Below are positions 1-64,000 of a stretch of 64,000 nucleotides of DNA, piece by piece. The number at the start of each line of letters is the position of its first letter. Positions within the stretch are counted from its first letter, which is position 1. The DNA lies in the NCBI RefSeq assembly GCF_017948675.1, contig NZ_JAGFBU010000001.1, positions 868,001 to 932,000 on the forward strand. Reading direction: 5' to 3'. A model generated the notes under the pieces. It had not been told where the DNA came from and searched no databases. It saw only the letters and a list, made by a program, of their open reading frames with translations. The position numbers and the translations under genes are program-made. This stretch comes from Flavobacterium flabelliforme (GTDB taxonomy: Bacteria; Bacteroidota; Bacteroidia; Flavobacteriales; Flavobacteriaceae).

Positions 1-993
1 CTTATAGAAAACGGAACGGCTCCTTATTTTTATATTCCAAAATTGGAACATTATTTAGAAGCAAGATGGTGGAACGAAGTCTTCGAATTTACGCAAGAGT
101 ATTTAGGTGTAAAAAAAGGGACTTTTAAAACTACCGTTTTAATAGAAACGATTACTGCCAGTTTTCAATTGGATGAAATCATCTACGAATTAAGAGATCA
201 TATTGTGGGATTGAATTGCGGACGTTGGGATTATATTTTTTCCTACATCAAGAAATTACGAAAAAAACCTGCATTTATAGTTCCAAATAGAGATCAGGTT
301 ACAATGGCAGCTCCTTTTATGAGTGCTTATTCGCAATTGGTAATTCAGAGATGCCACAAGCGCAACATCCATGCAATAGGCGGAATGGCAGCACAAATTC
401 CGATTAAAAACAACGAAGATGCTAACAAAATTGCTTTTGATAAAGTAATTGCTGATAAAGAAAGAGAAGTGAAAAATGGTCATGATGGCACCTGGGTGGC
501 TCATCCAGATTTAGTTCCGTTAGCCATGAAGGTTTTTGACAACTACATGCCAACAAAAAATCAAATTCACATCAAGAGAGCGGATTTAAACATTACAGAA
601 AGCGATTTGCTTGAAACTCCAAAAGGAACCATTACTGAAGAAGGTGTTCGAAAAAACATTAGTATATCTGTTTTATATATGGCCTCTTGGCTTAACGGAC
701 AAGGCGCTGCTGCATTACACCATTTAATGGAAGATGCTGCTACTGCCGAAATATCGAGATCACAGTTGTGGCAATGGCTTCAAAACAAAGTAGTTTTGGA
801 CAATCAAAAAGTACTCTGCGAAAAATACTATCATCGTTTGGCGATGGAGGAATTTGAAAAAATTAGAGAATTAGTGGGTGACGAAAATCACGATAAACAA
901 AAATACAGATTAGCAGAACAATTACTAGACATCTTAGTCGTAAACGATAAATTCATCGAGTTTCTGACTATTCCAGGATATAAATATCTATAA
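1..993 (+). CDS. aceB: Malate synthase A (5' end outside window)
   Basis: The reading frame is open from base 1, so the gene begins upstream of the window; the TTG at 43 is an internal Leu, not the start. The first visible residues (GTAPYFYIPKLE, then LEARWWNEVF) match the conserved central part of malate synthase A, which condenses glyoxylate with acetyl-CoA to give malate. About 330 C-terminal residues are present; the family is usually near 530. The C-terminal region contains the expected SRSQLWQWL helix. Isocitrate lyase follows 43 bases downstream on the same strand, giving a two-gene glyoxylate-shunt operon for growth on acetate, fatty acids or other C2-yielding carbon. Identification is firm; only the N-terminus is missing. 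Confidence 0.95.
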   Translation, partial: LIENGTAPYFYIPKLEHYLEARWWNEVFEFTQEYLGVKKGTFKTTVLIETITASFQLDEIIYELRDHIVGLNCGRWDYIFSYIKKLRKKPAFIVPNRDQVTMAAPFMSAYSQLVIQRCHKRNIHAIGGMAAQIPIKNNEDANKIAFDKVIADKEREVKNGHDGTWVAHPDLVPLAMKVFDNYMPTKNQIHIKRADLNITESDLLETPKGTITEEGVRKNISISVLYMASWLNGQGAAALHHLMEDAATAEISRSQLWQWLQNKVVLDNQKVLCEKYYHRLAMEEFEKIRELVGDENHDKQKYRLAEQLLDILVVNDKFIEFLTIPGYKYL

Positions 994-1036
994 AACATAT
1001 TAAAAACTATTAACACACAACCAAAAAAATACAAAA

Positions 1037-2317
1037 ATGAAAACTACAGAAACAAGAATACAAGAATTAGTTACTGATTGGCTTACAAACCCAAGATGGG
1101 AAGGAATTCAGCGCCCTTACACTGCTGAAGAAGTAGTAAAATTACAAGGATCTTACCAAATAGAACATAGTGTAGCCAGAATTGGAGCAAACAATCTTTG
1201 GAATAAATTAAATGCCCAAGACTTTGTAGCTGGTCTTGGTGCGTTAACAGGAAACCAAGCCATTCAGGAAGTAGAAGCCGGACTTGACGCCATATACTTG
1301 AGTGGTTGGCAAGTTGCAGCTGATGCCAATGTAGCTGGGGAAATGTATCCTGATCAGTCCTTATATCCTGCTAATAGTGTTCCCTTAGTAGTAAAAAGAA
1401 TAAACAATGCATTGTTGCGAGCTGACCAAATACAAGTGGTAAATGGAACTGCGGATAAAAAAGAATATTTAGTTCCAATAGTTGCAGATGCCGAAGCTGG
1501 TTTTGGTGGAAATTTAAATGCTTTTGAATTAATGAAAGCCATGATTGAGGCTGGTGCTGCTGGAGTTCATTTTGAAGATCAATTGAGTTCTGCAAAAAAA
1601 TGCGGTCATTTAGGCGGAAAAGTATTAGTACCTACACAAGAAGCAATCAACAAACTCATAGCTGCCCGTTTAGCAGCAGATGTTATGGGAACACCAACCA
1701 TTGTGGTAGCAAGAACAGATGCAGATGCAGCCAATTTACTTACGAGTGACATTGATCCTAGAGATGCAAAATTCATTACAGGAGAAAAAACTGGAGAAGG
1801 ATTTTTCTATGTAAATTGTGGCGTAGAACAAGGCATTGACAGAGGATTAAGTTACGCACCTTATGCTGATTTAATTTGGATGGAAACTAGCAATCCTGAT
1901 TTAGATTATGCTAGAAAATTTGCAGAAGGAATTCATGCTAAATTTCCAGGAAAAATGTTAGCATACAATTGTTCTCCTTCTTTCAACTGGGCTGCAAAAT
2001 TATCAGTGGCTGAAATGGAAACTTTTAGGGAAGATCTTGCTGCAATGGGTTATAAATTTCAGTTTATTACATTAGCAGGTTTCCACGCCTTGAATACAAG
2101 TATGTTTGAACTATCAAAAGCGTATAAAGAAAGAGGAATGGCTGGTTATTCTGAATTGCAAGAGCGCGAATTTGCTTTGCAGCAACACGGTTTTAAAGCA
2201 GTTAAACACCAAGGGTTTGTAGGAACCTCTTATTTTGATGCCGTGCAAAACACTGTAACTATAGGAAAATCATCTACTACTGCGATGAAAGATTCAACTG
2301 AAGCCGCACAGTTTTAA
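1037..2317 (+). CDS. aceA: Isocitrate lyase
   Basis: A 426-residue cytoplasmic enzyme that splits isocitrate into succinate and glyoxylate. The signature KKCGH is at residues 187-191, with Cys189 the catalytic base, followed by the conserved [11 protein letters not shown] segment. The length is that of the bacterial homotetrameric enzyme. It starts at an ATG 43 bases after the malate synthase stop and is followed by a strong terminator, so the two are probably one transcript supplying glyoxylate directly to the upstream gene's product. Confidence 0.97.
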
Positions 2318-2364
2318 TATTATTCAAAAAAGACAGCACAGACTATAAATAATTATAGAATCTA

Positions 2365-2417
2365 GACAAAGCATATCATTTAAAATTTAATTTTAAATGA
2401 TATGCTTTGTCTTTTGT
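2365..2417 (+). terminator. Rho-independent terminator of aceBA
   Basis: A perfect 21-bp inverted repeat (2365-2385 and 2391-2411) with a 5-base loop, followed by a short T-rich run. It lies 47 bases after the aceA stop and is nearly symmetrical. Confidence 0.85.
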
Positions 2418-2461
2418 ATTAAATTTTACCAAATGCATAACTTAAAACGATATAAACTTAG

Positions 2462-2469
2462 TATTTTTG
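2462..2469 (+). promoter_or_regulatory. Bacteroidetes -7 box TATTTTTG upstream of the aminopeptidase
   Basis: Matches TAnnTTTG exactly, 28 bases before the ATG and after the aceA terminator. No good TTTG is seen 19-20 bases upstream, so the call rests on the -7 box and position. Confidence 0.45.
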
Positions 2470-2497
2470 AGTAATTAAAAGTTTAAAACGAATTGTT

Positions 2498-3790
2498 ATG
2501 AAATACCATCAAATTGATCGCAGTTTATTCATAAAAAATCGCGCAAAGTTCATGGCTCAAATGAAGCCAAAAAGTGTTGCGATTTTCAACTCAAACGATA
2601 TATATCCCGTTTCTGCTGATAGTACTTTACCCTTTGCACAACACCGAGACATTTTTTATCTAAGTGGTGTAGATCAAGAAGAAAGCATCTTATTACTTTT
2701 TCCAGATGCTCCTTATGAGCACCAAAGAGAAATTTTATTCCTAAAAGAAACAAGCGAACTTATTGCGATTTGGGAAGGCGAAAAACTCACAAAAGAACGC
2801 GCCTTTGAAGTTTCTGGAATTAGAACCGTTTATTGGTTACAAGATTTCGAAAAGATTTTATTCGAAATGATGACACATTCTGATACTATTTATATCAATA
2901 CCAATGAGCATTACCGTGCCACTGTAGAAACAGAAACTCGTGAAGCTCGTTTTGTAAAATGGTGGAAAGACAAATATCCAGCACATACAGTCGCAAAAAG
3001 TAACCCAATATTACAGCGTTTGCGTTCTGTAAAAGAAACAGAAGAGCTCGATTTAATTCAAAATGCATGTAATATTACCGAGCTAGGTTTTAGAAGATTA
3101 CTTTCTTTTGTTAAACCTAACGTAACCGAATATGAAATTGAAGCCGAACTGATTCATGAATTTGTTCGAAATCGCTCTAAAGGATTTGCTTACACGCCAA
3201 TTATTGCTTCCGGAAATAATGCAAACGTTTTGCATTATATTGAAAACAACCAACAATGTAAAGCGGGAGATTTAATATTACTGGATGTTGCGGCAGAATA
3301 TGCTAATTATTCTAGTGACATGACCCGAACAATTCCAGTATCAGGAAAATATTCAAACAGACAAAAAGACGTTTACAACGCCGTTTTAAGGGTGAAAAAT
3401 GAAGCTACAAAAATGCTTACTCCAGGAACATTATGGAAACAATACCATATTGAAGTAGGGAAAATCATGACTTCAGAATTACTTGGTTTGGGCTTAATTG
3501 ACAAAGCTGATGTTCAGAACGAAAATCCAGACTGGCCAGCGTACAAGAAATATTTCATGCACGGAACTTCACACCACATGGGCTTAGACACGCACGATTA
3601 CGGGATTCTAACAGAACCAATGCAAGCTAATATGGTTTTTACTGTTGAACCAGGAATATATATCCCTGCTGAAGGTTTCGGAATTAGATTAGAAGATAAT
3701 TTAATCGTTCAAGAAAGTGGCGAACCCTTCAATATGATGCGTAACATTCCTATCGAAATCGAAGAAATTGAGGAATTAATGAATTCTTAA
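2498..3790 (+). CDS. pepP: Xaa-Pro aminopeptidase, M24B family
   Basis: A 430-residue metallopeptidase that removes the N-terminal residue of peptides with proline in second position. Residues 1-140 form the aminopeptidase-P N-terminal domain (FAQHRDIFYLSGVDQEES). The C-terminal pita-bread domain has all five metal ligands in context: Asp in LLLDVAAEY, Asp in SSDMTRT, His in GTSHHMGLDTHD, Glu in VEPGIY and Glu in RLEDN. There is no signal peptide, so it is probably cytoplasmic. It is a single-gene unit between two terminators. The exact substrate range within the family cannot be read from sequence. Confidence 0.93.
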   Translation: MKYHQIDRSLFIKNRAKFMAQMKPKSVAIFNSNDIYPVSADSTLPFAQHRDIFYLSGVDQEESILLLFPDAPYEHQREILFLKETSELIAIWEGEKLTKERAFEVSGIRTVYWLQDFEKILFEMMTHSDTIYINTNEHYRATVETETREARFVKWWKDKYPAHTVAKSNPILQRLRSVKETEELDLIQNACNITELGFRRLLSFVKPNVTEYEIEAELIHEFVRNRSKGFAYTPIIASGNNANVLHYIENNQQCKAGDLILLDVAAEYANYSSDMTRTIPVSGKYSNRQKDVYNAVLRVKNEATKMLTPGTLWKQYHIEVGKIMTSELLGLGLIDKADVQNENPDWPAYKKYFMHGTSHHMGLDTHDYGILTEPMQANMVFTVEPGIYIPAEGFGIRLEDNLIVQESGEPFNMMRNIPIEIEEIEELMNS

Positions 3791-3811
3791 TACCCTTTAA
3801 TTATAGATCAC

Positions 3812-3847
3812 AAATCGGTTTGCAGCAATGTAAACCGATTTTTTTTG
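3812..3847 (+). terminator. Terminator of the aminopeptidase gene
   Basis: 10-bp perfect stem (3812-3821 with 3832-3841), 10-base loop, then a run of T to 3846, 21 bases after the stop codon. Confidence 0.85.
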
Positions 3848-3966
3848 GGCGCAACCCAACTTCCGTAAACTACAGTTGGGTCGGGCTATTCACTACAAGT
3901 CCTCGCAACGCATAAAAATGCGAAGCTGTGGGCTTTTCGTTGCTATCCCTTGCGCGGTTTGCGAGA
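3847..3966 (+). repeat. GC-rich intergenic repeat with nested hairpins
   Basis: This stretch is clearly richer in G and C than its surroundings. It contains an 8-bp inverted repeat (3854-3861 with 3874-3881), then GGGCTATTCACTA, a second hairpin centred on 3914 (CGCAT / ATGCG), then CGTTGCTATCCCTTGCGCGG. The layout, with short conserved arms ending in GCTATCC-like words around a variable hairpin, resembles a dispersed intergenic element I associate with Flavobacterium genomes. A related element is at 17602-17676 in this window. It begins directly after the terminator T-run. No ORF crosses it. Its function is unknown. Confidence 0.6.
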
Positions 3967-4260
3967 AAAAATCAATTTCAATGTCGCCAATTCTAAAAAA
4001 ATTTCTAAAAATGTAACTTTACCTATCTATTTTAGACCTATTTAACAAACCTATTGTTTTAGTTTTTTTGTAATAATTTTAAAAAAAATGAACTTTCACA
4101 AGGAATAATATTAGTCTAAGGATTTGTTAGTTATGGAGGTTACAAAGACTTTGTTTACTTTTAATTATCAAAACAATAACATTATGTCTGTGCGGTAAAT
4201 GAATCACACAAAAATATTGTTAGAACTAAAAAAGAAATAATAAACTTAAAACATACAATC
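3967..4260. other. AT-rich non-coding region before the TIGR00266 gene
   Basis: About 290 bases with no supported gene. A near-match to a -7 box (TACTTTTA, near 4156) is the only promoter-like word noted. The first 40 bases are the tail of the repeat region. Confidence 0.5.
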
Positions 4261-5061
4261 ATGCAAGCACACGAAATAGATTATCACATATTTGGCGAGG
4301 AAATGCAATATGTAGAAATAGAATTAGATCCACAAGAAATAGTAATTGCCGAAGCGGGCAGTTTTATGATGATGGACAATAATATCCAGATGCAAACTAT
4401 ATTTGGCGATGGATCGGCACAACAAAATACTATATTTGACAAATTATTAAGTGCTGGAAAACGAGTATTAACTGGCGAAAGTCTGTTTATGACCGCCTTC
4501 ATCAATCAGAATAACACAAAAAGCAAAGTTTCATTTGCTGCTCCTTATCCCGGAAAAATTATCCCAATAGACTTAACACATTTTGGAGGAAAATTTATTT
4601 GTCAGAAAGACTCTTTCCTTTGTGCTGCAAAAGGAGTTGCTATCGGAATCGAATTTTCTAAAAAATTAGGTCGTGGCTTATTTGGTGGCGAAGGTTTTAT
4701 CATGCAAAAAATAGAAGGCGACGGAATGGCGTTTGTGCATTCTGGAGGAACATTAGCCAAAAAAGAATTAGCAGTTGGTGAAATCCTAAAAGTAGACACT
4801 GGTTGTATCGTAGGATTCACGAAAGATGTCGATTATGATATTGAATTTATAGGCGGAATCAAGAATTCTATTTTTGGTGGCGAAGGATTATTCTATGCCA
4901 CACTTCGTGGGCCAGGAACAGTATATATCCAATCTTTACCTTTTAGCAGACTAGCTGATAGAATAATTGCATCGGCACCCAGAGCTGGCGGAAAAAGTCG
5001 TGAAGAAGGCAATTTATTAGGCGGATTGGGCAATTTATTAGATGGCGATAACCGATTTTAA
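4261..5061 (+). CDS. TIGR00266 / AIM24-family protein
   Basis: A 266-residue protein of the TIGR00266 (DUF124, AIM24-like) family, which has a beta-rich, glycine-studded fold and no established enzymatic role in bacteria. Visible hallmarks are the early EAGSFMMMD segment, repeated FGGEG motifs (around residues 141 and 206), and GGTLAKKELAVGE followed by DTGCIVGF. The C-terminus is a Gly/Leu-rich tail. There is no signal peptide or membrane helix. It stands alone between the repeat region and a convergent AbiH gene. Family assignment is secure; the function is not. Confidence 0.88.
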   Translation: MQAHEIDYHIFGEEMQYVEIELDPQEIVIAEAGSFMMMDNNIQMQTIFGDGSAQQNTIFDKLLSAGKRVLTGESLFMTAFINQNNTKSKVSFAAPYPGKIIPIDLTHFGGKFICQKDSFLCAAKGVAIGIEFSKKLGRGLFGGEGFIMQKIEGDGMAFVHSGGTLAKKELAVGEILKVDTGCIVGFTKDVDYDIEFIGGIKNSIFGGEGLFYATLRGPGTVYIQSLPFSRLADRIIASAPRAGGKSREEGNLLGGLGNLLDGDNRF

Positions 5062-5069
5062 AATTTTAA

Positions 5070-5093
5070 ATGGCTTTCAGAAATGAGAGCCAT
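5070..5093. terminator. Shared terminator between convergent genes
   Basis: A 9-bp stem with one G-T type pair (5070-5078 with 5085-5093) fills the 33-base gap between the TIGR00266 stop and the AbiH stop. AT-rich flanks could serve either strand. Confidence 0.55.
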
Positions 5094-5094
5094 A

Positions 5095-6330
5095 TTATTT
5101 ATATCGTAGCAGTTGAATTTGCGGTAATGGTTGGCATAGCGTTTTATTAACTATTTTTTCTCTCATCAACTTCTTTTTATTAAAATGTCTAGATATATTT
5201 TGAATAATCTCAGTATAATTATCTGTGCCGTCTTCTCTTTCATGATAAAATACCTTTATAGATCGACAATTATCATGCTCAAAAACTGTATTCAGTAAAG
5301 TTCTGTCAGACAAGCCACAAGAATGACCCATGATATAAATTTGAAATTTATCATTTTCAATAAAATCTAATAGACTTTTATAATTAGAATTTTGAAGATA
5401 TAAAAATGATTTAAAATTCCTCAAATATTCATTATCATTTATATTTTCAATTATTTTATAATCCTCATCCATTTCGTCTCCAAAACCGAAATTAATTTTA
5501 TTTTCATCTTTATTACCTATTATTCCATGAATAAAATTAACTTCTATTTCATCCGCCGTATTATTACTATATCTAATTGGAGTACGAGAATAATTGAAAT
5601 TTAATATTTGAACACGACTTTGATTTTTACCAATTCCCTTCGATTCGTTAAGCTGACCCTCAATTTCTTTATGATCTTTTTCATGAAACTCATTTAATAA
5701 ATCTAGTTTATTTGAAAACATGCCTACTGGAGTAATTAATTTTTGAAATTTAGAAGATTCAGTTCTTGAGAACGACGACATTTGTAAATCGAAAACATTC
5801 AATACTCTATCGTTCAAATACTTTTCCAACAGAATTTTTACTTGTTCAAATTCATTATTTAATTTTTTAGTTTGACTTTTTTGTTCATTTATTAAAATTT
5901 CTTTTGATACATAATTTTTGATATGTTCTGATTTAATGATCTTTTTCAATAATATGAAATACTCGTTTTCTATATCAACCCAATTTTCAACATTTTTCTG
6001 ATTAATTAGCTTAAAAAAATCATTTTTATAAACTAAAATATCTTCTCGTAGATATTTCCCGGTCATTAAATTATTACCATATTCACGGTATATCTCTGCA
6101 TTTTCAAATTTAATTTTTTCATCATATTTCATAATTAGTTTAGATAATCTTGATAAATTTGAAATTTCATCAAATTTTACATCTTTAGCAATATTTTGAA
6201 AGGAAATAAATTCATCTTCATGACTTGAAGATTTTATATTCTTCCAATAATCATCAATAAAATCCTTATAAGAAGTAGGCAATCCATGCTCTAAATCAAA
6301 TCCATTTCCGATAATAATAAGTCTATTCAT
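5095..6330 (-). CDS. AbiH-family abortive-infection protein
   Basis: A 411-residue protein whose N-terminus, RLIIIGNGFDLEHGLPTSY, is the hallmark of the AbiH family, named for a lactococcal phage abortive-infection gene. The later LNFNYSRTP, VNFIHG and NFGFGDEMDEDY segments, and the C-terminal IYIMGHSCGLSDR, match the family's other conserved blocks. The glycine-rich start suggests a nucleotide-binding fold, which is an inference. The gene is very rich in Lys, Asn and Ile and lower in GC than its neighbours. It sits alone between two housekeeping-type genes without any other defence gene in view, consistent with acquisition. Most likely a cytoplasmic anti-phage protein; activity is unproven. 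Confidence 0.88.
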   Translation of the reverse strand: MNRLIIIGNGFDLEHGLPTSYKDFIDDYWKNIKSSSHEDEFISFQNIAKDVKFDEISNLSRLSKLIMKYDEKIKFENAEIYREYGNNLMTGKYLREDILVYKNDFFKLINQKNVENWVDIENEYFILLKKIIKSEHIKNYVSKEILINEQKSQTKKLNNEFEQVKILLEKYLNDRVLNVFDLQMSSFSRTESSKFQKLITPVGMFSNKLDLLNEFHEKDHKEIEGQLNESKGIGKNQSRVQILNFNYSRTPIRYSNNTADEIEVNFIHGIIGNKDENKINFGFGDEMDEDYKIIENINDNEYLRNFKSFLYLQNSNYKSLLDFIENDKFQIYIMGHSCGLSDRTLLNTVFEHDNCRSIKVFYHEREDGTDNYTEIIQNISRHFNKKKLMREKIVNKTLCQPLPQIQLLRYK

Positions 6331-6413
6331 CTTTAAAAAGTGCTTTTCTCAAATATAGTACTTTCTCTTATATTAACTTATAACTCTAATAGGGTTTAAA
6401 AAAATTAAAATCT

Positions 6414-6421
6414 TAGTTTTG
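6414..6421 (+). promoter_or_regulatory. -7 box TAGTTTTG of the alpha/beta hydrolase gene
   Basis: Exact TAnnTTTG match, 21 bases before a TTG start codon, so the leader would be only about 15 bases. It supports the TTG start because the first in-frame ATG lies far inside the conserved domain. No clear -33 element. Confidence 0.5.
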
Positions 6422-6442
6422 CAAAAAACTTAATTTTCCATT

Positions 6443-7225
6443 TTGAAAAAAACCCAATTCAAAAACACACAAATCTCTTACACCGATGTTGGCAAAGGAA
6501 CTGCTATTGTTTTACTTCATGGTTTTTTAGAAAATAAAACTATGTGGGATTTTTATGTCCCAGAATTTGCCAAAAAAAATCGCGTAATTACTATAGATTT
6601 GTTAGGCCATGGCGAATCAGAATGTTTGGGTTATGTACATTCGATGGAAGATCACGCAGATGCCGTTTATGCTGTTTTATCAGAACTTCGCATTCGCAAA
6701 GCTTTTTTTGTAGGGCATTCTATGGGTGGTTATGTAGTTTTGGCTTTTGCCGAATTATATCCTGAATATATAAAAGGAATCGCTTTATTAAACTCAACCG
6801 CAAAAGCAGACAATGAGGAACGAAAAATAAATCGAGATCGAGCAGTAAAAGCAGTAAAACAGTCTTTCGTAAATTTCATATCTTTATCTATTTCCAATTT
6901 ATTTAGCGAAAACAATAGAGAGAGACTTGCAGTAAAGATTGATAAAGTAAAAAAAGAAGCCCTTAAAACACCATTACAAGGAATTGTTGCTTCGTTGGAA
7001 GGAATGAAAATCAGAACGGATCGCGAACTTATTTTACACTTATCGACATTTCCTATCTTAATGGTTTTAGGAGAAAAGGATCCTGTACTTCCTTATCACG
7101 AAACTAGTAAACAAATAGAACAAACAAAAGTAGAGCTCATAACTTATGCAGACGGCCACATGAGCTATATTGAAAACCAAGAAAACTTACTGAAAGTTTT
7201 AATAGCCTTTTTTAAGAAAATTTAA
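6443..7225 (+). CDS. Alpha/beta hydrolase
   Basis: A 260-residue alpha/beta-hydrolase with an intact triad: Ser in the nucleophile elbow GHSMGG (near residue 94), Asp in GEKDPVLPY, and His in DGHMSY. The oxyanion-side motif LLHGFLENK is at residues 24-32. There is no signal peptide, so it is cytoplasmic. The start is TTG: an in-frame stop at 6431-6433 excludes anything further upstream, and the promoter box just before fits. The stop overlaps by four bases the stop end of the convergent ABC gene. The substrate cannot be predicted; the family includes esterases, lipases and dehalogenase-like enzymes. Confidence 0.88.
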   Translation: MKKTQFKNTQISYTDVGKGTAIVLLHGFLENKTMWDFYVPEFAKKNRVITIDLLGHGESECLGYVHSMEDHADAVYAVLSELRIRKAFFVGHSMGGYVVLAFAELYPEYIKGIALLNSTAKADNEERKINRDRAVKAVKQSFVNFISLSISNLFSENNRERLAVKIDKVKKEALKTPLQGIVASLEGMKIRTDRELILHLSTFPILMVLGEKDPVLPYHETSKQIEQTKVELITYADGHMSYIENQENLLKVLIAFFKKI

Positions 7226-7893
7226 ATCATTCCAGCTCTCAAATAACCGCGTTCCACCAATTCCTCTTTATTTTTTAGATGAAACATTTTGCCTTCTTTC
7301 ATCAAGGCTAATTTAGTAGATACTTTGATCACATTTTCATAATTGTGATCAGTGATTATAATTCCTTTTACTGATGCTTTTTCTATAATTAGATTATTAA
7401 TTTTATCGATCATGATTGGCGACAAGCCATTATAAGGCTCATCCAATAAAACAAACTTAGAATCATTGTACAGAATTAATTTAATTTCTAAATACCGTAA
7501 TTCTCCTCCCGATAAATGCTTTATCTTCTTAGTTAGCATGGATTGGATCATATCATCGGCAGAAAAATGCACTATTTTATCTTTAGCAATAGATAATGCA
7601 ATAACCTTTTTGATGGAAAGAGAATTTGGAATAAAATTATACTGCGGCAAGTAACTAATTTGGTTAATTAAAGCGCTAGTATTCGCTTTGACAATACCGT
7701 CCACACGAACAAACTTAAAATCGGCAGCTTCGATACCAAAAATAATTTTTAATAATGTCGATTTCCCAGAACCATTTCTACCTAAAATTCCAACAACTTC
7801 ATTCGTCTCACATTTCAAATAAACATCTGAAATTATAATTTTCCCATTATATTGTTTTTGAACGCTATCCACTTCTAAAACGCTTTTAGTCAT
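7222..7893 (-). CDS. ABC transporter ATP-binding protein
   Basis: A 223-residue stand-alone ATPase subunit. Walker A is GRNGSGKST (near residue 37), the signature is LSGGE, Walker B is FVLLDEP, and the switch His is in ITDHNYE. The start ATG overlaps the stop of the small membrane protein upstream (7890-7893), so the two are translationally coupled and probably form one complex. The only membrane partner in view is very small (83 residues, about two helices), unlike a normal permease. It could be an exporter of unknown substrate or a regulatory ATPase. Confidence 0.88.
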   Translation of the reverse strand: MTKSVLEVDSVQKQYNGKIIISDVYLKCETNEVVGILGRNGSGKSTLLKIIFGIEAADFKFVRVDGIVKANTSALINQISYLPQYNFIPNSLSIKKVIALSIAKDKIVHFSADDMIQSMLTKKIKHLSGGELRYLEIKLILYNDSKFVLLDEPYNGLSPIMIDKINNLIIEKASVKGIIITDHNYENVIKVSTKLALMKEGKMFHLKNKEELVERGYLRAGMI

Positions 7894-8141
7894 AACAATT
7901 TAATAATTAAATTAAGGACCAAAATTAAGAACACTGAAAAAATAAAATTCATCATAAAACCATAAATCAAAAGATATAATTTTGAAATTCCGTTATTATA
8001 ATAAAACAGATACTCGTTCTTAGAGTTCACTTCTTTAAGCAATACACTAATAAAAAATCCAAAAATCAAAAGAACATATTTAAAGGTTTCAAACCCTACA
8101 AAGAACCACACAACACTACTTAATGATAGATTTATTATCAA
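7890..8141 (-). CDS. Small hydrophobic membrane protein paired with ABC ATPase
   Basis: 83 residues with two hydrophobic stretches (about 10-36 and 55-82) separated by a polar loop (KEVNSKNEYLFYYNN). No family recognised. It overlaps the ATPase gene start by four bases and follows the addB-like gene by 53 bases, so all three may be co-transcribed. Probably the membrane partner or anchor of the ATPase, by position only. The overlap and membrane-protein composition argue that it is real despite its size. Confidence 0.7.
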   Translation of the reverse strand: MIINLSLSSVVWFFVGFETFKYVLLIFGFFISVLLKEVNSKNEYLFYYNNGISKLYLLIYGFMMNFIFSVFLILVLNLIIKLL

Positions 8142-8194
8142 AGTACTTTTGTAAAACTCGAATATATTAGCGACTTTTCTAATAGCTTTATAAT

Positions 8195-10969
8195 TTAAAT
8201 TTTTTCTTCAAATGGTATATTCTTGTCTAAAATTTCACTTAACAAAAACACAATTTGTTCGATATAATTACTCAAAACGAATTCATTTATAATGGAATTT
8301 AATTCTTTTTCTTCTTTAAAAATAAAAGGTAAAAATCCAGATTTTAAATTTTTAAAAGAGATAATTCCTGCTTCAATTGGTTTTCCTTTTGCTTCCTGCT
8401 CATACATATAAGCATAGGCCAAAACTTGAATAATTTTATCGCTTTTAATGTCTTCTGTCAAACCATTCCAAGTTTTTAGCATAACATTAGCCTTATCAAC
8501 TTTTCCTGTTTTATAATCAATAATACGAATTATTCCGTTGCGCTCTTCAATTCGATCCACATTTCCTTTTATTAATACCGGAAAAGGCAAACTAGGATGA
8601 TGTAAAGACCTTTCATAAGTTTGTTCTAAAGCAATGATCTTAATGGCATCTCCATTTTTCACACTTTCTAATTCGACTTTTAAGAAATTAGAAACATTTC
8701 GTTTAGCAACTTCAAAGGCCAATAAATTACGACCTTTTTTAATCTCTCCCTCTTTATAAACAAGTTTAAATTGTTTGAGAACCTCAACATCTATTTGCTT
8801 AAAACAATTGATTAGATCACTTTCTGATATGAATTTCCCGATGAAAGGTTCATACAAAACTTTCAAGGTTTCATGAATAATCGTTCCTAAAGTATTCAGG
8901 GCAATATTCTCCTCTACTTCTTCCACTTCACTGATGCGCAATATTTTTTGGAAATAAAACTGAATTGGATTCCGAATATAACTCGTCAAAGCAGATGGAG
9001 AAAATCCTTTATCAGCAATTTCTTTTAGACGAATCATTACAGATTCCGATTTTGGAATCACCATGGGTTGATAAGCAGTTTCGGGAAGATCAGCATTATA
9101 AATCTCATGTGTTAAATTATGATTGATCTGTTTTTCGACTTCGATTTGGGTTATAAAACGGCTTTTTTCACCAGCATCTAACCCTTCACTTTCTGTGTTA
9201 TAAAGCAAATAAATATTTTTAGCGCGCTGCAACAAATGATAAAAGTGATACGTATAAATAGCATCTTTCTCTTTGAAAGTAGGCAGGCCTAATTCGCGTT
9301 TTACATCATAAGGAATAAATGAATTTTGTGATTTTCCTGCTGGAAATTTTCCTTCATTCATCGAAGTAACAATAACGGTATCAAAATCTAAAACCCGACT
9401 TTCTAAAACTCCCATAATCTGCAAACCGTTCAAAGGTTCTCCTTCAAATGAAACTTCGGCAAGATCTATTACTTGTTTGTAAATTGCATAAAGTGTTTCT
9501 ATTTTATCAATATGTTGGTGTTTGGAATAATAATTATTTAGTTTATTTATAACTTTAAAAATGGCAAATACAAAAGCTTTAGTGATTTTCTCTTCTTCAT
9601 TATCATTGCTCAAATTATTTTTTATCGTTAGCAATAATTCAGAAATACTTTCAAGCACCGGAATAGAGCCACTTTCCCATTTTTTAAATAATAAAACAAA
9701 TAACTCCGACGGAATCTCATTCAATTCCACTAATTTTTGATGCGTAATAAATGTGTAATTGTTCTTATTAATAATACTGACTAATGCCGTAGTTTTAGCA
9801 TAGGGTTCTACCAATGGATGAGTCAGTATATCCAGAACATCCTTGTAATAAAAAACATAACTGCTATTATTTCTAGACAGAGCGTTGGTATGCATTTTAA
9901 ATAATTTGGCAATCAATATCTGTGCGGGATTATTTTTACTTGAATAACCCATAGTGATATTCAACGCACCAACAGTTGATGGTAAGGAATACAAAAGTGG
10001 TACTAAAAGATTTTCTTCCCCAAGGACAACAGCAACTTTATCTAATTTTCCATTATTACCGAGGTTTTGAGATTTATGGATTACGTTTTCAATAATACTC
10101 CCTGCTATTTTGGCTTGACCAATTGTTTTAGGTGTACCAATAACATGGATGTTTTTTGATTGCGAAAAATCATCTACAATCCATTCAAAAGGATTAGACT
10201 TATAATGTTTCCAACTTTCTTTAAAACGTCTTACAAATAAACCTGCATCGTGATAAGGATCGTTTAAAAAGGTTTGATCAACATCCCAAAATATTTTAGC
10301 TTGATCAGAGGCTATTAAATGTTGTATGATTTTCTCCTCGGCAGTATTTAATGCATTAAAACCTGCAAATACAAATTGCTTCTCGACAACAGAATCTGTA
10401 AAGTGATTCAGATTGTTAACTGCTTCTCTATAAATCAAACCTTGGTAGCCAATTCCTTTATTTAAAAGATGCGTATAAAGTGATTGATAATAATTAGGCA
10501 ACAATTTCCAAAAATCAATATACTTCTCTAACAATTCTGTTTTATTCTCGACTTCAATTCCCCATTTCTTAATATCTTCTATATCCTTGAGATAAGAAAG
10601 AACGTGAGAAGGATCTAATAAATAGCGATCTATCTCGTTAAAATCTTGCAAAAGTGTTTTCGCCCAATTGGCAAAGAGCTCAAAAGTTTGCTGATTTGTT
10701 TTATCCGTTATAGAAAGGTAAACTTCATAAAATTCAAATAAAAGTTCGATTGGATCTACAGTTCGAATACCGGCAATATTTTGGACAAAATCTTCAATAC
10801 TTATAATTTCTGGAGAAAGAATATTGCTATCTACTTGATTTTTTAAGGCTTCAATCAAAAACACTTTTGCACGTTTATTGGGTAGAACCACAATTGTATT
10901 AGAAAGGGTGTTAGAGTAATCTTCAATTAAAACAGTAGCAATTTTATCTAAAAAGGAGGTATTTGTCAT
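8195..10969 (-). CDS. addB: AddB-like PD-(D/E)XK exonuclease subunit
   Basis: A 924-residue protein of the AddB/RexB-type helicase-nuclease group. The N-terminal part (TIVVLPNKRAKVFLIEAL) and the mid segment (FDTVIVTSMNEGKFP) match the inactive helicase-like fold; no Walker A is present. The C-terminal nuclease has Asp in GNVDRIEE and IIDYKTGKV, the PD-(D/E)XK core. The predicted role is double-strand-break end resection together with the AddA-like protein at 13840-17577. The two genes are separated by ompA and kbl, all on the same strand. The ATG is only about a dozen bases after the ompA terminator, so expression may depend on read-through or a promoter in the ompA tail. The symbol is by homology; divergence from Firmicute AddB is large. 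Confidence 0.8.
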   Translation of the reverse strand: MTNTSFLDKIATVLIEDYSNTLSNTIVVLPNKRAKVFLIEALKNQVDSNILSPEIISIEDFVQNIAGIRTVDPIELLFEFYEVYLSITDKTNQQTFELFANWAKTLLQDFNEIDRYLLDPSHVLSYLKDIEDIKKWGIEVENKTELLEKYIDFWKLLPNYYQSLYTHLLNKGIGYQGLIYREAVNNLNHFTDSVVEKQFVFAGFNALNTAEEKIIQHLIASDQAKIFWDVDQTFLNDPYHDAGLFVRRFKESWKHYKSNPFEWIVDDFSQSKNIHVIGTPKTIGQAKIAGSIIENVIHKSQNLGNNGKLDKVAVVLGEENLLVPLLYSLPSTVGALNITMGYSSKNNPAQILIAKLFKMHTNALSRNNSSYVFYYKDVLDILTHPLVEPYAKTTALVSIINKNNYTFITHQKLVELNEIPSELFVLLFKKWESGSIPVLESISELLLTIKNNLSNDNEEEKITKAFVFAIFKVINKLNNYYSKHQHIDKIETLYAIYKQVIDLAEVSFEGEPLNGLQIMGVLESRVLDFDTVIVTSMNEGKFPAGKSQNSFIPYDVKRELGLPTFKEKDAIYTYHFYHLLQRAKNIYLLYNTESEGLDAGEKSRFITQIEVEKQINHNLTHEIYNADLPETAYQPMVIPKSESVMIRLKEIADKGFSPSALTSYIRNPIQFYFQKILRISEVEEVEENIALNTLGTIIHETLKVLYEPFIGKFISESDLINCFKQIDVEVLKQFKLVYKEGEIKKGRNLLAFEVAKRNVSNFLKVELESVKNGDAIKIIALEQTYERSLHHPSLPFPVLIKGNVDRIEERNGIIRIIDYKTGKVDKANVMLKTWNGLTEDIKSDKIIQVLAYAYMYEQEAKGKPIEAGIISFKNLKSGFLPFIFKEEKELNSIINEFVLSNYIEQIVFLLSEILDKNIPFEEKI

Positions 10970-10980
10970 TGTATAAAAAT

Positions 10981-11012
10981 AAAAAAAACGCCCCGATAAA
11001 TCGAGGCGTTTT
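10981..11012 (-). terminator. Terminator of ompA
   Basis: On the minus strand a GC-rich stem (CGCC/GGCG plus inner CGA/TCG around a 4-base loop) is followed by eight T residues (plus-strand A-run 10981-10988). It lies between the ompA stop and the addB-like start. Confidence 0.85.
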
Positions 11013-11033
11013 CTATAAATATTTAGAAAGAAA

Positions 11034-12467
11034 TTATTCTTTGATCAAAGAAATCTCTACTCTTCTGTTTTCAGCTTTTCCTTTTGCAGTCTTGTTAGAA
11101 GCAATTGGTTTAGTTTCACCAAAACCTGTAGATCTTAATCTATCAGTTTCAATACCATTTTCGATTAAGTAATTTTTAACTGCTGCAGCTCTGTTTTCAG
11201 ATAATGCTTGGTTAAGTTCATTACTACCATCGCTATCAGTATGTCCTTCGATCATGAATTTTGAGTAAGGATATTCTTTAAGGATTGAAGTGATTGATTG
11301 TAAAACTGTATAAGTTCCTTTTTGGAAAGTAGATTTACCAGAATCAAACAAGATTACTTTACCATAGTTATTTAAAGTTTTCATAACTTCTTCTGAAACT
11401 TCTGGACAACCTTGATTAGCAACAGTACCTCTTACAGTAGGACATTTGTCATCTTTGTCTAAAACACCATCTCCGTCAGTATCTGGCCAAGGACAACCTG
11501 CGTTTTCTCTTGGACCTGCAACAGTAGGACATTTGTCATCTTTATCAGCTACACCATCTCCGTCAGCATCTGGACAACCTTTTAAAGCAGCTAAACCAGC
11601 AACATCTGGACAAGCATCATCTTTATCAGCAATTCCATCTCCATCAGTATCAGGACAACCTTTTAAAGCAGCTAAACCAGCAACATCTGGACAAGCATCT
11701 TCACTATCTTGAATACCATCTCCGTCTGTATCAGGACATCCGTTGAATTGTTTTAAACCAGCAACATCTGGACAAGCATCATCTCTATCATAGATTCCAT
11801 CACCGTCAGTATCTTTTCCACCAAATTTGAAGATTAGACCTGCAGTATGTTGAAAGTGAGATGGAGCATCAGGAACTCCTGCTGCATCTTCTCTATCTCC
11901 GAAAGATTTTTTGTATTTTGTAGCAAGTTCTAAACCGATATTATCAGTAAACCAAAAAGTTAAACCTGCACCTGGGTTAACAGTACCATAGCTACTATCT
12001 CCGAAGAAAGTATAACCTCCACCAACAGATAAAGACGGATCGATAACTTTAGATTTAACTAAACTCATGAAACTATATTTGATAGTTGCATCAATACCGT
12101 AATACATTAAATCACCAGGATTAGAAACTACATAACCACGAGAATCGTGACCTGGAGCTGTTGGATTAAATTTCACATATTTGTCGATCTTGTTAACAGA
12201 TCCAGAAATACCGAATGAGAAATTATCTCCTACATATTTAGACACACTTAAATAAGATACAGATGGAAGAATATTCCAATTGTCTTTAACTGCGAATGGT
12301 TGAGAAAAATGACGATCTAAAAAGTTTTTTCCTCCACCAGCACTTGTTTTTGTATCCACGGCGTTAACCCCAAAAGAGATAGCCCATGGATTGTTACTGT
12401 CTTGTGCATGAGAGCTAAGTCCCATCACCATCATTACAGTAAGTAATAGTTTGTTAAGATGTTTCAT
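11034..12467 (-). CDS. OmpA-family outer membrane protein with TSP3 repeats
   Basis: 477 residues. A signal peptide ends near residue 21 (LSSHAQ). Residues to about 215 form a predicted outer-membrane beta-barrel. Five thrombospondin type-3 calcium-binding repeats follow ([19 protein letters not shown] pattern). The C-terminal OmpA/MotB domain has the peptidoglycan-binding signature ([20 protein letters not shown], then NRRVEISL). This is the abundant Bacteroidetes OmpA type that links outer membrane and peptidoglycan. It has its own consensus promoter at 12505-12535 and a terminator, so it is an independently expressed unit inside the otherwise collinear addA-kbl-addB stretch. Confidence is high for family and location. 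Confidence 0.94.
11430..11813 (-). repeat. Five tandem TSP3 coding repeats in ompA
   Basis: Imperfect in-frame units of roughly 60-80 bases, each encoding an Asp-rich calcium loop plus a Cys-Pro linker. The middle units (about 11577-11705) are nearly identical at DNA level, so copy number could change by recombination or be mis-assembled. Confidence 0.85.
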
Positions 12468-12504
12468 ACTTTAATTTTTTAATTAAAATTTAGTTAATTA
12501 TAAG

Positions 12505-12535
12505 CAAAAGTAATGCGTAATTATCTAAATACAAA
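12505..12535 (-). promoter_or_regulatory. Consensus Bacteroidetes promoter of ompA
   Basis: On the minus strand, TTTG (12532-12535), a spacer of exactly 19 bases, then TACTTTTG (12505-12512). This is the best promoter in the window and fits the expected high expression of an OmpA protein. Leader of about 30 bases. Confidence 0.8.
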
Positions 12536-12600
12536 ATCAAATGTTAAAAAAAACCTACAAAAATCCTTAAATGTAGGAATTATGCAATTTGACATTGAAA

Positions 12601-13794
12601 TTATATAACATTTAGCTTTACTCCAACTTCAATAAATGCGTTAATAGCCTTGTCTAAGTGCGCTGTTGTATGTGCTGCAGATAGTTGTACTCTAATTCTT
12701 GCTTTATCTTTAGGAACTACTGGAAAGAAGAAACCAATAACGTAAATTCCTTTTTTCAATAACTCGTCCGCCATTGTTTGTGATAATTTAGCATCATACA
12801 GCATTACGGGTACGATTGCAGAATCACCTTCAACAATATCGAAACCGGCTTTTTTCATGCCTTCTTTAAAATAATTTGTATTCCATTCTAATTTATCACG
12901 TAGAACAGTATCTCTTTCTAAAATTTCGAAAACTTTTATAGAAGCTCCAACGATGGCTGGCGCTAGTGAATTAGAAAACAAATAAGGTCTTGATCGTTGT
13001 CTCAGTAATTCGATTATTTCTTTTTTTGCTGTAGTATATCCACCCATCGCTCCACCTAAAGCTTTACCTAAGGTTCCTGTGATAATATCAACACGTCCCA
13101 TAACTCCTTTTGCCTCAAGGGTTCCTTTTCCTGTTGCGCCGATAAATCCTGCTGCATGACATTCATCAACCATAACCATTGCATCATATTTATCTGCTAA
13201 ATCACATATTTTATCTAATGGAGCCACAACTCCATCCATAGAGAAGACACCATCGGTAACAATTAATTTAAAACGAGTTCCTGCTTCTGTAGCTTTAATC
13301 AATTGCTGTTCTAAATCCTCCATGTTGCTGTTTTCATAACGATACCGAGCCGCTTTACACAAACGCACCCCATCAATAATCGAAGCATGATTTAAACTAT
13401 CTGAAATAATACAATCTTCTGCACCTAATAATGGCTCAAAAACACCACCATTTGCATCAAAAGCAGCTGCATAAAGAATGGTGTCTTCTGTTCCGTAAAA
13501 TTCAGCTATCTTTTTTTCTAAAGTTTTATGAATATCCTGAGTTCCACAAATAAAACGTACGGAAGACATTCCGAAACCATGGGTGTCTAAAGCGTCTTTT
13601 GCAGCCTGAACTACTTCTGGATGAGAGGACAAACCAAGATAATTATTAGCACAAAAATTTAAAACTGTTTCGCCCGTAGAAATGGTAATTTCAGCTCCTT
13701 GAGGCGATGTAATTATTCTTTCTGATTTAAATATACCGTTATCTACAATAGTTTGAAGTTCTGTTTCTAGATGTTGTTTTATTTTTCCGTACAT
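12601..13794 (-). CDS. kbl: Glycine C-acetyltransferase (2-amino-3-ketobutyrate CoA ligase)
   Basis: 397 residues, a PLP-dependent alpha-oxoamine synthase that converts 2-amino-3-ketobutyrate and CoA to glycine and acetyl-CoA in threonine breakdown. The PLP lysine lies in [14 protein letters not shown]; the Asp that contacts the cofactor nitrogen is in [11 protein letters not shown]; the conserved [14 protein letters not shown] opens the domain. Length and motifs fit Kbl better than the related BioF or serine palmitoyltransferase, although the family is close. No threonine dehydrogenase gene is nearby. It is 45 bases downstream of the addA-like stop on the same strand. Confidence 0.9.
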
Positions 13795-13839
13795 AATTAT
13801 TTTATTTATAAATTTATTTTTGCGAACAATTCATTTAAT

Positions 13840-16800
13840 CTACAAATTTACTACTTCGATTCCTTTTCCGATGTAAATAAGCGCTTTTTTTATCACTTTA
13901 TAACCCATTGATTCTATTGCACTTTGATAATCTTCTAATTGCTTCTGGTATTTAACATGGTGCATTCCTGTTTTATAATCCAGCAGTAACACCTCTTTAT
14001 TCTTAGTAAAAACCATTCTGTCAGGCTTAACAGTTGTTCCTTCTTTTTGAATAATAGTTTGTTCATTCAAAATTTCATTCCCTTCGGCAAAAAAGTTCTC
14101 TAACTCACTGTGATCGATAATCTCCTGAATGGTATTACGCACTATTTCTTTTTGATTAAAGGTAATTAATCCACTCTCAATAGATTTCGTTAGTGCCAAT
14201 TCGACATCTGACTTCGTTTTTACAAAAGATAAAATCTCATGAACAAGATTACCATATTCTATAGCTTCTTGTTGCAATGTTCCCCACATCAAAGCTTCTC
14301 GTTGAGCTATTTTAATATTCTTTGGATTTAAAATTTCAAGAACCACCGGAATTGTTTTAGAGGTATCCACATGTTTCTTTTGTGCAGAAAGCTTCGTCGG
14401 ATTCCCAAATTCATATTCTGATTTTTCGGGATCAAAAACGTGTTTATTTTCTAAGTAATTAATAAAAAAAGCACACATATTATTTTTAGGAATTTCTCCT
14501 TTTCGAGACAAATTCATATTCGAAATAACATACAATTGTTCTTCTGCCCTCGTTAAAGCCACGTATAATACATTGATGTTGTCTAGCAATTCCTCTTGTT
14601 TCTTCTGATTATAAACTTCCGCAGCTGCTACACCAAAACCTTCTACCGCACTGCTATTATCAATCAATACTTTAGGCAAACCAAATTCTTCTTCTTCGGC
14701 GTTAAGCCACAATTTGTCTTTTGGTTTTCTATTATAATCTTCTTCTGCAAAAGGAAAAATAACAACCGGAAATTCTAATCCTTTTGATTTATGAATGGTC
14801 ATAATCCGCACTGCATTATTCCCTTCTGGTGACGGAATACTAAATTTTTCTGCATTTTTATCCCAGAAATTCAAGAAATCTGAAATCCCTGCTTGATTAC
14901 GAACGTCACGCTCTAAAACAATGTCTAGGAAATATTGGATGTAGGCATTCCCCACCCCAACCCTCCCCGAAGGGAAGGGAGCTGAAACCGGTATAATAGA
15001 ATCTACAAAACTTTGTTGGGCAAATAACTCTTTAGCTATTTTATCTAAAACAAACGGAATGTTTTTTAAAACCTCATCGTTTGTAAATCGAATTACTTTA
15101 TAACCTAACCCATTTAAAAACAATGTTCTTTCTTGATCTAATAAAACTTGCTCCTTCGTAAAATGATATTCACCGTCAACTTCAATAATTAACTTCGACT
15201 TTAAACATACAAAATCAACAATATAATCAGCTATCAAATGCTGCTGCCTAAATTTATAATCTTCAAGTGATTTGGACTTAAGTTCCATCCACAGAACTTT
15301 TTCAGCATTCGTTGGATTTTTTCTATTCTCTTGTGCTTTTTCTATCAGAAGATGAGAATGATTCCCTCCTGTCAAGTATCCAAAACCATCTGAATTACCA
15401 CCTATTTCTTCGCCCTTTGCTTCGGAAAGGGACATGGAGAGGAATTTGCTAATAATAACCTCAACAGCTTCATACAATGATTTTTTTCGAATGTTCTGAA
15501 ATGACAATTCTACATTAAAACTCATCAGCCACTTTTCGAAATCAGCTTCTTGTTTTTGTTCCATTCCTTGCGCAATGAAATCATGAACTGGAAATTGGTC
15601 TTGAATATTTCGAGCTAAATATTGCAGAAAATTAGCTTTTGCTTCTAAATCAGAATTATTTTTTAAATATTTCAAGATATGAATAATCAATCGGACTTCG
15701 GTGGCGTTTTGAATCATCAACGTTTCTGAGGACAAAAGCGGAATTTTTTGTTCGGTTAAATAATTAGCGATCGCAATACCTTGACTTCTCTTCCTTGTCA
15801 AAATCACAATATCTTTATACTCAAAACCTTGGGAAATTACTTTTTGAATGGTATTTAAAGTAGCCAAAACAAACAATTCAACTTTATCCAAACCTTCCTC
15901 TTCTCCTGAAACTTCGGAAGCATCATCTGCTTTCTCCACTTTTGGAATGAAAGAGATGTTTACGTAACCACCCGTTTTATCATTTGTCTTTTGGTGACTA
16001 TGATTCGCATATAAATCTTTGTAATCTGGATGTTCAAATTCATTAGACAACATCTGAAAAAAATCATTATTGAATTCAATTACCTCAGAATACGAACGGT
16101 AATTTTTATCTAAATGCTCCAGAACTTTTTCAGGATTATTAAAAGGATTTTGATCCTTACTCAAATCTATAAACTGTTCTGCTTTTCCGCCACGCCATCT
16201 GTAAATAGATTGTTTTGGATCGCCCACAATCATCAAAGTTCCTTTTTCGCCGTCTATTTCACTTGAAGTAGCATTATCGATTAGCGGAATTAAATTTTGC
16301 CATTGCATCTCAGAAGTATCCTGAAATTCATCAATAAAAAAATGTCGGTAACGCTCTCCCAATCTTTCATATATAAAAGGCGCGGGTTGGTTTTGAATTT
16401 CTCTATGAATTAACGCATTAAATTCAGTGATTGAAAGTACGTTTTGCTCGCTTTGAATTTTCTTCAATTCATTACTAACGGTATTCAATAAGGAAAGCGG
16501 TGTAATATTTTTTAAAAAAGCTTTATAAAAATCTCTTTTCTCAAAGGCTTTATAAATCGTCTTTAACGTTTCAAGCAATTCAGGAATTATGTTTTCAATA
16601 ATCACTCGATCTTTGGCGGTTTTATTAATTTTTACATCGTCAAATTCGTGATAGGTTTTATTTTTCGGATTAAACTTGCCTTCTTGAATACTCACCAAAT
16701 GTTTTGGAAAATAAGCTCCAGAAAACGATTTAACATCAATTCCGTTTTTGTCTATCAAAGAAAGTGCTTCTTCAGCAAGAACTACGCTTTCTTTTTCTAA

Positions 16801-17577
16801 AAGTTTACAAGCCTCAGTTAGTTTCTGTTTAATTTCTACAAATTCGGTGATGGATTTATCTTGAAAATGAGTAATTTCATTTCGATTATTCTCATTAAGA
16901 ACTAAACGACCTATATCCAGAATTTCGCGTGAAATATCCCAAGATTTATCATCATCGGTTTTTTCCATGGTAAAATCGATGAGTAACTTGGTCAGCGTTT
17001 CATCTTCTCCCGCTTGCGCAATAATAGCATCTACAGCTTCGACTAATAAATTTTCGGTATCTAAAGTAACTTCAAAAGTCATTGGTAAACCCAAATCATG
17101 TGCAAAAGCACGAATAACTTTATGGGTAAATTTATCGATAGTCGAAATATCAAAAGCAGCATAATTATGAATAATATGCTTGATAATCTGCTGGGATTTA
17201 GTTTTGATTTGAAGCAGAGAAAGCTCGGTATCCTTAGCTAAGTCTTGCATTAAATCTAAAGCTTTTTGGCTGGGTTCCTCTTTTGCAAATTCTGACAAAC
17301 TGCCTACAATACGGCTTTTCATTTCGTGAACCGCTTTATTGGTAAACGTAATGGCGAGAATATTGCGATAAGCATCATTTTTCTTTGCTACAAGAATAAT
17401 TTTAAGGTATTCTTTGACTAAAGCATATGTTTTTCCGGAACCAGCTGAGGCGTCATATATGGAAAAAGAGGGTCTCCCCACCCCAACCCTCCCCGAAGGA
17501 TAGGAAGCCGAAACTGGATTTAAATTATTTTTCAAATTACTTTGATTTATGATTAACAATTTCTGATGGAATCGCAA
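13840..17577 (-). CDS. addA: AddA/RecB-like UvrD helicase-nuclease with inserted DUF559 endonuclease domain
   Basis: 1245 residues. Superfamily-1 helicase motifs are in order: Walker A ASAGSGKTY (43-51), motif II FFIDEFQDTSE, motif III VGDPKQSIYRWRGG, motif IV LDKNYRS, motif V TIHKSKGLEFPVV and motif VI NVLYVALTRAEEQ. The C-terminal nuclease keeps VKPDRM and LLLDYKTG. Residues about 714-876 interrupt the helicase between ISKFL and NAYIQYF; they contain a complete DUF559/Vsr-like endonuclease domain (about 743-850) bounded by repeat-encoded peptides. Residues 21-34 (PVSASYPSGRVGVG) come from another repeat copy. No ATG precedes the Walker A region, so the start is uncertain: TTG at 17577 or 17559, or GTG inside the repeat. 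The frame stays open throughout. The predicted partner is the AddB-like protein at 8195-10969. Confidence 0.87.
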   Translation of the reverse strand: MRFHQKLLIINQSNLKNNLNPVSASYPSGRVGVGRPSFSIYDASAGSGKTYALVKEYLKIILVAKKNDAYRNILAITFTNKAVHEMKSRIVGSLSEFAKEEPSQKALDLMQDLAKDTELSLLQIKTKSQQIIKHIIHNYAAFDISTIDKFTHKVIRAFAHDLGLPMTFEVTLDTENLLVEAVDAIIAQAGEDETLTKLLIDFTMEKTDDDKSWDISREILDIGRLVLNENNRNEITHFQDKSITEFVEIKQKLTEACKLLEKESVVLAEEALSLIDKNGIDVKSFSGAYFPKHLVSIQEGKFNPKNKTYHEFDDVKINKTAKDRVIIENIIPELLETLKTIYKAFEKRDFYKAFLKNITPLSLLNTVSNELKKIQSEQNVLSITEFNALIHREIQNQPAPFIYERLGERYRHFFIDEFQDTSEMQWQNLIPLIDNATSSEIDGEKGTLMIVGDPKQSIYRWRGGKAEQFIDLSKDQNPFNNPEKVLEHLDKNYRSYSEVIEFNNDFFQMLSNEFEHPDYKDLYANHSHQKTNDKTGGYVNISFIPKVEKADDASEVSGEEEGLDKVELFVLATLNTIQKVISQGFEYKDIVILTRKRSQGIAIANYLTEQKIPLLSSETLMIQNATEVRLIIHILKYLKNNSDLEAKANFLQYLARNIQDQFPVHDFIAQGMEQKQEADFEKWLMSFNVELSFQNIRKKSLYEAVEVIISKFLSMSLSEAKGEEIGGNSDGFGYLTGGNHSHLLIEKAQENRKNPTNAEKVLWMELKSKSLEDYKFRQQHLIADYIVDFVCLKSKLIIEVDGEYHFTKEQVLLDQERTLFLNGLGYKVIRFTNDEVLKNIPFVLDKIAKELFAQQSFVDSIIPVSAPFPSGRVGVGNAYIQYFLDIVLERDVRNQAGISDFLNFWDKNAEKFSIPSPEGNNAVRIMTIHKSKGLEFPVVIFPFAEEDYNRKPKDKLWLNAEEEEFGLPKVLIDNSSAVEGFGVAAAEVYNQKKQEELLDNINVLYVALTRAEEQLYVISNMNLSRKGEIPKNNMCAFFINYLENKHVFDPEKSEYEFGNPTKLSAQKKHVDTSKTIPVVLEILNPKNIKIAQREALMWGTLQQEAIEYGNLVHEILSFVKTKSDVELALTKSIESGLITFNQKEIVRNTIQEIIDHSELENFFAEGNEILNEQTIIQKEGTTVKPDRMVFTKNKEVLLLDYKTGMHHVKYQKQLEDYQSAIESMGYKVIKKALIYIGKGIEVVNL
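14949..14991 (-). repeat. GC-rich palindromic repeat, copy inside addA
   Basis: 43 bases, 38 identical to the copy at 17475-17517; the first 25 plus-strand bases match exactly. The core is CCCTCCCCGAAGGGAAGGG. On the coding strand it reads PVSAPFPSGRVGVG. GC content is far above the gene average. Confidence 0.85.
15386..15441 (-). repeat. Repeat-like left boundary of the DUF559 insert
   Basis: A small hairpin, CCCTTT (15413-15418) with AAAGGG (15426-15431), lies in sequence encoding SMSLSEAKGEEIGG, which has no counterpart in helicase sequences. It resembles the other border repeat in being a short CCCTTT/AAAGGG palindrome but is not the same sequence. Confidence 0.5.
17475..17517 (-). repeat. 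GC-rich palindromic repeat, copy at addA N-terminus
   Basis: Same 43-base element as 14949-14991 (38 of 43 identical), same orientation and same reading frame, encoding PVSASYPSGRVGVG immediately before the first helicase strand. It occupies the place where the native start codon would be expected. Confidence 0.85.
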
Positions 17578-17601
17578 CGTGTTAATTTCTCGAATATCTT
17601 A

Positions 17602-17680
17602 GCCCTGATGGAAACGACATCCTTTCTTGCCGGAGTTCGGCGAGAAAGATATAGTGTACAGCAGGAAACAGCTCCAAAAA
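17602..17680 (-). repeat. Intergenic hairpin repeat in the addA-rbfA divergent region
   Basis: A stem of 11 pairs including one wobble (17622-17632 with 17638-17648, 5-base loop) is flanked on the minus strand by GGAGCTGTTTCCTGCTGT-like sequence and by GGATGTCGTTTCCATCAGGGCT-like sequence. The overall design matches the element at 3847-3966: conserved arms with a variable central hairpin. It lies between the two divergent genes and could carry or separate their promoters. Confidence 0.6.
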
Positions 17681-17722
17681 AAACAACTATTACTAGCGTA
17701 ATTTTAAAATTTGGCTCTAAAC

Positions 17723-17753
17723 TTCGGGATAAACCTTAAAAGTAGTATTTTTG
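17723..17753 (+). promoter_or_regulatory. Promoter of rbfA, very close to the start codon
   Basis: TTCG (17723-17726), a 19-base spacer, then TATTTTTG (17746-17753). The ATG is at 17758, only four bases after the box, so the transcript would have almost no leader. Confidence 0.65.
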
Positions 17754-17757
17754 CAGC

Positions 17758-18150
17758 ATGGAAACAAATAGACAGAAAAAAATAGGTGGGGTAATCCAAA
17801 AAGATTTGGTTGATATCCTACAAGGTGAAGTGAGAAAAAACGGAGTTAGTAATTTAGTGATTTCGGTATCCAAGGTTGTTGTAACTTCAGATTTATCTGT
17901 GGCTACAGTGCATTTAAGCGTTTTTCCTCAAGATAAAGCCAAAGAGATTTTAGAGGCGGTTAAGTCAAATTCTAAAACTATAAAACACGATTTGTCGCAA
18001 CGTGTGCGTATGCAATTGCGTAAAGTTCCTAATTTGGTTTTCTTTATAGATGACTCTTTAGACTATATTGAAAAAATAGACAATGCATTAGCAAACAGAG
18101 ACAATCCAATAGAAAATAGGGATTTGTTAGACAAACGTAGATTTCAATAA
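17758..18150 (+). CDS. rbfA: Ribosome-binding factor A
   Basis: 130 residues with the KH-like fold of RbfA, which acts in late maturation of the 30S subunit and 16S rRNA 5' end. The opening RQKKIGGVIQKDLVDILQ, the DLSVATVHLSVFP strand and the RKVPNLVFFIDDSLDYIEKID segment are diagnostic. The permease gene follows after three bases with a TTG start, so they share a transcript. The promoter lies immediately before the ATG, suggesting a leaderless or near-leaderless message. Confidence 0.94.
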   Translation: METNRQKKIGGVIQKDLVDILQGEVRKNGVSNLVISVSKVVVTSDLSVATVHLSVFPQDKAKEILEAVKSNSKTIKHDLSQRVRMQLRKVPNLVFFIDDSLDYIEKIDNALANRDNPIENRDLLDKRRFQ

Positions 18151-18153
18151 AAT

Positions 18154-19353
18154 TTGAATTTTCCACTTTACATAGCCAAACGCTACATTAGAAGTAATAG
18201 CAAAAATTCTGCTATAAATATTATCAATCGTATTGCCAGCATGGGAATTATTGTTGGTGCGATGGCTTTGTTTGTGGTTTTGTCTGTTTTTAGCGGATTA
18301 AAAGTTTTTAGTCTTTCGTTTACAAACGAAATTGATCCTGATTTGAAAATTAGCAGTACGCTAGGGAAATCATTTTTTGTTTCTAAAGATCAAGAAAGCG
18401 AGATCAAGAAAATAGCAGGAGTTGCTTGCTATTCTAAAATTATTGAAGAACGGGTTTTGTTTACCTTTAACGGAAAACAAGATGTTACTTATTTAAAAGG
18501 GGTTGATTCTACGTTTACCAAAGTAAATGCAATCGAGAAAAAGCTTTTTAACGGGCAATGGTTTAAACCAAATACCTATCAAGTTGTGGTTGGTTACGGA
18601 ATTTCTCAAAAATTCTCAATGGGCTTACTCGATTTCAGTAATCAGCTTGAAGTTCTAGTTCCTAAACCTGGAAAAGGCGCTATAGAAAATCCAGAACAAG
18701 CTTTTAATAAAACAGATCTTATTCCAGTTGGTATTTATGCGATTAGCGAAGATTTAGATTCTAAATATGTGTTTGCCGATTTAGGTTTAGCACAAGAGTT
18801 ATTGGAATATAAAACCAATCAAGTTTCTGGAATTGAAATTAAAGTAAAACCTGGAGCTGATGAAAATGCTATTATCCAAAAAGTAAAAGCCATTTTTAAT
18901 AATACAATCACTGTAAAAAACAGAGCACAACTGAATGAATCACTTTATAAAATGTTAAATACCGAAAATATTGCGGTTTATTTGATCTTTACTTTGGTGA
19001 TTGTAGTAGCACTATTTAACTTAATAGGTGCGTTGATTATGATGATTCTAGATAAAAAGGGAAACCTAAAAACCTTGTTTAATCTTGGAACAGAAATAAA
19101 AGATTTGCGCAAGATCTTTTTACTTCAAGGAACGCTACTAAGTCTTTTTGGTGGAATTATTGGACTTACTTTAGGAATTATAATTGTATTGTTGCAACAA
19201 CAATTTCAGTTGATTATGATTACGCCTACATTGGCATATCCAGTAATTTTTTCTATAGAAAATGTTTTGATTGTGATGGGAACAATAGTAACGCTTGGCT
19301 TCATCGCTTCGTTGATTGCGAGTAGTCGAGTGAGTAAGAAGTTATTGGAATAG
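18154..19353 (+). CDS. LolE/FtsX-type ABC permease
   Basis: 399 residues with the MacB/FtsX permease layout: one N-terminal helix (ASMGIIVGAMALFVVLSVFSG), a large periplasmic domain (about residues 60-265) and three C-terminal helices. NLIGALIMMILDKKGNLKTLFNLG is broken here only by its conserved Asp-Lys turn, typical of the lipoprotein-releasing LolC/LolE group. The start is TTG three bases after rbfA; MNFPLYIAKRYIRS is the usual N-terminus of the family. Probably moves lipoproteins from the inner membrane towards the outer membrane with an ATPase encoded elsewhere. Confidence 0.88.
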   Translation: MNFPLYIAKRYIRSNSKNSAINIINRIASMGIIVGAMALFVVLSVFSGLKVFSLSFTNEIDPDLKISSTLGKSFFVSKDQESEIKKIAGVACYSKIIEERVLFTFNGKQDVTYLKGVDSTFTKVNAIEKKLFNGQWFKPNTYQVVVGYGISQKFSMGLLDFSNQLEVLVPKPGKGAIENPEQAFNKTDLIPVGIYAISEDLDSKYVFADLGLAQELLEYKTNQVSGIEIKVKPGADENAIIQKVKAIFNNTITVKNRAQLNESLYKMLNTENIAVYLIFTLVIVVALFNLIGALIMMILDKKGNLKTLFNLGTEIKDLRKIFLLQGTLLSLFGGIIGLTLGIIIVLLQQQFQLIMITPTLAYPVIFSIENVLIVMGTIVTLGFIASLIASSRVSKKLLE

Positions 19354-19520
19354 GATTTCAGATTGAAGATTAACGATTTTTGATTTCAGATTTTTGACAC
19401 ATAAAAAACCAATACATAGAGCATTGCAGATTTAAAAAAAACTACACCAATTTCACTAATTCTAATCAATTAATTCGATAAAATTAGCGAAACTCGTGTT
19501 TTAAATCATTTTAGTGCTTA
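19354..19520. repeat. Intergenic inverted-repeat region between convergent genes
   Basis: Contains the near-repeat GATTTCAGATT twice (about 19356 and 19382) and an imperfect inverted repeat (CAATTTCACTAATT, 19448-19461, against AATTAGCGAAACTCG, 19482-19496). The wording resembles AT-rich dispersed repeats common between flavobacterial genes. It may also act as terminator for the convergent permease and dusB genes. Confidence 0.45.
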
Positions 19521-19536
19521 ATCTTAAATCGATTTA

Positions 19537-20529
19537 CTATACCAATTCATAACCGTGATAAGCTTCTTCAATTTCATTTAAAGCAGCAAACAATTCTTCT
19601 GGTCGATCTAAGGTTACTAATTTTTGTTTGTGAGGTTTAAAAGAATGAATTCCTTTAAAATAATTAGTGTAATGCGGACGTGTTTCTACAATTCCTAGAC
19701 GCTCTCCTTTCCATTCCATAGCCCAGGTAAGATGGTTGCGAACAGCCTCTACTCTATCAATAACGGTAGGTTTTGCTAAATGCTCGCCCGTTTTCATGAA
19801 ATGTTTGATTTCATTGAAAATCCAAGGATAACCTATTGCAGCACGACCAATCATAATTCCGTCAACACCGTATTTGTTTTTATATTCCAATGCTTTTTCT
19901 GGGGAATCGATATCTCCGTTTCCAAAAATTGGCATCGTAATTCTAGGATTATTTTTTACTCTGGCAATATGCGACCAATCCGAATGGCCTTTATACATTT
20001 GCGCTCTTGTTCTGGCATGAATACTTAAAGCAGCAACACCGATATCTTGCAACCTTTCTGCAACTTCATCAATATTGATCGAACTATCGTCCCAACCCAA
20101 TCGAGTTTTTACCGTAACTGGCAGATGCGTACTATCGATAACGGCTTTTGTGAGTCGAATCATCAAATCGACATCTTTTAAAACCCCGGCACCTGCGCCT
20201 TTGCAAACCACTTTTTTTACAGGACAACCATAATTAATGTCTATTAAATCAGGATTTACAGCAGAAACAATTTTAGACGACATGGCCATCGCTTCCTCAT
20301 CTCCACCAAATATTTGAATGCCAACGGGACGTTCATAATCGAAAATATCTAACTTCATTCGGCTTTTGATCGCATCACGAATTAATCCTTCTGAGGAAAT
20401 AAATTCCGAATACATCATATCAGCACCGTGCATTTTACACAATCTGCGATAAGGCGGATCGCTCACGTCTTCCATAGGTGCGAGTAGTAAAGGGAAATCA
20501 GTTAATTCTATGTTGCCAATCTTGACCAT
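19537..20529 (-). CDS. dusB: tRNA-dihydrouridine synthase
   Basis: 330 residues, an FMN-dependent TIM-barrel enzyme that reduces uridines in the tRNA D-loop. The N-terminal LAPMEDVSDPPYRRLC, the active-site Cys in NYGCPVKKVVCKGAGAG, VKTRLGW, SIHARTRAQMYKG and GNGDIDSPEKA are all present in the expected order, closest to the DusB group. It stands alone between convergent and divergent neighbours. Which uridine it modifies is not determined here. Confidence 0.92.
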   Translation of the reverse strand: MVKIGNIELTDFPLLLAPMEDVSDPPYRRLCKMHGADMMYSEFISSEGLIRDAIKSRMKLDIFDYERPVGIQIFGGDEEAMAMSSKIVSAVNPDLIDINYGCPVKKVVCKGAGAGVLKDVDLMIRLTKAVIDSTHLPVTVKTRLGWDDSSINIDEVAERLQDIGVAALSIHARTRAQMYKGHSDWSHIARVKNNPRITMPIFGNGDIDSPEKALEYKNKYGVDGIMIGRAAIGYPWIFNEIKHFMKTGEHLAKPTVIDRVEAVRNHLTWAMEWKGERLGIVETRPHYTNYFKGIHSFKPHKQKLVTLDRPEELFAALNEIEEAYHGYELV

Positions 20530-20570
20530 CTGCTTAATTTTTTTGCAAAATTACAACTTTCAACTCAAGT

Positions 20571-21338
20571 CTAGAAAATTTTCTTTTCGGTTAAATATTT
20601 CCAGTATCGCTTTGGGACGTGTTGTAAATGTAATTTTGTGTTTTTTCTTTCTTTTATATTGGTGTGATCAAAATATTCCCACCATAATTTTTGGTATTCA
20701 ATTTCAGAATCGGAGAAAACGGAACTACTTTTATCATCAATCAGTTTGAGATCTAAATCTAAAGATACTATTTCAATATTTTTTAAATCGTAAAAAACGC
20801 CATATTTTCTGCGAAGGTCATATATAAGCCATTTTTGATCTTGATATCTATTTTTAAAATGATTCATTATCAAAGTTAATACATCAAAATCCGGATCAAT
20901 TTTAGCAAAGTAAATTCCATCTTTCAATAATTCAAATCTGATAAAAGCTTCCATTCGATGCTTTTCTCTACCGACGCTTTTTGTTAATTGTGAAACCTGC
21001 AAAACAGCATAGTTAGAAAAATCTTTCATCACATTCTGATTTTTATTGGCCACAGCGTAATTAATCACTTTAAACAAAAGATCTTCCACACCCACTTTCT
21101 CTGACAAAAAAGCATAAATCAAAGTCCGAACTCCATCATTTTGCAACTGATCTGTAAGCTTTTTAATCACACGATCAGACTTTGTAACATCTGTTACAAT
21201 TTCTATAGGAGTAGCGAAAATATTTTGCTGTGAATCGCCTTTTTTTATGATTTTCGGTTGTTGATATTTAAATTCGAAAATCTCAAAAACAGCAGTCAAA
21301 AAACCTTCAAAAGTACTATCGTAAGAAAGAATCGTCAT
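20571..21338 (-). CDS. DUF4130 / TIGR03915-family putative DNA repair protein
   Basis: 255 residues. The N-terminal YDSTFEGFLTAVFEIFE, HRMEAFIRFELLKDGIYFAKIDPDFDVLTLI and the C-terminal YQKLWWEYFDHTNIKERKN...VPKRYWKYL blocks define the DUF4130 family, which is nearly always encoded with a radical-SAM partner. It may be a DNA-lesion binding or glycosylase-like factor; that is a family inference. It overlaps the upstream radical-SAM gene by 23 bases, so coupling is tight. Confidence 0.87.
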   Translation of the reverse strand: MTILSYDSTFEGFLTAVFEIFEFKYQQPKIIKKGDSQQNIFATPIEIVTDVTKSDRVIKKLTDQLQNDGVRTLIYAFLSEKVGVEDLLFKVINYAVANKNQNVMKDFSNYAVLQVSQLTKSVGREKHRMEAFIRFELLKDGIYFAKIDPDFDVLTLIMNHFKNRYQDQKWLIYDLRRKYGVFYDLKNIEIVSLDLDLKLIDDKSSSVFSDSEIEYQKLWWEYFDHTNIKERKNTKLHLQHVPKRYWKYLTEKKIF

Positions 21339-22602
21339 TGAGTAATGATAATTGGTTGCTAAAAGGATTTTCGAATTTTGATTTGGTGTCAGACAAAATT
21401 ATTTCTTTTAAATTCAAGGCATTTAAAAACTTAAGATGTGAATTTTCATTGCTAACTGAAATAAAATATCGGGCACGATTAACAGCCACGCCAATTCTTT
21501 TGAGATGTTCTAAAGTAAGATTTTGAAAACGCCTTGCTTGAACAATCTTATGCGCTGATTTTACTCCGATGCCAGGAACACGCAAAATCATTTCTAAAGA
21601 TGCATTTTGAATAATTACTGGAAATTGAGTAATATTCCGCAAAGCCCAACTCATTTTTGGATCTACTTCTAAATCTAGGAATGGATTATTTTTGTCTAAA
21701 ATCTCATTGGCTTTAAAACCATAAAAACGCATCAACCAATCCGCTTGATACAATCGATTTTCTCGAACCAATGGTACTTGAGATCCTATCGCAGGCAATC
21801 TCACATCATTAGAAATAGGCACATAACCGGAATAATACACCCGTTTCATGTTGTAATTTTTATAAAAATGATCGGCAACTTGGATAATTTGAAAATCATT
21901 TTCCTGAGTTGCACCAACAATCATTTGAGTGCTCTGACCTGCAGGAGCAAATTTTGGCGTGCTTTTAAATTTTTTCTTTTCTTCTTTATATTGAATCAAT
22001 TCATTTTTGACAAAACCCATCGGTTTAATCATGTCTTGATGATTTTTATCTGGCGCTAAAAGTTTAAGTCCAGATTCTGTAGGGATTTCTAAATTCATAC
22101 TCAATCTGTCAGCATACAATCCTGCTTCCCGCATCAACTCATCCGATGCGCCTGGAATACTTTTGAGATGAATGTATCCATTAAAATTATGTTCGAGACG
22201 TAATTTTTTAGCCACTCGAACAAGGCGTTCCATCGTATAATCGGCGTTTTTAAAAATTCCTGAACTCAAAAACAAACCTTCGATATAATTTCTTCGGTAA
22301 AAATTTATGGTTAAATCTACGACTTCTTCCACCGTAAATGCAGCCCGCTGAATGTCATTACTTTTGCGAGTAACACAATAAGCACAGTCATAAATACAGA
22401 AATTAGTGAGTAGTATTTTAAGTAATGAAACACAACGACCATCCTCAGTATAGGTATGGCAAATTCCCGTTGCGGATGAATCTCCCAGTCCTTTGTTTTT
22501 ATTTTTACGATTTCCACCGCTAGAAGAACAGGACACATCATACTTAGCTGCATCTGCAAGAATCTCCAGTTTTTCTTTTACTTTTTCGTAATTCAATAGC
22601 AA
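21316..22602 (-). CDS. Radical-SAM putative DNA modification/repair protein
   Basis: 428 residues. The [4Fe-4S] radical-SAM motif is in NFCIYDCAYCVTR (CxxxCxxC), followed by the usual (beta-alpha) barrel. A helix-hairpin-helix DNA-binding motif, LRVPGIGVKSAHKIV, lies near residue 335. This fits the TIGR03916-type family that occurs with DUF4130 partners, as here. Likely repairs or modifies DNA bases using S-adenosylmethionine radical chemistry; the lesion is unknown. Confidence 0.87.
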   Translation of the reverse strand: MLLNYEKVKEKLEILADAAKYDVSCSSSGGNRKNKNKGLGDSSATGICHTYTEDGRCVSLLKILLTNFCIYDCAYCVTRKSNDIQRAAFTVEEVVDLTINFYRRNYIEGLFLSSGIFKNADYTMERLVRVAKKLRLEHNFNGYIHLKSIPGASDELMREAGLYADRLSMNLEIPTESGLKLLAPDKNHQDMIKPMGFVKNELIQYKEEKKKFKSTPKFAPAGQSTQMIVGATQENDFQIIQVADHFYKNYNMKRVYYSGYVPISNDVRLPAIGSQVPLVRENRLYQADWLMRFYGFKANEILDKNNPFLDLEVDPKMSWALRNITQFPVIIQNASLEMILRVPGIGVKSAHKIVQARRFQNLTLEHLKRIGVAVNRARYFISVSNENSHLKFLNALNLKEIILSDTKSKFENPFSNQLSLLNDDSFLR

Positions 22603-22736
22603 GTATTTAAAGATTTAATACTGCAAAATTAAGTATAAAGTTTCGTGTAACTAGGTAACAATTAGTTAATTTAGAGCGTAGAAGTTGTTAAAATTGAATG
22701 CGAATTAAATAGGCAAAATTGTTAAAAACTTTACCT

Positions 22737-22744
22737 TATATTTG
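22737..22744 (+). promoter_or_regulatory. -7 box TATATTTG upstream of lepA
   Basis: Exact TAnnTTTG, 48 bases before the ATG; a TTG is at 22719-22721 but with a shorter than usual spacer (15 bases). Confidence 0.5.
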
Positions 22745-22792
22745 CACATTAAATGCAGTAGCATTTGGATTTTAAATTGACAGACACAGAAG

Positions 22793-24589
22793 ATGAAGCA
22801 TATTAGAAATTTTTGCATTATTGCACATATTGACCACGGTAAAAGCACACTTGCCGACCGTTTATTAGGAGCAACCCAAACCGTAACGGCTCGTGAGGAA
22901 AAAGCACAGCTTTTAGACAATATGGATTTAGAGCGTGAACGTGGGATTACGATTAAGAGTCATGCGATTCAGATGGAATACACGTATAAAGGAGAAGAAT
23001 ACATCTTAAACTTGATTGACACTCCTGGACACGTGGATTTTTCATATGAAGTTTCCCGTTCTATTGCCGCTTGTGAAGGCGCGCTTTTGATTGTGGATGC
23101 GGCACAAAGCATACAGGCACAAACGATTTCGAATTTATACTTAGCTTTAGAAAACGACTTAGAAATTATTCCCGTTTTAAATAAAGTAGATTTACCATCT
23201 GCGAATCCTGAAGAGGTTTCTGATGATATTATTGATTTACTAGGATGTGATCTGGAAGATATTATTCATGCTTCTGGGAAAACAGGTTTTGGTGTCGAAA
23301 ATATTTTGGCAGCAATTATCGAAAAAATTCCACCACCAAAAGGAAACAAAGACGAACCATTACAAGCTTTGATTTTTGACTCTCACTACAATCCGTTTCG
23401 TGGAATTGAAGTTATTTTCCGCGTGAAAAATGGAGAAATAAAAAAAGGGCAAAAAATTAAATTCATGGCTACAGGCAATGAATATTTTGCGGATGAGATT
23501 GGTACTTTAAAATTGAATCAAGTTCCTAAACAAGTAATTTCAGCAGGTGATGTTGGTTATTTAATTTCTGGAATAAAAGAGGCAAAAGAAGTAAAAGTGG
23601 GAGACACTTTGACGGATGCAAAAACGCCAACAACTAATATAATTACTGGTTTTGAAGATGTAAAACCAATGGTTTTTGCTGGAATTTATCCTGTAGACAC
23701 TGAAGATTACGAAGAGTTGAGAAACTCTATGGAAAAGCTACAATTGAACGATGCTTCATTGGTGTTTTTACCAGAAAGTTCTGCGGCATTAGGATTTGGT
23801 TTCCGTTGTGGATTTTTAGGAATGTTACACATGGAGATTATTCAAGAGCGTTTGGAGAGAGAGTTTAACATGACCGTTATTACTACAGTTCCCAACGTTT
23901 CGTATCATGCGTTTACTAAAAAAGATCCGGAAACAATTCTGATTGTAAATAACCCTTCTGACTTGCCTGAGCCTTCTCGTTTAGATCATGTTGAAGAACC
24001 TTTTATAAAAGCCACTATCATTACAAAAGCTGATTACGTAGGAAACGTGATGAGTTTGTGTATTGAAAAACGTGGTTTGATTACCAACCAAACGTATTTG
24101 ACTACAGAACGTGTAGAGTTGACTTTTGATATGCCATTGGCAGAGATTGTATTTGACTTTTATGATCGTTTGAAAACCGTTTCTAAAGGATATGCCTCAT
24201 TTGACTATACACCAATAGGAATGAGAACCTCTAATTTAGTAAAAGTAGATATCTTATTGAATGCAACAATCGTAGATGCTTTATCTTCCTTAATGCATGT
24301 TGACAATGCTTACTCGATTGGTAAAAAAATGTGTGAAAAGTTGCGAGAATTAATTCCGAGACAACAATTTGATATTCCTATTCAAGCTGCAATTGGAGTA
24401 AAAGTAATTTCTCGTGAAACGATCAAAGCCTTGCGTAAAGATGTAACTGCAAAATGTTACGGTGGAGATATCTCACGTAAACGTAAACTTTTGGAAAAAC
24501 AGAAAAAAGGTAAAAAACGTATGAGATTAGTTGGTAATGTTGAGATTCCGCAAGAAGCGTTTATGGCGGTTTTGAAATTGAATGATTAA
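22793..24589 (+). CDS. lepA: Elongation factor 4 (LepA)
   Basis: 598 residues, a translational GTPase that acts on stalled or mistranslocated ribosomes. G1 is [15 protein letters not shown]2/switch I is RGITIKSH, G3 is DTPGHVD and G4 is NKVDLP. The C-terminal unique domain ends with [20 protein letters not shown], which is diagnostic of LepA rather than EF-G. Length is standard. Confidence 0.97.
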
Positions 24590-24590
24590 A

Positions 24591-24615
24591 TCCCCCTAGC
24601 CCCCCGAAGGGGGAA
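24591..24615 (+). repeat. Short GC-rich palindrome after lepA
   Basis: TCCCCCTAGC followed by CCCCC-GAA-GGGGG. It is similar in design to the two repeats in addA (a CCCC-CGAAG-GGG core), so probably a third, shorter member of the same class. It sits between the lepA stop and the terminator. Confidence 0.65.
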
Positions 24616-24628
24616 CTACAATATTGAG

Positions 24629-24663
24629 AAGCCTGATGATGTAAAAATTGTCAGGCTTTTTTG
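24629..24663 (+). terminator. Terminator of lepA
   Basis: 8-bp stem AAGCCTGA (24629-24636) with TCAGGCTT (24651-24658), then a T-run. Confidence 0.8.
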
Positions 24664-24753
24664 TTTGAAAAATTATATTTTTTTTTAAAATTATATTCTT
24701 TCCGAAAATTCAAAGCTTAAAATCTTATTCCTTTTTTTACTAACTTTGTTTTT

Positions 24754-24975
24754 ATGGAAACTATCAAACTAAATATCGACCTCAATGTCAATCAATTGAT
24801 TGACGCCGCAAAACAACTTTCTCCCAAAGACCGCTTAAAACTCAATGATGCCATTTGGAATCATGATATGGTTATTCCTATTGAACATCAAAAAATAGTT
24901 TTAGAACGAATGGCAAAAGCTAAAACTAATCCTGAACGCTTGTTGGATTGGGACGAAGTTTCTAAAGCGCTTTAA
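24754..24975 (+). CDS. Antitoxin-like addiction-module protein
   Basis: 73 residues, mostly helical, with LSPKDRLKLNDAIW near the middle and a C-terminal DWDEV segment, as in short RelB-like or 'unstable antitoxin' proteins of type II systems. It ends exactly where the ParE/RelE-like remnant begins (TAA followed directly by TTG). An orphan antitoxin whose toxin has decayed is the simplest reading. The upstream region is AT-rich with a word similar to a promoter (TAACTTTG, 24741-24748). The assignment relies on composition and context, so it is tentative. Confidence 0.65.
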   Translation: METIKLNIDLNVNQLIDAAKQLSPKDRLKLNDAIWNHDMVIPIEHQKIVLERMAKAKTNPERLLDWDEVSKAL

Positions 24976-25284
24976 TTGAGTTATATTTAAAAAATAGATA
25001 GTGATGCTTTCAAAAACATTCAAGAAACCTATGAATGGCATGAGGTATAATCAAAAGGTTTAGGACAACGCTATAAAACTCAGACCAAAAAACAAATTAA
25101 TTCTTTAAAAAAAGACCCTTATTTATTTTCTATCAAATATGGCGAAATACGTTGTAGAAAAATCGAAAAATTCCCTTTCTTAATTCATTATTTGATAAAC
25201 GAAAATACAAAAACCATAATTGTTTTTGCAGTTTTTCATACTTCGAGAAACCCTGAAATATGGAAAATAAATTTAAATAAATAA
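24976..25284 (+). pseudogene. Decayed ParE/RelE-family toxin
   Basis: The frame starting TTG-AGT-TAT-ATT is homologous along its whole length to RelE/ParE toxins: FKNIQETYEWHE, LGQRYKTQTKKQI, IRCRKIEKFPFLIHY and AVFHTSRNPEIW in order. It contains two in-frame TAA codons, at 24988-24990 and 25048-25050, and ends at TAA 25282-25284. Apart from these stops the frame is intact over 100 codons with no frameshift, so the inactivation is recent or the stops are sequencing errors. It follows the antitoxin-like gene with no gap. Confidence 0.8.
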
Positions 25285-25333
25285 CATTTTTGAAGATGTA
25301 AAAATCCTTACCATCATTGGCTACAAAACTTTG

Positions 25334-25341
25334 TACCTTTG
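25334..25341 (+). promoter_or_regulatory. -7 box TACCTTTG upstream of thiL
   Basis: Exact TAnnTTTG. It overlaps the most upstream possible TTG start of the thiL frame (25331), which argues that translation begins downstream at 25397. Confidence 0.6.
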
Positions 25342-25396
25342 CACCTCAAAACAATTTAAATATAGAATCAAGTTCGCTTTGTTCATCGCAATAACT

Positions 25397-26443
25397 ATGA
25401 TAGAAGATAAAAACCAACAACGTACTAGTATCGCTCAATTAGGAGAATTCGGACTAATAGATCATTTAACAAAAAACTTTAAAATTAACCAAGCTTCCAC
25501 ACTAAAAGGGATTGGTGATGATGCTGCCGTATTGGATTTTAAAGACAAAAAAGTAGTAGTTTCTACTGATTTATTAATTGAAGGGGTACATTTTGATTTG
25601 GCGTATATGCCATTAAAACATTTGGGATATAAAGCAGTTGTTGTAAATGTCTCTGACATTTGCGCTATGAATGCCAAAGCGACACAAATTACGGTTTCTG
25701 TAGCCGTTTCAAATCGTTTTCCTTTGGAAGCATTAGACGAATTATTTGCTGGAATTACACATGCAGCTACTGAATATAATATTGATGTAATTGGTGGCGA
25801 CACCACCTCATCACAAAAAGGATTAATCATTAGCATTACAGCTATTGGCGAAGCAGATGAAGAGGAAATAGTATATAGAAATGGCGCGAAACAAACCGAT
25901 TTATTGGTGGTCACTGGTGATATTGGAGCCGCTTATATGGGATTACAAGTTTTAGAACGAGAGAAACAAGTATTTCAAGTTAACCCAAATTCACAACCTG
26001 ATTTAGATGCATACACGTACTTAATAGAACGACAATTAAGACCTGAAGCTCGCAAAGATGTTCGCACTTTGTTACATGCTTTAGAAATAAAACCCACCTC
26101 AATGATCGATATTTCAGATGGTTTATCATCAGAAATCATGCATTTATGCAAGCAGTCTAATGTTGGCTGTAATCTTTATGAAGATAAACTTCCTATAGAC
26201 CCTCAGTTTATAAATGTATGTGAAGAATTTAATATTGATAGCACAACTGTGGCCATTAATGGCGGAGAAGACTATGAATTACTTTTCACAATTGCGATGG
26301 AGGATTTTGAAAAAATAAAAGGAAATCCAAACTTTACAATTATAGGACACATGACCCAAGAAAGTGAAGGAATTCATTTAGTAACGAGAGCCAATACTAA
26401 AATTGCTTTAAAAGCGAGAGGTTGGAACGCTTTAGCAGAATAA
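25397..26443 (+). CDS. thiL: Thiamine-monophosphate kinase
   Basis: 348 residues from the ATG at 25397, chosen over an upstream TTG because a promoter box lies on that TTG and family members begin close to the QLGEFGLI block. ThiL phosphorylates thiamine monophosphate to the active pyrophosphate. The Gly-rich GIGDDAAVL, the Mg-binding STDLLIEGVHFD and VNVSDICAMNA, the GGDTTSS loop, MIDISDGLSSE and NGGEDYELLF are all present. No other thiamine gene is in view and no TPP riboswitch was seen in the roughly 50-base leader. Confidence 0.94.
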   Translation: MIEDKNQQRTSIAQLGEFGLIDHLTKNFKINQASTLKGIGDDAAVLDFKDKKVVVSTDLLIEGVHFDLAYMPLKHLGYKAVVVNVSDICAMNAKATQITVSVAVSNRFPLEALDELFAGITHAATEYNIDVIGGDTTSSQKGLIISITAIGEADEEEIVYRNGAKQTDLLVVTGDIGAAYMGLQVLEREKQVFQVNPNSQPDLDAYTYLIERQLRPEARKDVRTLLHALEIKPTSMIDISDGLSSEIMHLCKQSNVGCNLYEDKLPIDPQFINVCEEFNIDSTTVAINGGEDYELLFTIAMEDFEKIKGNPNFTIIGHMTQESEGIHLVTRANTKIALKARGWNALAE

Positions 26444-26463
26444 TTCATGACAACTACCCTAAA

Positions 26464-26493
26464 AAAAACGACACCTTAAAAGTGTCGTTTTTG
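26464..26493. terminator. Bidirectional terminator between thiL and the response regulator
   Basis: Perfect 10-bp stem (26464-26473 with 26481-26490) with A-run on one side and T-run on the other, between convergent genes. Confidence 0.85.
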
Positions 26494-26503
26494 CTTTAAG
26501 GAT

Positions 26504-27196
26504 CTAAAATAAAAGTCCTTTATTTTTAGCTTCACGTACTAAATCACCATCACTACCTTGCTCTACTGATAGTAATTTCTTTAAGTTTATTTTTCGTTGC
26601 TTTATTGCGGCTAAAGTTAGCGGTATGTACTGATTCATATCATTCAGTTTAGTTCCTTTGGACAAATGAAATAAAATTTGCTTGTCTAATGGATCAATTT
26701 CAATTGTATCTGCTTCAGCTTGACTTATCATTTTAAGAACCGATTCACTGTAATATTTTTTATTTTTTATAACTGTATCAAAAGCAAAAAGTAATTCATC
26801 AAAAGTTAAGTCATTTTTTATAACCAAACCATCAGGATTAATTGTCTTTATAATTGTCTTTATTTTTAGCAATTCACTAAACATGGTTAATAATATGATT
26901 TTGCAATTTGGCATGTATTCTAAAAGCAATTTAGCTAAATCTTCTCCAGAAAAAATGTTTTTTTCTTCATAAGAAGGCATACTAATATCCAAAAAAGCAA
27001 TGTCAAAGTGATCAATACTCCCATCGGTGATTATATTGTATGCTTTCTCACAATCATTGGCTTGAGTGATTACAAATTCAAATTCTTCAGGCTTGTATCG
27101 AGTAATTGCATTTTTATACCCTTGTATAATAAAAGGATGATCATCAACAATCAATATATTACTTTGTTTCTTTTTTATTGTTGAATCCATTATCAA
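26504..27196 (-). CDS. Response regulator of a two-component system
   Basis: 230 residues. The N-terminal receiver has the acidic pair in ILIVDDHPF, phospho-acceptor Asp in IAFLDISMP and Lys in LVIKNDL. The C-terminal part (from about residue 160) has a helix-turn-helix-like stretch, LSKGTKLNDMNQYIPLTLAAIKQR, reminiscent of LuxR-type output but divergent. The start could be the first or third codon (both Met). It begins 22 bases after the histidine kinase stop on the same strand, so the pair is an operon. Targets are unknown; the nearby exported repeat-peptide gene is a candidate. Confidence 0.87.
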   Translation of the reverse strand: MIMDSTIKKKQSNILIVDDHPFIIQGYKNAITRYKPEEFEFVITQANDCEKAYNIITDGSIDHFDIAFLDISMPSYEEKNIFSGEDLAKLLLEYMPNCKIILLTMFSELLKIKTIIKTINPDGLVIKNDLTFDELLFAFDTVIKNKKYYSESVLKMISQAEADTIEIDPLDKQILFHLSKGTKLNDMNQYIPLTLAAIKQRKINLKKLLSVEQGSDGDLVREAKNKGLLF

Positions 27197-27217
27197 ATGT
27201 TCTTAGTTAATTATTTT

Positions 27218-29275
27218 TTATTCAATAGGAATCGTAATAATTATAGTTGTTCCCTGTCCTTTATTCGATTTTATTTCTACTTGACCATTACATTCCTGAA
27301 CTCTAAAAAGGATGTTTTGAATACCAATTCCTTTTTTAGCTGTTTTAAGATTAAAACCTATTCCATCATCGCTAATTTCAAGTTTAAGATTATTTTCTGC
27401 TTGAGAAAATGATACTTTTATGGTATTAGAATCTGCGTATTTATTACTGTTTTGAAGTGACTCTTGAATAATTCTATACAAACTGATTTTAACAGCATTA
27501 TCAATAGATTCCCATCTAATAGTAGCATCTATAACTGAAATAAATTTTGACTTATAGGTCTTACGCTGTTCTTCAAATAACCTATCTAGTATAACAACGA
27601 AATTATTGATTAATTCTGATTTTTCTTTACTTAAATCATGAGAAATTTCACGAATATCTTGTTCGATATTTTTTAATTCTGACAAATAGGCTGTTCGTTG
27701 TTTTATTGCTATTTGATCCTGAAAGCCATTTAAACTGTCTAAATTCATTCGAACACCAAACATTCGCCCTAACACACCATCATGTAATTCGCGAGCAACT
27801 CTATTCTTCTCTTTGATCCTATTCTCTTCAATTGTACTTTGCTGTGATAACATTAAATTATAAATTTCTGCATTGGCTTTTTGTTGCTCTTGTTTGAACA
27901 ACAATTCTCTATTTTTTGTCTTCTGCGTTTTAATGATTAAAATAAGAATTCCCAAAACGGCAAAAGCACTAAAAAAATAAACCATATTTCTATTCCTAAT
28001 CATCAAATCAGAGTTCTCACTTTTTATCTGATCTGTTTCATATTCGATACGAGTAAATTTCTCTCCTATTTTTCTCTCTGAACTCTGCAAGCTATCATTA
28101 ATACGAATGTATTGTTTAGCATAGAAAGCCGCTTTTTTCGGCTGTAATGTTGAAAGTCGCTTAAGGGCTAATAAAACACTTTTATAATTTTTGACTTCTT
28201 TTGCTAAAATAAGTGATTCCTCGGCATATTTTAAAGCTTTGATAGAATCATTTTTGAAAGCAAAATACTCTGATAATCTCATTTTGCTTACAAGAATTCC
28301 AGAAGTCAATTTTAAACTATCACGAAGTTGCAAAGACTGATAAAACTCTTCTGGCAAACCTGTAAAATCACCTGTTTTAAATTTCGAATAAGCTAAATTA
28401 TCTATAAGCATAGCATACAGGGAGGCCTTATCTGTTTTTAAGTTTTTTTGTTCAAGCCCTTCAATAAAAAATCCAATAGCCTTTCTATGTTTATTCGTAT
28501 TTTGATAAATATACCCGATATTGTTTAAGGAAGTAGCTTTGGATTGAAAAATTGAAGGCGTAGTATAATCAATAGCATTCAAAGCTTTCAAATTATATTC
28601 GATAGCTCTTTCATAGTTTCCTAATTCATTATGAATTAATCCTAATAAATTATATGAATCATATGTAATTACACTGTTTTTTTCATCTTTCACAGCACGT
28701 AAGGCATTAAAAACAGTTATCTCACTCCCCAAAAAATCACCAACATTAAACTGCAACAGCGCCTTATTCAACCTTGTTTTGGCTAAATCAAGCATGTTAT
28801 TTCGATGCAAGTACATCTTCTCTGCTTTTGAATAATACATAAAAGCACTATCAGAGACTGATTTCTCTAGATAGAAATCTCCTAAATAAGTATATGCTTT
28901 TATTCTACTTATAGTATCTTGATTGGAAATAGTCTTTTCTAAAATGATGTCTACTGTTGCTTTAAAATCCCGCAATCTGTCCATATTATAATAGCGGTTT
29001 GCTACTTTAAATAGGTTAACCGTATTTAACGAATCACTAGGCTGATCAATAATAATAGAAAAAGCTTTTTGATTGAACTGCTTTCTTTTTTCTGGCGGTA
29101 AATTAAAATCATTTGCCAATGAAAGATAAGAGGAAAGACTATCTTCAGAAGAATCTATGGTTGCGCTAAATTTATTTTTTTGATTACAACTTAGAAAAAT
29201 AAATAAAACAAGAAGCAATAATGGATAAATACTTTTCAATAGAATTTTTATATTTCTCCAAAAATAGCAAAACAA
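27218..29275 (-). CDS. TPR-containing sensor histidine kinase
   Basis: 685 residues. The N-terminus is a lipoprotein-like or signal-anchor segment (LLVLFIFLSCNQK). Residues about 60-400 are tetratricopeptide repeats predicted to be periplasmic. One helix (NMVYFFSAFAVLGILILIIK) is near residue 430, followed by a coiled linker, a HisKA_3 dimerisation domain with ELHDGVLGRMFGVRMNLD (His is the phospho-site) and a HATPase (ISDDGIGFNLKTAKKGIGIQNI). It probably senses an extracytoplasmic protein or peptide through its TPRs and signals to the downstream regulator. Confidence 0.9.
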   Translation of the reverse strand: MFCYFWRNIKILLKSIYPLLLLVLFIFLSCNQKNKFSATIDSSEDSLSSYLSLANDFNLPPEKRKQFNQKAFSIIIDQPSDSLNTVNLFKVANRYYNMDRLRDFKATVDIILEKTISNQDTISRIKAYTYLGDFYLEKSVSDSAFMYYSKAEKMYLHRNNMLDLAKTRLNKALLQFNVGDFLGSEITVFNALRAVKDEKNSVITYDSYNLLGLIHNELGNYERAIEYNLKALNAIDYTTPSIFQSKATSLNNIGYIYQNTNKHRKAIGFFIEGLEQKNLKTDKASLYAMLIDNLAYSKFKTGDFTGLPEEFYQSLQLRDSLKLTSGILVSKMRLSEYFAFKNDSIKALKYAEESLILAKEVKNYKSVLLALKRLSTLQPKKAAFYAKQYIRINDSLQSSERKIGEKFTRIEYETDQIKSENSDLMIRNRNMVYFFSAFAVLGILILIIKTQKTKNRELLFKQEQQKANAEIYNLMLSQQSTIEENRIKEKNRVARELHDGVLGRMFGVRMNLDSLNGFQDQIAIKQRTAYLSELKNIEQDIREISHDLSKEKSELINNFVVILDRLFEEQRKTYKSKFISVIDATIRWESIDNAVKISLYRIIQESLQNSNKYADSNTIKVSFSQAENNLKLEISDDGIGFNLKTAKKGIGIQNILFRVQECNGQVEIKSNKGQGTTIIITIPIE

Positions 29276-29281
29276 TTGCTA

Positions 29282-29313
29282 TAAAAAAAGGCTGTCAAAT
29301 AATTGACAGCCTT
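29282..29313 (-). terminator. Terminator of the exported repeat-peptide gene
   Basis: Perfect 11-bp stem (29288-29298 with 29303-29313, 4-base loop) followed on the minus strand by a T-run. It separates the peptide gene from the histidine kinase. Confidence 0.85.
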
Positions 29314-29337
29314 AACTATATTGAAGATAAATAGTAA

Positions 29338-29580
29338 TTAATCTACCTTTTTGTTTCCTCCTGCTGAACCAGCACCTACAATATCAAGTTTTTTATTCCC
29401 TCCTGCTGAACCAGCTCCTACAATATCCACTTTTTTATTCCCACCTGCTGAACCAGCTCCCACAATTTCTACATTTCCGTTATTATCTGTAAGTGATATT
29501 GTATTGGCTTGAGTTGAAGTAAAAGAAGTTAATACCATTACTAAAGAGAATAATCCGATTGTTAAGATTGATTTTTTCAT
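29338..29580 (-). CDS. Small exported protein of tandem 14-residue repeats
   Basis: 80 residues. Residues 1-26 form a clear signal peptide (Lys-Lys start, hydrophobic core, TQA before NT). The rest is a short linker and three copies of a 14-residue unit, (V/L)DIVGAGSAGGNKK; the first copy starts EIVG and a last VD ends the chain. Each unit ends in Lys-Lys, so dibasic cleavage would release identical small peptides. No family recognised. It has its own terminator and lies between a histidine kinase operon and a LytTR regulator, all on the same strand. It could be a pheromone-like precursor, a surface-coating repeat protein, or a fragment; only the export signal and repeats are directly visible. 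Confidence 0.72.
   Translation of the reverse strand: MKKSILTIGLFSLVMVLTSFTSTQANTISLTDNNGNVEIVGAGSAGGNKKVDIVGAGSAGGNKKLDIVGAGSAGGNKKVD
29357..29475 (-). repeat. Three 42-bp tandem coding repeats
   Basis: The 20-base word encoding GAGSAGG begins at 29357, 29399 and 29441, an exact 42-base period that preserves the frame. Units differ by only a few bases. Confidence 0.9.
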
Positions 29581-29753
29581 AATTTGAGAGTTTGAATTTG
29601 TTATTTATCGTACCGTATAAAATCACGTTTTCGTTGATTTCTTTTGTAAAACTACATAGGATATTCCTAGATTTGCTTGCTACAAAAGCGGATATGGTAA
29701 AACACGTCCATCTGATAGTGAACGACCTTCAAATTATGACAATTGACTGCTTT

Positions 29754-30569
29754 TTAAACTTTTAAGTAATTTCCGGTAGAAAAATCAGAAATTATGAGAT
29801 CAATATTAGACTTATAAGTTTTAGAAAATGGAAGTTTTACAGCACTATTTTTTATGTAACACAATGAATTCCCGCTGTGTATTCTGGAAATATAATTGCG
29901 ATTTACAATATAACTATTATGAATTCTAATAAATGGGTGCGATAAAACTCCTTCAAAATGCTTTAATGTTTTAAAGGCGGTAATCATTTCACCATTGTAT
30001 AAATAAATATCTGTAGAATTATTATCTGCTCTTAGATAGCAAATATCATCTGCTTCGATATAACGATAATCACCATAGGATTTAATACATAAAGTCAGAG
30101 ATTTCATAGAAGAAAAACCTTGGTCTGGTGTCATAAACATTGGTTTTTCACTGCGTGATACTGCTAAACTAAGATTAACCTCCTCAGCAATAGCACTCTT
30201 ATTTAGTTTTAAAATTAATTTTACAAAATCAATTTGTTGAACTGGTTTTAAAAAATAATCAAAAACACCATATTGTATTGCTTCAAAAGCCAATCTTTTT
30301 TTTCTAGTAGTAATGATAAATCTAGGAGGAGTTTTCAAATATCTATTTACTTCATTAATCATTAATAAAGACAGATTGCTAGTTGTATTAGTTGGGTCAA
30401 TTTCTAAGAAAACCAATTCTGGCGTGTGTTCTAAAATGAGATTAAGACCCTCAGAATAATTATTGGCAGCAGCAAGAAATATAAGCTCTGAGAATCCATC
30501 AGCAATTTCTTTTGTTATTAAAGCGCTGACAGCGTTATCGTCATCAATAATAATATAGGAGTAATTCAT
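29754..30569 (-). CDS. LytTR response regulator with Glu at the phospho-site
   Basis: 271 residues from the ATG at 30569; a longer frame to 30626 adds a Cys-rich stretch unlike any receiver N-terminus. The receiver (1-120) has the acidic cluster IIIDDDN and the conserved Lys in YFLKPVQ, but the phospho-acceptor position reads FLEID, with Glu56 in place of Asp. The C-terminal LytTR DNA-binding domain has ICYLRADNNSTDIYL, HPFIRIHNSYIVN and RIHSG. Asp-to-Glu often mimics phosphorylation, so the protein may be active without a kinase; that is inference. It lies 173 bases upstream of the exported peptide gene on the same strand. Confidence 0.86.
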   Translation of the reverse strand: MNYSYIIIDDDNAVSALITKEIADGFSELIFLAAANNYSEGLNLILEHTPELVFLEIDPTNTTSNLSLLMINEVNRYLKTPPRFIITTRKKRLAFEAIQYGVFDYFLKPVQQIDFVKLILKLNKSAIAEEVNLSLAVSRSEKPMFMTPDQGFSSMKSLTLCIKSYGDYRYIEADDICYLRADNNSTDIYLYNGEMITAFKTLKHFEGVLSHPFIRIHNSYIVNRNYISRIHSGNSLCYIKNSAVKLPFSKTYKSNIDLIISDFSTGNYLKV

Positions 30570-30798
30570 CACTTCTTTTGGGTTGAATTTACGATCATCA
30601 ATACAATTCAGACAGTTGAAACACACTACTTTTCTAGAAATAGTATACGTAAAAGTATTAATTATTAAGCAGAAAGATTTTTTTTAAAACCTAAATCAAC
30701 TTTAGAATATTTGTTTTGATAACAACACCTAAAATGCATGCCAATTAAGACAATGATTTAAGCTGAATTTCGAAGCACTTATATTGTCTTATAAACAA

Positions 30799-30829
30799 GA
30801 AAGGCTTCCCTTTACGGAAAGCCTTTCTA
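30799..30829 (-). terminator. Terminator of glyS
   Basis: Inverted repeat AGAAAGGCTTCC against GGAAAGCCTTTCT with a one-base bulge, just after the glyS stop on the minus strand. The 280-base gap between glyS and the LytTR gene otherwise holds nothing recognisable. Confidence 0.75.
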
Positions 30830-30847
30830 TTATAAAATAAGGTTTAA

Positions 30848-32389
30848 TTACATTTTCATCAACCAATTTTTCATTGCAACTTCGTCTTCAATGATTGATT
30901 TCAAGTCAGAAATACTAACGCGATCTTGTTTCATCGTATCTCTATGACGAATCGTTACCGTTTGATCCTCGATCGTTTGATGGTCTACAGTAATACAAAA
31001 AGGTGTTCCTAAAGCATCTTGTCTTCTATAGCGTCTTCCTACAGCATCTTTTTCATCGTAAGCCACATTGAAATCCCATTTTAAATCTTCAATAATTTTA
31101 TGAGCGATTTCTGGTAAACCGTCTTTTTTTACTAAAGGCAAAACGGCTGCTTTTGTAGGAGCCAAAACTGATGGAAGTTTCAATACTGTACGAGTTGAAC
31201 CGTCTTCTAATGTTTCTTCTTTTAAAGAAGTCGCAAAAACAGCCAAGAACATTCTATCTAATCCTACTGAAGTTTCTACTACATAAGGAACATAATTCTG
31301 GTTCAATTCAGCATCAAAATACTGTAATTTTCTGCCTGAAAATTGCTCATGTGCTTTTAAATCAAAATCAGTACGAGAGTGAATACCTTCTAATTCTTTA
31401 AATCCAAATGGGAAATTAAATTCGATATCTGCTGCTGCATTTGCATAATGCGCTAATTTTTCATGATCGTGAAAACGGTAATTCTCTCTTCCTAAACCAA
31501 GAGACAAATGCCATTTTAAACGGGCTTCTTTCCAGAATTCGTAATGCTTCATTTCTTCACCTGGACGTACAAAAAATTGCATTTCCATTTGTTCAAACTC
31601 CCGCATACGGAAAATAAACTGCCTTGCAACAATTTCATTTCTAAACGCTTTTCCAGTTTGTGCAATACCAAAAGGAACTTTCATTCGTCCTGATTTTTGA
31701 ACATTTAAGAAATTTACAAAAATACCTTGTGCCGTTTCTGGACGCAAATATAAATCCATTGCAGTATCAGATGATGCACCAAGTTTTGTACCGAACATCA
31801 AATTAAATTGTCTTACCTCAGTCCAGTTTCTTGATCCTGACTCTGGGCAAGCTATTTCAAGTTCTTCTATTAATGCTTTTACATCTTCTAGATCTTCATT
31901 ACCAAGCGAACGTCCCATTCTTTCCAGAATTTCTCTTTCTCTCGATTTATATTCGATTACTCTTGCATTAGTAGAAATAAATTCAGCTTCATTAAAAGCT
32001 TCTCCAAAACGTATACGCGCTTTTTCGATTTCTTTGATTGCTTTTTGATTTAGCTTTTCGGCATAATCTTCAATCAAAACATCCGCTCTATAACGTCTTT
32101 TTGAATCTTTGTTATCTATCAATGGATCGTTGAACGCATCTACGTGACCAGAAGCTTTCCAAGTTGTAGGATGCATCAAAATTGAAGAGTCAAGCCCTAC
32201 AATGTTGTCGTTCATTTGAACCATCGCTTTCCACCAGTATTCGCGTATGTTCTTTTTTAACTCCACTCCGTTTTGTGCATAATCATAGACTGCACTTAAA
32301 CCATCGTAGATTTCGCTTGACGGAAAAATAAATCCGTACTCTTTTGCGTGCGAAACTACATTCTTAAATAAATCTTCTTGTTTTGCCAT
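30848..32389 (-). CDS. glyS: Glycyl-tRNA synthetase, dimeric type
   Basis: 513 residues from the ATG at 32389 (MAKQEDLFKNVV); a longer frame starting nine codons upstream runs through the promoter box and is rejected. It is the class II single-chain enzyme shared with eukaryotes and archaea, not the alpha2-beta2 type. Motif 2 is MREFEQMEMQFF, and the family block LRPETAQGIFVNF and motif 3 SVGLDRMFLAV are present, then an anticodon-binding domain. Essential for charging tRNA-Gly. Confidence 0.96.
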   Translation of the reverse strand: MAKQEDLFKNVVSHAKEYGFIFPSSEIYDGLSAVYDYAQNGVELKKNIREYWWKAMVQMNDNIVGLDSSILMHPTTWKASGHVDAFNDPLIDNKDSKRRYRADVLIEDYAEKLNQKAIKEIEKARIRFGEAFNEAEFISTNARVIEYKSREREILERMGRSLGNEDLEDVKALIEELEIACPESGSRNWTEVRQFNLMFGTKLGASSDTAMDLYLRPETAQGIFVNFLNVQKSGRMKVPFGIAQTGKAFRNEIVARQFIFRMREFEQMEMQFFVRPGEEMKHYEFWKEARLKWHLSLGLGRENYRFHDHEKLAHYANAAADIEFNFPFGFKELEGIHSRTDFDLKAHEQFSGRKLQYFDAELNQNYVPYVVETSVGLDRMFLAVFATSLKEETLEDGSTRTVLKLPSVLAPTKAAVLPLVKKDGLPEIAHKIIEDLKWDFNVAYDEKDAVGRRYRRQDALGTPFCITVDHQTIEDQTVTIRHRDTMKQDRVSISDLKSIIEDEVAMKNWLMKM

Positions 32390-32396
32390 AGTACTG

Positions 32397-32404
32397 CAAA
32401 AATA
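32397..32404 (-). promoter_or_regulatory. -7 box TATTTTTG just upstream of glyS
   Basis: Exact TAnnTTTG on the minus strand, seven bases from the ATG, giving a leaderless or nearly leaderless message. No clear -33 word. Confidence 0.5.
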
Positions 32405-32487
32405 TAAAAAGTACACTACTAAAAAAAGGAATTAGTTGAAGTTTGAACCACTGATTTGTTTATTTTTACAATTAAATCTCTGATTAT

Positions 32488-33171
32488 ATGTTTAAAAGCA
32501 TCATTAATCTCTTTTTTCCAAAAGTGTGTTCGGGTTGTAACGCTATTTTGATCAGCAATGAAATTGTAATTTGCACGAGTTGCAGACACAATCTTCCTTT
32601 GACAAACCACCATTTGAATCCCGAAAACGATGCTTTCAAGAAGTTTTATGGCAGGATTCCAGTTATTTATACTTCTACACTGTTTTATTTTCATAAAAAA
32701 GGGATCGTACAACAACTCATTCATAATTTAAAATACAAAGGACATGAGGAAATAGGAACTATTCTTGGCGAATGGTACGCTGAAGATTTAAAAGACATAA
32801 AATCCTTAGCAACAGTAGATGTTATTATTCCGGTTCCTTTGCATCGAAAAAAACTAAAAGAAAGAGGTTACAATCAAGTAACTACTTTTGGAAAAGCACT
32901 CTCTTTTAGTTTAAACCGAAATTATGAGGAACATATATTATTTAGAAATACGTATTCTAAAACACAATCTAAGAAAACACTTTTAGGCAGAACAGAGGGA
33001 ATAGAAACTGTTTTTGATGTCTCATTTTCAGAAAAAGATCACAACAAACACTTCCTATTGATTGATGATGTATTAACCACAGGCTCTACCCTCGAGGCCT
33101 GTTCTAGAGCCTTACTAAAAATTCCGGGTGCTAAAATTAGTATTGTTTGTATGGCAATGGCTCATTCCTAG
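32488..33171 (+). CDS. ComF-family phosphoribosyltransferase-like protein
   Basis: 227 residues. The N-terminal zinc-finger pattern is CSGCNAI then CTSCRHNLP. The phosphoribosyltransferase domain contains DVIIPVPLHRKKLKERGYNQ and the PRPP loop LLIDDVLTTGSTLEACS. The family includes ComF/GntX, linked to natural competence in some bacteria, but the biochemical role is not known. It starts 98 bases after the divergent glyS start and converges on the next gene with a 10-base gap. Confidence 0.9.
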   Translation: MFKSIINLFFPKVCSGCNAILISNEIVICTSCRHNLPLTNHHLNPENDAFKKFYGRIPVIYTSTLFYFHKKGIVQQLIHNLKYKGHEEIGTILGEWYAEDLKDIKSLATVDVIIPVPLHRKKLKERGYNQVTTFGKALSFSLNRNYEEHILFRNTYSKTQSKKTLLGRTEGIETVFDVSFSEKDHNKHFLLIDDVLTTGSTLEACSRALLKIPGAKISIVCMAMAHS

Positions 33172-33181
33172 TTTTAATTAT

Positions 33182-35437
33182 TTACTGATTTATATAAGTG
33201 TTAAAATAGCCACATTCGGCTATCACATCTTGATAATATTTGGTGTTAGAATAGTTGTTTTTTAAATTTTGAAATCCATTCCAAGCTAAAAAATTAATTC
33301 CATCGTCTTTGATATCCCACCAATTATTAGCTGTGTAATATTTTTTATTATAAAATTCGTTGCGCTCACATTTGGCTAATAAGTAAAAACATTTAGCTTT
33401 TTGCTCGTCATTTTTAGCAGCTTGTAATGCTTTTTGATAATACATTTTTGCCAGCGAGCAATCTGTAATTATTTGTTTTATTTTATCTTTAAATTCATAA
33501 GGACTCGAACCGTAACCTAGAATACTACCTTCGTAAAATATTCTAGCGTTACCAAAATGAGTAATATTATAAAAGGCGTTCCCTAATAATAAGGCGTTTT
33601 CATACACCTCTTCTTTCTTCTCTATTTTGTCCTGCATAAGTTGCATTGCGGTAAGAAACTCTATTTGATTGTATTTCTTTTTTTGACGCTCTACATGTTC
33701 ACAATCGTGACAATCCCTAATTTTTCCGTTGAAAGGATTGCCATAAAAAACTAAATATTGCAAGTCTCTTGCTTCCTTCATAAAACCAATTGCTTCGGGA
33801 ATTTTATTTTTAAAAGTGGCCGTAACTGCCTGGTATTTATTAATTTTAGATAAATTTAAATCGTAAATTTTCTCTGCTATAGTTTCAATGGCAATCTTAT
33901 TTCCTTTAGACAAAAAGGACTTCATTTCCTCAATATTTTTTTCATTATCATAAAAATCGGCTTCTTTAGAAAACAACTCTGACATAACTTTGTTTTTCTG
34001 CGCTTTATACAAAGCAGCAATATAACTCTTACTCCAAGCAGTTGCATTTTCGTAACGAAAATTCTCTAAATTCAGTTTAGGCAATTCAAAATACAACCAA
34101 TTCAAATCGGAAATAATTATTTTTTCTGAGGCTGCATTAATCTTATCCATTTTACTCAAATTATTCACGAATCGAAGCAATCTTAATTGGCTCACAGCCA
34201 AAGGAGTTTTAGGCATTTTAGCTTCTGCAGCACCAAATTTTTTATCTGCTTGAGCAAAATTGCCATTCAAGGTTTCTAAATATCCTGCAGCAATATTCCA
34301 TAAATAAGGTTTTAAAGTGGCATCGGTAGCAGCAATAGTTGTCACTAAATTCAGTGCTGTTTTATTGATACTATCTTTAACAATTTGCTTGTTTTGAGAA
34401 ACTGTTCTGTCTTTGAATGACTTGTCAATTTTGTTTTCTTGATTGTTTATCAATCGAGTCAATAAATACTCAAGATGTTCACTTTTGGGATTTAAATCAA
34501 CTATATTTTGAATGGCTTTTATTTCGTCTCCATAATATCCTTGTACCGACCATAGCGCCACTTTTTCGTCATTATTCTTAGCCATTGCTAAAGATTGATT
34601 CCAATCCTTTTGATCATAAGGATGAAAACTATACGCAGCAACTACTCGTAATCGTGGACATTTATCAAAAACTTGGGCATATTGATAATTCGATTTGGCG
34701 TAATTATGATTTCTATATTCTAATCCTGCCAAATAAGAAAGTGCTCTATAATACAGCGTGTTTTTAGGAACGGTGCTTTCTGTTTTCTGAAAAAAAGAAT
34801 CAGTAATTTGCTTATTGTTACTATAAAAATTTGCTTTAATTGTTAGCAACCAATACCTATTTTTTAAAAAGGGATCTTTAGTTTCATTGTACAAACGCTC
34901 AATATTCTTCACACGTCTTGCGTCATTATAAAACACTACTTTTTGAGGTTCATAACTCCAATAATCCTTATTTATAGATACGGTTTCTATAGCCTGAGCA
35001 TTGTAGAGAAACTCCATAAAATGATAAATCTTTTTATCTTTTAAATTGATCATTTTAGACCATTTTGTGACGCTGGAATTCGATTTTTTTGTGCTTAAAA
35101 ACGAATAAATATTGGCTACAGTTGTTACGCTCGAATCTACCAAAAAGAATTTAACTTCTTTTTCGGATAGACTTCCTTTTAGATAAGCGCTCCAATCACT
35201 AACGATGTCATCGTTAAATCTGGTGTTGTGTTCTTGATCGAAACCAATACCGTAAAACACATCAGAGGATAAAAAAAGTGGTGAATAGGATTTATCTACA
35301 AATGTCTCTGGAGTAAAATTAGAATCAAAAGCCCAACCCCAATCTCCATTGTCACTGCAGGCATAAATAATCGAATATACAAATAAGCCAATCGCACTAA
35401 AAACGAGTAATAACTTGCTGGAAGATATCTTTTTCAT
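33182..35437 (-). CDS. Exported TPR-like protein of unknown function
   Basis: 751 residues with an N-terminal signal segment (KLLLVFSAIGLFVYSIIYACSDN) that could also act as a lipoprotein or membrane anchor (ACS). The remainder is largely alpha-helical with repeated short Tyr/Asn-rich motifs typical of tetratricopeptide-like repeats, and two Cys in RDCHDCEH that could bind metal or heme. No named family recognised. It overlaps the upstream lipoprotein gene by 41 bases in a different frame, so the pair is translated together and probably works together at the cell envelope. Confidence 0.75.
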   Translation of the reverse strand: MKKISSSKLLLVFSAIGLFVYSIIYACSDNGDWGWAFDSNFTPETFVDKSYSPLFLSSDVFYGIGFDQEHNTRFNDDIVSDWSAYLKGSLSEKEVKFFLVDSSVTTVANIYSFLSTKKSNSSVTKWSKMINLKDKKIYHFMEFLYNAQAIETVSINKDYWSYEPQKVVFYNDARRVKNIERLYNETKDPFLKNRYWLLTIKANFYSNNKQITDSFFQKTESTVPKNTLYYRALSYLAGLEYRNHNYAKSNYQYAQVFDKCPRLRVVAAYSFHPYDQKDWNQSLAMAKNNDEKVALWSVQGYYGDEIKAIQNIVDLNPKSEHLEYLLTRLINNQENKIDKSFKDRTVSQNKQIVKDSINKTALNLVTTIAATDATLKPYLWNIAAGYLETLNGNFAQADKKFGAAEAKMPKTPLAVSQLRLLRFVNNLSKMDKINAASEKIIISDLNWLYFELPKLNLENFRYENATAWSKSYIAALYKAQKNKVMSELFSKEADFYDNEKNIEEMKSFLSKGNKIAIETIAEKIYDLNLSKINKYQAVTATFKNKIPEAIGFMKEARDLQYLVFYGNPFNGKIRDCHDCEHVERQKKKYNQIEFLTAMQLMQDKIEKKEEVYENALLLGNAFYNITHFGNARIFYEGSILGYGSSPYEFKDKIKQIITDCSLAKMYYQKALQAAKNDEQKAKCFYLLAKCERNEFYNKKYYTANNWWDIKDDGINFLAWNGFQNLKNNYSNTKYYQDVIAECGYFNTYINQ

Positions 35438-36398
35438 AATTTTTTATATTAATTTCATCTAAATCGTAAAATATAATTTCTTTAGGTATTTGTTTTAGAT
35501 TAGAATTTAAATCCTTTGCCATTTCTAACAAATTTTCCTGAGAAATTGACTCTAATTTTAGCACATCATTCTCTTTGTAAAATGTACCTTTTTTATAATT
35601 AGACTGTTTTACAGTAAAATAGTTTTTATTTTTAAAATCAAAATTTGGATCCTTTTTAAAGTTCGAAACCTCAATTTTATTTCGCAATCCAATGACACGA
35701 TGATCGCGAATATGCACTGCCCAAGAATAAATTGGTAGAGCAACATCTATTTCTAAAGGATACTTTTTTAAACTTTCAAGATACTTATTCGCGATACTTC
35801 TATCATAAATAGAATTTAAAGAATCTGGTGCAATCACTCCCATGTTATAGTACATTAAAACTCCTTTATCTACATTAGGAATTTTAGTTTTTGCAAAATA
35901 TTTTATTTGATGCAAACGAATTGTTGCTGAAAGCGTTTTACCAGAAATAGCCTTAAAATGCTCTATAAAACTTAAATAAGTATCTCGGCTTTTCAGCGTC
36001 CAATCACAATCGATTTGAATTTCTTGAATCTTAATTTTATTTTTAATATTTATCTGATTAACAAAGTCATATGTTTTTTGAGCTAAAACTTTAACGTCAA
36101 GTTTATCATTAAGCATCACTTTATTTTTAATGTAAAGAACTGGTACGATCTCAAAACCGTTTGTTACTGTTTCAAAGCGAACAGCCGTAACAGGAAAAGG
36201 CTGTCGTTTATTATCTAAATCGATGTCAAAATAACGAACATATATTTTTTTTACATGATTATCACTTAAGCATTGCTTTTCTATTTTAGACAATTTGAAA
36301 ATCGTTTTCCAATAATAAAAAGCAGCCGATGGCACCTCTCTTTTGGTACAAGAAATTAATAAAGACAAAAAAGTTAATATGATTAAATATTTCTTCAA
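35397..36398 (-). CDS. Lipoprotein of unknown function, possibly TIM-barrel
   Basis: 333 residues with a lipobox (LLISCTKRE, Cys at 17). The body alternates strands and helices; IQEIQIDCDWT and the C-terminal EIIFYDLDEIN look like barrel strands of glycoside-hydrolase-like lipoproteins, but no catalytic pair can be assigned. It overlaps the 751-residue exported protein by 41 bases. No function can be given. Confidence 0.75.
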   Translation of the reverse strand: MKKYLIILTFLSLLISCTKREVPSAAFYYWKTIFKLSKIEKQCLSDNHVKKIYVRYFDIDLDNKRQPFPVTAVRFETVTNGFEIVPVLYIKNKVMLNDKLDVKVLAQKTYDFVNQINIKNKIKIQEIQIDCDWTLKSRDTYLSFIEHFKAISGKTLSATIRLHQIKYFAKTKIPNVDKGVLMYYNMGVIAPDSLNSIYDRSIANKYLESLKKYPLEIDVALPIYSWAVHIRDHRVIGLRNKIEVSNFKKDPNFDFKNKNYFTVKQSNYKKGTFYKENDVLKLESISQENLLEMAKDLNSNLKQIPKEIIFYDLDEINIKNYEKDIFQQVITRF

Positions 36399-36619
36399 AA
36401 AAATTATAGGGTTATTTTAGCTACAAAAATAGTGATTTAAATTGCTTTAATGAATCCAGAAATAGAATGATTTTTATCCTAAATATAAACGAATAAAAAT
36501 GCTGTTAAAAATTAAAAACGGACTGATTATCAATTATTATCCTGATAAAACGAAGCAACTATCAATTAATTTAATGAAATTATAACAAAATAGAATTTCC
36601 GATTCCAAACTTAAATGTC

Positions 36620-36627
36620 TAAATTTG
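36620..36627 (+). promoter_or_regulatory. -7 box TAAATTTG of superoxide dismutase gene
   Basis: Exact TAnnTTTG, 39 bases before the ATG at 36667. A longer reading frame starts on a TTG inside this box and is therefore unlikely. Confidence 0.55.
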
Positions 36628-36666
36628 AATAAAATAATACTTTACATTAATTTAAACAATCATATT

Positions 36667-37275
36667 ATGGCTTTTGAATTACCACAATTACCTTATGCTT
36701 ACGATGCATTAGAACCAAATATTGATGCTCGCACAATGGAAATCCACCATACGAAACATCATAATGCTTATACCACTAATTTGAATGCTGCTATTGCAGG
36801 AACAGATATGGAAGGCAAAACTATAGAAAACATCTTGATTAATCTTGACATGAAAAACATGGCTGTTCGTAACAACGGTGGTGGTTTTTATAATCATAAT
36901 TTATTCTGGACAGTTATGGCTCCAAACGGTGGCGGATTACCAACTGGTGATTTATTAGCTGCAATCGAAGCTGCTTTTGGAACTTTCGAAGAATTCAAAG
37001 CTAGTTTTAGTAAAGCTGGAGCTACTCAATTTGGTTCTGGATGGGCTTGGCTTTGTGTTCACAAAGGTGGAAAAGTTGAAGTTTGCGGAACTCCAAATCA
37101 AGACAATCCATTAATGCCTGGAATTGGTTGTGGCGGAACTCCAATTTTAGCAATGGATGTTTGGGAACATGCTTACTACTTGAATTATCAAAACAGAAGA
37201 CCCGATTATATCGAAGCATTTTTCAATGTAATTAACTGGACTGAAGTAGCAAAAAGATTTGCTTTAGAAAAATAA
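36667..37275 (+). CDS. Superoxide dismutase, Fe/Mn family
   Basis: 202 residues from ATG 36667 ([17 protein letters not shown]), the canonical N-terminus. Metal ligands are His in [11 protein letters not shown], His in NHNLFW, and Asp and His in [18 protein letters not shown]. It converts superoxide to peroxide and oxygen in the cytoplasm. Metal preference (Fe, Mn or either) cannot be settled from these residues. It is a single-gene unit with its own promoter and terminator. Confidence 0.95.
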
Positions 37276-37324
37276 TTAAGACAAAAGCTTCGTTTTAGAT
37301 ATAAAACTATAGCTACTTTAACAT

Positions 37325-37366
37325 AAAAAAGTCGAATGAACAGATTAGTTCATTCGACTTTTTTTA
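37325..37366 (+). terminator. Terminator of superoxide dismutase gene
   Basis: Perfect 17-bp inverted repeat (37325-37341 with 37348-37364) with a T-run on the plus strand. Confidence 0.85.
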
Positions 37367-37396
37367 TACCTTAAATTTTACTTGAGTTTATTGCAT

Positions 37397-37426
37397 AAAA
37401 AAGGTGGAATTACTTCCACCTTTTTT
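37397..37426 (-). terminator. Second terminator, probably for purF
   Basis: Perfect 13-bp repeat (37397-37409 with 37414-37426). It lies on the purF side of the convergent gap and is symmetrical enough to work in both directions. It is 130 bases from the purF stop. Confidence 0.65.
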
Positions 37427-37555
37427 GCCCCAAATCTACCATAAACTTAACCTACTAATATTATGGTGACCTAAATTTATAGCAGTTCTTGTTTGTTACC
37501 AAATATATCAGACAAACAACTTGTATATCCGATTAAAAACAATTAGCGCTAATTT

Positions 37556-39454
37556 TTAGTAAGCTCGTGCGTCTTTTCCTTCATAAAAATTCATAAAAGC
37601 TCGGTTTACAACTCTGTTTCCTCCAGGAGTTGGATAATCGCCTGTAAAATACCAGTCTCCTAAATTCTTAGGACAAGCTATGTGTAAATCTTCAACTGTT
37701 TGAAAAATAATTTTAACCTCCGCTTTTATCTCAGGAGAACTAAGCATTTCAGCAATTTTATCTGATACTTCTTGTGGCTCAAATGGAGCATATATAGCTG
37801 TAACATAATTTATGACTTCAGTATCTGCAAAATTCTCTTGCGCTTTACATTTAGCATAAACCTCATCAACTATATGGTATAAGTTTCTCTCTTTTAAAAG
37901 CGCTAATGCAGCTCTAAAAGCGACCAATCCTTCCATCTTTGCCATGTCAATTCCGTAACAGTCTGGATAACGAATTTGTGGAGCCGATGAAACAACTATT
38001 ATACGCTTTGGATTAAGACGATCCATCATCTTTATGATACTCATTTTTAACGTAGTTCCACGAACAATACTATCATCGATGATCACTAAATTATCAGTCG
38101 GTTTTATCACACCATAAGTAACATCATATACGTGTGCTACTAAGTCATCTCGACTGCTATCCTCTGTAATAAAAGTTCTCAATTTAGCATCTTTAATAGC
38201 GACTTTTTCAGTACGAATTTTTACCGCTAATAATTCCTGCAAAGATTCTTTAGTTAATGTATTTCTATTTTTAAGAATATAGTTGTTCTTTCTTTGATTT
38301 AAAAAATCCTGTGCTGCCTCTACTAATCCGTAAAATGAAGTTTCGGCAGTATTGGGAATGTAAGAGAAAACTGTATTGTCAGTATCTTGATCTATTGCTT
38401 TTAAAACTGCTGGAAGAATAAGTCTTCCTAATGTTTTTCTTTCTTGATAAATTTCTGCATCACTTCCTCTAGAGAAATAAATACGCTCAAAAGAACACGA
38501 TTTTCTAACGGTTGGTGTTAGAATTTCTTCCATAGTAATGGTTCCGTTCTTCTTAATTATCAATGCACTTCCTGGCTCAATTTCTTGCACTTTGTCAAAA
38601 GGAACATTAAATGCGGTTTGGATTACAGGCCTTTCTGAAGCGACAACTACGATTTCATCATCTTGATAAAAATAAGCAGGACGAATCCCAGCAGGATCTC
38701 TAAAAACAAAAGCATCACCATGTCCCAAAAGTCCAGCCATAGCATAACCACCATCTAAATTTTTAGAAGCACGTCTTAAAATTTTCCCTACATCCAATCG
38801 TTCCGCAATAACAGGCGAAGCTTCTCTTTTATTTAACCCTTCATTTTTACACTCTTGGTATAAATCTGTAACTTCGTCGTCTAGAAAATGACCGATTTTT
38901 TCCATTACAGTTACGGTATCTGCCATTTCTTTTGGATGCTGACCCAATTCGATTAAGCTTTGAAAAAGTTCTTGGACATTGGTCATATTAAAATTTCCTG
39001 CCAAAATCAGATTGCGATGCATCCAGTTATTCTGACGTAAAAAGGGATGAACACTTTCGATACTGTTTTTACCAAAAGTTCCGTAACGAACATGTCCTAA
39101 AAACAATTCTCCTAAATACGGGATCTTTTGTTTTTGAAGCGCTACATCGTCAGCATATTCTGGATGAGCGGTTAATTCTTCGTTTATTCTATCATTAATT
39201 TGCGTAAATACATCTTGAATAGGTTGCGAATCATTAGATCTAACACGACTAATATAACGTTCCCCAGGTTCTACGTCTAATTTTATACTTGCAAAACCAG
39301 CACCATCTTGTCCTCGATTGTGTTGCTTTTCCATAAGAAGATACATTTTTTGGATTCCGTAAAATGCAGTTCCGTATTTCTCTTTGTAAAATTCAAGCGG
39401 TTTGAGTAGTCTTACTAGGGCTATACCACATTCGTGTTTTAAAGCGTCGCTCAT
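37556..39454 (-). CDS. purF: Amidophosphoribosyltransferase
   Basis: 632 residues. First committed step of purine synthesis: PRPP and glutamine to phosphoribosylamine. The Ntn glutaminase domain starts at Cys9 (HECGIALV) after a short propeptide; the C-terminal transferase has the PRPP loop VIIDDSIVRGTTLKMS. It is longer than the E. coli enzyme (about 505), with extra segments, as usual in Bacteroidetes as far as I know. The PfkB-type kinase gene is encoded just upstream on the same strand after a terminator-containing gap. Confidence 0.93.
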   Translation of the reverse strand: MSDALKHECGIALVRLLKPLEFYKEKYGTAFYGIQKMYLLMEKQHNRGQDGAGFASIKLDVEPGERYISRVRSNDSQPIQDVFTQINDRINEELTAHPEYADDVALQKQKIPYLGELFLGHVRYGTFGKNSIESVHPFLRQNNWMHRNLILAGNFNMTNVQELFQSLIELGQHPKEMADTVTVMEKIGHFLDDEVTDLYQECKNEGLNKREASPVIAERLDVGKILRRASKNLDGGYAMAGLLGHGDAFVFRDPAGIRPAYFYQDDEIVVVASERPVIQTAFNVPFDKVQEIEPGSALIIKKNGTITMEEILTPTVRKSCSFERIYFSRGSDAEIYQERKTLGRLILPAVLKAIDQDTDNTVFSYIPNTAETSFYGLVEAAQDFLNQRKNNYILKNRNTLTKESLQELLAVKIRTEKVAIKDAKLRTFITEDSSRDDLVAHVYDVTYGVIKPTDNLVIIDDSIVRGTTLKMSIIKMMDRLNPKRIIVVSSAPQIRYPDCYGIDMAKMEGLVAFRAALALLKERNLYHIVDEVYAKCKAQENFADTEVINYVTAIYAPFEPQEVSDKIAEMLSSPEIKAEVKIIFQTVEDLHIACPKNLGDWYFTGDYPTPGGNRVVNRAFMNFYEGKDARAY

Positions 39455-39560
39455 TGTTTGTGTTTTGTAATTGTTGTGTTATTCTAAAAATAAATTTGTA
39501 ATAATTAGCATTGATCACTCTTGCTAAAAAGGGCGCAGTTAGTTGCTTTTTTATTAAACG

Positions 39561-39585
39561 AAAAAACCTCGTTTCCGAGGCTTTT
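39561..39585 (-). terminator. Terminator of the PfkB kinase gene
   Basis: 5-bp GC stem CCTCG (39567-39571) with CGAGG (39576-39580), extended by A/T pairs, then a T-run on the minus strand. Confidence 0.75.
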
Positions 39586-39590
39586 CTATA

Positions 39591-40514
39591 TTATAATTCT
39601 ATATCAAATTGTGTCAATGATTTGAACTGTTGCAATCTTGACAAAACATCACTCTTTTGAAGAGTAACCATTTTTTCAGTTCCAAATTTCTCTACGCAAA
39701 AGGAAGCCAAATTAGAACCTTGAATAATTGCATTTTTCATATTGTCGAATGAAATATTTTCACTCTGTGTAATATAACCCGCAAATCCTCCTGCAAAAGT
39801 ATCTCCTGCTCCAGTTGGATCAAAGACCTCTTCTAATGGTAAAGCAGGCGCGAAGAAAACTTCTTTATTGTGAAACAATAATGCTCCGTGTTCTCCTTTT
39901 TTGATCACCACGTACTTAGGTCCCATAGTGTGTATTTTAGCTGCAGCCTTAACTAAAGAATATTCTCCAGAAAGCTGACGCGCCTCTTCATCATTGATTG
40001 TAATTACATCAACACGTTTTATTACCTCTAATAATTCTGGCAAAGCACAATCCATCCAGAAATTCATAGTGTCTAATACTACTAGTTTTGGCTGAGTTTC
40101 CATCTGATCCAGAACACTGCTTTGAACTAACGGATGTAAGTTTCCTAACATCACAATATCTGAATTTTTATAATCCTGAGGTACTTTTGGCTGAAAATCT
40201 GCTAAAACGTTTAATTGTGTATCTAAAGTATCTCTTGAATTTAAATCGTTATGATAACGACCACTCCAGAAGAAAGTTTTTCCTCCTTTTACTACTTCTA
40301 GACCAGAAATATCAATATTTTTTGAAGTTAATAAGTCTAGATATTCTTGTGGAAAATCGTCTCCAACTACAGAAACTATAGCCGATTGCAGATTAAAAAA
40401 AGAGGCAGATAGTCCTATATAAGTTGCCGCACCACCTAAAATTTTATCCGTTTTTCCAAAAGGAGTTTCAATTGCGTCGAAAGCTACAGTTCCAACAATC
40501 AATAATTTATTCAT
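39591..40514 (-). CDS. PfkB-family carbohydrate/nucleoside kinase
   Basis: 307 residues of the ribokinase superfamily. The anion-hole and catalytic motif is DPTGAGDTFAGGFAG, with Asp as base; the N-terminal GGAATYIGLSASFF and the KKGEHGALLF segments are typical. Substrate could be ribose, adenosine or a similar sugar. Neighbouring purF makes a nucleoside or ribose role plausible but not shown. Confidence 0.87.
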   Translation of the reverse strand: MNKLLIVGTVAFDAIETPFGKTDKILGGAATYIGLSASFFNLQSAIVSVVGDDFPQEYLDLLTSKNIDISGLEVVKGGKTFFWSGRYHNDLNSRDTLDTQLNVLADFQPKVPQDYKNSDIVMLGNLHPLVQSSVLDQMETQPKLVVLDTMNFWMDCALPELLEVIKRVDVITINDEEARQLSGEYSLVKAAAKIHTMGPKYVVIKKGEHGALLFHNKEVFFAPALPLEEVFDPTGAGDTFAGGFAGYITQSENISFDNMKNAIIQGSNLASFCVEKFGTEKMVTLQKSDVLSRLQQFKSLTQFDIEL

Positions 40515-40750
40515 TATATACGTTTCGAATTAAGGCGCAAAGATAGTTTATAAGTAATAAAATTGCAAAGGTTTATATTCTCAAAATTATCATAAAAAAA
40601 TAAACCTAATATAAGAATCAACACTACTGAAAATGAACATATTGATATGATTTAATTCATATGCTCAAAATATATTTAATTGATTTAAAAAACAAGTTTT
40701 TTTTATAAAATTACACTTAAAAAATTTTATAAAATATTCATGAAAACAGA

Positions 40751-41146
40751 CTACAAATCGTACTTCTTATCGAAATAATTTTTTAATATTCCGATTTGAA
40801 TTAAAACCATAAAAGGAACTATTAAAAGCGCATATAAAATATTCTTAGAGAAATGTAATCCAGAAAATAGAGCAGAACACTTATCCGAATAGATTTTAGG
40901 TGTCCCTAAAGAAACAATATCGCTTGAATCAAAAATAGAATAAATCGATAAAGCTATCAAACCTAAACCTATGAAAACCCAAGTAGATTTGGAAATTAAA
41001 GGTTTATAAACTTTAATTTTACTTTTTTCAGCAACTAAAACCTGATTCATTATTCGTGAAGTAAAGTCAACAGATGGGGAAACTAAAAAACTTTCGCTCA
41101 TCATTTTATCAACAAGATCTTCTGTATATTTATCAATCTCTTTCAT
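40751..41146 (-). CDS. Putative anti-sigma factor membrane protein
   Basis: 131 residues with two hydrophobic stretches (about 50-67 and 103-122) and a polar N-terminus (residues 1-45). It overlaps the sigma factor gene by 14 bases downstream, the usual arrangement of an anti-sigma factor. No zinc-binding anti-sigma motif (HxxxCxxC) is seen. The assignment comes from gene order and membrane topology. Confidence 0.65.
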   Translation of the reverse strand: MKEIDKYTEDLVDKMMSESFLVSPSVDFTSRIMNQVLVAEKSKIKVYKPLISKSTWVFIGLGLIALSIYSIFDSSDIVSLGTPKIYSDKCSALFSGLHFSKNILYALLIVPFMVLIQIGILKNYFDKKYDL

Positions 41147-41735
41147 AGTATTCTAATCTTTCTAATTGCAATTTATCTTTAAGAATAATTGTTAACTTTT
41201 GCCGACTTCTAAATAATTTTACTTTAGCATTATTAGCCGTAATATTCATTATTTTCGCTATTTCTTCTAAATTTTGATCATCAAAATAAAAGAGAGTTAA
41301 CAGAAAGTTATCTTCTTTTGGCAATAAATTCAAACAATCTTGAATGGTTTGTTTTCGCTCTTTATCCTCTAAAACACTCAAAGCATTACTCATTGTTTTA
41401 ATTAAATCTATCGAAAATTCATCTATTGAAATATTATTTTCCTCTTTTTTACTTTTCTTCAAACGGTCTAAACAAGTATTGTATGCAATTTTATAAATCC
41501 ATGTAGAAAACTTAGAATCTCCCTTAAACTTTTTCAAAGAAGTATAAATTTTGATAAAGGTATCTTGAGCTACTTCTTCAGCTTCTTCGTTGTTTTTAAC
41601 CATTTTTAATGCCAATGAAAAAACCATGTCTTTATAACGATCGACCAAAACAGCAAATTCATTTGCTTGCCCTTTTAGAATTAAATCGATATAATGCTGA
41701 TCATTAAAAGTACCCATATCCCAATAAGACGACAA
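41133..41735 (-). CDS. ECF-type RNA polymerase sigma factor
   Basis: 200 residues. Region 2 has FSLALKMVKNNEEAEEVAQDTFIKIY and STWIYKIAYNTCLD (split here by function, not by gap); region 4 has LFYFDDQNLEEIAKIMN and KVKLFRSRQKL. Group IV sigma factors respond to envelope or other stress. The next gene, overlapping by 14 bases, is a likely membrane anti-sigma factor. The upstream 290-base gap holds the divergent DUF6249 gene promoter region. Confidence 0.9.
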   Translation of the reverse strand: MSSYWDMGTFNDQHYIDLILKGQANEFAVLVDRYKDMVFSLALKMVKNNEEAEEVAQDTFIKIYTSLKKFKGDSKFSTWIYKIAYNTCLDRLKKSKKEENNISIDEFSIDLIKTMSNALSVLEDKERKQTIQDCLNLLPKEDNFLLTLFYFDDQNLEEIAKIMNITANNAKVKLFRSRQKLTIILKDKLQLERLEYYERD

Positions 41736-42028
41736 TTAGATCATCAAGGTTACAATTAATTCAAAATTTCAACCCAAAAAGTAAAATCCTTGTATTTTTC
41801 TAATAAAACATTAAACCAAACTTTTATTTATATAAAGAATAAAAATCCTATTATTAAGGAAGATTGCAATTCAACAATAATGCAAAATATTGCTTGTGTG
41901 ATTTATGTGTTGTTTTTTTTTATAATTGTAGTAACTTGAATTTCAAAATTACATTTTTTTTTAAAAGTTGTAACCCAAGTTAAGATAGTGTCGTCATATG
42001 GAATATCAATCATTTAAAACATATTATT

Positions 42029-42376
42029 ATGATAGCAGAAATTTTAGTACCCATAAGTTTTTTTCTAATGATATTCGGGATTATATATCTCTTATATTCT
42101 ACTAGAAACAGAGAACGTTTAGCTCTTATAGAAAAAGGAATAGACGCCAGTATTTTTTTTAAAGGACAACAAAATAGCCTCTCGACTTGGAAGATTTTTA
42201 CAATAAACCTAGCCTTCTTATTAATAGGAAGTGGCATCGGAATTTTTATTGCTTTACTAATTACAACTTACACCTCGTTAAATGACAATGCCGTTTATCC
42301 TTCAATTATTTTTATCATGGCTGGAGCGGGTTTACTTGCAGGATTTCATAACGCCAAAAATTTAGACAAAGAATAA
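42029..42376 (+). CDS. DUF6249-like small membrane protein
   Basis: 115 residues with helices at about 4-23, 53-75 and 88-105. The cytoplasmic segment STRNRERLALIEKGIDASIF is typical of the DUF6249 family often found near ECF sigma factors in Bacteroidetes. It is divergent from the sigma factor gene by 293 bases and may belong to its regulon or act with it. Function unknown. Confidence 0.78.
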   Translation: MIAEILVPISFFLMIFGIIYLLYSTRNRERLALIEKGIDASIFFKGQQNSLSTWKIFTINLAFLLIGSGIGIFIALLITTYTSLNDNAVYPSIIFIMAGAGLLAGFHNAKNLDKE

Positions 42377-42394
42377 ATTTAGCAAGAATTGACA

Positions 42395-42433
42395 AAAAAA
42401 ACGTATCAAAACATCTTTTTGATACGTTTTTTT
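42395..42433. terminator. Bidirectional terminator overlapping the rnhA stop
   Basis: Perfect 17-bp repeat (42395-42411 with 42417-42433, 5-base loop). Its last two bases overlap the rnhA stop codon, so it serves both convergent genes. Confidence 0.85.
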
Positions 42434-42908
42434 ATTCCTTAGAAGCGGTGTTTTCATAAAAAGAATCAACAGAAAGTTTCGCCTGCATAGAAGCCATTAC
42501 CGCCAACTCATCACATCTTTCATTTTGCGGATGGTTGTTATGACCTTTTATCCATTTAAAATCAACTATATGCTTTCGGTAAATTATTAGAAAACGTTTC
42601 CACAAATCTGAATTTTTCCGATCTGCAAACTTTTTTTTCTCCCAACCTAAAACCCATTTTTTAACTACAGAATCGACCACATATTTAGAATCTGAAATCA
42701 CCAATACTCTTGTATTAGGATTTTTAAGTTTTTCAAGACCTACAATAACGGCCAACAATTCCATTCTATTATTAGTAGTCAAACGGAATCCTTCATAGAA
42801 TTCTTTTTTATAAGGCTTACCAACCCATTCCATTACCACACCGTAACCGCCATTGCCAGGATTGCCTTTTGCAGCGCCATCAGTATATATATGTACGTCG
42901 TATTCCAT
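42432..42908 (-). CDS. rnhA: Ribonuclease HI
   Basis: 158 residues, degrading the RNA strand of RNA-DNA hybrids (primer and R-loop removal). The four carboxylates are visible: Asp in YTDGAAKGNPG, Glu in NNRMELLAV, Asp in ISDSKYVVD and Asp in NERCDELA; the catalytic His loop is KGHNNHPQNE. Standard length for a free-standing RNase HI, without an N-terminal hybrid-binding domain. Confidence 0.94.
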   Translation of the reverse strand: MEYDVHIYTDGAAKGNPGNGGYGVVMEWVGKPYKKEFYEGFRLTTNNRMELLAVIVGLEKLKNPNTRVLVISDSKYVVDSVVKKWVLGWEKKKFADRKNSDLWKRFLIIYRKHIVDFKWIKGHNNHPQNERCDELAVMASMQAKLSVDSFYENTASKE

Positions 42909-43005
42909 ATCATTTATTAGACTTTAAAGCCTTTGAATTACTATTGCTTTTTTTGACGATCTATTAAAATGAATATACTTTAAAATTCAATCAAAATTCT
43001 TTAAA

Positions 43006-43569
43006 TTATTCATTTAACAAACCCAAAATAACCTCAGGAAAATATTTTTGCTCCAGTACATGAATTTTAGAAGCCACGTCCTCAGCTGTATCTTCTTCTG
43101 TTACAAGCACTTTTTGTTGAAAAACAATAGCACCTTCATCATAATTTTCATTAACGTAATGAATCGTGATACCCGTTTCTTTTTCCTTATTTTCTACTAT
43201 TGCTTTATGTATGTGCATTCCATACATTCCTTTCCCACCATACTTAGGTAATAAAGCTGGATGAATATTTACAACCTTATTAGGATAGACTTTAATTATA
43301 TTTTCAGGGAATTTCAATAAAAAACCAGCCAAAACGATCCAATCCGGTTTAATTACATTTATTTTTTGTAGTACTTCACCGTCATTTAGGTCTTCTTTTG
43401 AGAAAATCTGAACAGCCACTTCGTAGTTTTTTGCTCTTTGAATTACACCCGCATTTGGATTATTTGTAAAAACAGCAACAACATTTGCAATTTCTCTTTT
43501 TGCAAAATATTGAATGATATTCTCAGCATTAGTCCCCGATCCAGAGGCAAAAACAACAATTTTTTTCAT
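43006..43569 (-). CDS. purN: Phosphoribosylglycinamide formyltransferase
   Basis: 187 residues from ATG 43569 (MKKIVVFASGSGTN), the canonical start; a longer frame adds 12 unlikely residues. PurN transfers a formyl group from 10-formyl-THF to GAR in purine synthesis. The catalytic set is Asn and His in VNIHPALLPKYGG, His in TIHYVNENYDEG and Asp in the latter. It is divergent from acpP, as in many Bacteroidetes genomes. Confidence 0.94.
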   Translation of the reverse strand: MKKIVVFASGSGTNAENIIQYFAKREIANVVAVFTNNPNAGVIQRAKNYEVAVQIFSKEDLNDGEVLQKINVIKPDWIVLAGFLLKFPENIIKVYPNKVVNIHPALLPKYGGKGMYGMHIHKAIVENKEKETGITIHYVNENYDEGAIVFQQKVLVTEEDTAEDVASKIHVLEQKYFPEVILGLLNE

Positions 43570-43687
43570 ATAAATAGTCTCTTTTAAAAGCACAAAAAAA
43601 CGCATAAAATTTCAAAAAAAATAGCAATGCCTCTGCTTTGTTAAAATAAATTTTATACATTAGTAGTCACATTTATTAACTTAATGG

Positions 43688-43716
43688 TTGTTTTCAAATA
43701 AAGTTTTTTATTTTTG
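43688..43716 (+). promoter_or_regulatory. Promoter of acpP
   Basis: TTG (43688-43690), 18-base spacer, TATTTTTG (43709-43716), 30 bases before the acpP ATG. Good fit to the Bacteroidetes consensus and to a highly expressed gene. Confidence 0.72.
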
Positions 43717-43746
43717 CCAACAAATTAAATTCTAAAATTAAAGATT

Positions 43747-43983
43747 ATGTCAGACATTGCATCAAGAGTAAAAGCGATTATCGTAGACAAATTAGGTGTT
43801 GACGAAAACGAAGTTGTAACAGAAGCAAGCTTCACTAATGATTTAGGAGCTGACTCATTAGACACTGTAGAGCTTATTATGGAATTCGAAAAAGAATTTG
43901 ATATTCAAATTCCAGACGATCAAGCAGAAAACATTGCTACTGTAGGTCAAGCAATCTCTTACATCGAGGAAGCTAAAAAATAA
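43747..43983 (+). CDS. acpP: Acyl carrier protein
   Basis: 78 residues, acidic, with the phosphopantetheine attachment Ser in [12 protein letters not shown] (near residue 37). It carries growing fatty acyl chains; fabF follows downstream. It has its own strong promoter and terminator, so it can be expressed above fabF. Confidence 0.97.
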
Positions 43984-43990
43984 TAAGTTC

Positions 43991-44040
43991 ACACCCGGTC
44001 CTTAGAAATTCTGTTTCTAAATCCGGGTGTTATTATTTTT
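43991..44040 (+). terminator. Terminator of acpP
   Basis: Outer stem ACACCCGG (43991-43998) with CCGGGTGT (44023-44030), inner TTAGAAA/TTTCTAA pairing, then T-rich sequence. Confidence 0.85.
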
Positions 44041-44174
44041 TTTAAAAAATTAAATTGGAGATTGAAGTTCAATCAAAAATATATTTATTGTAATACCCAT
44101 GGCTCTTTTGTAATTTAGTACAGTAAAGAATGCATGGGTTTTATTTTTTTAAAGATAACAAAAATAAAGAATTT

Positions 44175-45428
44175 ATGGTATTAAGACGAGTTGTAGTAAC
44201 AGGTTTAGGCGCTCTTACACCTATAGGAAATAACATTGAAGAATATTGGAATGGGCTTATTACAGGCGTAAGCGGAGCTGCACCTATAACTTATTTTGAC
44301 GCTTCAAAGTTTAAAACTCAGTTTGCTTGTGAATTGAAAAATTTCAATGCTGAAGATTTTTTAGATAGAAAAGAAGCAAGGAAGATGGACCGATATGCAC
44401 AATATGCAATGGTAACATCCGAAGAAGCTGTGGCTGATGCTAATTTCAATTTTGAAAAACTAGACAAAGACAGAGTTGGAGTTATTTGGGGTTCAGGAAT
44501 TGGCGGATTAGAGACCTTTCAAATCGAAATGCTTAACTATGCTGCTGGCGATGGAACACCAAAATTTAATCCTTTCTTTATACCAAAAATGATTTCGGAT
44601 ATTGCAGGTGGTCACATTTCTATAAAATACGGGTTTAGAGGTCCAAACTTCACAACTGTTTCAGCTTGTGCTTCTTCAACTAATGCCATTATTGATGCTT
44701 TTAATTATATTAGATTAGGACACGCTGACGTTATGGTTACCGGTGGATCTGAAGCTGCAGTTACCATTGCAGGAATGGGTGGTTTTAATGCCATGCATGC
44801 CTTATCAACACGAAATGATGATCCAAAAACTGCTTCAAGACCAATGGATAAAGACCGTGACGGCTTTATTTTAGGAGAAGGTGCTGGAGCATTAATACTG
44901 GAAGAATACGAACATGCTATCGCTCGTGGCGCAAAAATTTATTGCGAAATAGGTGGTGGCGGAATGTCTGCAGATGCCTATCACATTACTGCACCACATC
45001 CAGAAGGACTTGGCGCTAAAAATGTAATGCTAAACTGTTTGAGAGATGCTGGATTACAACCAAGCGATGTTGATGGTGTAAATATGCACGGAACATCAAC
45101 TCCACTTGGTGATTTAGCCGAATCAAAAGCGATATTACACGTTTTTGGAGAACATGCTTATACAATGAACTTGAATTCGACAAAATCTATGACTGGCCAT
45201 TTACTTGGAGCAGCAGGAGCTGTCGAAACTATATCATCAATTCTATCATTAAAGCACGGAATTGTCCCTCCTACTATCAATCATTTCACTGATGATGAAA
45301 ACATAGATTCTAAACTTAACTTTACATTCAACAAAGCTCAAAAAAGAGACATGAAGGTTGTAATGAGTAATACTTTTGGTTTTGGAGGTCATAATGCTTG
45401 TGTATTAGTAAAAAAATTAGAAATCTAA
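44175..45428 (+). CDS. fabF: Beta-ketoacyl-ACP synthase II
   Basis: 417 residues from the ATG at 44175 (MVLRRVVVTGLGALTPIG); the longer frame from 44130 has a non-homologous N-terminus. Cys in VSACASSTN, His in MHGTSTPLGD and His in TGHLLGAAG form the Cys-His-His triad of condensing enzymes. It elongates fatty acyl chains on ACP. The rnc gene follows after six bases, so fabF, rnc and the next two genes are likely one operon. Confidence 0.95.
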   Translation: MVLRRVVVTGLGALTPIGNNIEEYWNGLITGVSGAAPITYFDASKFKTQFACELKNFNAEDFLDRKEARKMDRYAQYAMVTSEEAVADANFNFEKLDKDRVGVIWGSGIGGLETFQIEMLNYAAGDGTPKFNPFFIPKMISDIAGGHISIKYGFRGPNFTTVSACASSTNAIIDAFNYIRLGHADVMVTGGSEAAVTIAGMGGFNAMHALSTRNDDPKTASRPMDKDRDGFILGEGAGALILEEYEHAIARGAKIYCEIGGGGMSADAYHITAPHPEGLGAKNVMLNCLRDAGLQPSDVDGVNMHGTSTPLGDLAESKAILHVFGEHAYTMNLNSTKSMTGHLLGAAGAVETISSILSLKHGIVPPTINHFTDDENIDSKLNFTFNKAQKRDMKVVMSNTFGFGGHNACVLVKKLEI

Positions 45429-45434
45429 TTATAT

Positions 45435-46175
45435 ATGCGTATAATCAGAAAAATATTTTCAAAATCCCGTTCTCTTGAAGACGGGATTTTTTTTGATTCT
45501 ATTCAGAAAATTCTCGGTTTTGCACCATTAAATCTTGACAATTACAAAAAAGCATTTACACATCGTTCAGCTAATAGACTTGACAGCGCAGGAAATCCTA
45601 TAAATTATGAAAGATTAGAATTTCTAGGAGACGCAATGCTTAGTTCTGTTATTGCTGCCTATTTATTCGATAAATCACCTTTGGGCGATGAAGGATATCT
45701 CACCAAAATGCGTTCAAAAATTGTAAGTAGAGAACACCTCAATGAACTAGGTAAGGATTTAAATTTAGTACATTATATAGAGAGCAAAGTTCCTATACAG
45801 CATTTTGGAGAAAACGTGCATGGAAATATTTTTGAATCTCTCGTAGGTGCAATTTATTTAGATAGAGGATATGAATACTGTGAAAAATTTATACAAAAAA
45901 GAGTTGTTGCACCTTATGTAGACATCACTCGATTAGAAGGAAAAGTGATTAGCTACAAAAGCTTAGTTATAGAATGGTGTCAAAAAGAAAAAAAAATATT
46001 TCATTATGATATTTTTGAAGATAATGGCATTGACGGACAACGACTATTTGGAGTAAAACTTAGCATTGACGATAAAGTAATTGCAAAAGCAAGAGCAACT
46101 TCTAAAAAGAAAGCAGAAGAGAAAGCATCGCAACGCGCCTATTTTGCATTTCAAGAAAAAATGGATCGAAAATAA
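45435..46175 (+). CDS. rnc: Ribonuclease III
   Basis: 246 residues. The nuclease signature ERLEFLGDAMLSS is at about 54-66, the second metal-ligand block is NIFESLVGAIYLDRG, and a C-terminal double-stranded-RNA-binding domain ends with ARATSKKKAEEKASQRA. It processes rRNA precursors and structured mRNAs. Position directly after fabF is the usual flavobacterial arrangement. Confidence 0.95.
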   Translation: MRIIRKIFSKSRSLEDGIFFDSIQKILGFAPLNLDNYKKAFTHRSANRLDSAGNPINYERLEFLGDAMLSSVIAAYLFDKSPLGDEGYLTKMRSKIVSREHLNELGKDLNLVHYIESKVPIQHFGENVHGNIFESLVGAIYLDRGYEYCEKFIQKRVVAPYVDITRLEGKVISYKSLVIEWCQKEKKIFHYDIFEDNGIDGQRLFGVKLSIDDKVIAKARATSKKKAEEKASQRAYFAFQEKMDRK

Positions 46176-46290
46176 TCTTAAAATTACTAAAACTACAACG
46201 TTATCGTTCATAAATTAACGAAAACATCTTATTGCAAGACCTAAACTCATCATTAGAAATGGTATATTTACATCATTATATTTTAATGCA

Positions 46291-46779
46291 ATGGGGATTC
46301 AAAAACTAGATCTTGGAGAATTTGATGAAATTGATTATTATTTAATTGCTATACACACTTTATTAGAAGACTATCGTTTAGCATATTTTATTAATCAAAA
46401 ACTACCTATCAATTTAAGTAAAAGTGAAGAAGACATTCAAATTAATATAAAGGAAGGAGAAATAAATTTTTCTAGATTTTATTATAATGACGATGACAGT
46501 AACTTTACTTGGAATTTAATTCAAAATAAAAATGAGGTTATCCAACACAAAGAAGGAAATACTCAAAATTTATTTTCAAATGTAACCATGGAAGTGGCTA
46601 CAAAAGCCTATTTACTTCCGGAATTAAAAAAGGTAGATTATTTTTTAAAAATAGAAAATAATGAAGGACCTCTTGACCTCTCTAACATACAACTTTTGTT
46701 AAATACCATAGACAATGTATCTACTATTTTCATTGTCGACAAGAAACAAATAAAATCTAAAAACAATTTAATTTTTTAA
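46291..46779 (+). CDS. IPExxxVDY-family protein
   Basis: 162 residues with the diagnostic motif near residue 110, here LPELKKVDYFLKI. The family is restricted to Bacteroidetes, small and soluble, and usually encoded beside pyruvate kinase, as here (four bases upstream of pyk). No signal peptide or membrane helix. Its function is unknown; co-translation with pyk suggests a link to it. Confidence 0.86.
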   Translation: MGIQKLDLGEFDEIDYYLIAIHTLLEDYRLAYFINQKLPINLSKSEEDIQINIKEGEINFSRFYYNDDDSNFTWNLIQNKNEVIQHKEGNTQNLFSNVTMEVATKAYLLPELKKVDYFLKIENNEGPLDLSNIQLLLNTIDNVSTIFIVDKKQIKSKNNLIF

Positions 46780-46783
46780 TAAA

Positions 46784-48214
46784 ATGCTCACAAACAAAAA
46801 AACTAAGATTGTAGCCACATTAGGACCTGCATGTAGCACAAGAGAAATCATAAAAGATATGATCGACTCTGGTGTAAATGTATTCCGAGTGAATTTTTCG
46901 CATGCTGACTACAATGATGTAAAGGAAAAAATAAGCCTTATACGAGGTCTAAATGAAGAGTTTGGATACACAACAGCTATCCTTGGTGACTTGCAAGGCC
47001 CAAAACTTCGCGTTGGAGTTATGGAAGAAGGTGTTGTAGTGCATGATGGCGATTTAATTACATTTACAACTGCTGAAGACATACTGGGAACTGCCAAAAA
47101 AGTTTTCATGAAATATAAAAACTTTCCAAACGATGTAAATCCTGGCGAAAGAATACTACTTGACGATGGTAAACTTATCTTTGAAATTGTAGAAACAGAT
47201 AAAATATCTGAAGTCGTAGCCCGAGTAATTCAAGGCGGAGAGTTAAAATCTAAAAAAGGAGTAAACTTACCAAATACAAAAATATCACTTCCGGCAATGA
47301 CCGAAAAAGATATTGCTGATGCTATTTTTGCAATTGAACAACACGTAGACTGGATTGCATTATCATTCGTAAAAACTCCGGAAGATTTACAAGATTTGCA
47401 GGAATTAATCGCTAAACATTCAGATTACAAAATTCCAATTATTGCAAAAATTGAAATGCCAGAAGCATTAGAAAACATTGATAAAATTGTTGCCTACTGT
47501 GATGGTTTAATGGTAGCGCGTGGTGATCTAGGTGTTGAACTGCCTGCACACGAAGTTCCTTTGGTACAAAAAGAATTAATACGCAGAGCAAAAACCGCTA
47601 GAATACCTGTAATTGTTGCAACTCAGATGATGGAAACAATGATTACAAGCCTAACACCTACACGTGCTGAGGTAAATGACGTAGCCAACTCGGTTATGGA
47701 TGGTGCTGATGCTGTAATGTTATCAGGAGAAACTGCAACAGGAAACTATCCCGTTCAGGTAATTCAAAAAATGACACAAATCATTCAAGCAGTAGAAGAT
47801 TCTCCCTTAATTCACGTACCGCAAAACACACCACAAATTAAAACAAAACGTTTCATTACAAAAACAATTTGTCATCACGCTGCAACTATGGCTAATGCAA
47901 TTCAGGCAAAAGCGATTTGTACGCTTACTAATAGTGGTTACACTGCATTTCAAATTTCGGCTTGGCGACCTAATGCTCACATCTTAGTTTTTACCTCTAA
48001 TAAACGCATTCTAACTCAACTTAATTTATTGTGGGGAGTACGTTCGTTCTTATATGAAAAAACAGTAAGTACTGATGATACCGTAACTGACATTAATGAA
48101 ATCGTAAAAGCAAAAGGATTTGTAGAAAAAGGAGATTTTCTTATTAATCTAGCAGCGATGCCTATTAAAGATAAAGGAATGGTAAATACCTTAAGAGTTT
48201 CTGAAATAGAATAA
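46784..48214 (+). CDS. pyk: Pyruvate kinase
   Basis: 476 residues. The first strand is TKIVATLGPACST; substrate/Mg sites are in IAKIEMPEAL and VARGDLGVELP; K+ and ADP binding features are in NFSHADYNDV; the signature SGETATGNYP is present. It makes pyruvate and ATP from phosphoenolpyruvate. It ends the acpP-fabF-rnc-pyk block with a strong terminator. Confidence 0.96.
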   Translation: MLTNKKTKIVATLGPACSTREIIKDMIDSGVNVFRVNFSHADYNDVKEKISLIRGLNEEFGYTTAILGDLQGPKLRVGVMEEGVVVHDGDLITFTTAEDILGTAKKVFMKYKNFPNDVNPGERILLDDGKLIFEIVETDKISEVVARVIQGGELKSKKGVNLPNTKISLPAMTEKDIADAIFAIEQHVDWIALSFVKTPEDLQDLQELIAKHSDYKIPIIAKIEMPEALENIDKIVAYCDGLMVARGDLGVELPAHEVPLVQKELIRRAKTARIPVIVATQMMETMITSLTPTRAEVNDVANSVMDGADAVMLSGETATGNYPVQVIQKMTQIIQAVEDSPLIHVPQNTPQIKTKRFITKTICHHAATMANAIQAKAICTLTNSGYTAFQISAWRPNAHILVFTSNKRILTQLNLLWGVRSFLYEKTVSTDDTVTDINEIVKAKGFVEKGDFLINLAAMPIKDKGMVNTLRVSEIE

Positions 48215-48241
48215 TAGGCTTTCCTATAAAAGAATATTAAG

Positions 48242-48275
48242 ACCGTTTTGTAGCAATTACAAAACGGTTTTTTAT
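48242..48275 (+). terminator. Terminator of pyk
   Basis: Perfect 11-bp stem (48242-48252 with 48258-48268, 5-base loop) and T-run. Confidence 0.87.
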
Positions 48276-48374
48276 TTATACAAAATGGTATTTCTTTCTA
48301 AAAATATTAAGAATAATTATAGAGTCTTAAACAAAATAAAATTTATATTTGACCAACAATAAATAAAAGCAATT

Positions 48375-49145
48375 ATGAGTTTCAATTCTAAAAATCCATT
48401 TTTAAATAACAAAACTTTTTCAACTGCCGTTTCAAGAAAAGAGGAAGTGCATCAAGCAACAATTATTGACTACAACCAGGAGATGACTCTTTCGGGAACA
48501 ATTAATAAAAGTATAATTTTATTTTTACTACTCACAGCAGCTGCCATGATTACGTGGTGGATGGCTTTTAACGGAATGAATCCTATGGCGCCAACAATAG
48601 GAGGAGCAATAATTGGATTAATCTTAGTGGTAATCGCTGCCTTTAAACCACAATACTCTGCTTACCTAGCACCCGGTTATGCCGTATTTGAAGGATTATT
48701 TATAGGTGGGATTTCGGCAATATTTGAAGCAAAATATTCAGGAATTGTAGCGCAAGCAGTTGGAGCAACATTTGTCACTTTTATGGTTTGCTTAGTATTA
48801 TACAAATACAAAATTGTAAAAGTTACAGAGCAATTTAAATCTGTTGTTATTGCAGCTACTTTGGCAATAGCAACCTATTATTTAATATCATGGCTATTTT
48901 CTATGTTTACTAGCTTTATACCGGCACATTATGGAAGTTCAATGATGAGCATTGGAATTAGCGTTTTTGTAATCATAATTGCTGCTTTAAATCTATTTTT
49001 AGATTTTGACAGAATAGAAAAAGGAGCCGAACAAAAAATGCCTAAGTACATGGAGTGGTATGGAGCAATGGGACTAATGATAACTTTGGTTTGGTTATAT
49101 ATAGAGTTTTTAAGATTGTTATCTAAACTTAATAGCAGAAACTAA
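48375..49145 (+). CDS. Bax inhibitor-1 / YccA-like membrane protein
   Basis: 256 residues with a soluble N-terminus (about 50 residues) and seven predicted membrane helices (from residue 53 onward). The conserved LDFDRIEKGAEQKMPKYMEWYGAMGL near the C-terminus marks the BI-1 family (shown in parts: LDFDRIE, then MEWYGA). Likely a cation channel or protease modulator. It stands alone between two terminators. Confidence 0.9.
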   Translation: MSFNSKNPFLNNKTFSTAVSRKEEVHQATIIDYNQEMTLSGTINKSIILFLLLTAAAMITWWMAFNGMNPMAPTIGGAIIGLILVVIAAFKPQYSAYLAPGYAVFEGLFIGGISAIFEAKYSGIVAQAVGATFVTFMVCLVLYKYKIVKVTEQFKSVVIAATLAIATYYLISWLFSMFTSFIPAHYGSSMMSIGISVFVIIIAALNLFLDFDRIEKGAEQKMPKYMEWYGAMGLMITLVWLYIEFLRLLSKLNSRN

Positions 49146-49162
49146 TCATATCTATAAGGCTT

Positions 49163-49203
49163 AAAAAAGAAAACCTTTCCAAATCGGAAAGGTTTTCTTT
49201 TTT
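49163..49203. terminator. Bidirectional terminator between BI-1 and PAS genes
   Basis: Perfect 18-bp repeat (49163-49180 with 49186-49203, 5-base loop) touching the PAS gene stop codon. Confidence 0.87.
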
Positions 49204-49717
49204 AAGCTGCTTTCTCAAAAGCAATATAATGACTAAGTTCTCCCTTAGTATTAAACACTGGAAAACCTTTTATCAAACAAACATAAGTTTCACCATTTTT
49301 CTTATAGTTAATTAATGTTTTCTCAAAAGGCTCCAATTGCAATACTGCGTTTCTAATTTCATTTGAGGTAATTGCATTAGTGGCCTCACCTTGAAACATT
49401 CTAGGGCTATTACCAATAACTTCTTCTGGATTGTATCCATTCATGGCCTTAATTCCATGAGAGGCAAAAACAATTTTTAATGTAGCATCCGTAACAATAA
49501 CGACTTCTTCTTTAAGACTATTTTTTAAATCCCATTTATTTTCAGCCCATTTATTTTGAGAAGCCATCAAAGTCAATTTATTAAAATCTACAAAGAAATT
49601 TTTAACTTCATCCAAAAAATTATTATGAAAATCCCAACAATAAATTGGAGTGGATTTGTTTTTTAAAGTACCGTGATACAATGCAACTGCCTCTTCATAA
49701 TGTCTAAAATCATTCAT
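49202..49717 (-). CDS. PAS-domain protein, LOV-like without the photo-cysteine
   Basis: 171 residues. Residues 1-65 are a helical leader; about 70-168 form a PAS domain with VIVTDATLKIVFASHGI, NGYNPEEVIGNSPRMFQGE, YKKNGETYVCLIKGFPVFN and the final strand GELSHYIAFEKAA. GNSPRMFQGE sits where LOV photosensors have GxNCRFLQG; the flavin-binding Cys is replaced by Pro. No output domain follows, so it must signal by protein contact. Single-gene unit. Confidence 0.83.
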   Translation of the reverse strand: MNDFRHYEEAVALYHGTLKNKSTPIYCWDFHNNFLDEVKNFFVDFNKLTLMASQNKWAENKWDLKNSLKEEVVIVTDATLKIVFASHGIKAMNGYNPEEVIGNSPRMFQGEATNAITSNEIRNAVLQLEPFEKTLINYKKNGETYVCLIKGFPVFNTKGELSHYIAFEKAA

Positions 49718-49800
49718 AATATGTGTATTTATAAATCAAATGTAATTTTATTTATAAACATAAAATAGTAATTTAATAATTTTAACCCTTGTTGAAGGAT

Positions 49801-50883
49801 CTAAAAATCAAATTTCAACTGAACAACGACAAACTGTTTTTGCTCTGTATTCAAATTACTAATAGATATACCTAATAAACGAACAGAGTTTTTCATTCTT
49901 TCTTGATATAAAAGTTCACTCACAATTTCAAGAATTAAAGCTTTATCTGAAACAAAATAGGGCAAAGTTTTACTTCTGGTTTGTTGTGTAAAATCACTAT
50001 ATTTTATTTTAAGGGTAATTGTTTTGCCTGCAACCTGGTGTTTTTTTAATCTTTTTTCTAATGTCTGTGCAATACTTTCCAGCTTCTCTATCATAAAAAT
50101 TTCGGAAGAAAGATTGATATCAAAAGTATTTTCGGCAGCAACTGATTTAGTAATCCGATTAGACTTTACTTCACTGTTATGAATACCTCTTACTACATTG
50201 TAGTAGAAACTTCCAGATTTACCAAAGTTTTTTTCAAGAAATTCTAAAGACTTATCCTTTAAATCTAAACCAGTAAAAATTCCAAGTTGATACATTTTCT
50301 CAGTAGTAACTTTACCAACACCATGAAATTTTCGAATAGGAAGTACTTCTAAAAACGAAACTACTTCGTCAGGATTTACTGTTTTTTGACCATTCGGTTT
50401 ATTGTAATCACTAGCAATTTTAGCAACAAACTTATTAACAGAAACTCCCGCAGATGCTGTTAAGCCAACGGTATCAAAAATGCGTTTTCTAATTTCTTGA
50501 GCTAATAAAGTTGCACTAGGATTTCCTTTTTTATTTACAGTTACATCAAGATACGCTTCATCTAGTGACAAAGGCTCTACTAAATCTGTAAACTCATGAA
50601 AAATTTTTTGAATCTGACTTGAAATCTCTTTATAACGTTCAAAACGTGGAGTAACAAAAATTAGATCGGGACAATTCTTCTTTGCCAACGCACCGCTTAT
50701 AGCACTACGTACGCCAAACTTCCTTGCTTCATAACTTGCCGCAGCAACAACACCTCGATTTTCTGATCCACCTACAGCAATGGGTTTACCACGTAATAAA
50801 GGATTGTCCATTTGCTCTACCGAAGCATAAAACGCATCCATATCAACATGTATAATTTTTCTATTTGGGATTAAATCCTGCAT
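49801..50883 (-). CDS. dinB: DNA polymerase IV
   Basis: 360 residues, Y-family translesion polymerase. Catalytic residues are in HVDMDAFYASVEQ and PLSLDEAYLDV; a helix-hairpin-helix is in RKFHGVGKVTTEKMYQLGI; the little-finger domain follows. No canonical clamp-binding motif was confidently read at the C-terminus (it ends VVQLKFDF, which includes a candidate QLKF core). SOS control cannot be assigned; Bacteroidetes LexA boxes are not recognised here. Confidence 0.94.
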   Translation of the reverse strand: MQDLIPNRKIIHVDMDAFYASVEQMDNPLLRGKPIAVGGSENRGVVAAASYEARKFGVRSAISGALAKKNCPDLIFVTPRFERYKEISSQIQKIFHEFTDLVEPLSLDEAYLDVTVNKKGNPSATLLAQEIRKRIFDTVGLTASAGVSVNKFVAKIASDYNKPNGQKTVNPDEVVSFLEVLPIRKFHGVGKVTTEKMYQLGIFTGLDLKDKSLEFLEKNFGKSGSFYYNVVRGIHNSEVKSNRITKSVAAENTFDINLSSEIFMIEKLESIAQTLEKRLKKHQVAGKTITLKIKYSDFTQQTRSKTLPYFVSDKALILEIVSELLYQERMKNSVRLLGISISNLNTEQKQFVVVQLKFDF

Positions 50884-50934
50884 TATAAACCAATTCAGTA
50901 ATCATCATTAATTTATTATAAGTCTCTCAATAAA

Positions 50935-53004
50935 TTATAAATTTATGTGCTTATCCACTTTTAATTTATGAGCTTTCTTTTCTGTTGGAAAAAAGAAACT
51001 TAATGGTTTTGATTTGAAATGATTCCAAATAGAAATCGTTACAAATCGAAGTTCAAACAAGGATATGGCTCGAGAACGAAAAGCAAGTCCTAAAGAAAGA
51101 CTAAAGCTTACTATAAAATTGACTAAACCAATAATTCCTATTCCAAAAATACCCCAAAACAACATCGAAGTGCTTACTTTATAATTAGCACCATACAAAG
51201 CCAACGCCAAATTACCACTACCGAAAGTAATGTGGCGAACATCTAAATTCAATCCTAAAAATAAACCAATAGATGCTGTACTTCCCATGAATACGCCAAA
51301 CCAAAAATTAGAGATTATACCCGCCCATCTTTTTTCATAGAGTTTAGCAAGTTTAACGGTTCTTATTTTTCCAAAATTTCTTTTCAAAAAAGGATGTTCT
51401 GTAATCCTAAAATATACTTGATTGTGTTTGTCTCTATTAGCAACACTTCCTGATATAATACCCGATAAAAATAAAAACATACCTGCTATTGCAGCATGAA
51501 AAATTGCCAAAGAATGAATTGGGCTCAAATCAATAAGTAAGGATTCCCATTTTGTTGCCGCTATATTATAATGCAAAAAATAATCGATTAACCAAATTCC
51601 CAATAGCGAAACTGGAAAAGCCATAATAACATTCCCAACAAAAGCAATGAATTGTGATCGAAACACTCGAGCAAAAAGAACAGCAAACGCTTTGTGTTTC
51701 TGTGCTCCTTTCCCTTCTTGACCAACACCTTCTTCTAACGCTCTAATCAAAGCAGAAGCAGTCATAGCGGGCTGTTTTGTTGCCAATGTATAACCTAATA
51801 AATAGATGGTAATAAAACCAAACGCGTAGTTCATGCTATATAAAAAGGCATGACCAAAAAAACTAGTATCTACCTTAGATAGAAGTACTTTTATCACACA
51901 TAAAATACCTACTATAAAACCACCTCCTAAAGCCGTTTTGAACATCTTAAAATATTCAGCACGGTTTTCTGTTATGTAATGTTCTCCTGTTTTTGCGGTA
52001 TGTTGCGTAATCTCGTAAGAAATCAATTGAGTACTTTCTGCTATAAACTTACGGACATTATTTTTGTAACAATTGTATTTGACTAACTGTAAGGCTAATG
52101 CTATACCATTATTCTTTTTATCCTTCTCAGTATCGACTGTCAATAAAGAAATTAAAAAATTAAGACGAACCAATTGCTGTCTAATTTTTAATAAATTTTG
52201 ATTTACTCGAAGGGAAATTCCGTACTTAGAACTGTTATGAAAAGCTTTTTCAACAAAGCCTTCACACTGTTTTTGAAGCACTAATAATTGAGAAAAAGAC
52301 AAGTCATCTGAGGTTATATAATGTTTATCCGAAGTTCTAATTCGTTCCTCAATTAAATACAACTCCTTTTCAAATGCAGAAAAAGGACTTTCTAAATCAT
52401 CAAATTCAGGAACCATCTTAATAACATCAGTCTCCATGGCACGACCACTTATTCGTTGTATGAGTAAGTGTTCCGCAATTAATAGTTCTGACAACGCAGA
52501 GTTAGATTCCATACTATCATAGATAGAATTGAACTTTAAAAGATCATAAAGTTCTGCCAATTGGTTTAGTGGAATTCTATTGATCCAGATACCATCATTA
52601 GCTAAATAAAAAACCTGATTTAGAACATATTCTAACGTATCTTTTTGAGGTTGATAGGGCAAAAACTTAGCGAAAATTCTCTTCTTTACTTCAAAAATAA
52701 AATCTACATCTTGCAGTATAGCTGCATCTGAAAGGATTTTATTAAATTTTCTGTCTTTTAAAATTTCCTTTAAATATATAGAAAGTTGTTTTCGACAAGA
52801 ATAATTTTGTTTTAAAAAAGAAATTATCTCTTGCAAATCGACCGACTGTACTTTTTTTATTTTCAATGGTCTAATTAATCGAATAAGTTCGACTAATGGC
52901 TCTAATACATCATTTGTATCGCGCCAAGATTGTGCTTCACCGAAAAATTCAGTTAGGAGACCTGCGGCAGTTGATTTTGGTTTTTCTTTGAAAAATAACT
53001 TCAT
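50935..53004 (-). CDS. SpecificRecomb-family (Gcr-like) membrane protein
   Basis: 689 residues. Soluble helical N-terminal half (to about 345), then about six membrane helices between 350 and 660. The block FGSGNLALALYG and the preceding MGSTASIGLFLGLNLDVRH match the family annotated as 'site-specific recombinase' after the Neisseria gene gcr. Despite the name, it lacks tyrosine- or serine-recombinase motifs and looks like a membrane protein, so the name is probably misleading. It is next to dinB on the same strand, 51 bases apart. Confidence 0.8.
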   Translation of the reverse strand: MKLFFKEKPKSTAAGLLTEFFGEAQSWRDTNDVLEPLVELIRLIRPLKIKKVQSVDLQEIISFLKQNYSCRKQLSIYLKEILKDRKFNKILSDAAILQDVDFIFEVKKRIFAKFLPYQPQKDTLEYVLNQVFYLANDGIWINRIPLNQLAELYDLLKFNSIYDSMESNSALSELLIAEHLLIQRISGRAMETDVIKMVPEFDDLESPFSAFEKELYLIEERIRTSDKHYITSDDLSFSQLLVLQKQCEGFVEKAFHNSSKYGISLRVNQNLLKIRQQLVRLNFLISLLTVDTEKDKKNNGIALALQLVKYNCYKNNVRKFIAESTQLISYEITQHTAKTGEHYITENRAEYFKMFKTALGGGFIVGILCVIKVLLSKVDTSFFGHAFLYSMNYAFGFITIYLLGYTLATKQPAMTASALIRALEEGVGQEGKGAQKHKAFAVLFARVFRSQFIAFVGNVIMAFPVSLLGIWLIDYFLHYNIAATKWESLLIDLSPIHSLAIFHAAIAGMFLFLSGIISGSVANRDKHNQVYFRITEHPFLKRNFGKIRTVKLAKLYEKRWAGIISNFWFGVFMGSTASIGLFLGLNLDVRHITFGSGNLALALYGANYKVSTSMLFWGIFGIGIIGLVNFIVSFSLSLGLAFRSRAISLFELRFVTISIWNHFKSKPLSFFFPTEKKAHKLKVDKHINL

Positions 53005-53394
53005 TATTGGAATTCAATTTTTGTAAAAATACAAATCAGCGAAAGAATTTACGATAAGTTATTCATAAAAAATTGATAAGTAAAGGTGAATTAATTCTGG
53101 AATCAAGAATATTAATGTAATAAAGCACTTTTTACTTCAACTTCTAAACAGATTCAAAAAAAACTACACCTAAAAGTTTTTATAAATTCTATTTTCAAAT
53201 AATTTCAATTAAAACCTACCATAATGAAACTTTAAAATATTTAATACCTTTGCTAAGTGATTATAAATACCAAAAAACAAATATTCTAATAAATTGAGAA
53301 GAATACTTGATTAAAAGAAATAACAAAAAATCCCTCTTCTTTTAACAGTTTTGCAAAAAATTAAAACATAGGAGAAGAAATAACACCGATAAAA
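53005..53394. other. Divergent intergenic region
   Basis: 390 bases, AT-rich, with no supported gene. It contains a -7 box TACCTTTG at 53245-53252 on the plus strand, which would give the CYTH gene a leader of about 135 bases. The leader has no recognised riboswitch. Confidence 0.5.
53245..53252 (+). promoter_or_regulatory. -7 box TACCTTTG, possible CYTH promoter
   Basis: Exact TAnnTTTG, 143 bases upstream of the CYTH ATG. No match to TTTG at the right distance, so moderate only. Confidence 0.45.
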
Positions 53395-53868
53395 ATGATT
53401 GAAATAGAAAGAAAGTTTTTAGTCAAAAATAATTCTTTTAAAGAGGTTTCTTTTAAACAAAATCATATTGCCCAAGGCTATCTAAGTTCAGTTCCTGATC
53501 GTACAGTTCGAGTTAGAATAAAAGGCAACAAAGGTTTCTTAACAATTAAAGGCGCTTCTAATGAATCTGGGTTGTCACGATTTGAATGGGAGAAAGAAAT
53601 CCCCATTCAGGAAGCCACAAAACTTTTAGATCTATGCGAGAAAGGTGTAATTGACAAAACTCGTTATGAAGTAAAAATGGGAGAACATCTATATGAAATT
53701 GATGTATTTCACGGGAACAATGAAGGCTTAATTATAGCTGAAATTGAACTTCAATCAGAGAATGATGTTTTTGAAAAACCAAATTGGCTTGGCGCTGAAG
53801 TTACGGGTGATATTAAGTATTATAATGCTTATCTAAGTAAAAATCCCTTTTCAGAATGGAATCATTAG
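53395..53868 (+). CDS. CYTH-domain triphosphatase-like protein
   Basis: 157 residues. The defining ExExK signature appears as EIERKFLV at residues 3-10, with basic strand DRTVRVRIKGNKGFLTIKG (19 residues) and acidic strand IIAEIELQSE. The fold is an eight-stranded tunnel that binds inorganic triphosphate or nucleoside triphosphate. Bacterial members are mostly triphosphatases rather than adenylate cyclases. It converges on rlpA with a four-base overlap. Confidence 0.9.
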   Translation: MIEIERKFLVKNNSFKEVSFKQNHIAQGYLSSVPDRTVRVRIKGNKGFLTIKGASNESGLSRFEWEKEIPIQEATKLLDLCEKGVIDKTRYEVKMGEHLYEIDVFHGNNEGLIIAEIELQSENDVFEKPNWLGAEVTGDIKYYNAYLSKNPFSEWNH

Positions 53869-54347
53869 TCTACCATCACTTCAATCGTAACAAGCATTCC
53901 TCCGCTGCCTTTATTAGAAGCAATTTCCATAAAAGCCCGTTTTGACAAATCGATCTCTCTTGATTTTACAAACGGACCTCTATCGGTAACTTCTACAACA
54001 ACTGATTTTCCATTAACTTCGTTGGTTACTCTTACTTTTGTACCAAAAGGAAGTTTTTTATGTGCTGCGGTGTATTTATTGTTATCAAATCTACTCCCGC
54101 TAGATGTTTTTTTTCCAGTAAACTTATCCGCATAATAAGAAGCGTGAGCTTGCTTCTTATAAGGTTTAAAAACTTCTAAAACAGCAACTAAAGAATCAAT
54201 TTTTTTTTCTTGAATTTCTATAACAACTTTAGCCTTCTTAATAGAATCTTTTGTAACTGGTACTTTTTGTTTATTAATAACAGAGCTTTGCCCGCTAACC
54301 AAGGTAATTGTTGCCAACAAAAAAAATAAAGTAATTGATTTTTTCAT
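53865..54347 (-). CDS. RlpA-like septal ring / lytic transglycosylase-type protein
   Basis: 160 residues from ATG 54347; a longer frame adds nine residues before the real signal peptide. The signal peptide is KKSITLFFLLATITLVSGQ. The double-psi beta-barrel contains ASYYADKFTGKKTSSG, AAHKKLPFGTKVRVTN and VVEVTDRGPFVKSREIDLSKRA, the RlpA signature with Asp in DRGP. RlpA homologues cleave or bind denuded peptidoglycan at division sites. No SPOR domain is present. Confidence 0.88.
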   Translation of the reverse strand: MKKSITLFFLLATITLVSGQSSVINKQKVPVTKDSIKKAKVVIEIQEKKIDSLVAVLEVFKPYKKQAHASYYADKFTGKKTSSGSRFDNNKYTAAHKKLPFGTKVRVTNEVNGKSVVVEVTDRGPFVKSREIDLSKRAFMEIASNKGSGGMLVTIEVMVD

Positions 54348-54393
54348 GTATATTTTATTAGTTAAACCTATCAAACAAAAACTATACCTAGAT

Positions 54394-54421
54394 AAAAAAG
54401 CTCTATTTCTAGAGCTTTTTT
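54394..54421 (-). terminator. Terminator of the 145-residue membrane protein gene
   Basis: Perfect 12-bp stem (54394-54405 with 54410-54421, loop TTTC), symmetrical A/T ends. Confidence 0.82.
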
Positions 54422-54431
54422 AATAGTTTTA

Positions 54432-54869
54432 TTAGAACCACATAGACCAAGGAATTCTACTTAAAATAAGCAACAAACCTAAAGTATAAAAAATAGAAAA
54501 AGTTTTAAATTTTGATTCAGAAGTTGCCAGTTTTTTATGTTTAGACCAACCTATTGTAATTAGAGTAATCGCAATTATATTAATTAACGGATGTTCTACT
54601 GCGGTCAATCTATAATCTGCGTTTTTCATTACTTCACCAACGCCCATTTCAAAAAGTTTAAATCCTCTTTGAGATACAAAATACAAGATTAAACCCACTA
54701 ATAATTGTGTATGCGTTCCTATCAATGCAAAAATAGCAATCTTTCTATCTTTGGCAGTAAATTCTTTTTTTGAAAATAAACCAATTAAGGAATTTGCCAC
54801 TGCAATTACTAATAATAAGAGCGCTAAATAAGCCCAACCGGAATGAAATTTTTGAATAAAATTGTACAT
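54432..54869 (-). CDS. Four-helix membrane protein, cytochrome-b-like
   Basis: 145 residues with four hydrophobic helices (about 11-32, 44-65, 93-110 and 123-140). Histidines at H9, H51 and H91 are placed in or beside helices, as in small heme-b membrane proteins; related flavobacterial proteins are often called 'cytochrome B', but heme binding is not established. It is a separate gene between two terminators. Confidence 0.7.
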   Translation of the reverse strand: MYNFIQKFHSGWAYLALLLLVIAVANSLIGLFSKKEFTAKDRKIAIFALIGTHTQLLVGLILYFVSQRGFKLFEMGVGEVMKNADYRLTAVEHPLINIIAITLITIGWSKHKKLATSESKFKTFSIFYTLGLLLILSRIPWSMWF

Positions 54870-54912
54870 AAATTAAGTTTTTGTTTAAAACAAATATAGG
54901 AAAAAAAGACAT

Positions 54913-54954
54913 AAAAAAAACGGCATTTCACTGATAAAGTGAATGCCGTTTTTT
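54913..54954 (-). terminator. Terminator of the TonB-dependent receptor gene
   Basis: GC stem ACGGCATTTCAC against GTGAATGCCGT with one bulge, flanked by A and T runs, just after the receptor stop on the minus strand. Confidence 0.8.
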
Positions 54955-54971
54955 AAATAATTAACTTTTAA

Positions 54972-57779
54972 TTAAAAATTATAACGCAAACTAAAGTTCC
55001 ATGTTCTTCCGAAACCGAAGTAAACATTATTAGCAGTAGCTACACCATTATAAGTTCTTCCTGAAGACGCATAAGTTGGTCCAGAAGAACCAGAAATAAA
55101 GTCATCAGCAAATATGTTACTTTTTGATTCAGCAATGTAAATTTTATCTAAAACGTTATTCACGTTCAATCTAAAACTTACTGAATCATCTTTATCTTTT
55201 CCTACTAACATTTTATATGAAAAACCAGCATCCATTAAACCATAAGCAGGTATTTTTAATGATCCTTTATTCGTAGCAGATTCAAAATTCCCAGGAGAAA
55301 TTGAAGCATAAACATTCTCATTATAGTTGTAATTAGCATCAACAGTAACTCTAGTAACCACTTCGTATGAAGCACCAACTGAAGCTGTTAATTGTGCTGC
55401 ATCACCCACTTTTACTTTGTCTAAATATAAAGTTTTAGCAGTTCCACCAGCAACAGGATTGTTAGCAATATCATATCTATTACTTACACTATTCCCTTTA
55501 TATCTCCAATCTCCAATAGATAACATACCGTTAACTTTGAATTTATCATTAAGTTTTGAATTAGCTTCTAGCTCAATACCAGAGTGAATTTCAGTAATTC
55601 CAGTAAAATCAAAATACCCTCCAACATTATCAGCTGCTCCATCAGTACTTCTTTGGTATCTATCAGCCCACTTTGTATTGTAAACATTTACATTAATATT
55701 CACAATACTTGAACGGAAACCATATCCAGCTTCAAATCCGGTAATTTTTTCATTCACTAAATTTCCATTTAGTTTTGATTTATTATTTGGATAAACAGCA
55801 TTAAAAAATGGTTGTTTAGAATAATATCCAGCGTTAACAAAAACATTATGACTTTCGTTGATATTGTAATTTGCTCCCCCTTTTACGTTTCCACCTAAAA
55901 TATTTTCGAAATCCGTTTCTCTTAAGTTATAATCAGGATTAGGAGTTGTTGTATTTTGTTTGAATTCAGGATATAAAAAACGATCTACTCTCTTAAATCC
56001 TTGTTGAGAAACTGCAGCTTGAACAAAAGCAGTTAATTTATCTGATGAATATTCTAATTGTGTAAAAGCTCCCAACCAGTTTACTTTTCCATCTTGGTCA
56101 AATCCAATTTTTTCATTAACACTAGAAGCAGCGAATGGATTTAAAGAAGGGCTTAAAGAATAAGTTTCTGTAAGTTTTCTTCCTGGACTTGCAATATTCA
56201 AATTGGTATTATCAACAAAAACATCACCACCTAACAAATTATTCAAATCTTGATAATGTATTCCTTTATAAGTTCTAGCATCAATACCAAAATCTAAAGT
56301 TAAAGCATCAGTTAATTTTTTATTCAAACTTACAATACCACCATACCAGTTGTGTGAATTGAAAGAAGAGATCATTGAAATTCCATTAGTTGTATTGGTT
56401 GCATTACCTGTAGAGGCAACATTTTGAAATTGCCCCGCTACCTTAGCTCTAGTAACAGTTGCTCCATTAATTACTACTGGCTGACCTGAATTATAAGCTT
56501 TGATTTTTTCAAAATCTACAGTTCCATTAGCGGTTCTAAATGCGTCATTTAAATAATTCAAACCTCTAATTCCACCAGTACCAGCTGAACCAGCTCCACG
56601 TCCCCAAGAACCATAAATAACTGTAGACAATTTAGTTGTCTCATTAATTTTCCAATCCCAATTGATAGAACCTACTGGCTTGTGATAATAGTTTCTTTTC
56701 ATAGAAAACTCTTGACCACCTAAAGTACCCCAATCCGAGTTGTATCTTGTATTAGGTTCTCCATTAGTTCCATATTTCAAGTAAGTTGCTAGAGAAACAA
56801 AAGTACTTCTTTGGTTATGCCATTGTGGAGCACCTGTAAAAGTAAATTGAATATCATGTTTGTCATTTGGTTTATAACCAAAAGCTATAAAATAATTTTG
56901 TCCTTCAAATTTTGTTCCATCAACATAACCGTCTCCTTGAGTAGCACTCAATAAAACAGAAGCTGACAATCCATTTTCCATTACTCCCGTATTGTAAGAA
57001 CCTTGGATTTTTAAATAATTTGCATTACCAAATGAAGAAGCAAAAGAACCACCTTCTTTTAAATCAGATGTTTTTGTAACTACATTTATAGTACCTCCTA
57101 CAGAAGCAATAGCTAATTTAGAAGCTCCTAAACCTCTTTGAACCTGCATTGCAGAGGTAACATCAGACAATCCTGCCCAGTTACTCCAGTATACAGAACT
57201 ATTCTCCATATCATTAACTGGCATACCATTTACCATTACCGCAATGTTTTTTTGATCAAAACCACGAATGTTGATTCTAGAATCTCCAAAACCACCACCT
57301 GATTTAGTTACATATACTGAAGGAGTATTTTTTAATATTTCAGGAAATTCTTGTGTTCCTAATTTTTCTTGTATTTCAGCAGCTTTAATTGTTGAAACAG
57401 CAACTGGCGTTTTTCTTGCCTTAGCAACATCAATTACACCGCTTTTTACTACTATTTCACTTAATTCATTAGAATTAGATTTTAAAACTATTGTCCCTAA
57501 ATTAACAGTAGCTCCAGATCCTACTGAAAATCGAACTGATTTAGTTTCATAACCTAAAAAGGAAATAACTAATTCTCCAGAACTTGCTGTAGTATTAATA
57601 GAAAATTTCCCGTCAAAACCTGTTGAAGTTCCTGTTGCCAAACCTTTTACAGCAACATTAGCCCCAGGCAAAGTACCTTCACCATCAGTAATTACTCCTG
57701 TAACTTTCCCCTGAGAAAAGGCTGTAGTAACTACTAAAAGTAACAATCCTGACATTAACCAATTTTTAATTGTCTTCAT
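54972..57779 (-). CDS. TonB-dependent outer membrane receptor
   Basis: 935 residues from ATG 57779; a frame starting nine codons earlier lies over the promoter box. Signal peptide ends near TTAFSQG. An N-terminal carboxypeptidase-regulatory-like domain (GVITDGEGTLPGANVAVKG, about 30-110) precedes the plug (ILKNTPSVYVTKSGG, INIRGFDQKNIAVMVNG) and the 22-strand barrel, ending with the aromatic terminal strand (FSLRYNF). It imports a large or scarce substrate across the outer membrane with TonB. No SusD partner is adjacent, so it is not a typical polysaccharide locus; the ligand is unknown. Confidence 0.92.
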   Translation of the reverse strand: MKTIKNWLMSGLLLLVVTTAFSQGKVTGVITDGEGTLPGANVAVKGLATGTSTGFDGKFSINTTASSGELVISFLGYETKSVRFSVGSGATVNLGTIVLKSNSNELSEIVVKSGVIDVAKARKTPVAVSTIKAAEIQEKLGTQEFPEILKNTPSVYVTKSGGGFGDSRINIRGFDQKNIAVMVNGMPVNDMENSSVYWSNWAGLSDVTSAMQVQRGLGASKLAIASVGGTINVVTKTSDLKEGGSFASSFGNANYLKIQGSYNTGVMENGLSASVLLSATQGDGYVDGTKFEGQNYFIAFGYKPNDKHDIQFTFTGAPQWHNQRSTFVSLATYLKYGTNGEPNTRYNSDWGTLGGQEFSMKRNYYHKPVGSINWDWKINETTKLSTVIYGSWGRGAGSAGTGGIRGLNYLNDAFRTANGTVDFEKIKAYNSGQPVVINGATVTRAKVAGQFQNVASTGNATNTTNGISMISSFNSHNWYGGIVSLNKKLTDALTLDFGIDARTYKGIHYQDLNNLLGGDVFVDNTNLNIASPGRKLTETYSLSPSLNPFAASSVNEKIGFDQDGKVNWLGAFTQLEYSSDKLTAFVQAAVSQQGFKRVDRFLYPEFKQNTTTPNPDYNLRETDFENILGGNVKGGANYNINESHNVFVNAGYYSKQPFFNAVYPNNKSKLNGNLVNEKITGFEAGYGFRSSIVNINVNVYNTKWADRYQRSTDGAADNVGGYFDFTGITEIHSGIELEANSKLNDKFKVNGMLSIGDWRYKGNSVSNRYDIANNPVAGGTAKTLYLDKVKVGDAAQLTASVGASYEVVTRVTVDANYNYNENVYASISPGNFESATNKGSLKIPAYGLMDAGFSYKMLVGKDKDDSVSFRLNVNNVLDKIYIAESKSNIFADDFISGSSGPTYASSGRTYNGVATANNVYFGFGRTWNFSLRYNF

Positions 57780-57803
57780 TTTTTTTAGTTTAATAATATT
57801 TGG

Positions 57804-57811
57804 CAAAAATA
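57804..57811 (-). promoter_or_regulatory. -7 box TATTTTTG of the TonB receptor gene
   Basis: Exact TAnnTTTG on the minus strand, 24 bases before the ATG. The short leader makes a riboswitch upstream of this receptor unlikely. Confidence 0.5.
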
Positions 57812-58522
57812 TAACATTTTTTGTTTAAAAAGTTAACATAAGGTTAAGAATGAGGCTTTTTTTTGGGTTAAAAATTCAAAAAAAAATATTTAATATCAAT
57901 TATATATTAAAAAGATTACAATTTTAAATTAGTCATTCTTTTTTAGTTAATCATGTGCGAAATAACGAGAGAAAAAAATTAATCAAAAAACGTTACAAAT
58001 CACTTAGTTCTTAAAAAAAAGGAATTTAAAGAACTTATAATACTAATTTAAGTGTAAAAGTCATAAAAAAAAGAGAAATCAAAATGAAAGCATTATTCAT
58101 TGATAGCTGAATTATATACCCAACTTTAAAAAAAATTACTACTTCTTTAAATTCAGCCTCATTTACTAACACAGCTAATAATTGAATAGTATAGTTATGG
58201 ATTCTTTTTATTGAAAATTAAATAAAATGTTATTCCAATTTAAATGGAATTTACACTCTCTGCTTGCAGTCAAACGAAATGATTGTTATTGTGAAGATTG
58301 TTCAATAATAAAAAAAGAGCTTTCACTTTAATAGAAGTAATTCGATTAACGAGCTTTTCATCTCTAAATACATTTCAGTGTTATTTTGAAAAAAAATAAA
58401 TACAGAAATTATATTTGATGACAAACACCAATAGAGTTATATCAAGGTAGAATAAAAATTATTTGAACGAAAGCTAATCAAAAAGACTCTGAAATTAATT
58501 TAAAAAAGCATTCTGTATAGCA
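57812..58522. other. Long AT-rich gap without a recognised gene
   Basis: About 710 bases between the receptor promoter and the M23 stop codon, the largest gene-free stretch in the window. Composition is strongly A/T. No ORF above about 60 codons, tRNA, clear terminator or repeat from the other intergenic classes was seen. Confidence 0.6.
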
Positions 58523-59743
58523 TTATAAATTAGCTATACTATCTAATTCAAATTTAAGAGGTTTTATTTTTTCGAGAAAACGCGCTTTATTATTACCCGT
58601 CATCGGTTCACCGGTAGGAAGTTTTAACCGTAATGCATCAACTTGAACCCCATTTTTCCAAAAACGATAGCATACATGTGGCCCTGTGGCAAGACCTGTA
58701 CTACCCACTAAACCGATAACTTGTCCTTGAGAAACACGCTGTCCGCGTTTTACTAAAATTTTTGACATGTGCAGGTATTGTGTAGAATAAGTACCATTGT
58801 GTTTCACTTTTACAAAGTTACCATTCCCGGCAGTAAAACCACTTTGCTCCACAACTCCAGCTGCAGTGGTAGTTATAGGTGTACCTCTTGGAGCAGCGTA
58901 ATCCGTTCCTTTATGCGCTTTCCATGTATGCTGAACGGGATGAAAACGATTTGATGAAAATCTAGAAGATATTCTACTAAATTTTATAGGCGATTTAAGA
59001 AAAAAATTCTTGAGTGTTTTACCTTGTTCATCATAATAATCAATCTTATCAGAATTGGGATTTTGAGCAAAAGGAAATGCATAAATTATTTTTCCTCTAT
59101 ATTCAAAAAAGGAAGCTTCCATTTCTTCTACTCCATCATAAATGGTGTCATTTATAAATCGTTCTGTAAACGTAATTGCAAAACGATCTCCTTTTTTAAG
59201 CTTCATAAAATCGATTGAATAGGCGTATATTTTAGCAATTTTTCCTGCTAAAGCACCCTCAATTTTAGCATTCCCAAGAGTTTCAGATAAAGATTCCTTT
59301 AAAACACCACCAATTGTTCTTCTCTTAATTGTAACTGGTTTTATTTTCTTGTAAGCAACTACAGCAGTATCGCGAAAATCGATTACATAATAAGTCAATG
59401 CATCAGGTTGGTAAATAAAAACCTGAAGATTGTGTTTTTTATTTTTAGAACGAAGCAAAGTATAAGGCTTATTAAACCGTATTGACTGTACATTAAGAGT
59501 GTCTTTTATGGCAGCAATAATATCATAAACTCTTCGATCTCCGATATTTTGATTTTCAATAATATTTCCAAAAGTATCTCCTTTTTTTATTGTGTCATGA
59601 ACAACATTAAAATCGGCATAAACAAAACCAAAATCCACTTTTTTAGGAACTGGTCTCACTATTTTTTCTGTTGCCACTTCCTTTGTTTTATCACATGAAA
59701 CCAAAGAAAACAACACTATTATAATTATCAATATTTTTTTCAA
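58523..59743 (-). CDS. M23 peptidoglycan metallopeptidase, lipoprotein
   Basis: 406 residues with a lipobox (LFSLVSCDKT). The LytM/M23 domain is at about 280-380: zinc ligands His and Asp in HKGTDYAAPRGTP, then HMSKI and the catalytic HxH-like GPHVCYRFWKNG. It hydrolyses peptidoglycan cross-links in the periplasm. It is the last gene of a run with the DUF3108 and tryptophan dioxygenase genes (gaps of 18 and 2 bases). The long middle region (about 60-270) includes a LysM/OapA-like part. Confidence 0.9.
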   Translation of the reverse strand: MKKILIIIIVLFSLVSCDKTKEVATEKIVRPVPKKVDFGFVYADFNVVHDTIKKGDTFGNIIENQNIGDRRVYDIIAAIKDTLNVQSIRFNKPYTLLRSKNKKHNLQVFIYQPDALTYYVIDFRDTAVVAYKKIKPVTIKRRTIGGVLKESLSETLGNAKIEGALAGKIAKIYAYSIDFMKLKKGDRFAITFTERFINDTIYDGVEEMEASFFEYRGKIIYAFPFAQNPNSDKIDYYDEQGKTLKNFFLKSPIKFSRISSRFSSNRFHPVQHTWKAHKGTDYAAPRGTPITTTAAGVVEQSGFTAGNGNFVKVKHNGTYSTQYLHMSKILVKRGQRVSQGQVIGLVGSTGLATGPHVCYRFWKNGVQVDALRLKLPTGEPMTGNNKARFLEKIKPLKFELDSIANL

Positions 59744-59761
59744 ACCTATTTTTTTTTCAGT

Positions 59762-60697
59762 CTACATTTCCACTCCCCAATTTTCTAATTCATGACTACT
59801 CCATAATTCAGGAAAAAAAATTCTTCTCTGATACTTTGGATGCATGTATTTTTTCCAATCACTTCCTCCTGTTGCCTCACCATCACCTTTTCCGCTATTA
59901 TCAATATATTTTTTTGCCGTATTCAAATGTTGCATCACCCAAGTAATATTTACAGTATGATCATAATGACGCATTGCTGCAATTAGAGCCGGATCATTTT
60001 GATCTACTTCTGGCAATTGTTTAAATTTTTGCCAAATATTAATGGTATTGTATTCTTCCATATGATTTAGGAAGCTTTTTTTATATTTTTTTTCAAACTC
60101 ATCTAACAAGTATGACTTTTTACCCGTGTGATAATCTTTTCCTGCTGCTTGCCAATACAAATGTTCGAAAGCAAACTCATAACTAGTAGTTCTATCAATA
60201 GAAGCTCTAAAGCGATGATCAATAAGATTTATAAGATCCGTAGAAGAAAATTCAATCAATCTATATTGTGCACTTTGAAAACCACTTGCAGGCGTCAAGG
60301 TATTTCTAAACTTCATGTATTGCTTTACTTCCATACCGTCAGCCATTATACTAAAAGAGGTTGTTAGCATATCAAAATATCGTGTGATACGCAACAACCG
60401 CTCTGTAAAGAAGTCCGTTTTAATATTTTCACAATAAGAGATTTGTTGCATCTCCCAAAGTATCATTTTAAAAATCAATTCATTAACCTGATGGTACATA
60501 ATAAAAACCATCTCATCAGGAAGCGTTGTTCTTTGAGTTTGAAGATTTAATAAAGCATCCGTTTGTATGTAATCCCAATAAGTAATAGGTTTAGACCAAA
60601 GCAGTCCCTCAAGTTGGGTCTCTGTTTTTTGATTTATAGCTTGGTACTTTAGGTCTATTTGTTTTAATAAATCTTCTGAATTCTCGTTAACGCTCAT
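59762..60697 (-). CDS. kynA: Tryptophan 2,3-dioxygenase
   Basis: 311 residues, a heme enzyme opening the indole ring of tryptophan to N-formylkynurenine. Conserved segments are FIMYHQVNELIFKMILWEM (heme-pocket side), PASGFQSAQYRLIE (substrate-binding FQS/R) and VNITWVMQHLNTAKKYI, with the proximal His probably in DHTVNITWVMQH. Located two bases from DUF3108 and 18 bases from M23, probably one transcript; no other kynurenine-pathway gene is in view. Confidence 0.9.
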   Translation of the reverse strand: MSVNENSEDLLKQIDLKYQAINQKTETQLEGLLWSKPITYWDYIQTDALLNLQTQRTTLPDEMVFIMYHQVNELIFKMILWEMQQISYCENIKTDFFTERLLRITRYFDMLTTSFSIMADGMEVKQYMKFRNTLTPASGFQSAQYRLIEFSSTDLINLIDHRFRASIDRTTSYEFAFEHLYWQAAGKDYHTGKKSYLLDEFEKKYKKSFLNHMEEYNTINIWQKFKQLPEVDQNDPALIAAMRHYDHTVNITWVMQHLNTAKKYIDNSGKGDGEATGGSDWKKYMHPKYQRRIFFPELWSSHELENWGVEM

Positions 60698-60699
60698 TC

Positions 60700-61467
60700 T
60701 TATTTTGTTTTAAAAGGATACTTCAAACCTTTATACTCTTCAATATCTGCCTTGATTGATCCTACTGCTAAACTAGCTTTTATCCTAAGTGGAATTTTAT
60801 TGTTATCATCTGAAATCCAAACCGTAAGACTCTCTTGTTCCTTAAAAACTCGTCCCGATTGCACTAAAGGTCTAAAAACCATGCATGACATAACGCCAAA
60901 TTTAGTGGTTATATTTTCTCGTCCAATAAATTTTAGCTTAAATTTTGTAGTTTCATCATCGAAAAACATATCAATGGCAATTGCTTCGTTTATTTTTAAC
61001 TTATCAATATTAGGATGATTCCTTAAATAATAAAAAGTAGATAAGATATCTTGAGTGTTTTTTGGAATCATTAAGGTTTTTTCAGACTTGTGCTTGTAAT
61101 CCTTTACAAGAACTTTATTCGTTGATTGATTAAAAAAGCCTTCTTGATTTTTGGTATATCCACCTTCATTAATATTCCTTACATATTGATATGGATTCCC
61201 TGTTTCTTTATCAATGTAACTTTCGTAAACATCATCTACTTTAAAGAAAAAACGAGACATTCCAGTTGTGTAGCCTTTACCTACAACATGAAACGATTTT
61301 TTGTTATTTACTGTAGCATCTTTAACCTCTAAAGTTGCATAACCAGCATTTACTATACCGTAATGGATTCTAAATTTAAAATATTCACCTACGCCGTAAG
61401 CATCCTCTTGAGGAGAATCAAAACTTACTGTAGTTATAAGAATTAAGAGTAAAATTAATTTTTTCAT
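60700..61467 (-). CDS. DUF3108 exported protein
   Basis: 255 residues from ATG 61467 (KKLILLLILITTVSF signal peptide); the longer frame adds 26 residues of non-homologous leader. The DUF3108 fold is beta-rich: GEYFKFRIHYGIVNAGYATLEV, FYYLRNHPNI and VWISDDNNKIPLRIKA are recognisable. Function unknown; may be a periplasmic lipid- or ligand-binding protein. First gene of the DUF3108-kynA-M23 run. Confidence 0.87.
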   Translation of the reverse strand: MKKLILLLILITTVSFDSPQEDAYGVGEYFKFRIHYGIVNAGYATLEVKDATVNNKKSFHVVGKGYTTGMSRFFFKVDDVYESYIDKETGNPYQYVRNINEGGYTKNQEGFFNQSTNKVLVKDYKHKSEKTLMIPKNTQDILSTFYYLRNHPNIDKLKINEAIAIDMFFDDETTKFKLKFIGRENITTKFGVMSCMVFRPLVQSGRVFKEQESLTVWISDDNNKIPLRIKASLAVGSIKADIEEYKGLKYPFKTK

Positions 61468-61531
61468 TTTTTTTGTATGTCGGATTAATAACCCTATAAC
61501 TGCAAATTTTGTTCCAAATATATCAAAACAA

Positions 61532-61562
61532 AAAAACTCAGTCAAATAATGACTGAGTTTTT
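61532..61562 (-). terminator. Terminator downstream of the putative small RNA and hpd
   Basis: Perfect 13-bp stem (61532-61544 with 61550-61562, 5-base loop). It is 200 bases past the hpd stop, so it probably ends an additional short transcript rather than hpd alone. Confidence 0.85.
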
Positions 61563-61641
61563 ATGCTATTAACTAACCAAAAAACTATAAATTATGAAAT
61601 TTATATCAAATTAGGAAGGAAACCACCCCTTCCAGTTTTGC
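61532..61641 (-). ncRNA. Candidate small RNA between DUF3108 and hpd
   Basis: A -7 box TACCTTTG (minus strand, 61647-61654) is followed by about 110 bases ending at a perfect terminator hairpin. Near its 5' end is the stem GGAAGG-GGTGGTTT-CCTTCC (about 61615-61634). No ORF of useful length is present. The promoter-hairpin-terminator order is that of a free-standing small RNA. The upstream -33 element is weak and I cannot assign a family. Confidence 0.42.
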
Positions 61642-61763
61642 GAGTGCAAAGGTAGTTAACAAACCTAAATATTATCAGTTAAAAATATACTTTAACACTA
61701 TATATGCAAAAAAACATACCGTTCATCGATTAAAATTTCACATAATATAAAAATAACGTGTTT

Positions 61764-62924
61764 CTATAGCGTTCCACGCAATTCCTGTTCTCTCTCAATT
61801 GACTCAAAAAGTGCTTTAAAGTTACCCGCACCAAAACCTTTAGCTCCCATTCTTTGAATGATCTCAAAAAACAAAGTTGGTCGATCTTGGACTGGTTTGG
61901 TGAAAATTTGTAATAAATAGCCTTCTTCATCAGCATCAACCATGATCGCTAATTTTTCGATTTCATTTAAATCCTCTTTCATCATTTTCATGTGATCACC
62001 CAAGCGCTCTGGAATAGCTTGATAATAAGTATGAGGAGGAGCAGATAGGAATTCTATACCTCTCGCTTTTAGTTGAGACACCGTTTTAATAATATCATCT
62101 GTTGCTATGGCGATGTGCTGAATTCCAGGTCCACCGTAAAAATCAAGATATTCTTCGATTTGTGATTTCTTCTTTCCTTCTGCAGGTTCGTTAATTGGAA
62201 ACTTTATTCTTCCGTTACCATTAGACATTACTTTACTCATCAACGCAGAATATTCCGTATTAATTTGTTTGTCATCAAAAGAAAGGAAATTAACAAATCC
62301 CATGACATCTTCATAAAACTTTACCCAAGTATTCATTTCATTCCACCCAACATTACCCACCATGTGGTCAATATATTTTAATCCTGTTGGCTCTGGGTTG
62401 TAATCTGACTTCCATTCTTTGTAACCTGGCAAGAAGATACCTTTATAATTCTTACGTTCTACAAAAATATGAACCGTTTCTCCGTAAGTATAAATCCCTG
62501 AACGAACTACTTCTCCAAATTCATCTTTCTCTACAGTTGGCTCCATAAAAGAACGAGCTCCACGCTTCATTGTCTCTTCATAAGCACTTGTAGCATCTTC
62601 AACCCACAAAGCAGCAACTTTTACTCCGTCACCATGTTTTCTTAAATGATCATTTATTGGAGAGTTTTCATTTAAAGGCGTTGTCAAAACGATACGAATT
62701 TTATCTTGTTTTAACACATAAGAAGTTCTGTCTTTTACCCCCGTTTCTAATCCAGCATAAGCTAATGATTGGTAACCAAAAGCAGTTTTGTAATAATGTG
62801 CTGATTGTTTCGCATTTCCTACATAAAACTCTACGTAATCTGTTCCTAATAATGGAAGAAAATCTTGAGCTCCTTCAAATATTTTCTCTAGTCCGTATTC
62901 TACTGATTTTAATTCTTTTGACAT
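61764..62924 (-). CDS. hpd: 4-Hydroxyphenylpyruvate dioxygenase
   Basis: 386 residues. Converts 4-hydroxyphenylpyruvate to homogentisate. The iron facial triad is His in YIDHMVGNV, His in GIQHIAIATDDI and Glu in FFEIIQRMGAKGFG. The N-terminal vicinal-oxygen-chelate half lacks iron ligands, as usual. It works with homogentisate dioxygenase encoded upstream (63471 onward), with one unrelated gene between them. Confidence 0.96.
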   Translation of the reverse strand: MSKELKSVEYGLEKIFEGAQDFLPLLGTDYVEFYVGNAKQSAHYYKTAFGYQSLAYAGLETGVKDRTSYVLKQDKIRIVLTTPLNENSPINDHLRKHGDGVKVAALWVEDATSAYEETMKRGARSFMEPTVEKDEFGEVVRSGIYTYGETVHIFVERKNYKGIFLPGYKEWKSDYNPEPTGLKYIDHMVGNVGWNEMNTWVKFYEDVMGFVNFLSFDDKQINTEYSALMSKVMSNGNGRIKFPINEPAEGKKKSQIEEYLDFYGGPGIQHIAIATDDIIKTVSQLKARGIEFLSAPPHTYYQAIPERLGDHMKMMKEDLNEIEKLAIMVDADEEGYLLQIFTKPVQDRPTLFFEIIQRMGAKGFGAGNFKALFESIEREQELRGTL

Positions 62925-62933
62925 ATTTTCTTT

Positions 62934-62988
62934 TAATTAGATAATTGGTCAATTAGAAAATTAGATGATACTCACATATACCAATTTT
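62934..62988. repeat. AT-rich repeat flanking the four-helix-bundle gene (right side of hpd)
   Basis: Contains TAATTAGATAATT (62935 on) and TTTTCTAATTATTC; related words in both orientations recur at 63360-63470 on the other side of the inserted gene. Tracts built from TAATTAGATAATTAG-like words suggest a dispersed flanking repeat. Confidence 0.55.
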
Positions 62989-63351
62989 CTAATTATTCAA
63001 TTTTGTTGTTGCTATTATTTTATTTAATATTCGTATAATTTCTGATAAATCCTTCAAAAGCATTTCACAATCAGGATAAGCTTTATGAGCATGGCATAAA
63101 AACAACCAATATTCTGTTTCGTACGCCTCTTTAATCGCTATTTTTAACTTATGTATAAAATCAGCTTTGCTTTCGGCATTTTGCGATTCTTTTGAATTCG
63201 CCCCTATTGAAGTTCCACTTTTAAGTAATTGATTAGCAATTACAAACTTCTTTGTTTCTTGTAATGCTTCTGTGTAATCAATTATTCTCAAAGCGAAATC
63301 AAATGTTTTAACCAGAAGGGCATTACCTTTATATTTTTCGTTGAAAGTCAT
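62989..63351 (-). CDS. Four-helix-bundle protein (23S intervening-sequence type)
   Basis: 120 residues, all-helical, matching the four-helix-bundle family first found in 23S rRNA intervening sequences: TFDFALRIIDYTEAL, IANQLLKSGTSIGANSKESQNAES, FIHKLKIAIKEAYETEYWLFLC and LLKDLSEIIRILNKII in order. The function is unknown. The gene lies between hpd and hmgA, with AT-rich repeats on both sides, and does not belong to the tyrosine pathway, so it was probably inserted. Confidence 0.86.
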   Translation of the reverse strand: MTFNEKYKGNALLVKTFDFALRIIDYTEALQETKKFVIANQLLKSGTSIGANSKESQNAESKADFIHKLKIAIKEAYETEYWLFLCHAHKAYPDCEMLLKDLSEIIRILNKIIATTKLNN

Positions 63352-63354
63352 GTT

Positions 63355-63470
63355 TTTTAAGATAGATAATTAGTCAATACCGATAGTTAGTCAATTATTA
63401 TAAACAGAATATTTAGTACACTCGATTATTAATTATCTAATTTTCACGTTACCTAATTATCTAATTTTTC
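63355..63470. repeat. AT-rich repeat flanking the four-helix-bundle gene (hmgA side)
   Basis: Repeated words TAATTATCTAATTTT (63428 on and 63452 on) and AGATAGATAATTAGTC (63360 on) are direct or inverted relatives of the sequence at 62934-62963. Confidence 0.55.
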
Positions 63471-64000
63471 TTATTCTACCCAAGATTTGTAATACTGTCC
63501 ATCATCTATTCCCATGGCTTCTTCAGTAACCATCAAGGGTCTAAAAGTATCTACCATTACCGCTAATTCTTGTGTTTCTTTATGCCCAATACTACGTTCC
63601 ATTGCTCCAGGCGCTGGTCCGTGAGGTATTCCTTTTGGATGCAATGTTATATGACCTTGTTCGATATTATTACGAGACATAAAATCGCCATCTACATAAT
63701 AAAGAACCTCGTCACTATCAATATTACTATGATTGTAAGGTGCCGGAATTGATTTAGGATGATAATCGTACAACCTTGGCACGAAGGAACAAACGACGAA
63801 AGTCGAAGTTTCGAAAGTTTGATGAACTGGTGGTGGTTGGTGAACTCTTCCTGTTATAGGTTCAAAATTATGAATACTAAAACCGTAAGGAAAATTATAA
63901 CCATCCCATCCTATCACGTCAAAAGGGTGTGTTGCATAAACCACCTCATGCATCATACCCTCTTTCTTTATTTTGATCAGAAAATCTCCTTTTTCATCAT
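63471..64000 (-). CDS. hmgA: Homogentisate 1,2-dioxygenase (5' end outside window)
   Basis: The frame is open through the end of the window, so the Met codon at 63956 is internal; residues upstream (DEKGDFLIKIKKEG) continue the family. HEVVYATHPFDVIGWDGYNFPY, PPPVHQTFE, FVPRLYDYHP, HSNIDSDEVLYY and HPKGIPHGP are the conserved blocks; the iron ligands His and Glu fall in HSNIDSDEVLY and HPKGIPHG. It opens the aromatic ring of homogentisate. About 175 C-terminal residues are visible. Confidence 0.96.
   Translation of the reverse strand, partial: DEKGDFLIKIKKEGMMHEVVYATHPFDVIGWDGYNFPYGFSIHNFEPITGRVHQPPPVHQTFETSTFVVCSFVPRLYDYHPKSIPAPYNHSNIDSDEVLYYVDGDFMSRNNIEQGHITLHPKGIPHGPAPGAMERSIGHKETQELAVMVDTFRPLMVTEEAMGIDDGQYYKSWVE

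Follow-up and report, generated by a model that had tools for sequence, protein, structure and literature searches.

An in-frame DUF559 nuclease domain with hairpin-repeat borders in addA of Flavobacterium flabelliforme, and its relatives within other host genes

The addA gene and its DUF559 insert

The window analysed is a 64,000-nucleotide stretch of the Flavobacterium flabelliforme genome (contig NZ_JAGFBU010000001.1, positions 868,001 to 932,000). Its minus strand carries an addA/RecB-like gene for a UvrD-family helicase (13840-17577), a single open frame of 1245 aa that reads through an in-frame insert. Comparison with empty relatives places the whole insert at 14950-15438 (minus strand; aa 714-876), a length of 489 nt or 163 codons, and its joints, read against 29 other loci of the genus, are AAATTC/CT and GGGGAAT/GC (slash at the joint). 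The insert contains a DUF559 (EDxHD/Vsr-like nuclease) domain at 15025-15342 (minus strand), for which a Pfam scan of the addA product gave a PF04480 match at aa 746-851 (E 7.3e-35, 119.6 bits versus a curated cut-off of 20.6). This domain is enclosed by a UvrD_C match spanning aa 488-1020. The predicted catalytic residues D788, E799, D801 and H805 are all retained, and the motifs VDF, IIEVDG and H are present. A sequence-only reading had placed a complete DUF559 domain in frame in addA at 14949-15441, with a near-exact multiple-of-three length, ordered motifs and intact carboxylates. All of this held: the borders were right to a few bases, and the length is exactly 163 codons.

No intein or splicing (Hint-type) domain was detected in the AddA of the window at E 0.001 in the Pfam scan. 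With the frame also continuous, the insert does not lie within a self-splicing intron or intein. The genome contains two DUF559 matches in total, the second being likewise in frame, in a 445-aa reading frame that encodes the C-terminal portion of a type ISP restriction enzyme. The LeuRS of this genome is itself empty, i.e. without DUF559.

Both ends of the insert carry one type of hairpin, consisting of a C-rich arm, a short loop and a G-rich arm; beyond the right hairpin lies a G-rich tail. The left-border hairpin (15413-15431; gene strand CCCTTTCCGAAGCAAAGGG) has a perfect 6-base stem. The right-border hairpin (14961-14979; gene strand CCCTTCCCTTCGGGGAGGG, then the tail TTGGGGTGGGG) has one mismatch and falls short of the strict requirement for six perfectly paired stem bases in the window genome, while it is perfect in relatives such as L009. 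The palindromic repeats that had been proposed at the borders are hence real but imperfect. A 43-base repeat was only partly borne out, as its copies do not lie one per border: the first is the right end of the insert (14949-14991, minus strand), and the second is a solo right-end repeat at the start of addA (17475-17517, minus strand; 38/43 identical to the first). GGGTTGGGGTGGG occurs twice in the window versus 0 expected. A repeat search at default settings listed no repeats in 14900-15480, and the hairpins were scored by script instead. The solo copy at the addA start, or its trace, was seen in 6/32 loci compared, own included (L008-L011, L015, L017); in most relatives the addA start reads MQRPSF or similar. 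No target-site duplication was seen by eye at the insert joints in seven full/empty or full/trace pairs. Elsewhere in the window genome, loci L005 and L007 hold hairpin pairs ~40-60 nt apart, without DUF559 and near genes, which resemble MITE-like mini-elements.

Full, trace and empty alleles at the addA joint

A scan of the genus covered 101 genomes including our own, 98 of which gave an addA match at E<=1e-50. The DUF559 insert is present in addA of 6 of these 98, own included (G000, G007, G029, G036, G047, G089). Three are undetermined: the matches in G023 and G069 end before the site, and the contigs of G028 break at it. The remaining matches end at ~aa 709-722, in frames too short to hold the insert. 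In G028, addA is divided between contigs C83 and C50 precisely where the insert would lie, a break that a repeat might produce.

Thirty addA loci of the genus were fetched and labelled full, trace or empty by the analyst's reading. Six contain DUF559, six show hairpins or hairpin-like traces and 18 are empty, the last having 4-12 codons at the joint (5 codons in 12 of them). Among the trace alleles, L023 retains two clear hairpins, L028 has one clear hairpin, L014 shows decayed traces of a hairpin pair, and L016, L017 and L018 show hairpin-like traces. Loci of opposite state can be closely related: the two addA flanks of the full locus L154 match those of the empty locus L030 at 93.5 and 95.1 percent identity, and the corresponding values for L009 and L015, which also differ in insert state, are 91.2 and 91.8 percent. 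The check proposed by the sequence-only reading, a search for orthologous addA alleles without the insert, thus succeeded and the joints could be read. Neither outcome that would have refuted it, i.e. a domain fixed in all relatives without repeats or an assembly chimera, came true.

A host tree was built from 32 host proteins with the insert removed, taken from the 30 best-scoring of the 98 genomes plus two loci. The full state requires 7 changes on this tree, at least 6 of them forced by starred branches, and its scatter is about that of shuffled labels (mean 7.3 changes; 260/500 shuffles as low). The addA site is dynamic and the insert is not an old fixed fusion, with loss versus gain remaining unresolved. 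Lateral transfer at this site was tested by comparing insert with host and by a tree test, and was not shown: the insert tree carries little signal, vertical descent is not rejected by it (the host pairing L012+L154 has a p-AU of 0.48), and host and insert identities correlate only loosely (r 0.48). Movement between species at addA is therefore not demonstrated, and it is possible that vertical descent with repeated loss accounts for the pattern.

Other host genes, flanking hairpins and domain lineages

A family-wide scan found DUF559 in 67/199 genomes, with 36 of the 106 matches in frames >=290 aa; the earlier statement that the domain is usually encoded alone thus held. In a scan of the phylum, 163/395 genomes were positive. 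Long frames fetched from Bacteroidota reveal 15 or more unrelated families of host genes in which Pfam host domains flank DUF559 on both sides, in frame. AddA, LeuRS, MetH and HsdR have two such insertion sites each, and the other hosts flanked in this way include IleRS, ValRS, MetRS, RecG, UvrA, an Eco57I-type methylase, a type ISP enzyme, an IcmF-type mutase, CinA, a CCA/PolyA nucleotidyltransferase and a GH31 enzyme. HsdM has Pfam host support on the left only, the right side being host-like in sequence. By reading alone, without Pfam confirmation, a third MetH site was recognised in L187 and L199, and likewise by reading alone fusions at gene ends, with HemD, HemF, HisF and HisD among others. 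LeuRS is an essential enzyme. The interrupted version was the sole LeuRS found in 12/12 carrier genomes checked (E<=1e-20), three of them single-contig, and the chimera must therefore work.

Several individual loci deserve mention. In a Flavobacterium MAG (L188, 210-1814), a single metH frame has a DUF559 insert at each of two sites. Another metH with an insert comes from a MAG record titled Candidatus Nitrotoga (L229), which behaves as Bacteroidota in the genome search, its title and content being in conflict; a search aimed at Pseudomonadota and centred on a MAG with the Nitrotoga title apparently returned the same Bacteroidota genomes, with positions and E-values identical to those of the phylum scan, and adds no phylum. 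An apparent intein with a DUF559-like endonuclease part was observed at L080 (2366-4516, minus strand), in a gene which we take to be phage-like, with a weak Intein_splicing match (2.2e-6, below the Pfam cut-off). On plasmids, DUF559 genes lie between sufB and sufC in Sphingomonas (L369) and between paaD and paaZ in Deinococcus (L368). Viral contigs yielded 83 relatives, of which 80 loci were kept and the closest reached 52 percent identity, and phage records yielded three.

Flanking hairpins were defined by a perfect stem >=6, a loop of 3-10 and CCC in the 5' arm, at <=250 nt from the domain. In a first set, from which copies with E >1e-15 or too near a contig end had been dropped, hairpins were found on both sides of 65/105 copies (long frames 45/79, short frames 20/26) versus 1/538 control positions, and mirror-type hairpins at 0/105. 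Many of these copies at one site share descent, so the 65/105 are not independent. Free-standing copies gave 28/39 versus 0/250 control positions, with the mirror type at 1/39; this set comprised 40 copies from the phylum list, one of them too near a contig end to be used, and has 7 loci in common with the first. Flanks of control ORFs, which are mechanical and not curated genes, carried hairpins on both sides in 3/672 cases. A strict hairpin pair is lacking in 11/39 free copies and in 40/105 of the first set, the window's own copy being one of the 40. Plasmid copies from Cyanobacteria, Deinococcus and Alphaproteobacteria had hairpins on both sides in 6/7, with 7 copies looked at of 40 records and no control.

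The two hairpins of an element resemble each other: in 35 elements the left and right innermost stems share 7.11 bases versus 5.04 by chance (0/2000 shuffles). Stems vary between elements and their orientation is mixed, with 7 inverted and 9 direct of 35 at 0.7 or more. The motif GGGGWSAS was found beside free copies in 15 (left) and 19 (right) of 76 and beside long-frame copies in 27 and 29 of 144, compared with 64/2454 in the control.

The DUF559 domain is homologous to the homing endonuclease I-Bth0305I. A profile of the insert matched Neisseria NGO0050 (3HRL, E 2.5e-31) and the I-Bth0305I catalytic domain (3R3P, E 7.5e-8) in the PDB. A structure model of the insert (pLDDT 85.5, pTM 0.72) placed the same two entries in the lead with Foldseek (1.7e-7 and 4.7e-5, respectively), and Vsr (1VSR) ninth at 0.015, after mitoribosomal chains and PvuRts1I. 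A 574-aa model of helicase plus insert was poor (mean pLDDT 56.5) and gave no placement of the domain on the helicase. DUF559 is, by its Pfam name, still a protein of unknown function, with one DUF559 gene assigned to the EDxHD family (PMC9403480) and a Caulobacter DUF559 protein described as driving a DNA-damage response in cells that lack a methyltransferase, without mention of mobility (PMC12907096).

The residues D, E, D and H are kept in 181/186 domains, the exceptions being L049, L057, L106, L079 and L081. The long frames in this set had been fetched deliberately, and 79 domains came from a scan pattern containing E, D and H; without these, all four residues are present in 102/107 (by subtraction). 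A catalytic role for these residues is assigned by analogy, resting on the family name and homology with no assay. In the LeuRS copies L079 and L081 both the second D and the H are gone, and the 150 nt to either side contain no visible hairpin; these inserts are likely fossils, or candidates for domestication. The domain shows median dN/dS values of 0.13 in AddA, 0.09 in RecG and 0.20 in MetH, with host flanks at 0.07-0.13, and many of the pairs are near dS saturation.

A FastTree phylogeny of the 186 domains, from which aligned domains <85 residues or with E >1e-12 had been left out, groups copies largely by site. Clades were recovered for AddA (8/8, support 0.97), RecG (11/11, 0.86) and HsdR (4 copies, 0.99), for the MetH site (20 copies plus 2 others, 0.83), and for HemD (5, 0.96) and HemF (4, 0.99), each of the last two together with one fusion of unassigned host. 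The AddA clade nests in a 28-tip group (0.96) with 19 LeuRS-site copies and one tip labelled as a C-terminal fusion, which is probably a frameshifted LeuRS copy (L078). The LeuRS copy nearest to the AddA clade is L155, from a Flavobacterium MAG (0.87). Outside this AddA/LeuRS group fall 8/27 LeuRS-loop copies, including ones from Chitinophagales (L176) and Bacteroidales (L231), and the LeuRS loop is filled in three orders by different DUF559 clades. Domain lineages track insertion sites, with jumps between genes, and movement between genes is well supported.

Proposed explanation, rivals and significance

Several known systems resemble these inserts in part. The EDxHD/Vsr-like homing endonucleases, such as I-Bth0305I, share a homologous catalytic domain (in sequence and predicted fold), the logic of a mobile nuclease and sites in conserved genes (PMC3943268). 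In contrast to these, neither an intron nor an intein was found at the DUF559 insert, and the nuclease remains in the host frame. Association with self-splicing sequences is described as freeing such homing enzymes to invade conserved genes; splicing is not needed by all, as free-standing homing endonucleases exist (PMC3943268). Inteins with a homing endonuclease are likewise in frame in conserved genes, patchy and of site-wise lineages, whereas the AddA insert lacks a splicing domain (Pfam) and has short hairpin-coded linkers instead. In fungal mitochondrial rps3-LAGLIDADG fusions a homing endonuclease also shares its frame with a host protein (PMC12308204), but these are C-terminal, LAGLIDADG and organellar, while the DUF559 inserts are mid-protein, EDxHD-like, bacterial and found in many genes.

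REP/REPtron (RAYT) systems and Rickettsia palindromic elements likewise place palindromes in repair and tRNA-synthetase genes and have a palindrome-flanked nuclease gene (PMC3733652). Here, however, the nuclease is DUF559 and not a Y1 HUH transposase, it lies itself within the host protein, and the hairpins are set apart from REPs by a 5' arm rich in C and, in many cases, a G-rich tail. Unlike classical insertion sequences, DUF559 elements have no terminal inverted repeats in fixed orientation. No account of DUF559 as a palindrome-bounded element, or of its unspliced insertion into core genes, was met in the literature searched, which was partial and is no proof of absence. Intragenic REPs and intron- or intein-borne homing nucleases being already known, the apparent novelty lies in an unspliced, mid-protein, hairpin-bounded nuclease across many core genes.

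The insert is likely a copy of a palindrome-bounded, nuclease-encoding mobile element that is intragenic and unspliced and probably spreads by homing-like cleavage and repair, cleavage and homing being inferred. In this view, the element is a DUF559 reading frame between a pair of C-rich/G-rich hairpin repeats, with most copies free-standing between genes. Some lineages reside within coding genes, where the element lacks a stop codon and is translated, unspliced, as an extra domain in a host loop or linker; such sites would provide the tolerance. The anatomy of the element, its flanking hairpins, the empty and scarred alleles, the range of host genes, the conserved nuclease residues, the homology to I-Bth0305I and the interrupted LeuRS as sole LeuRS are direct observations, whereas the steps of spread that follow are inferred. 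The nuclease may cut its target at or near the empty joint, or at a resident hairpin, and repair from an element-bearing copy would install the element, i.e. homing. Rare off-target events may reach new sites, for example from LeuRS to AddA. Residence in essential genes might be explained by imprecise deletion being lethal there, such that only in-frame scars survive. It is possible that hairpin-only alleles are landing sites as well as scars, which the data do not discriminate.

The notion of a domain parasite that is mobile, does without splicing and sits in loops where it is tolerated, put forward from sequence alone, is supported by the alleles, the range of hosts, the hairpins, the kinship with LeuRS copies and the homology. 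The further suggestion that the nuclease cuts empty alleles to home remains merely plausible, in the absence of cleavage data and with vertical descent plus losses not rejected. Against the proposal stands that no cleavage, target site or transfer event has been demonstrated. The lack of a visible target-site duplication, an addA insert tree for which a single gain and many losses would suffice, the mixed orientation of the hairpins and the copies without a strict hairpin pair also count against it.

The strongest rival, rather unlikely but still possible, holds that mobility belongs to the hairpin repeats, which a different enzyme would move (a Y1/RAYT-type transposase, or else host recombination), with DUF559 as a passenger that happens to lie between two of them. 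It is supported by copies consisting of hairpins alone, which occur at both the insertion site and the start of addA and also elsewhere in the genome, and by known intragenic REPs in repair genes and aminoacyl-tRNA synthetases, some with TIRs sharing the GGGGWSAS motif (PMC3733652) that is enriched beside DUF559. However, no Y1_Tnp match was found in 3/9 carrier genomes tested, and 0/12 Y1_Tnp genes checked (of 32 rows in carrier genomes) had such hairpins on both sides. DUF559, on the other hand, lies between matched hairpins much more often than controls do and has kept its catalytic residues.

It is unlikely that the insert is old, inherited vertically and repeatedly lost, immobile today and retained only as precise loss is rare. 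The insert tree is compatible with the host tree, insert and host synonymous distances are similar, and the LeuRS fossils without a full active site or visible hairpins would fit such a history. Against it stand the purifying selection on the domain, an active site that is intact nearly everywhere, the presence of one domain lineage at different genes and the different DUF559 clades in the LeuRS loop of three orders. A functional fusion, in which the nuclease would aid the host enzyme, for example in DNA end processing by AddA, appears very improbable: several hosts do act on DNA (AddA, RecG, UvrA, HsdR, methylases), but only 6/98 genomes of the genus have the insert, the states are scattered on the tree, and LeuRS, IleRS, MetH, CinA and a GH31 enzyme are also hosts. 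An assembly or sequencing chimera, for which no supporting evidence was found, can be all but excluded given the identical joint in eight carriers of separate origin, the open frames and the low dN/dS.

Beyond the preferred reading of a palindrome-bounded mobile element, a bolder one regards these inserts as a distinct selfish class, 'exon-dwelling' homing nucleases that can do without introns and inteins alike; we lean slightly against it on present evidence. A hairpin-bounded cassette would, on this bolder reading, enter conserved genes in frame, be tolerated, home into empty alleles, seed new sites and eventually be lost, leaving in-frame hairpin scars. If true, a full cycle of invasion and decay would run in aminoacyl-tRNA synthetases, MetH and DNA-repair genes phylum-wide, with free-standing relatives in other phyla.

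Splicing has been held to let homing nucleases occupy conserved genes; here, a nuclease related to homing enzymes lives unspliced in the only LeuRS found. The DUF559 inserts provide a natural collection of sites at which core enzymes tolerate insertions, and explain odd annotated 'domain insertions'. The proposed model offers a lifestyle for DUF559 and, for one class of palindromic repeats in bacteria, a mover that can be tested; should homing be shown, DUF559 inserts would merit a class of their own.
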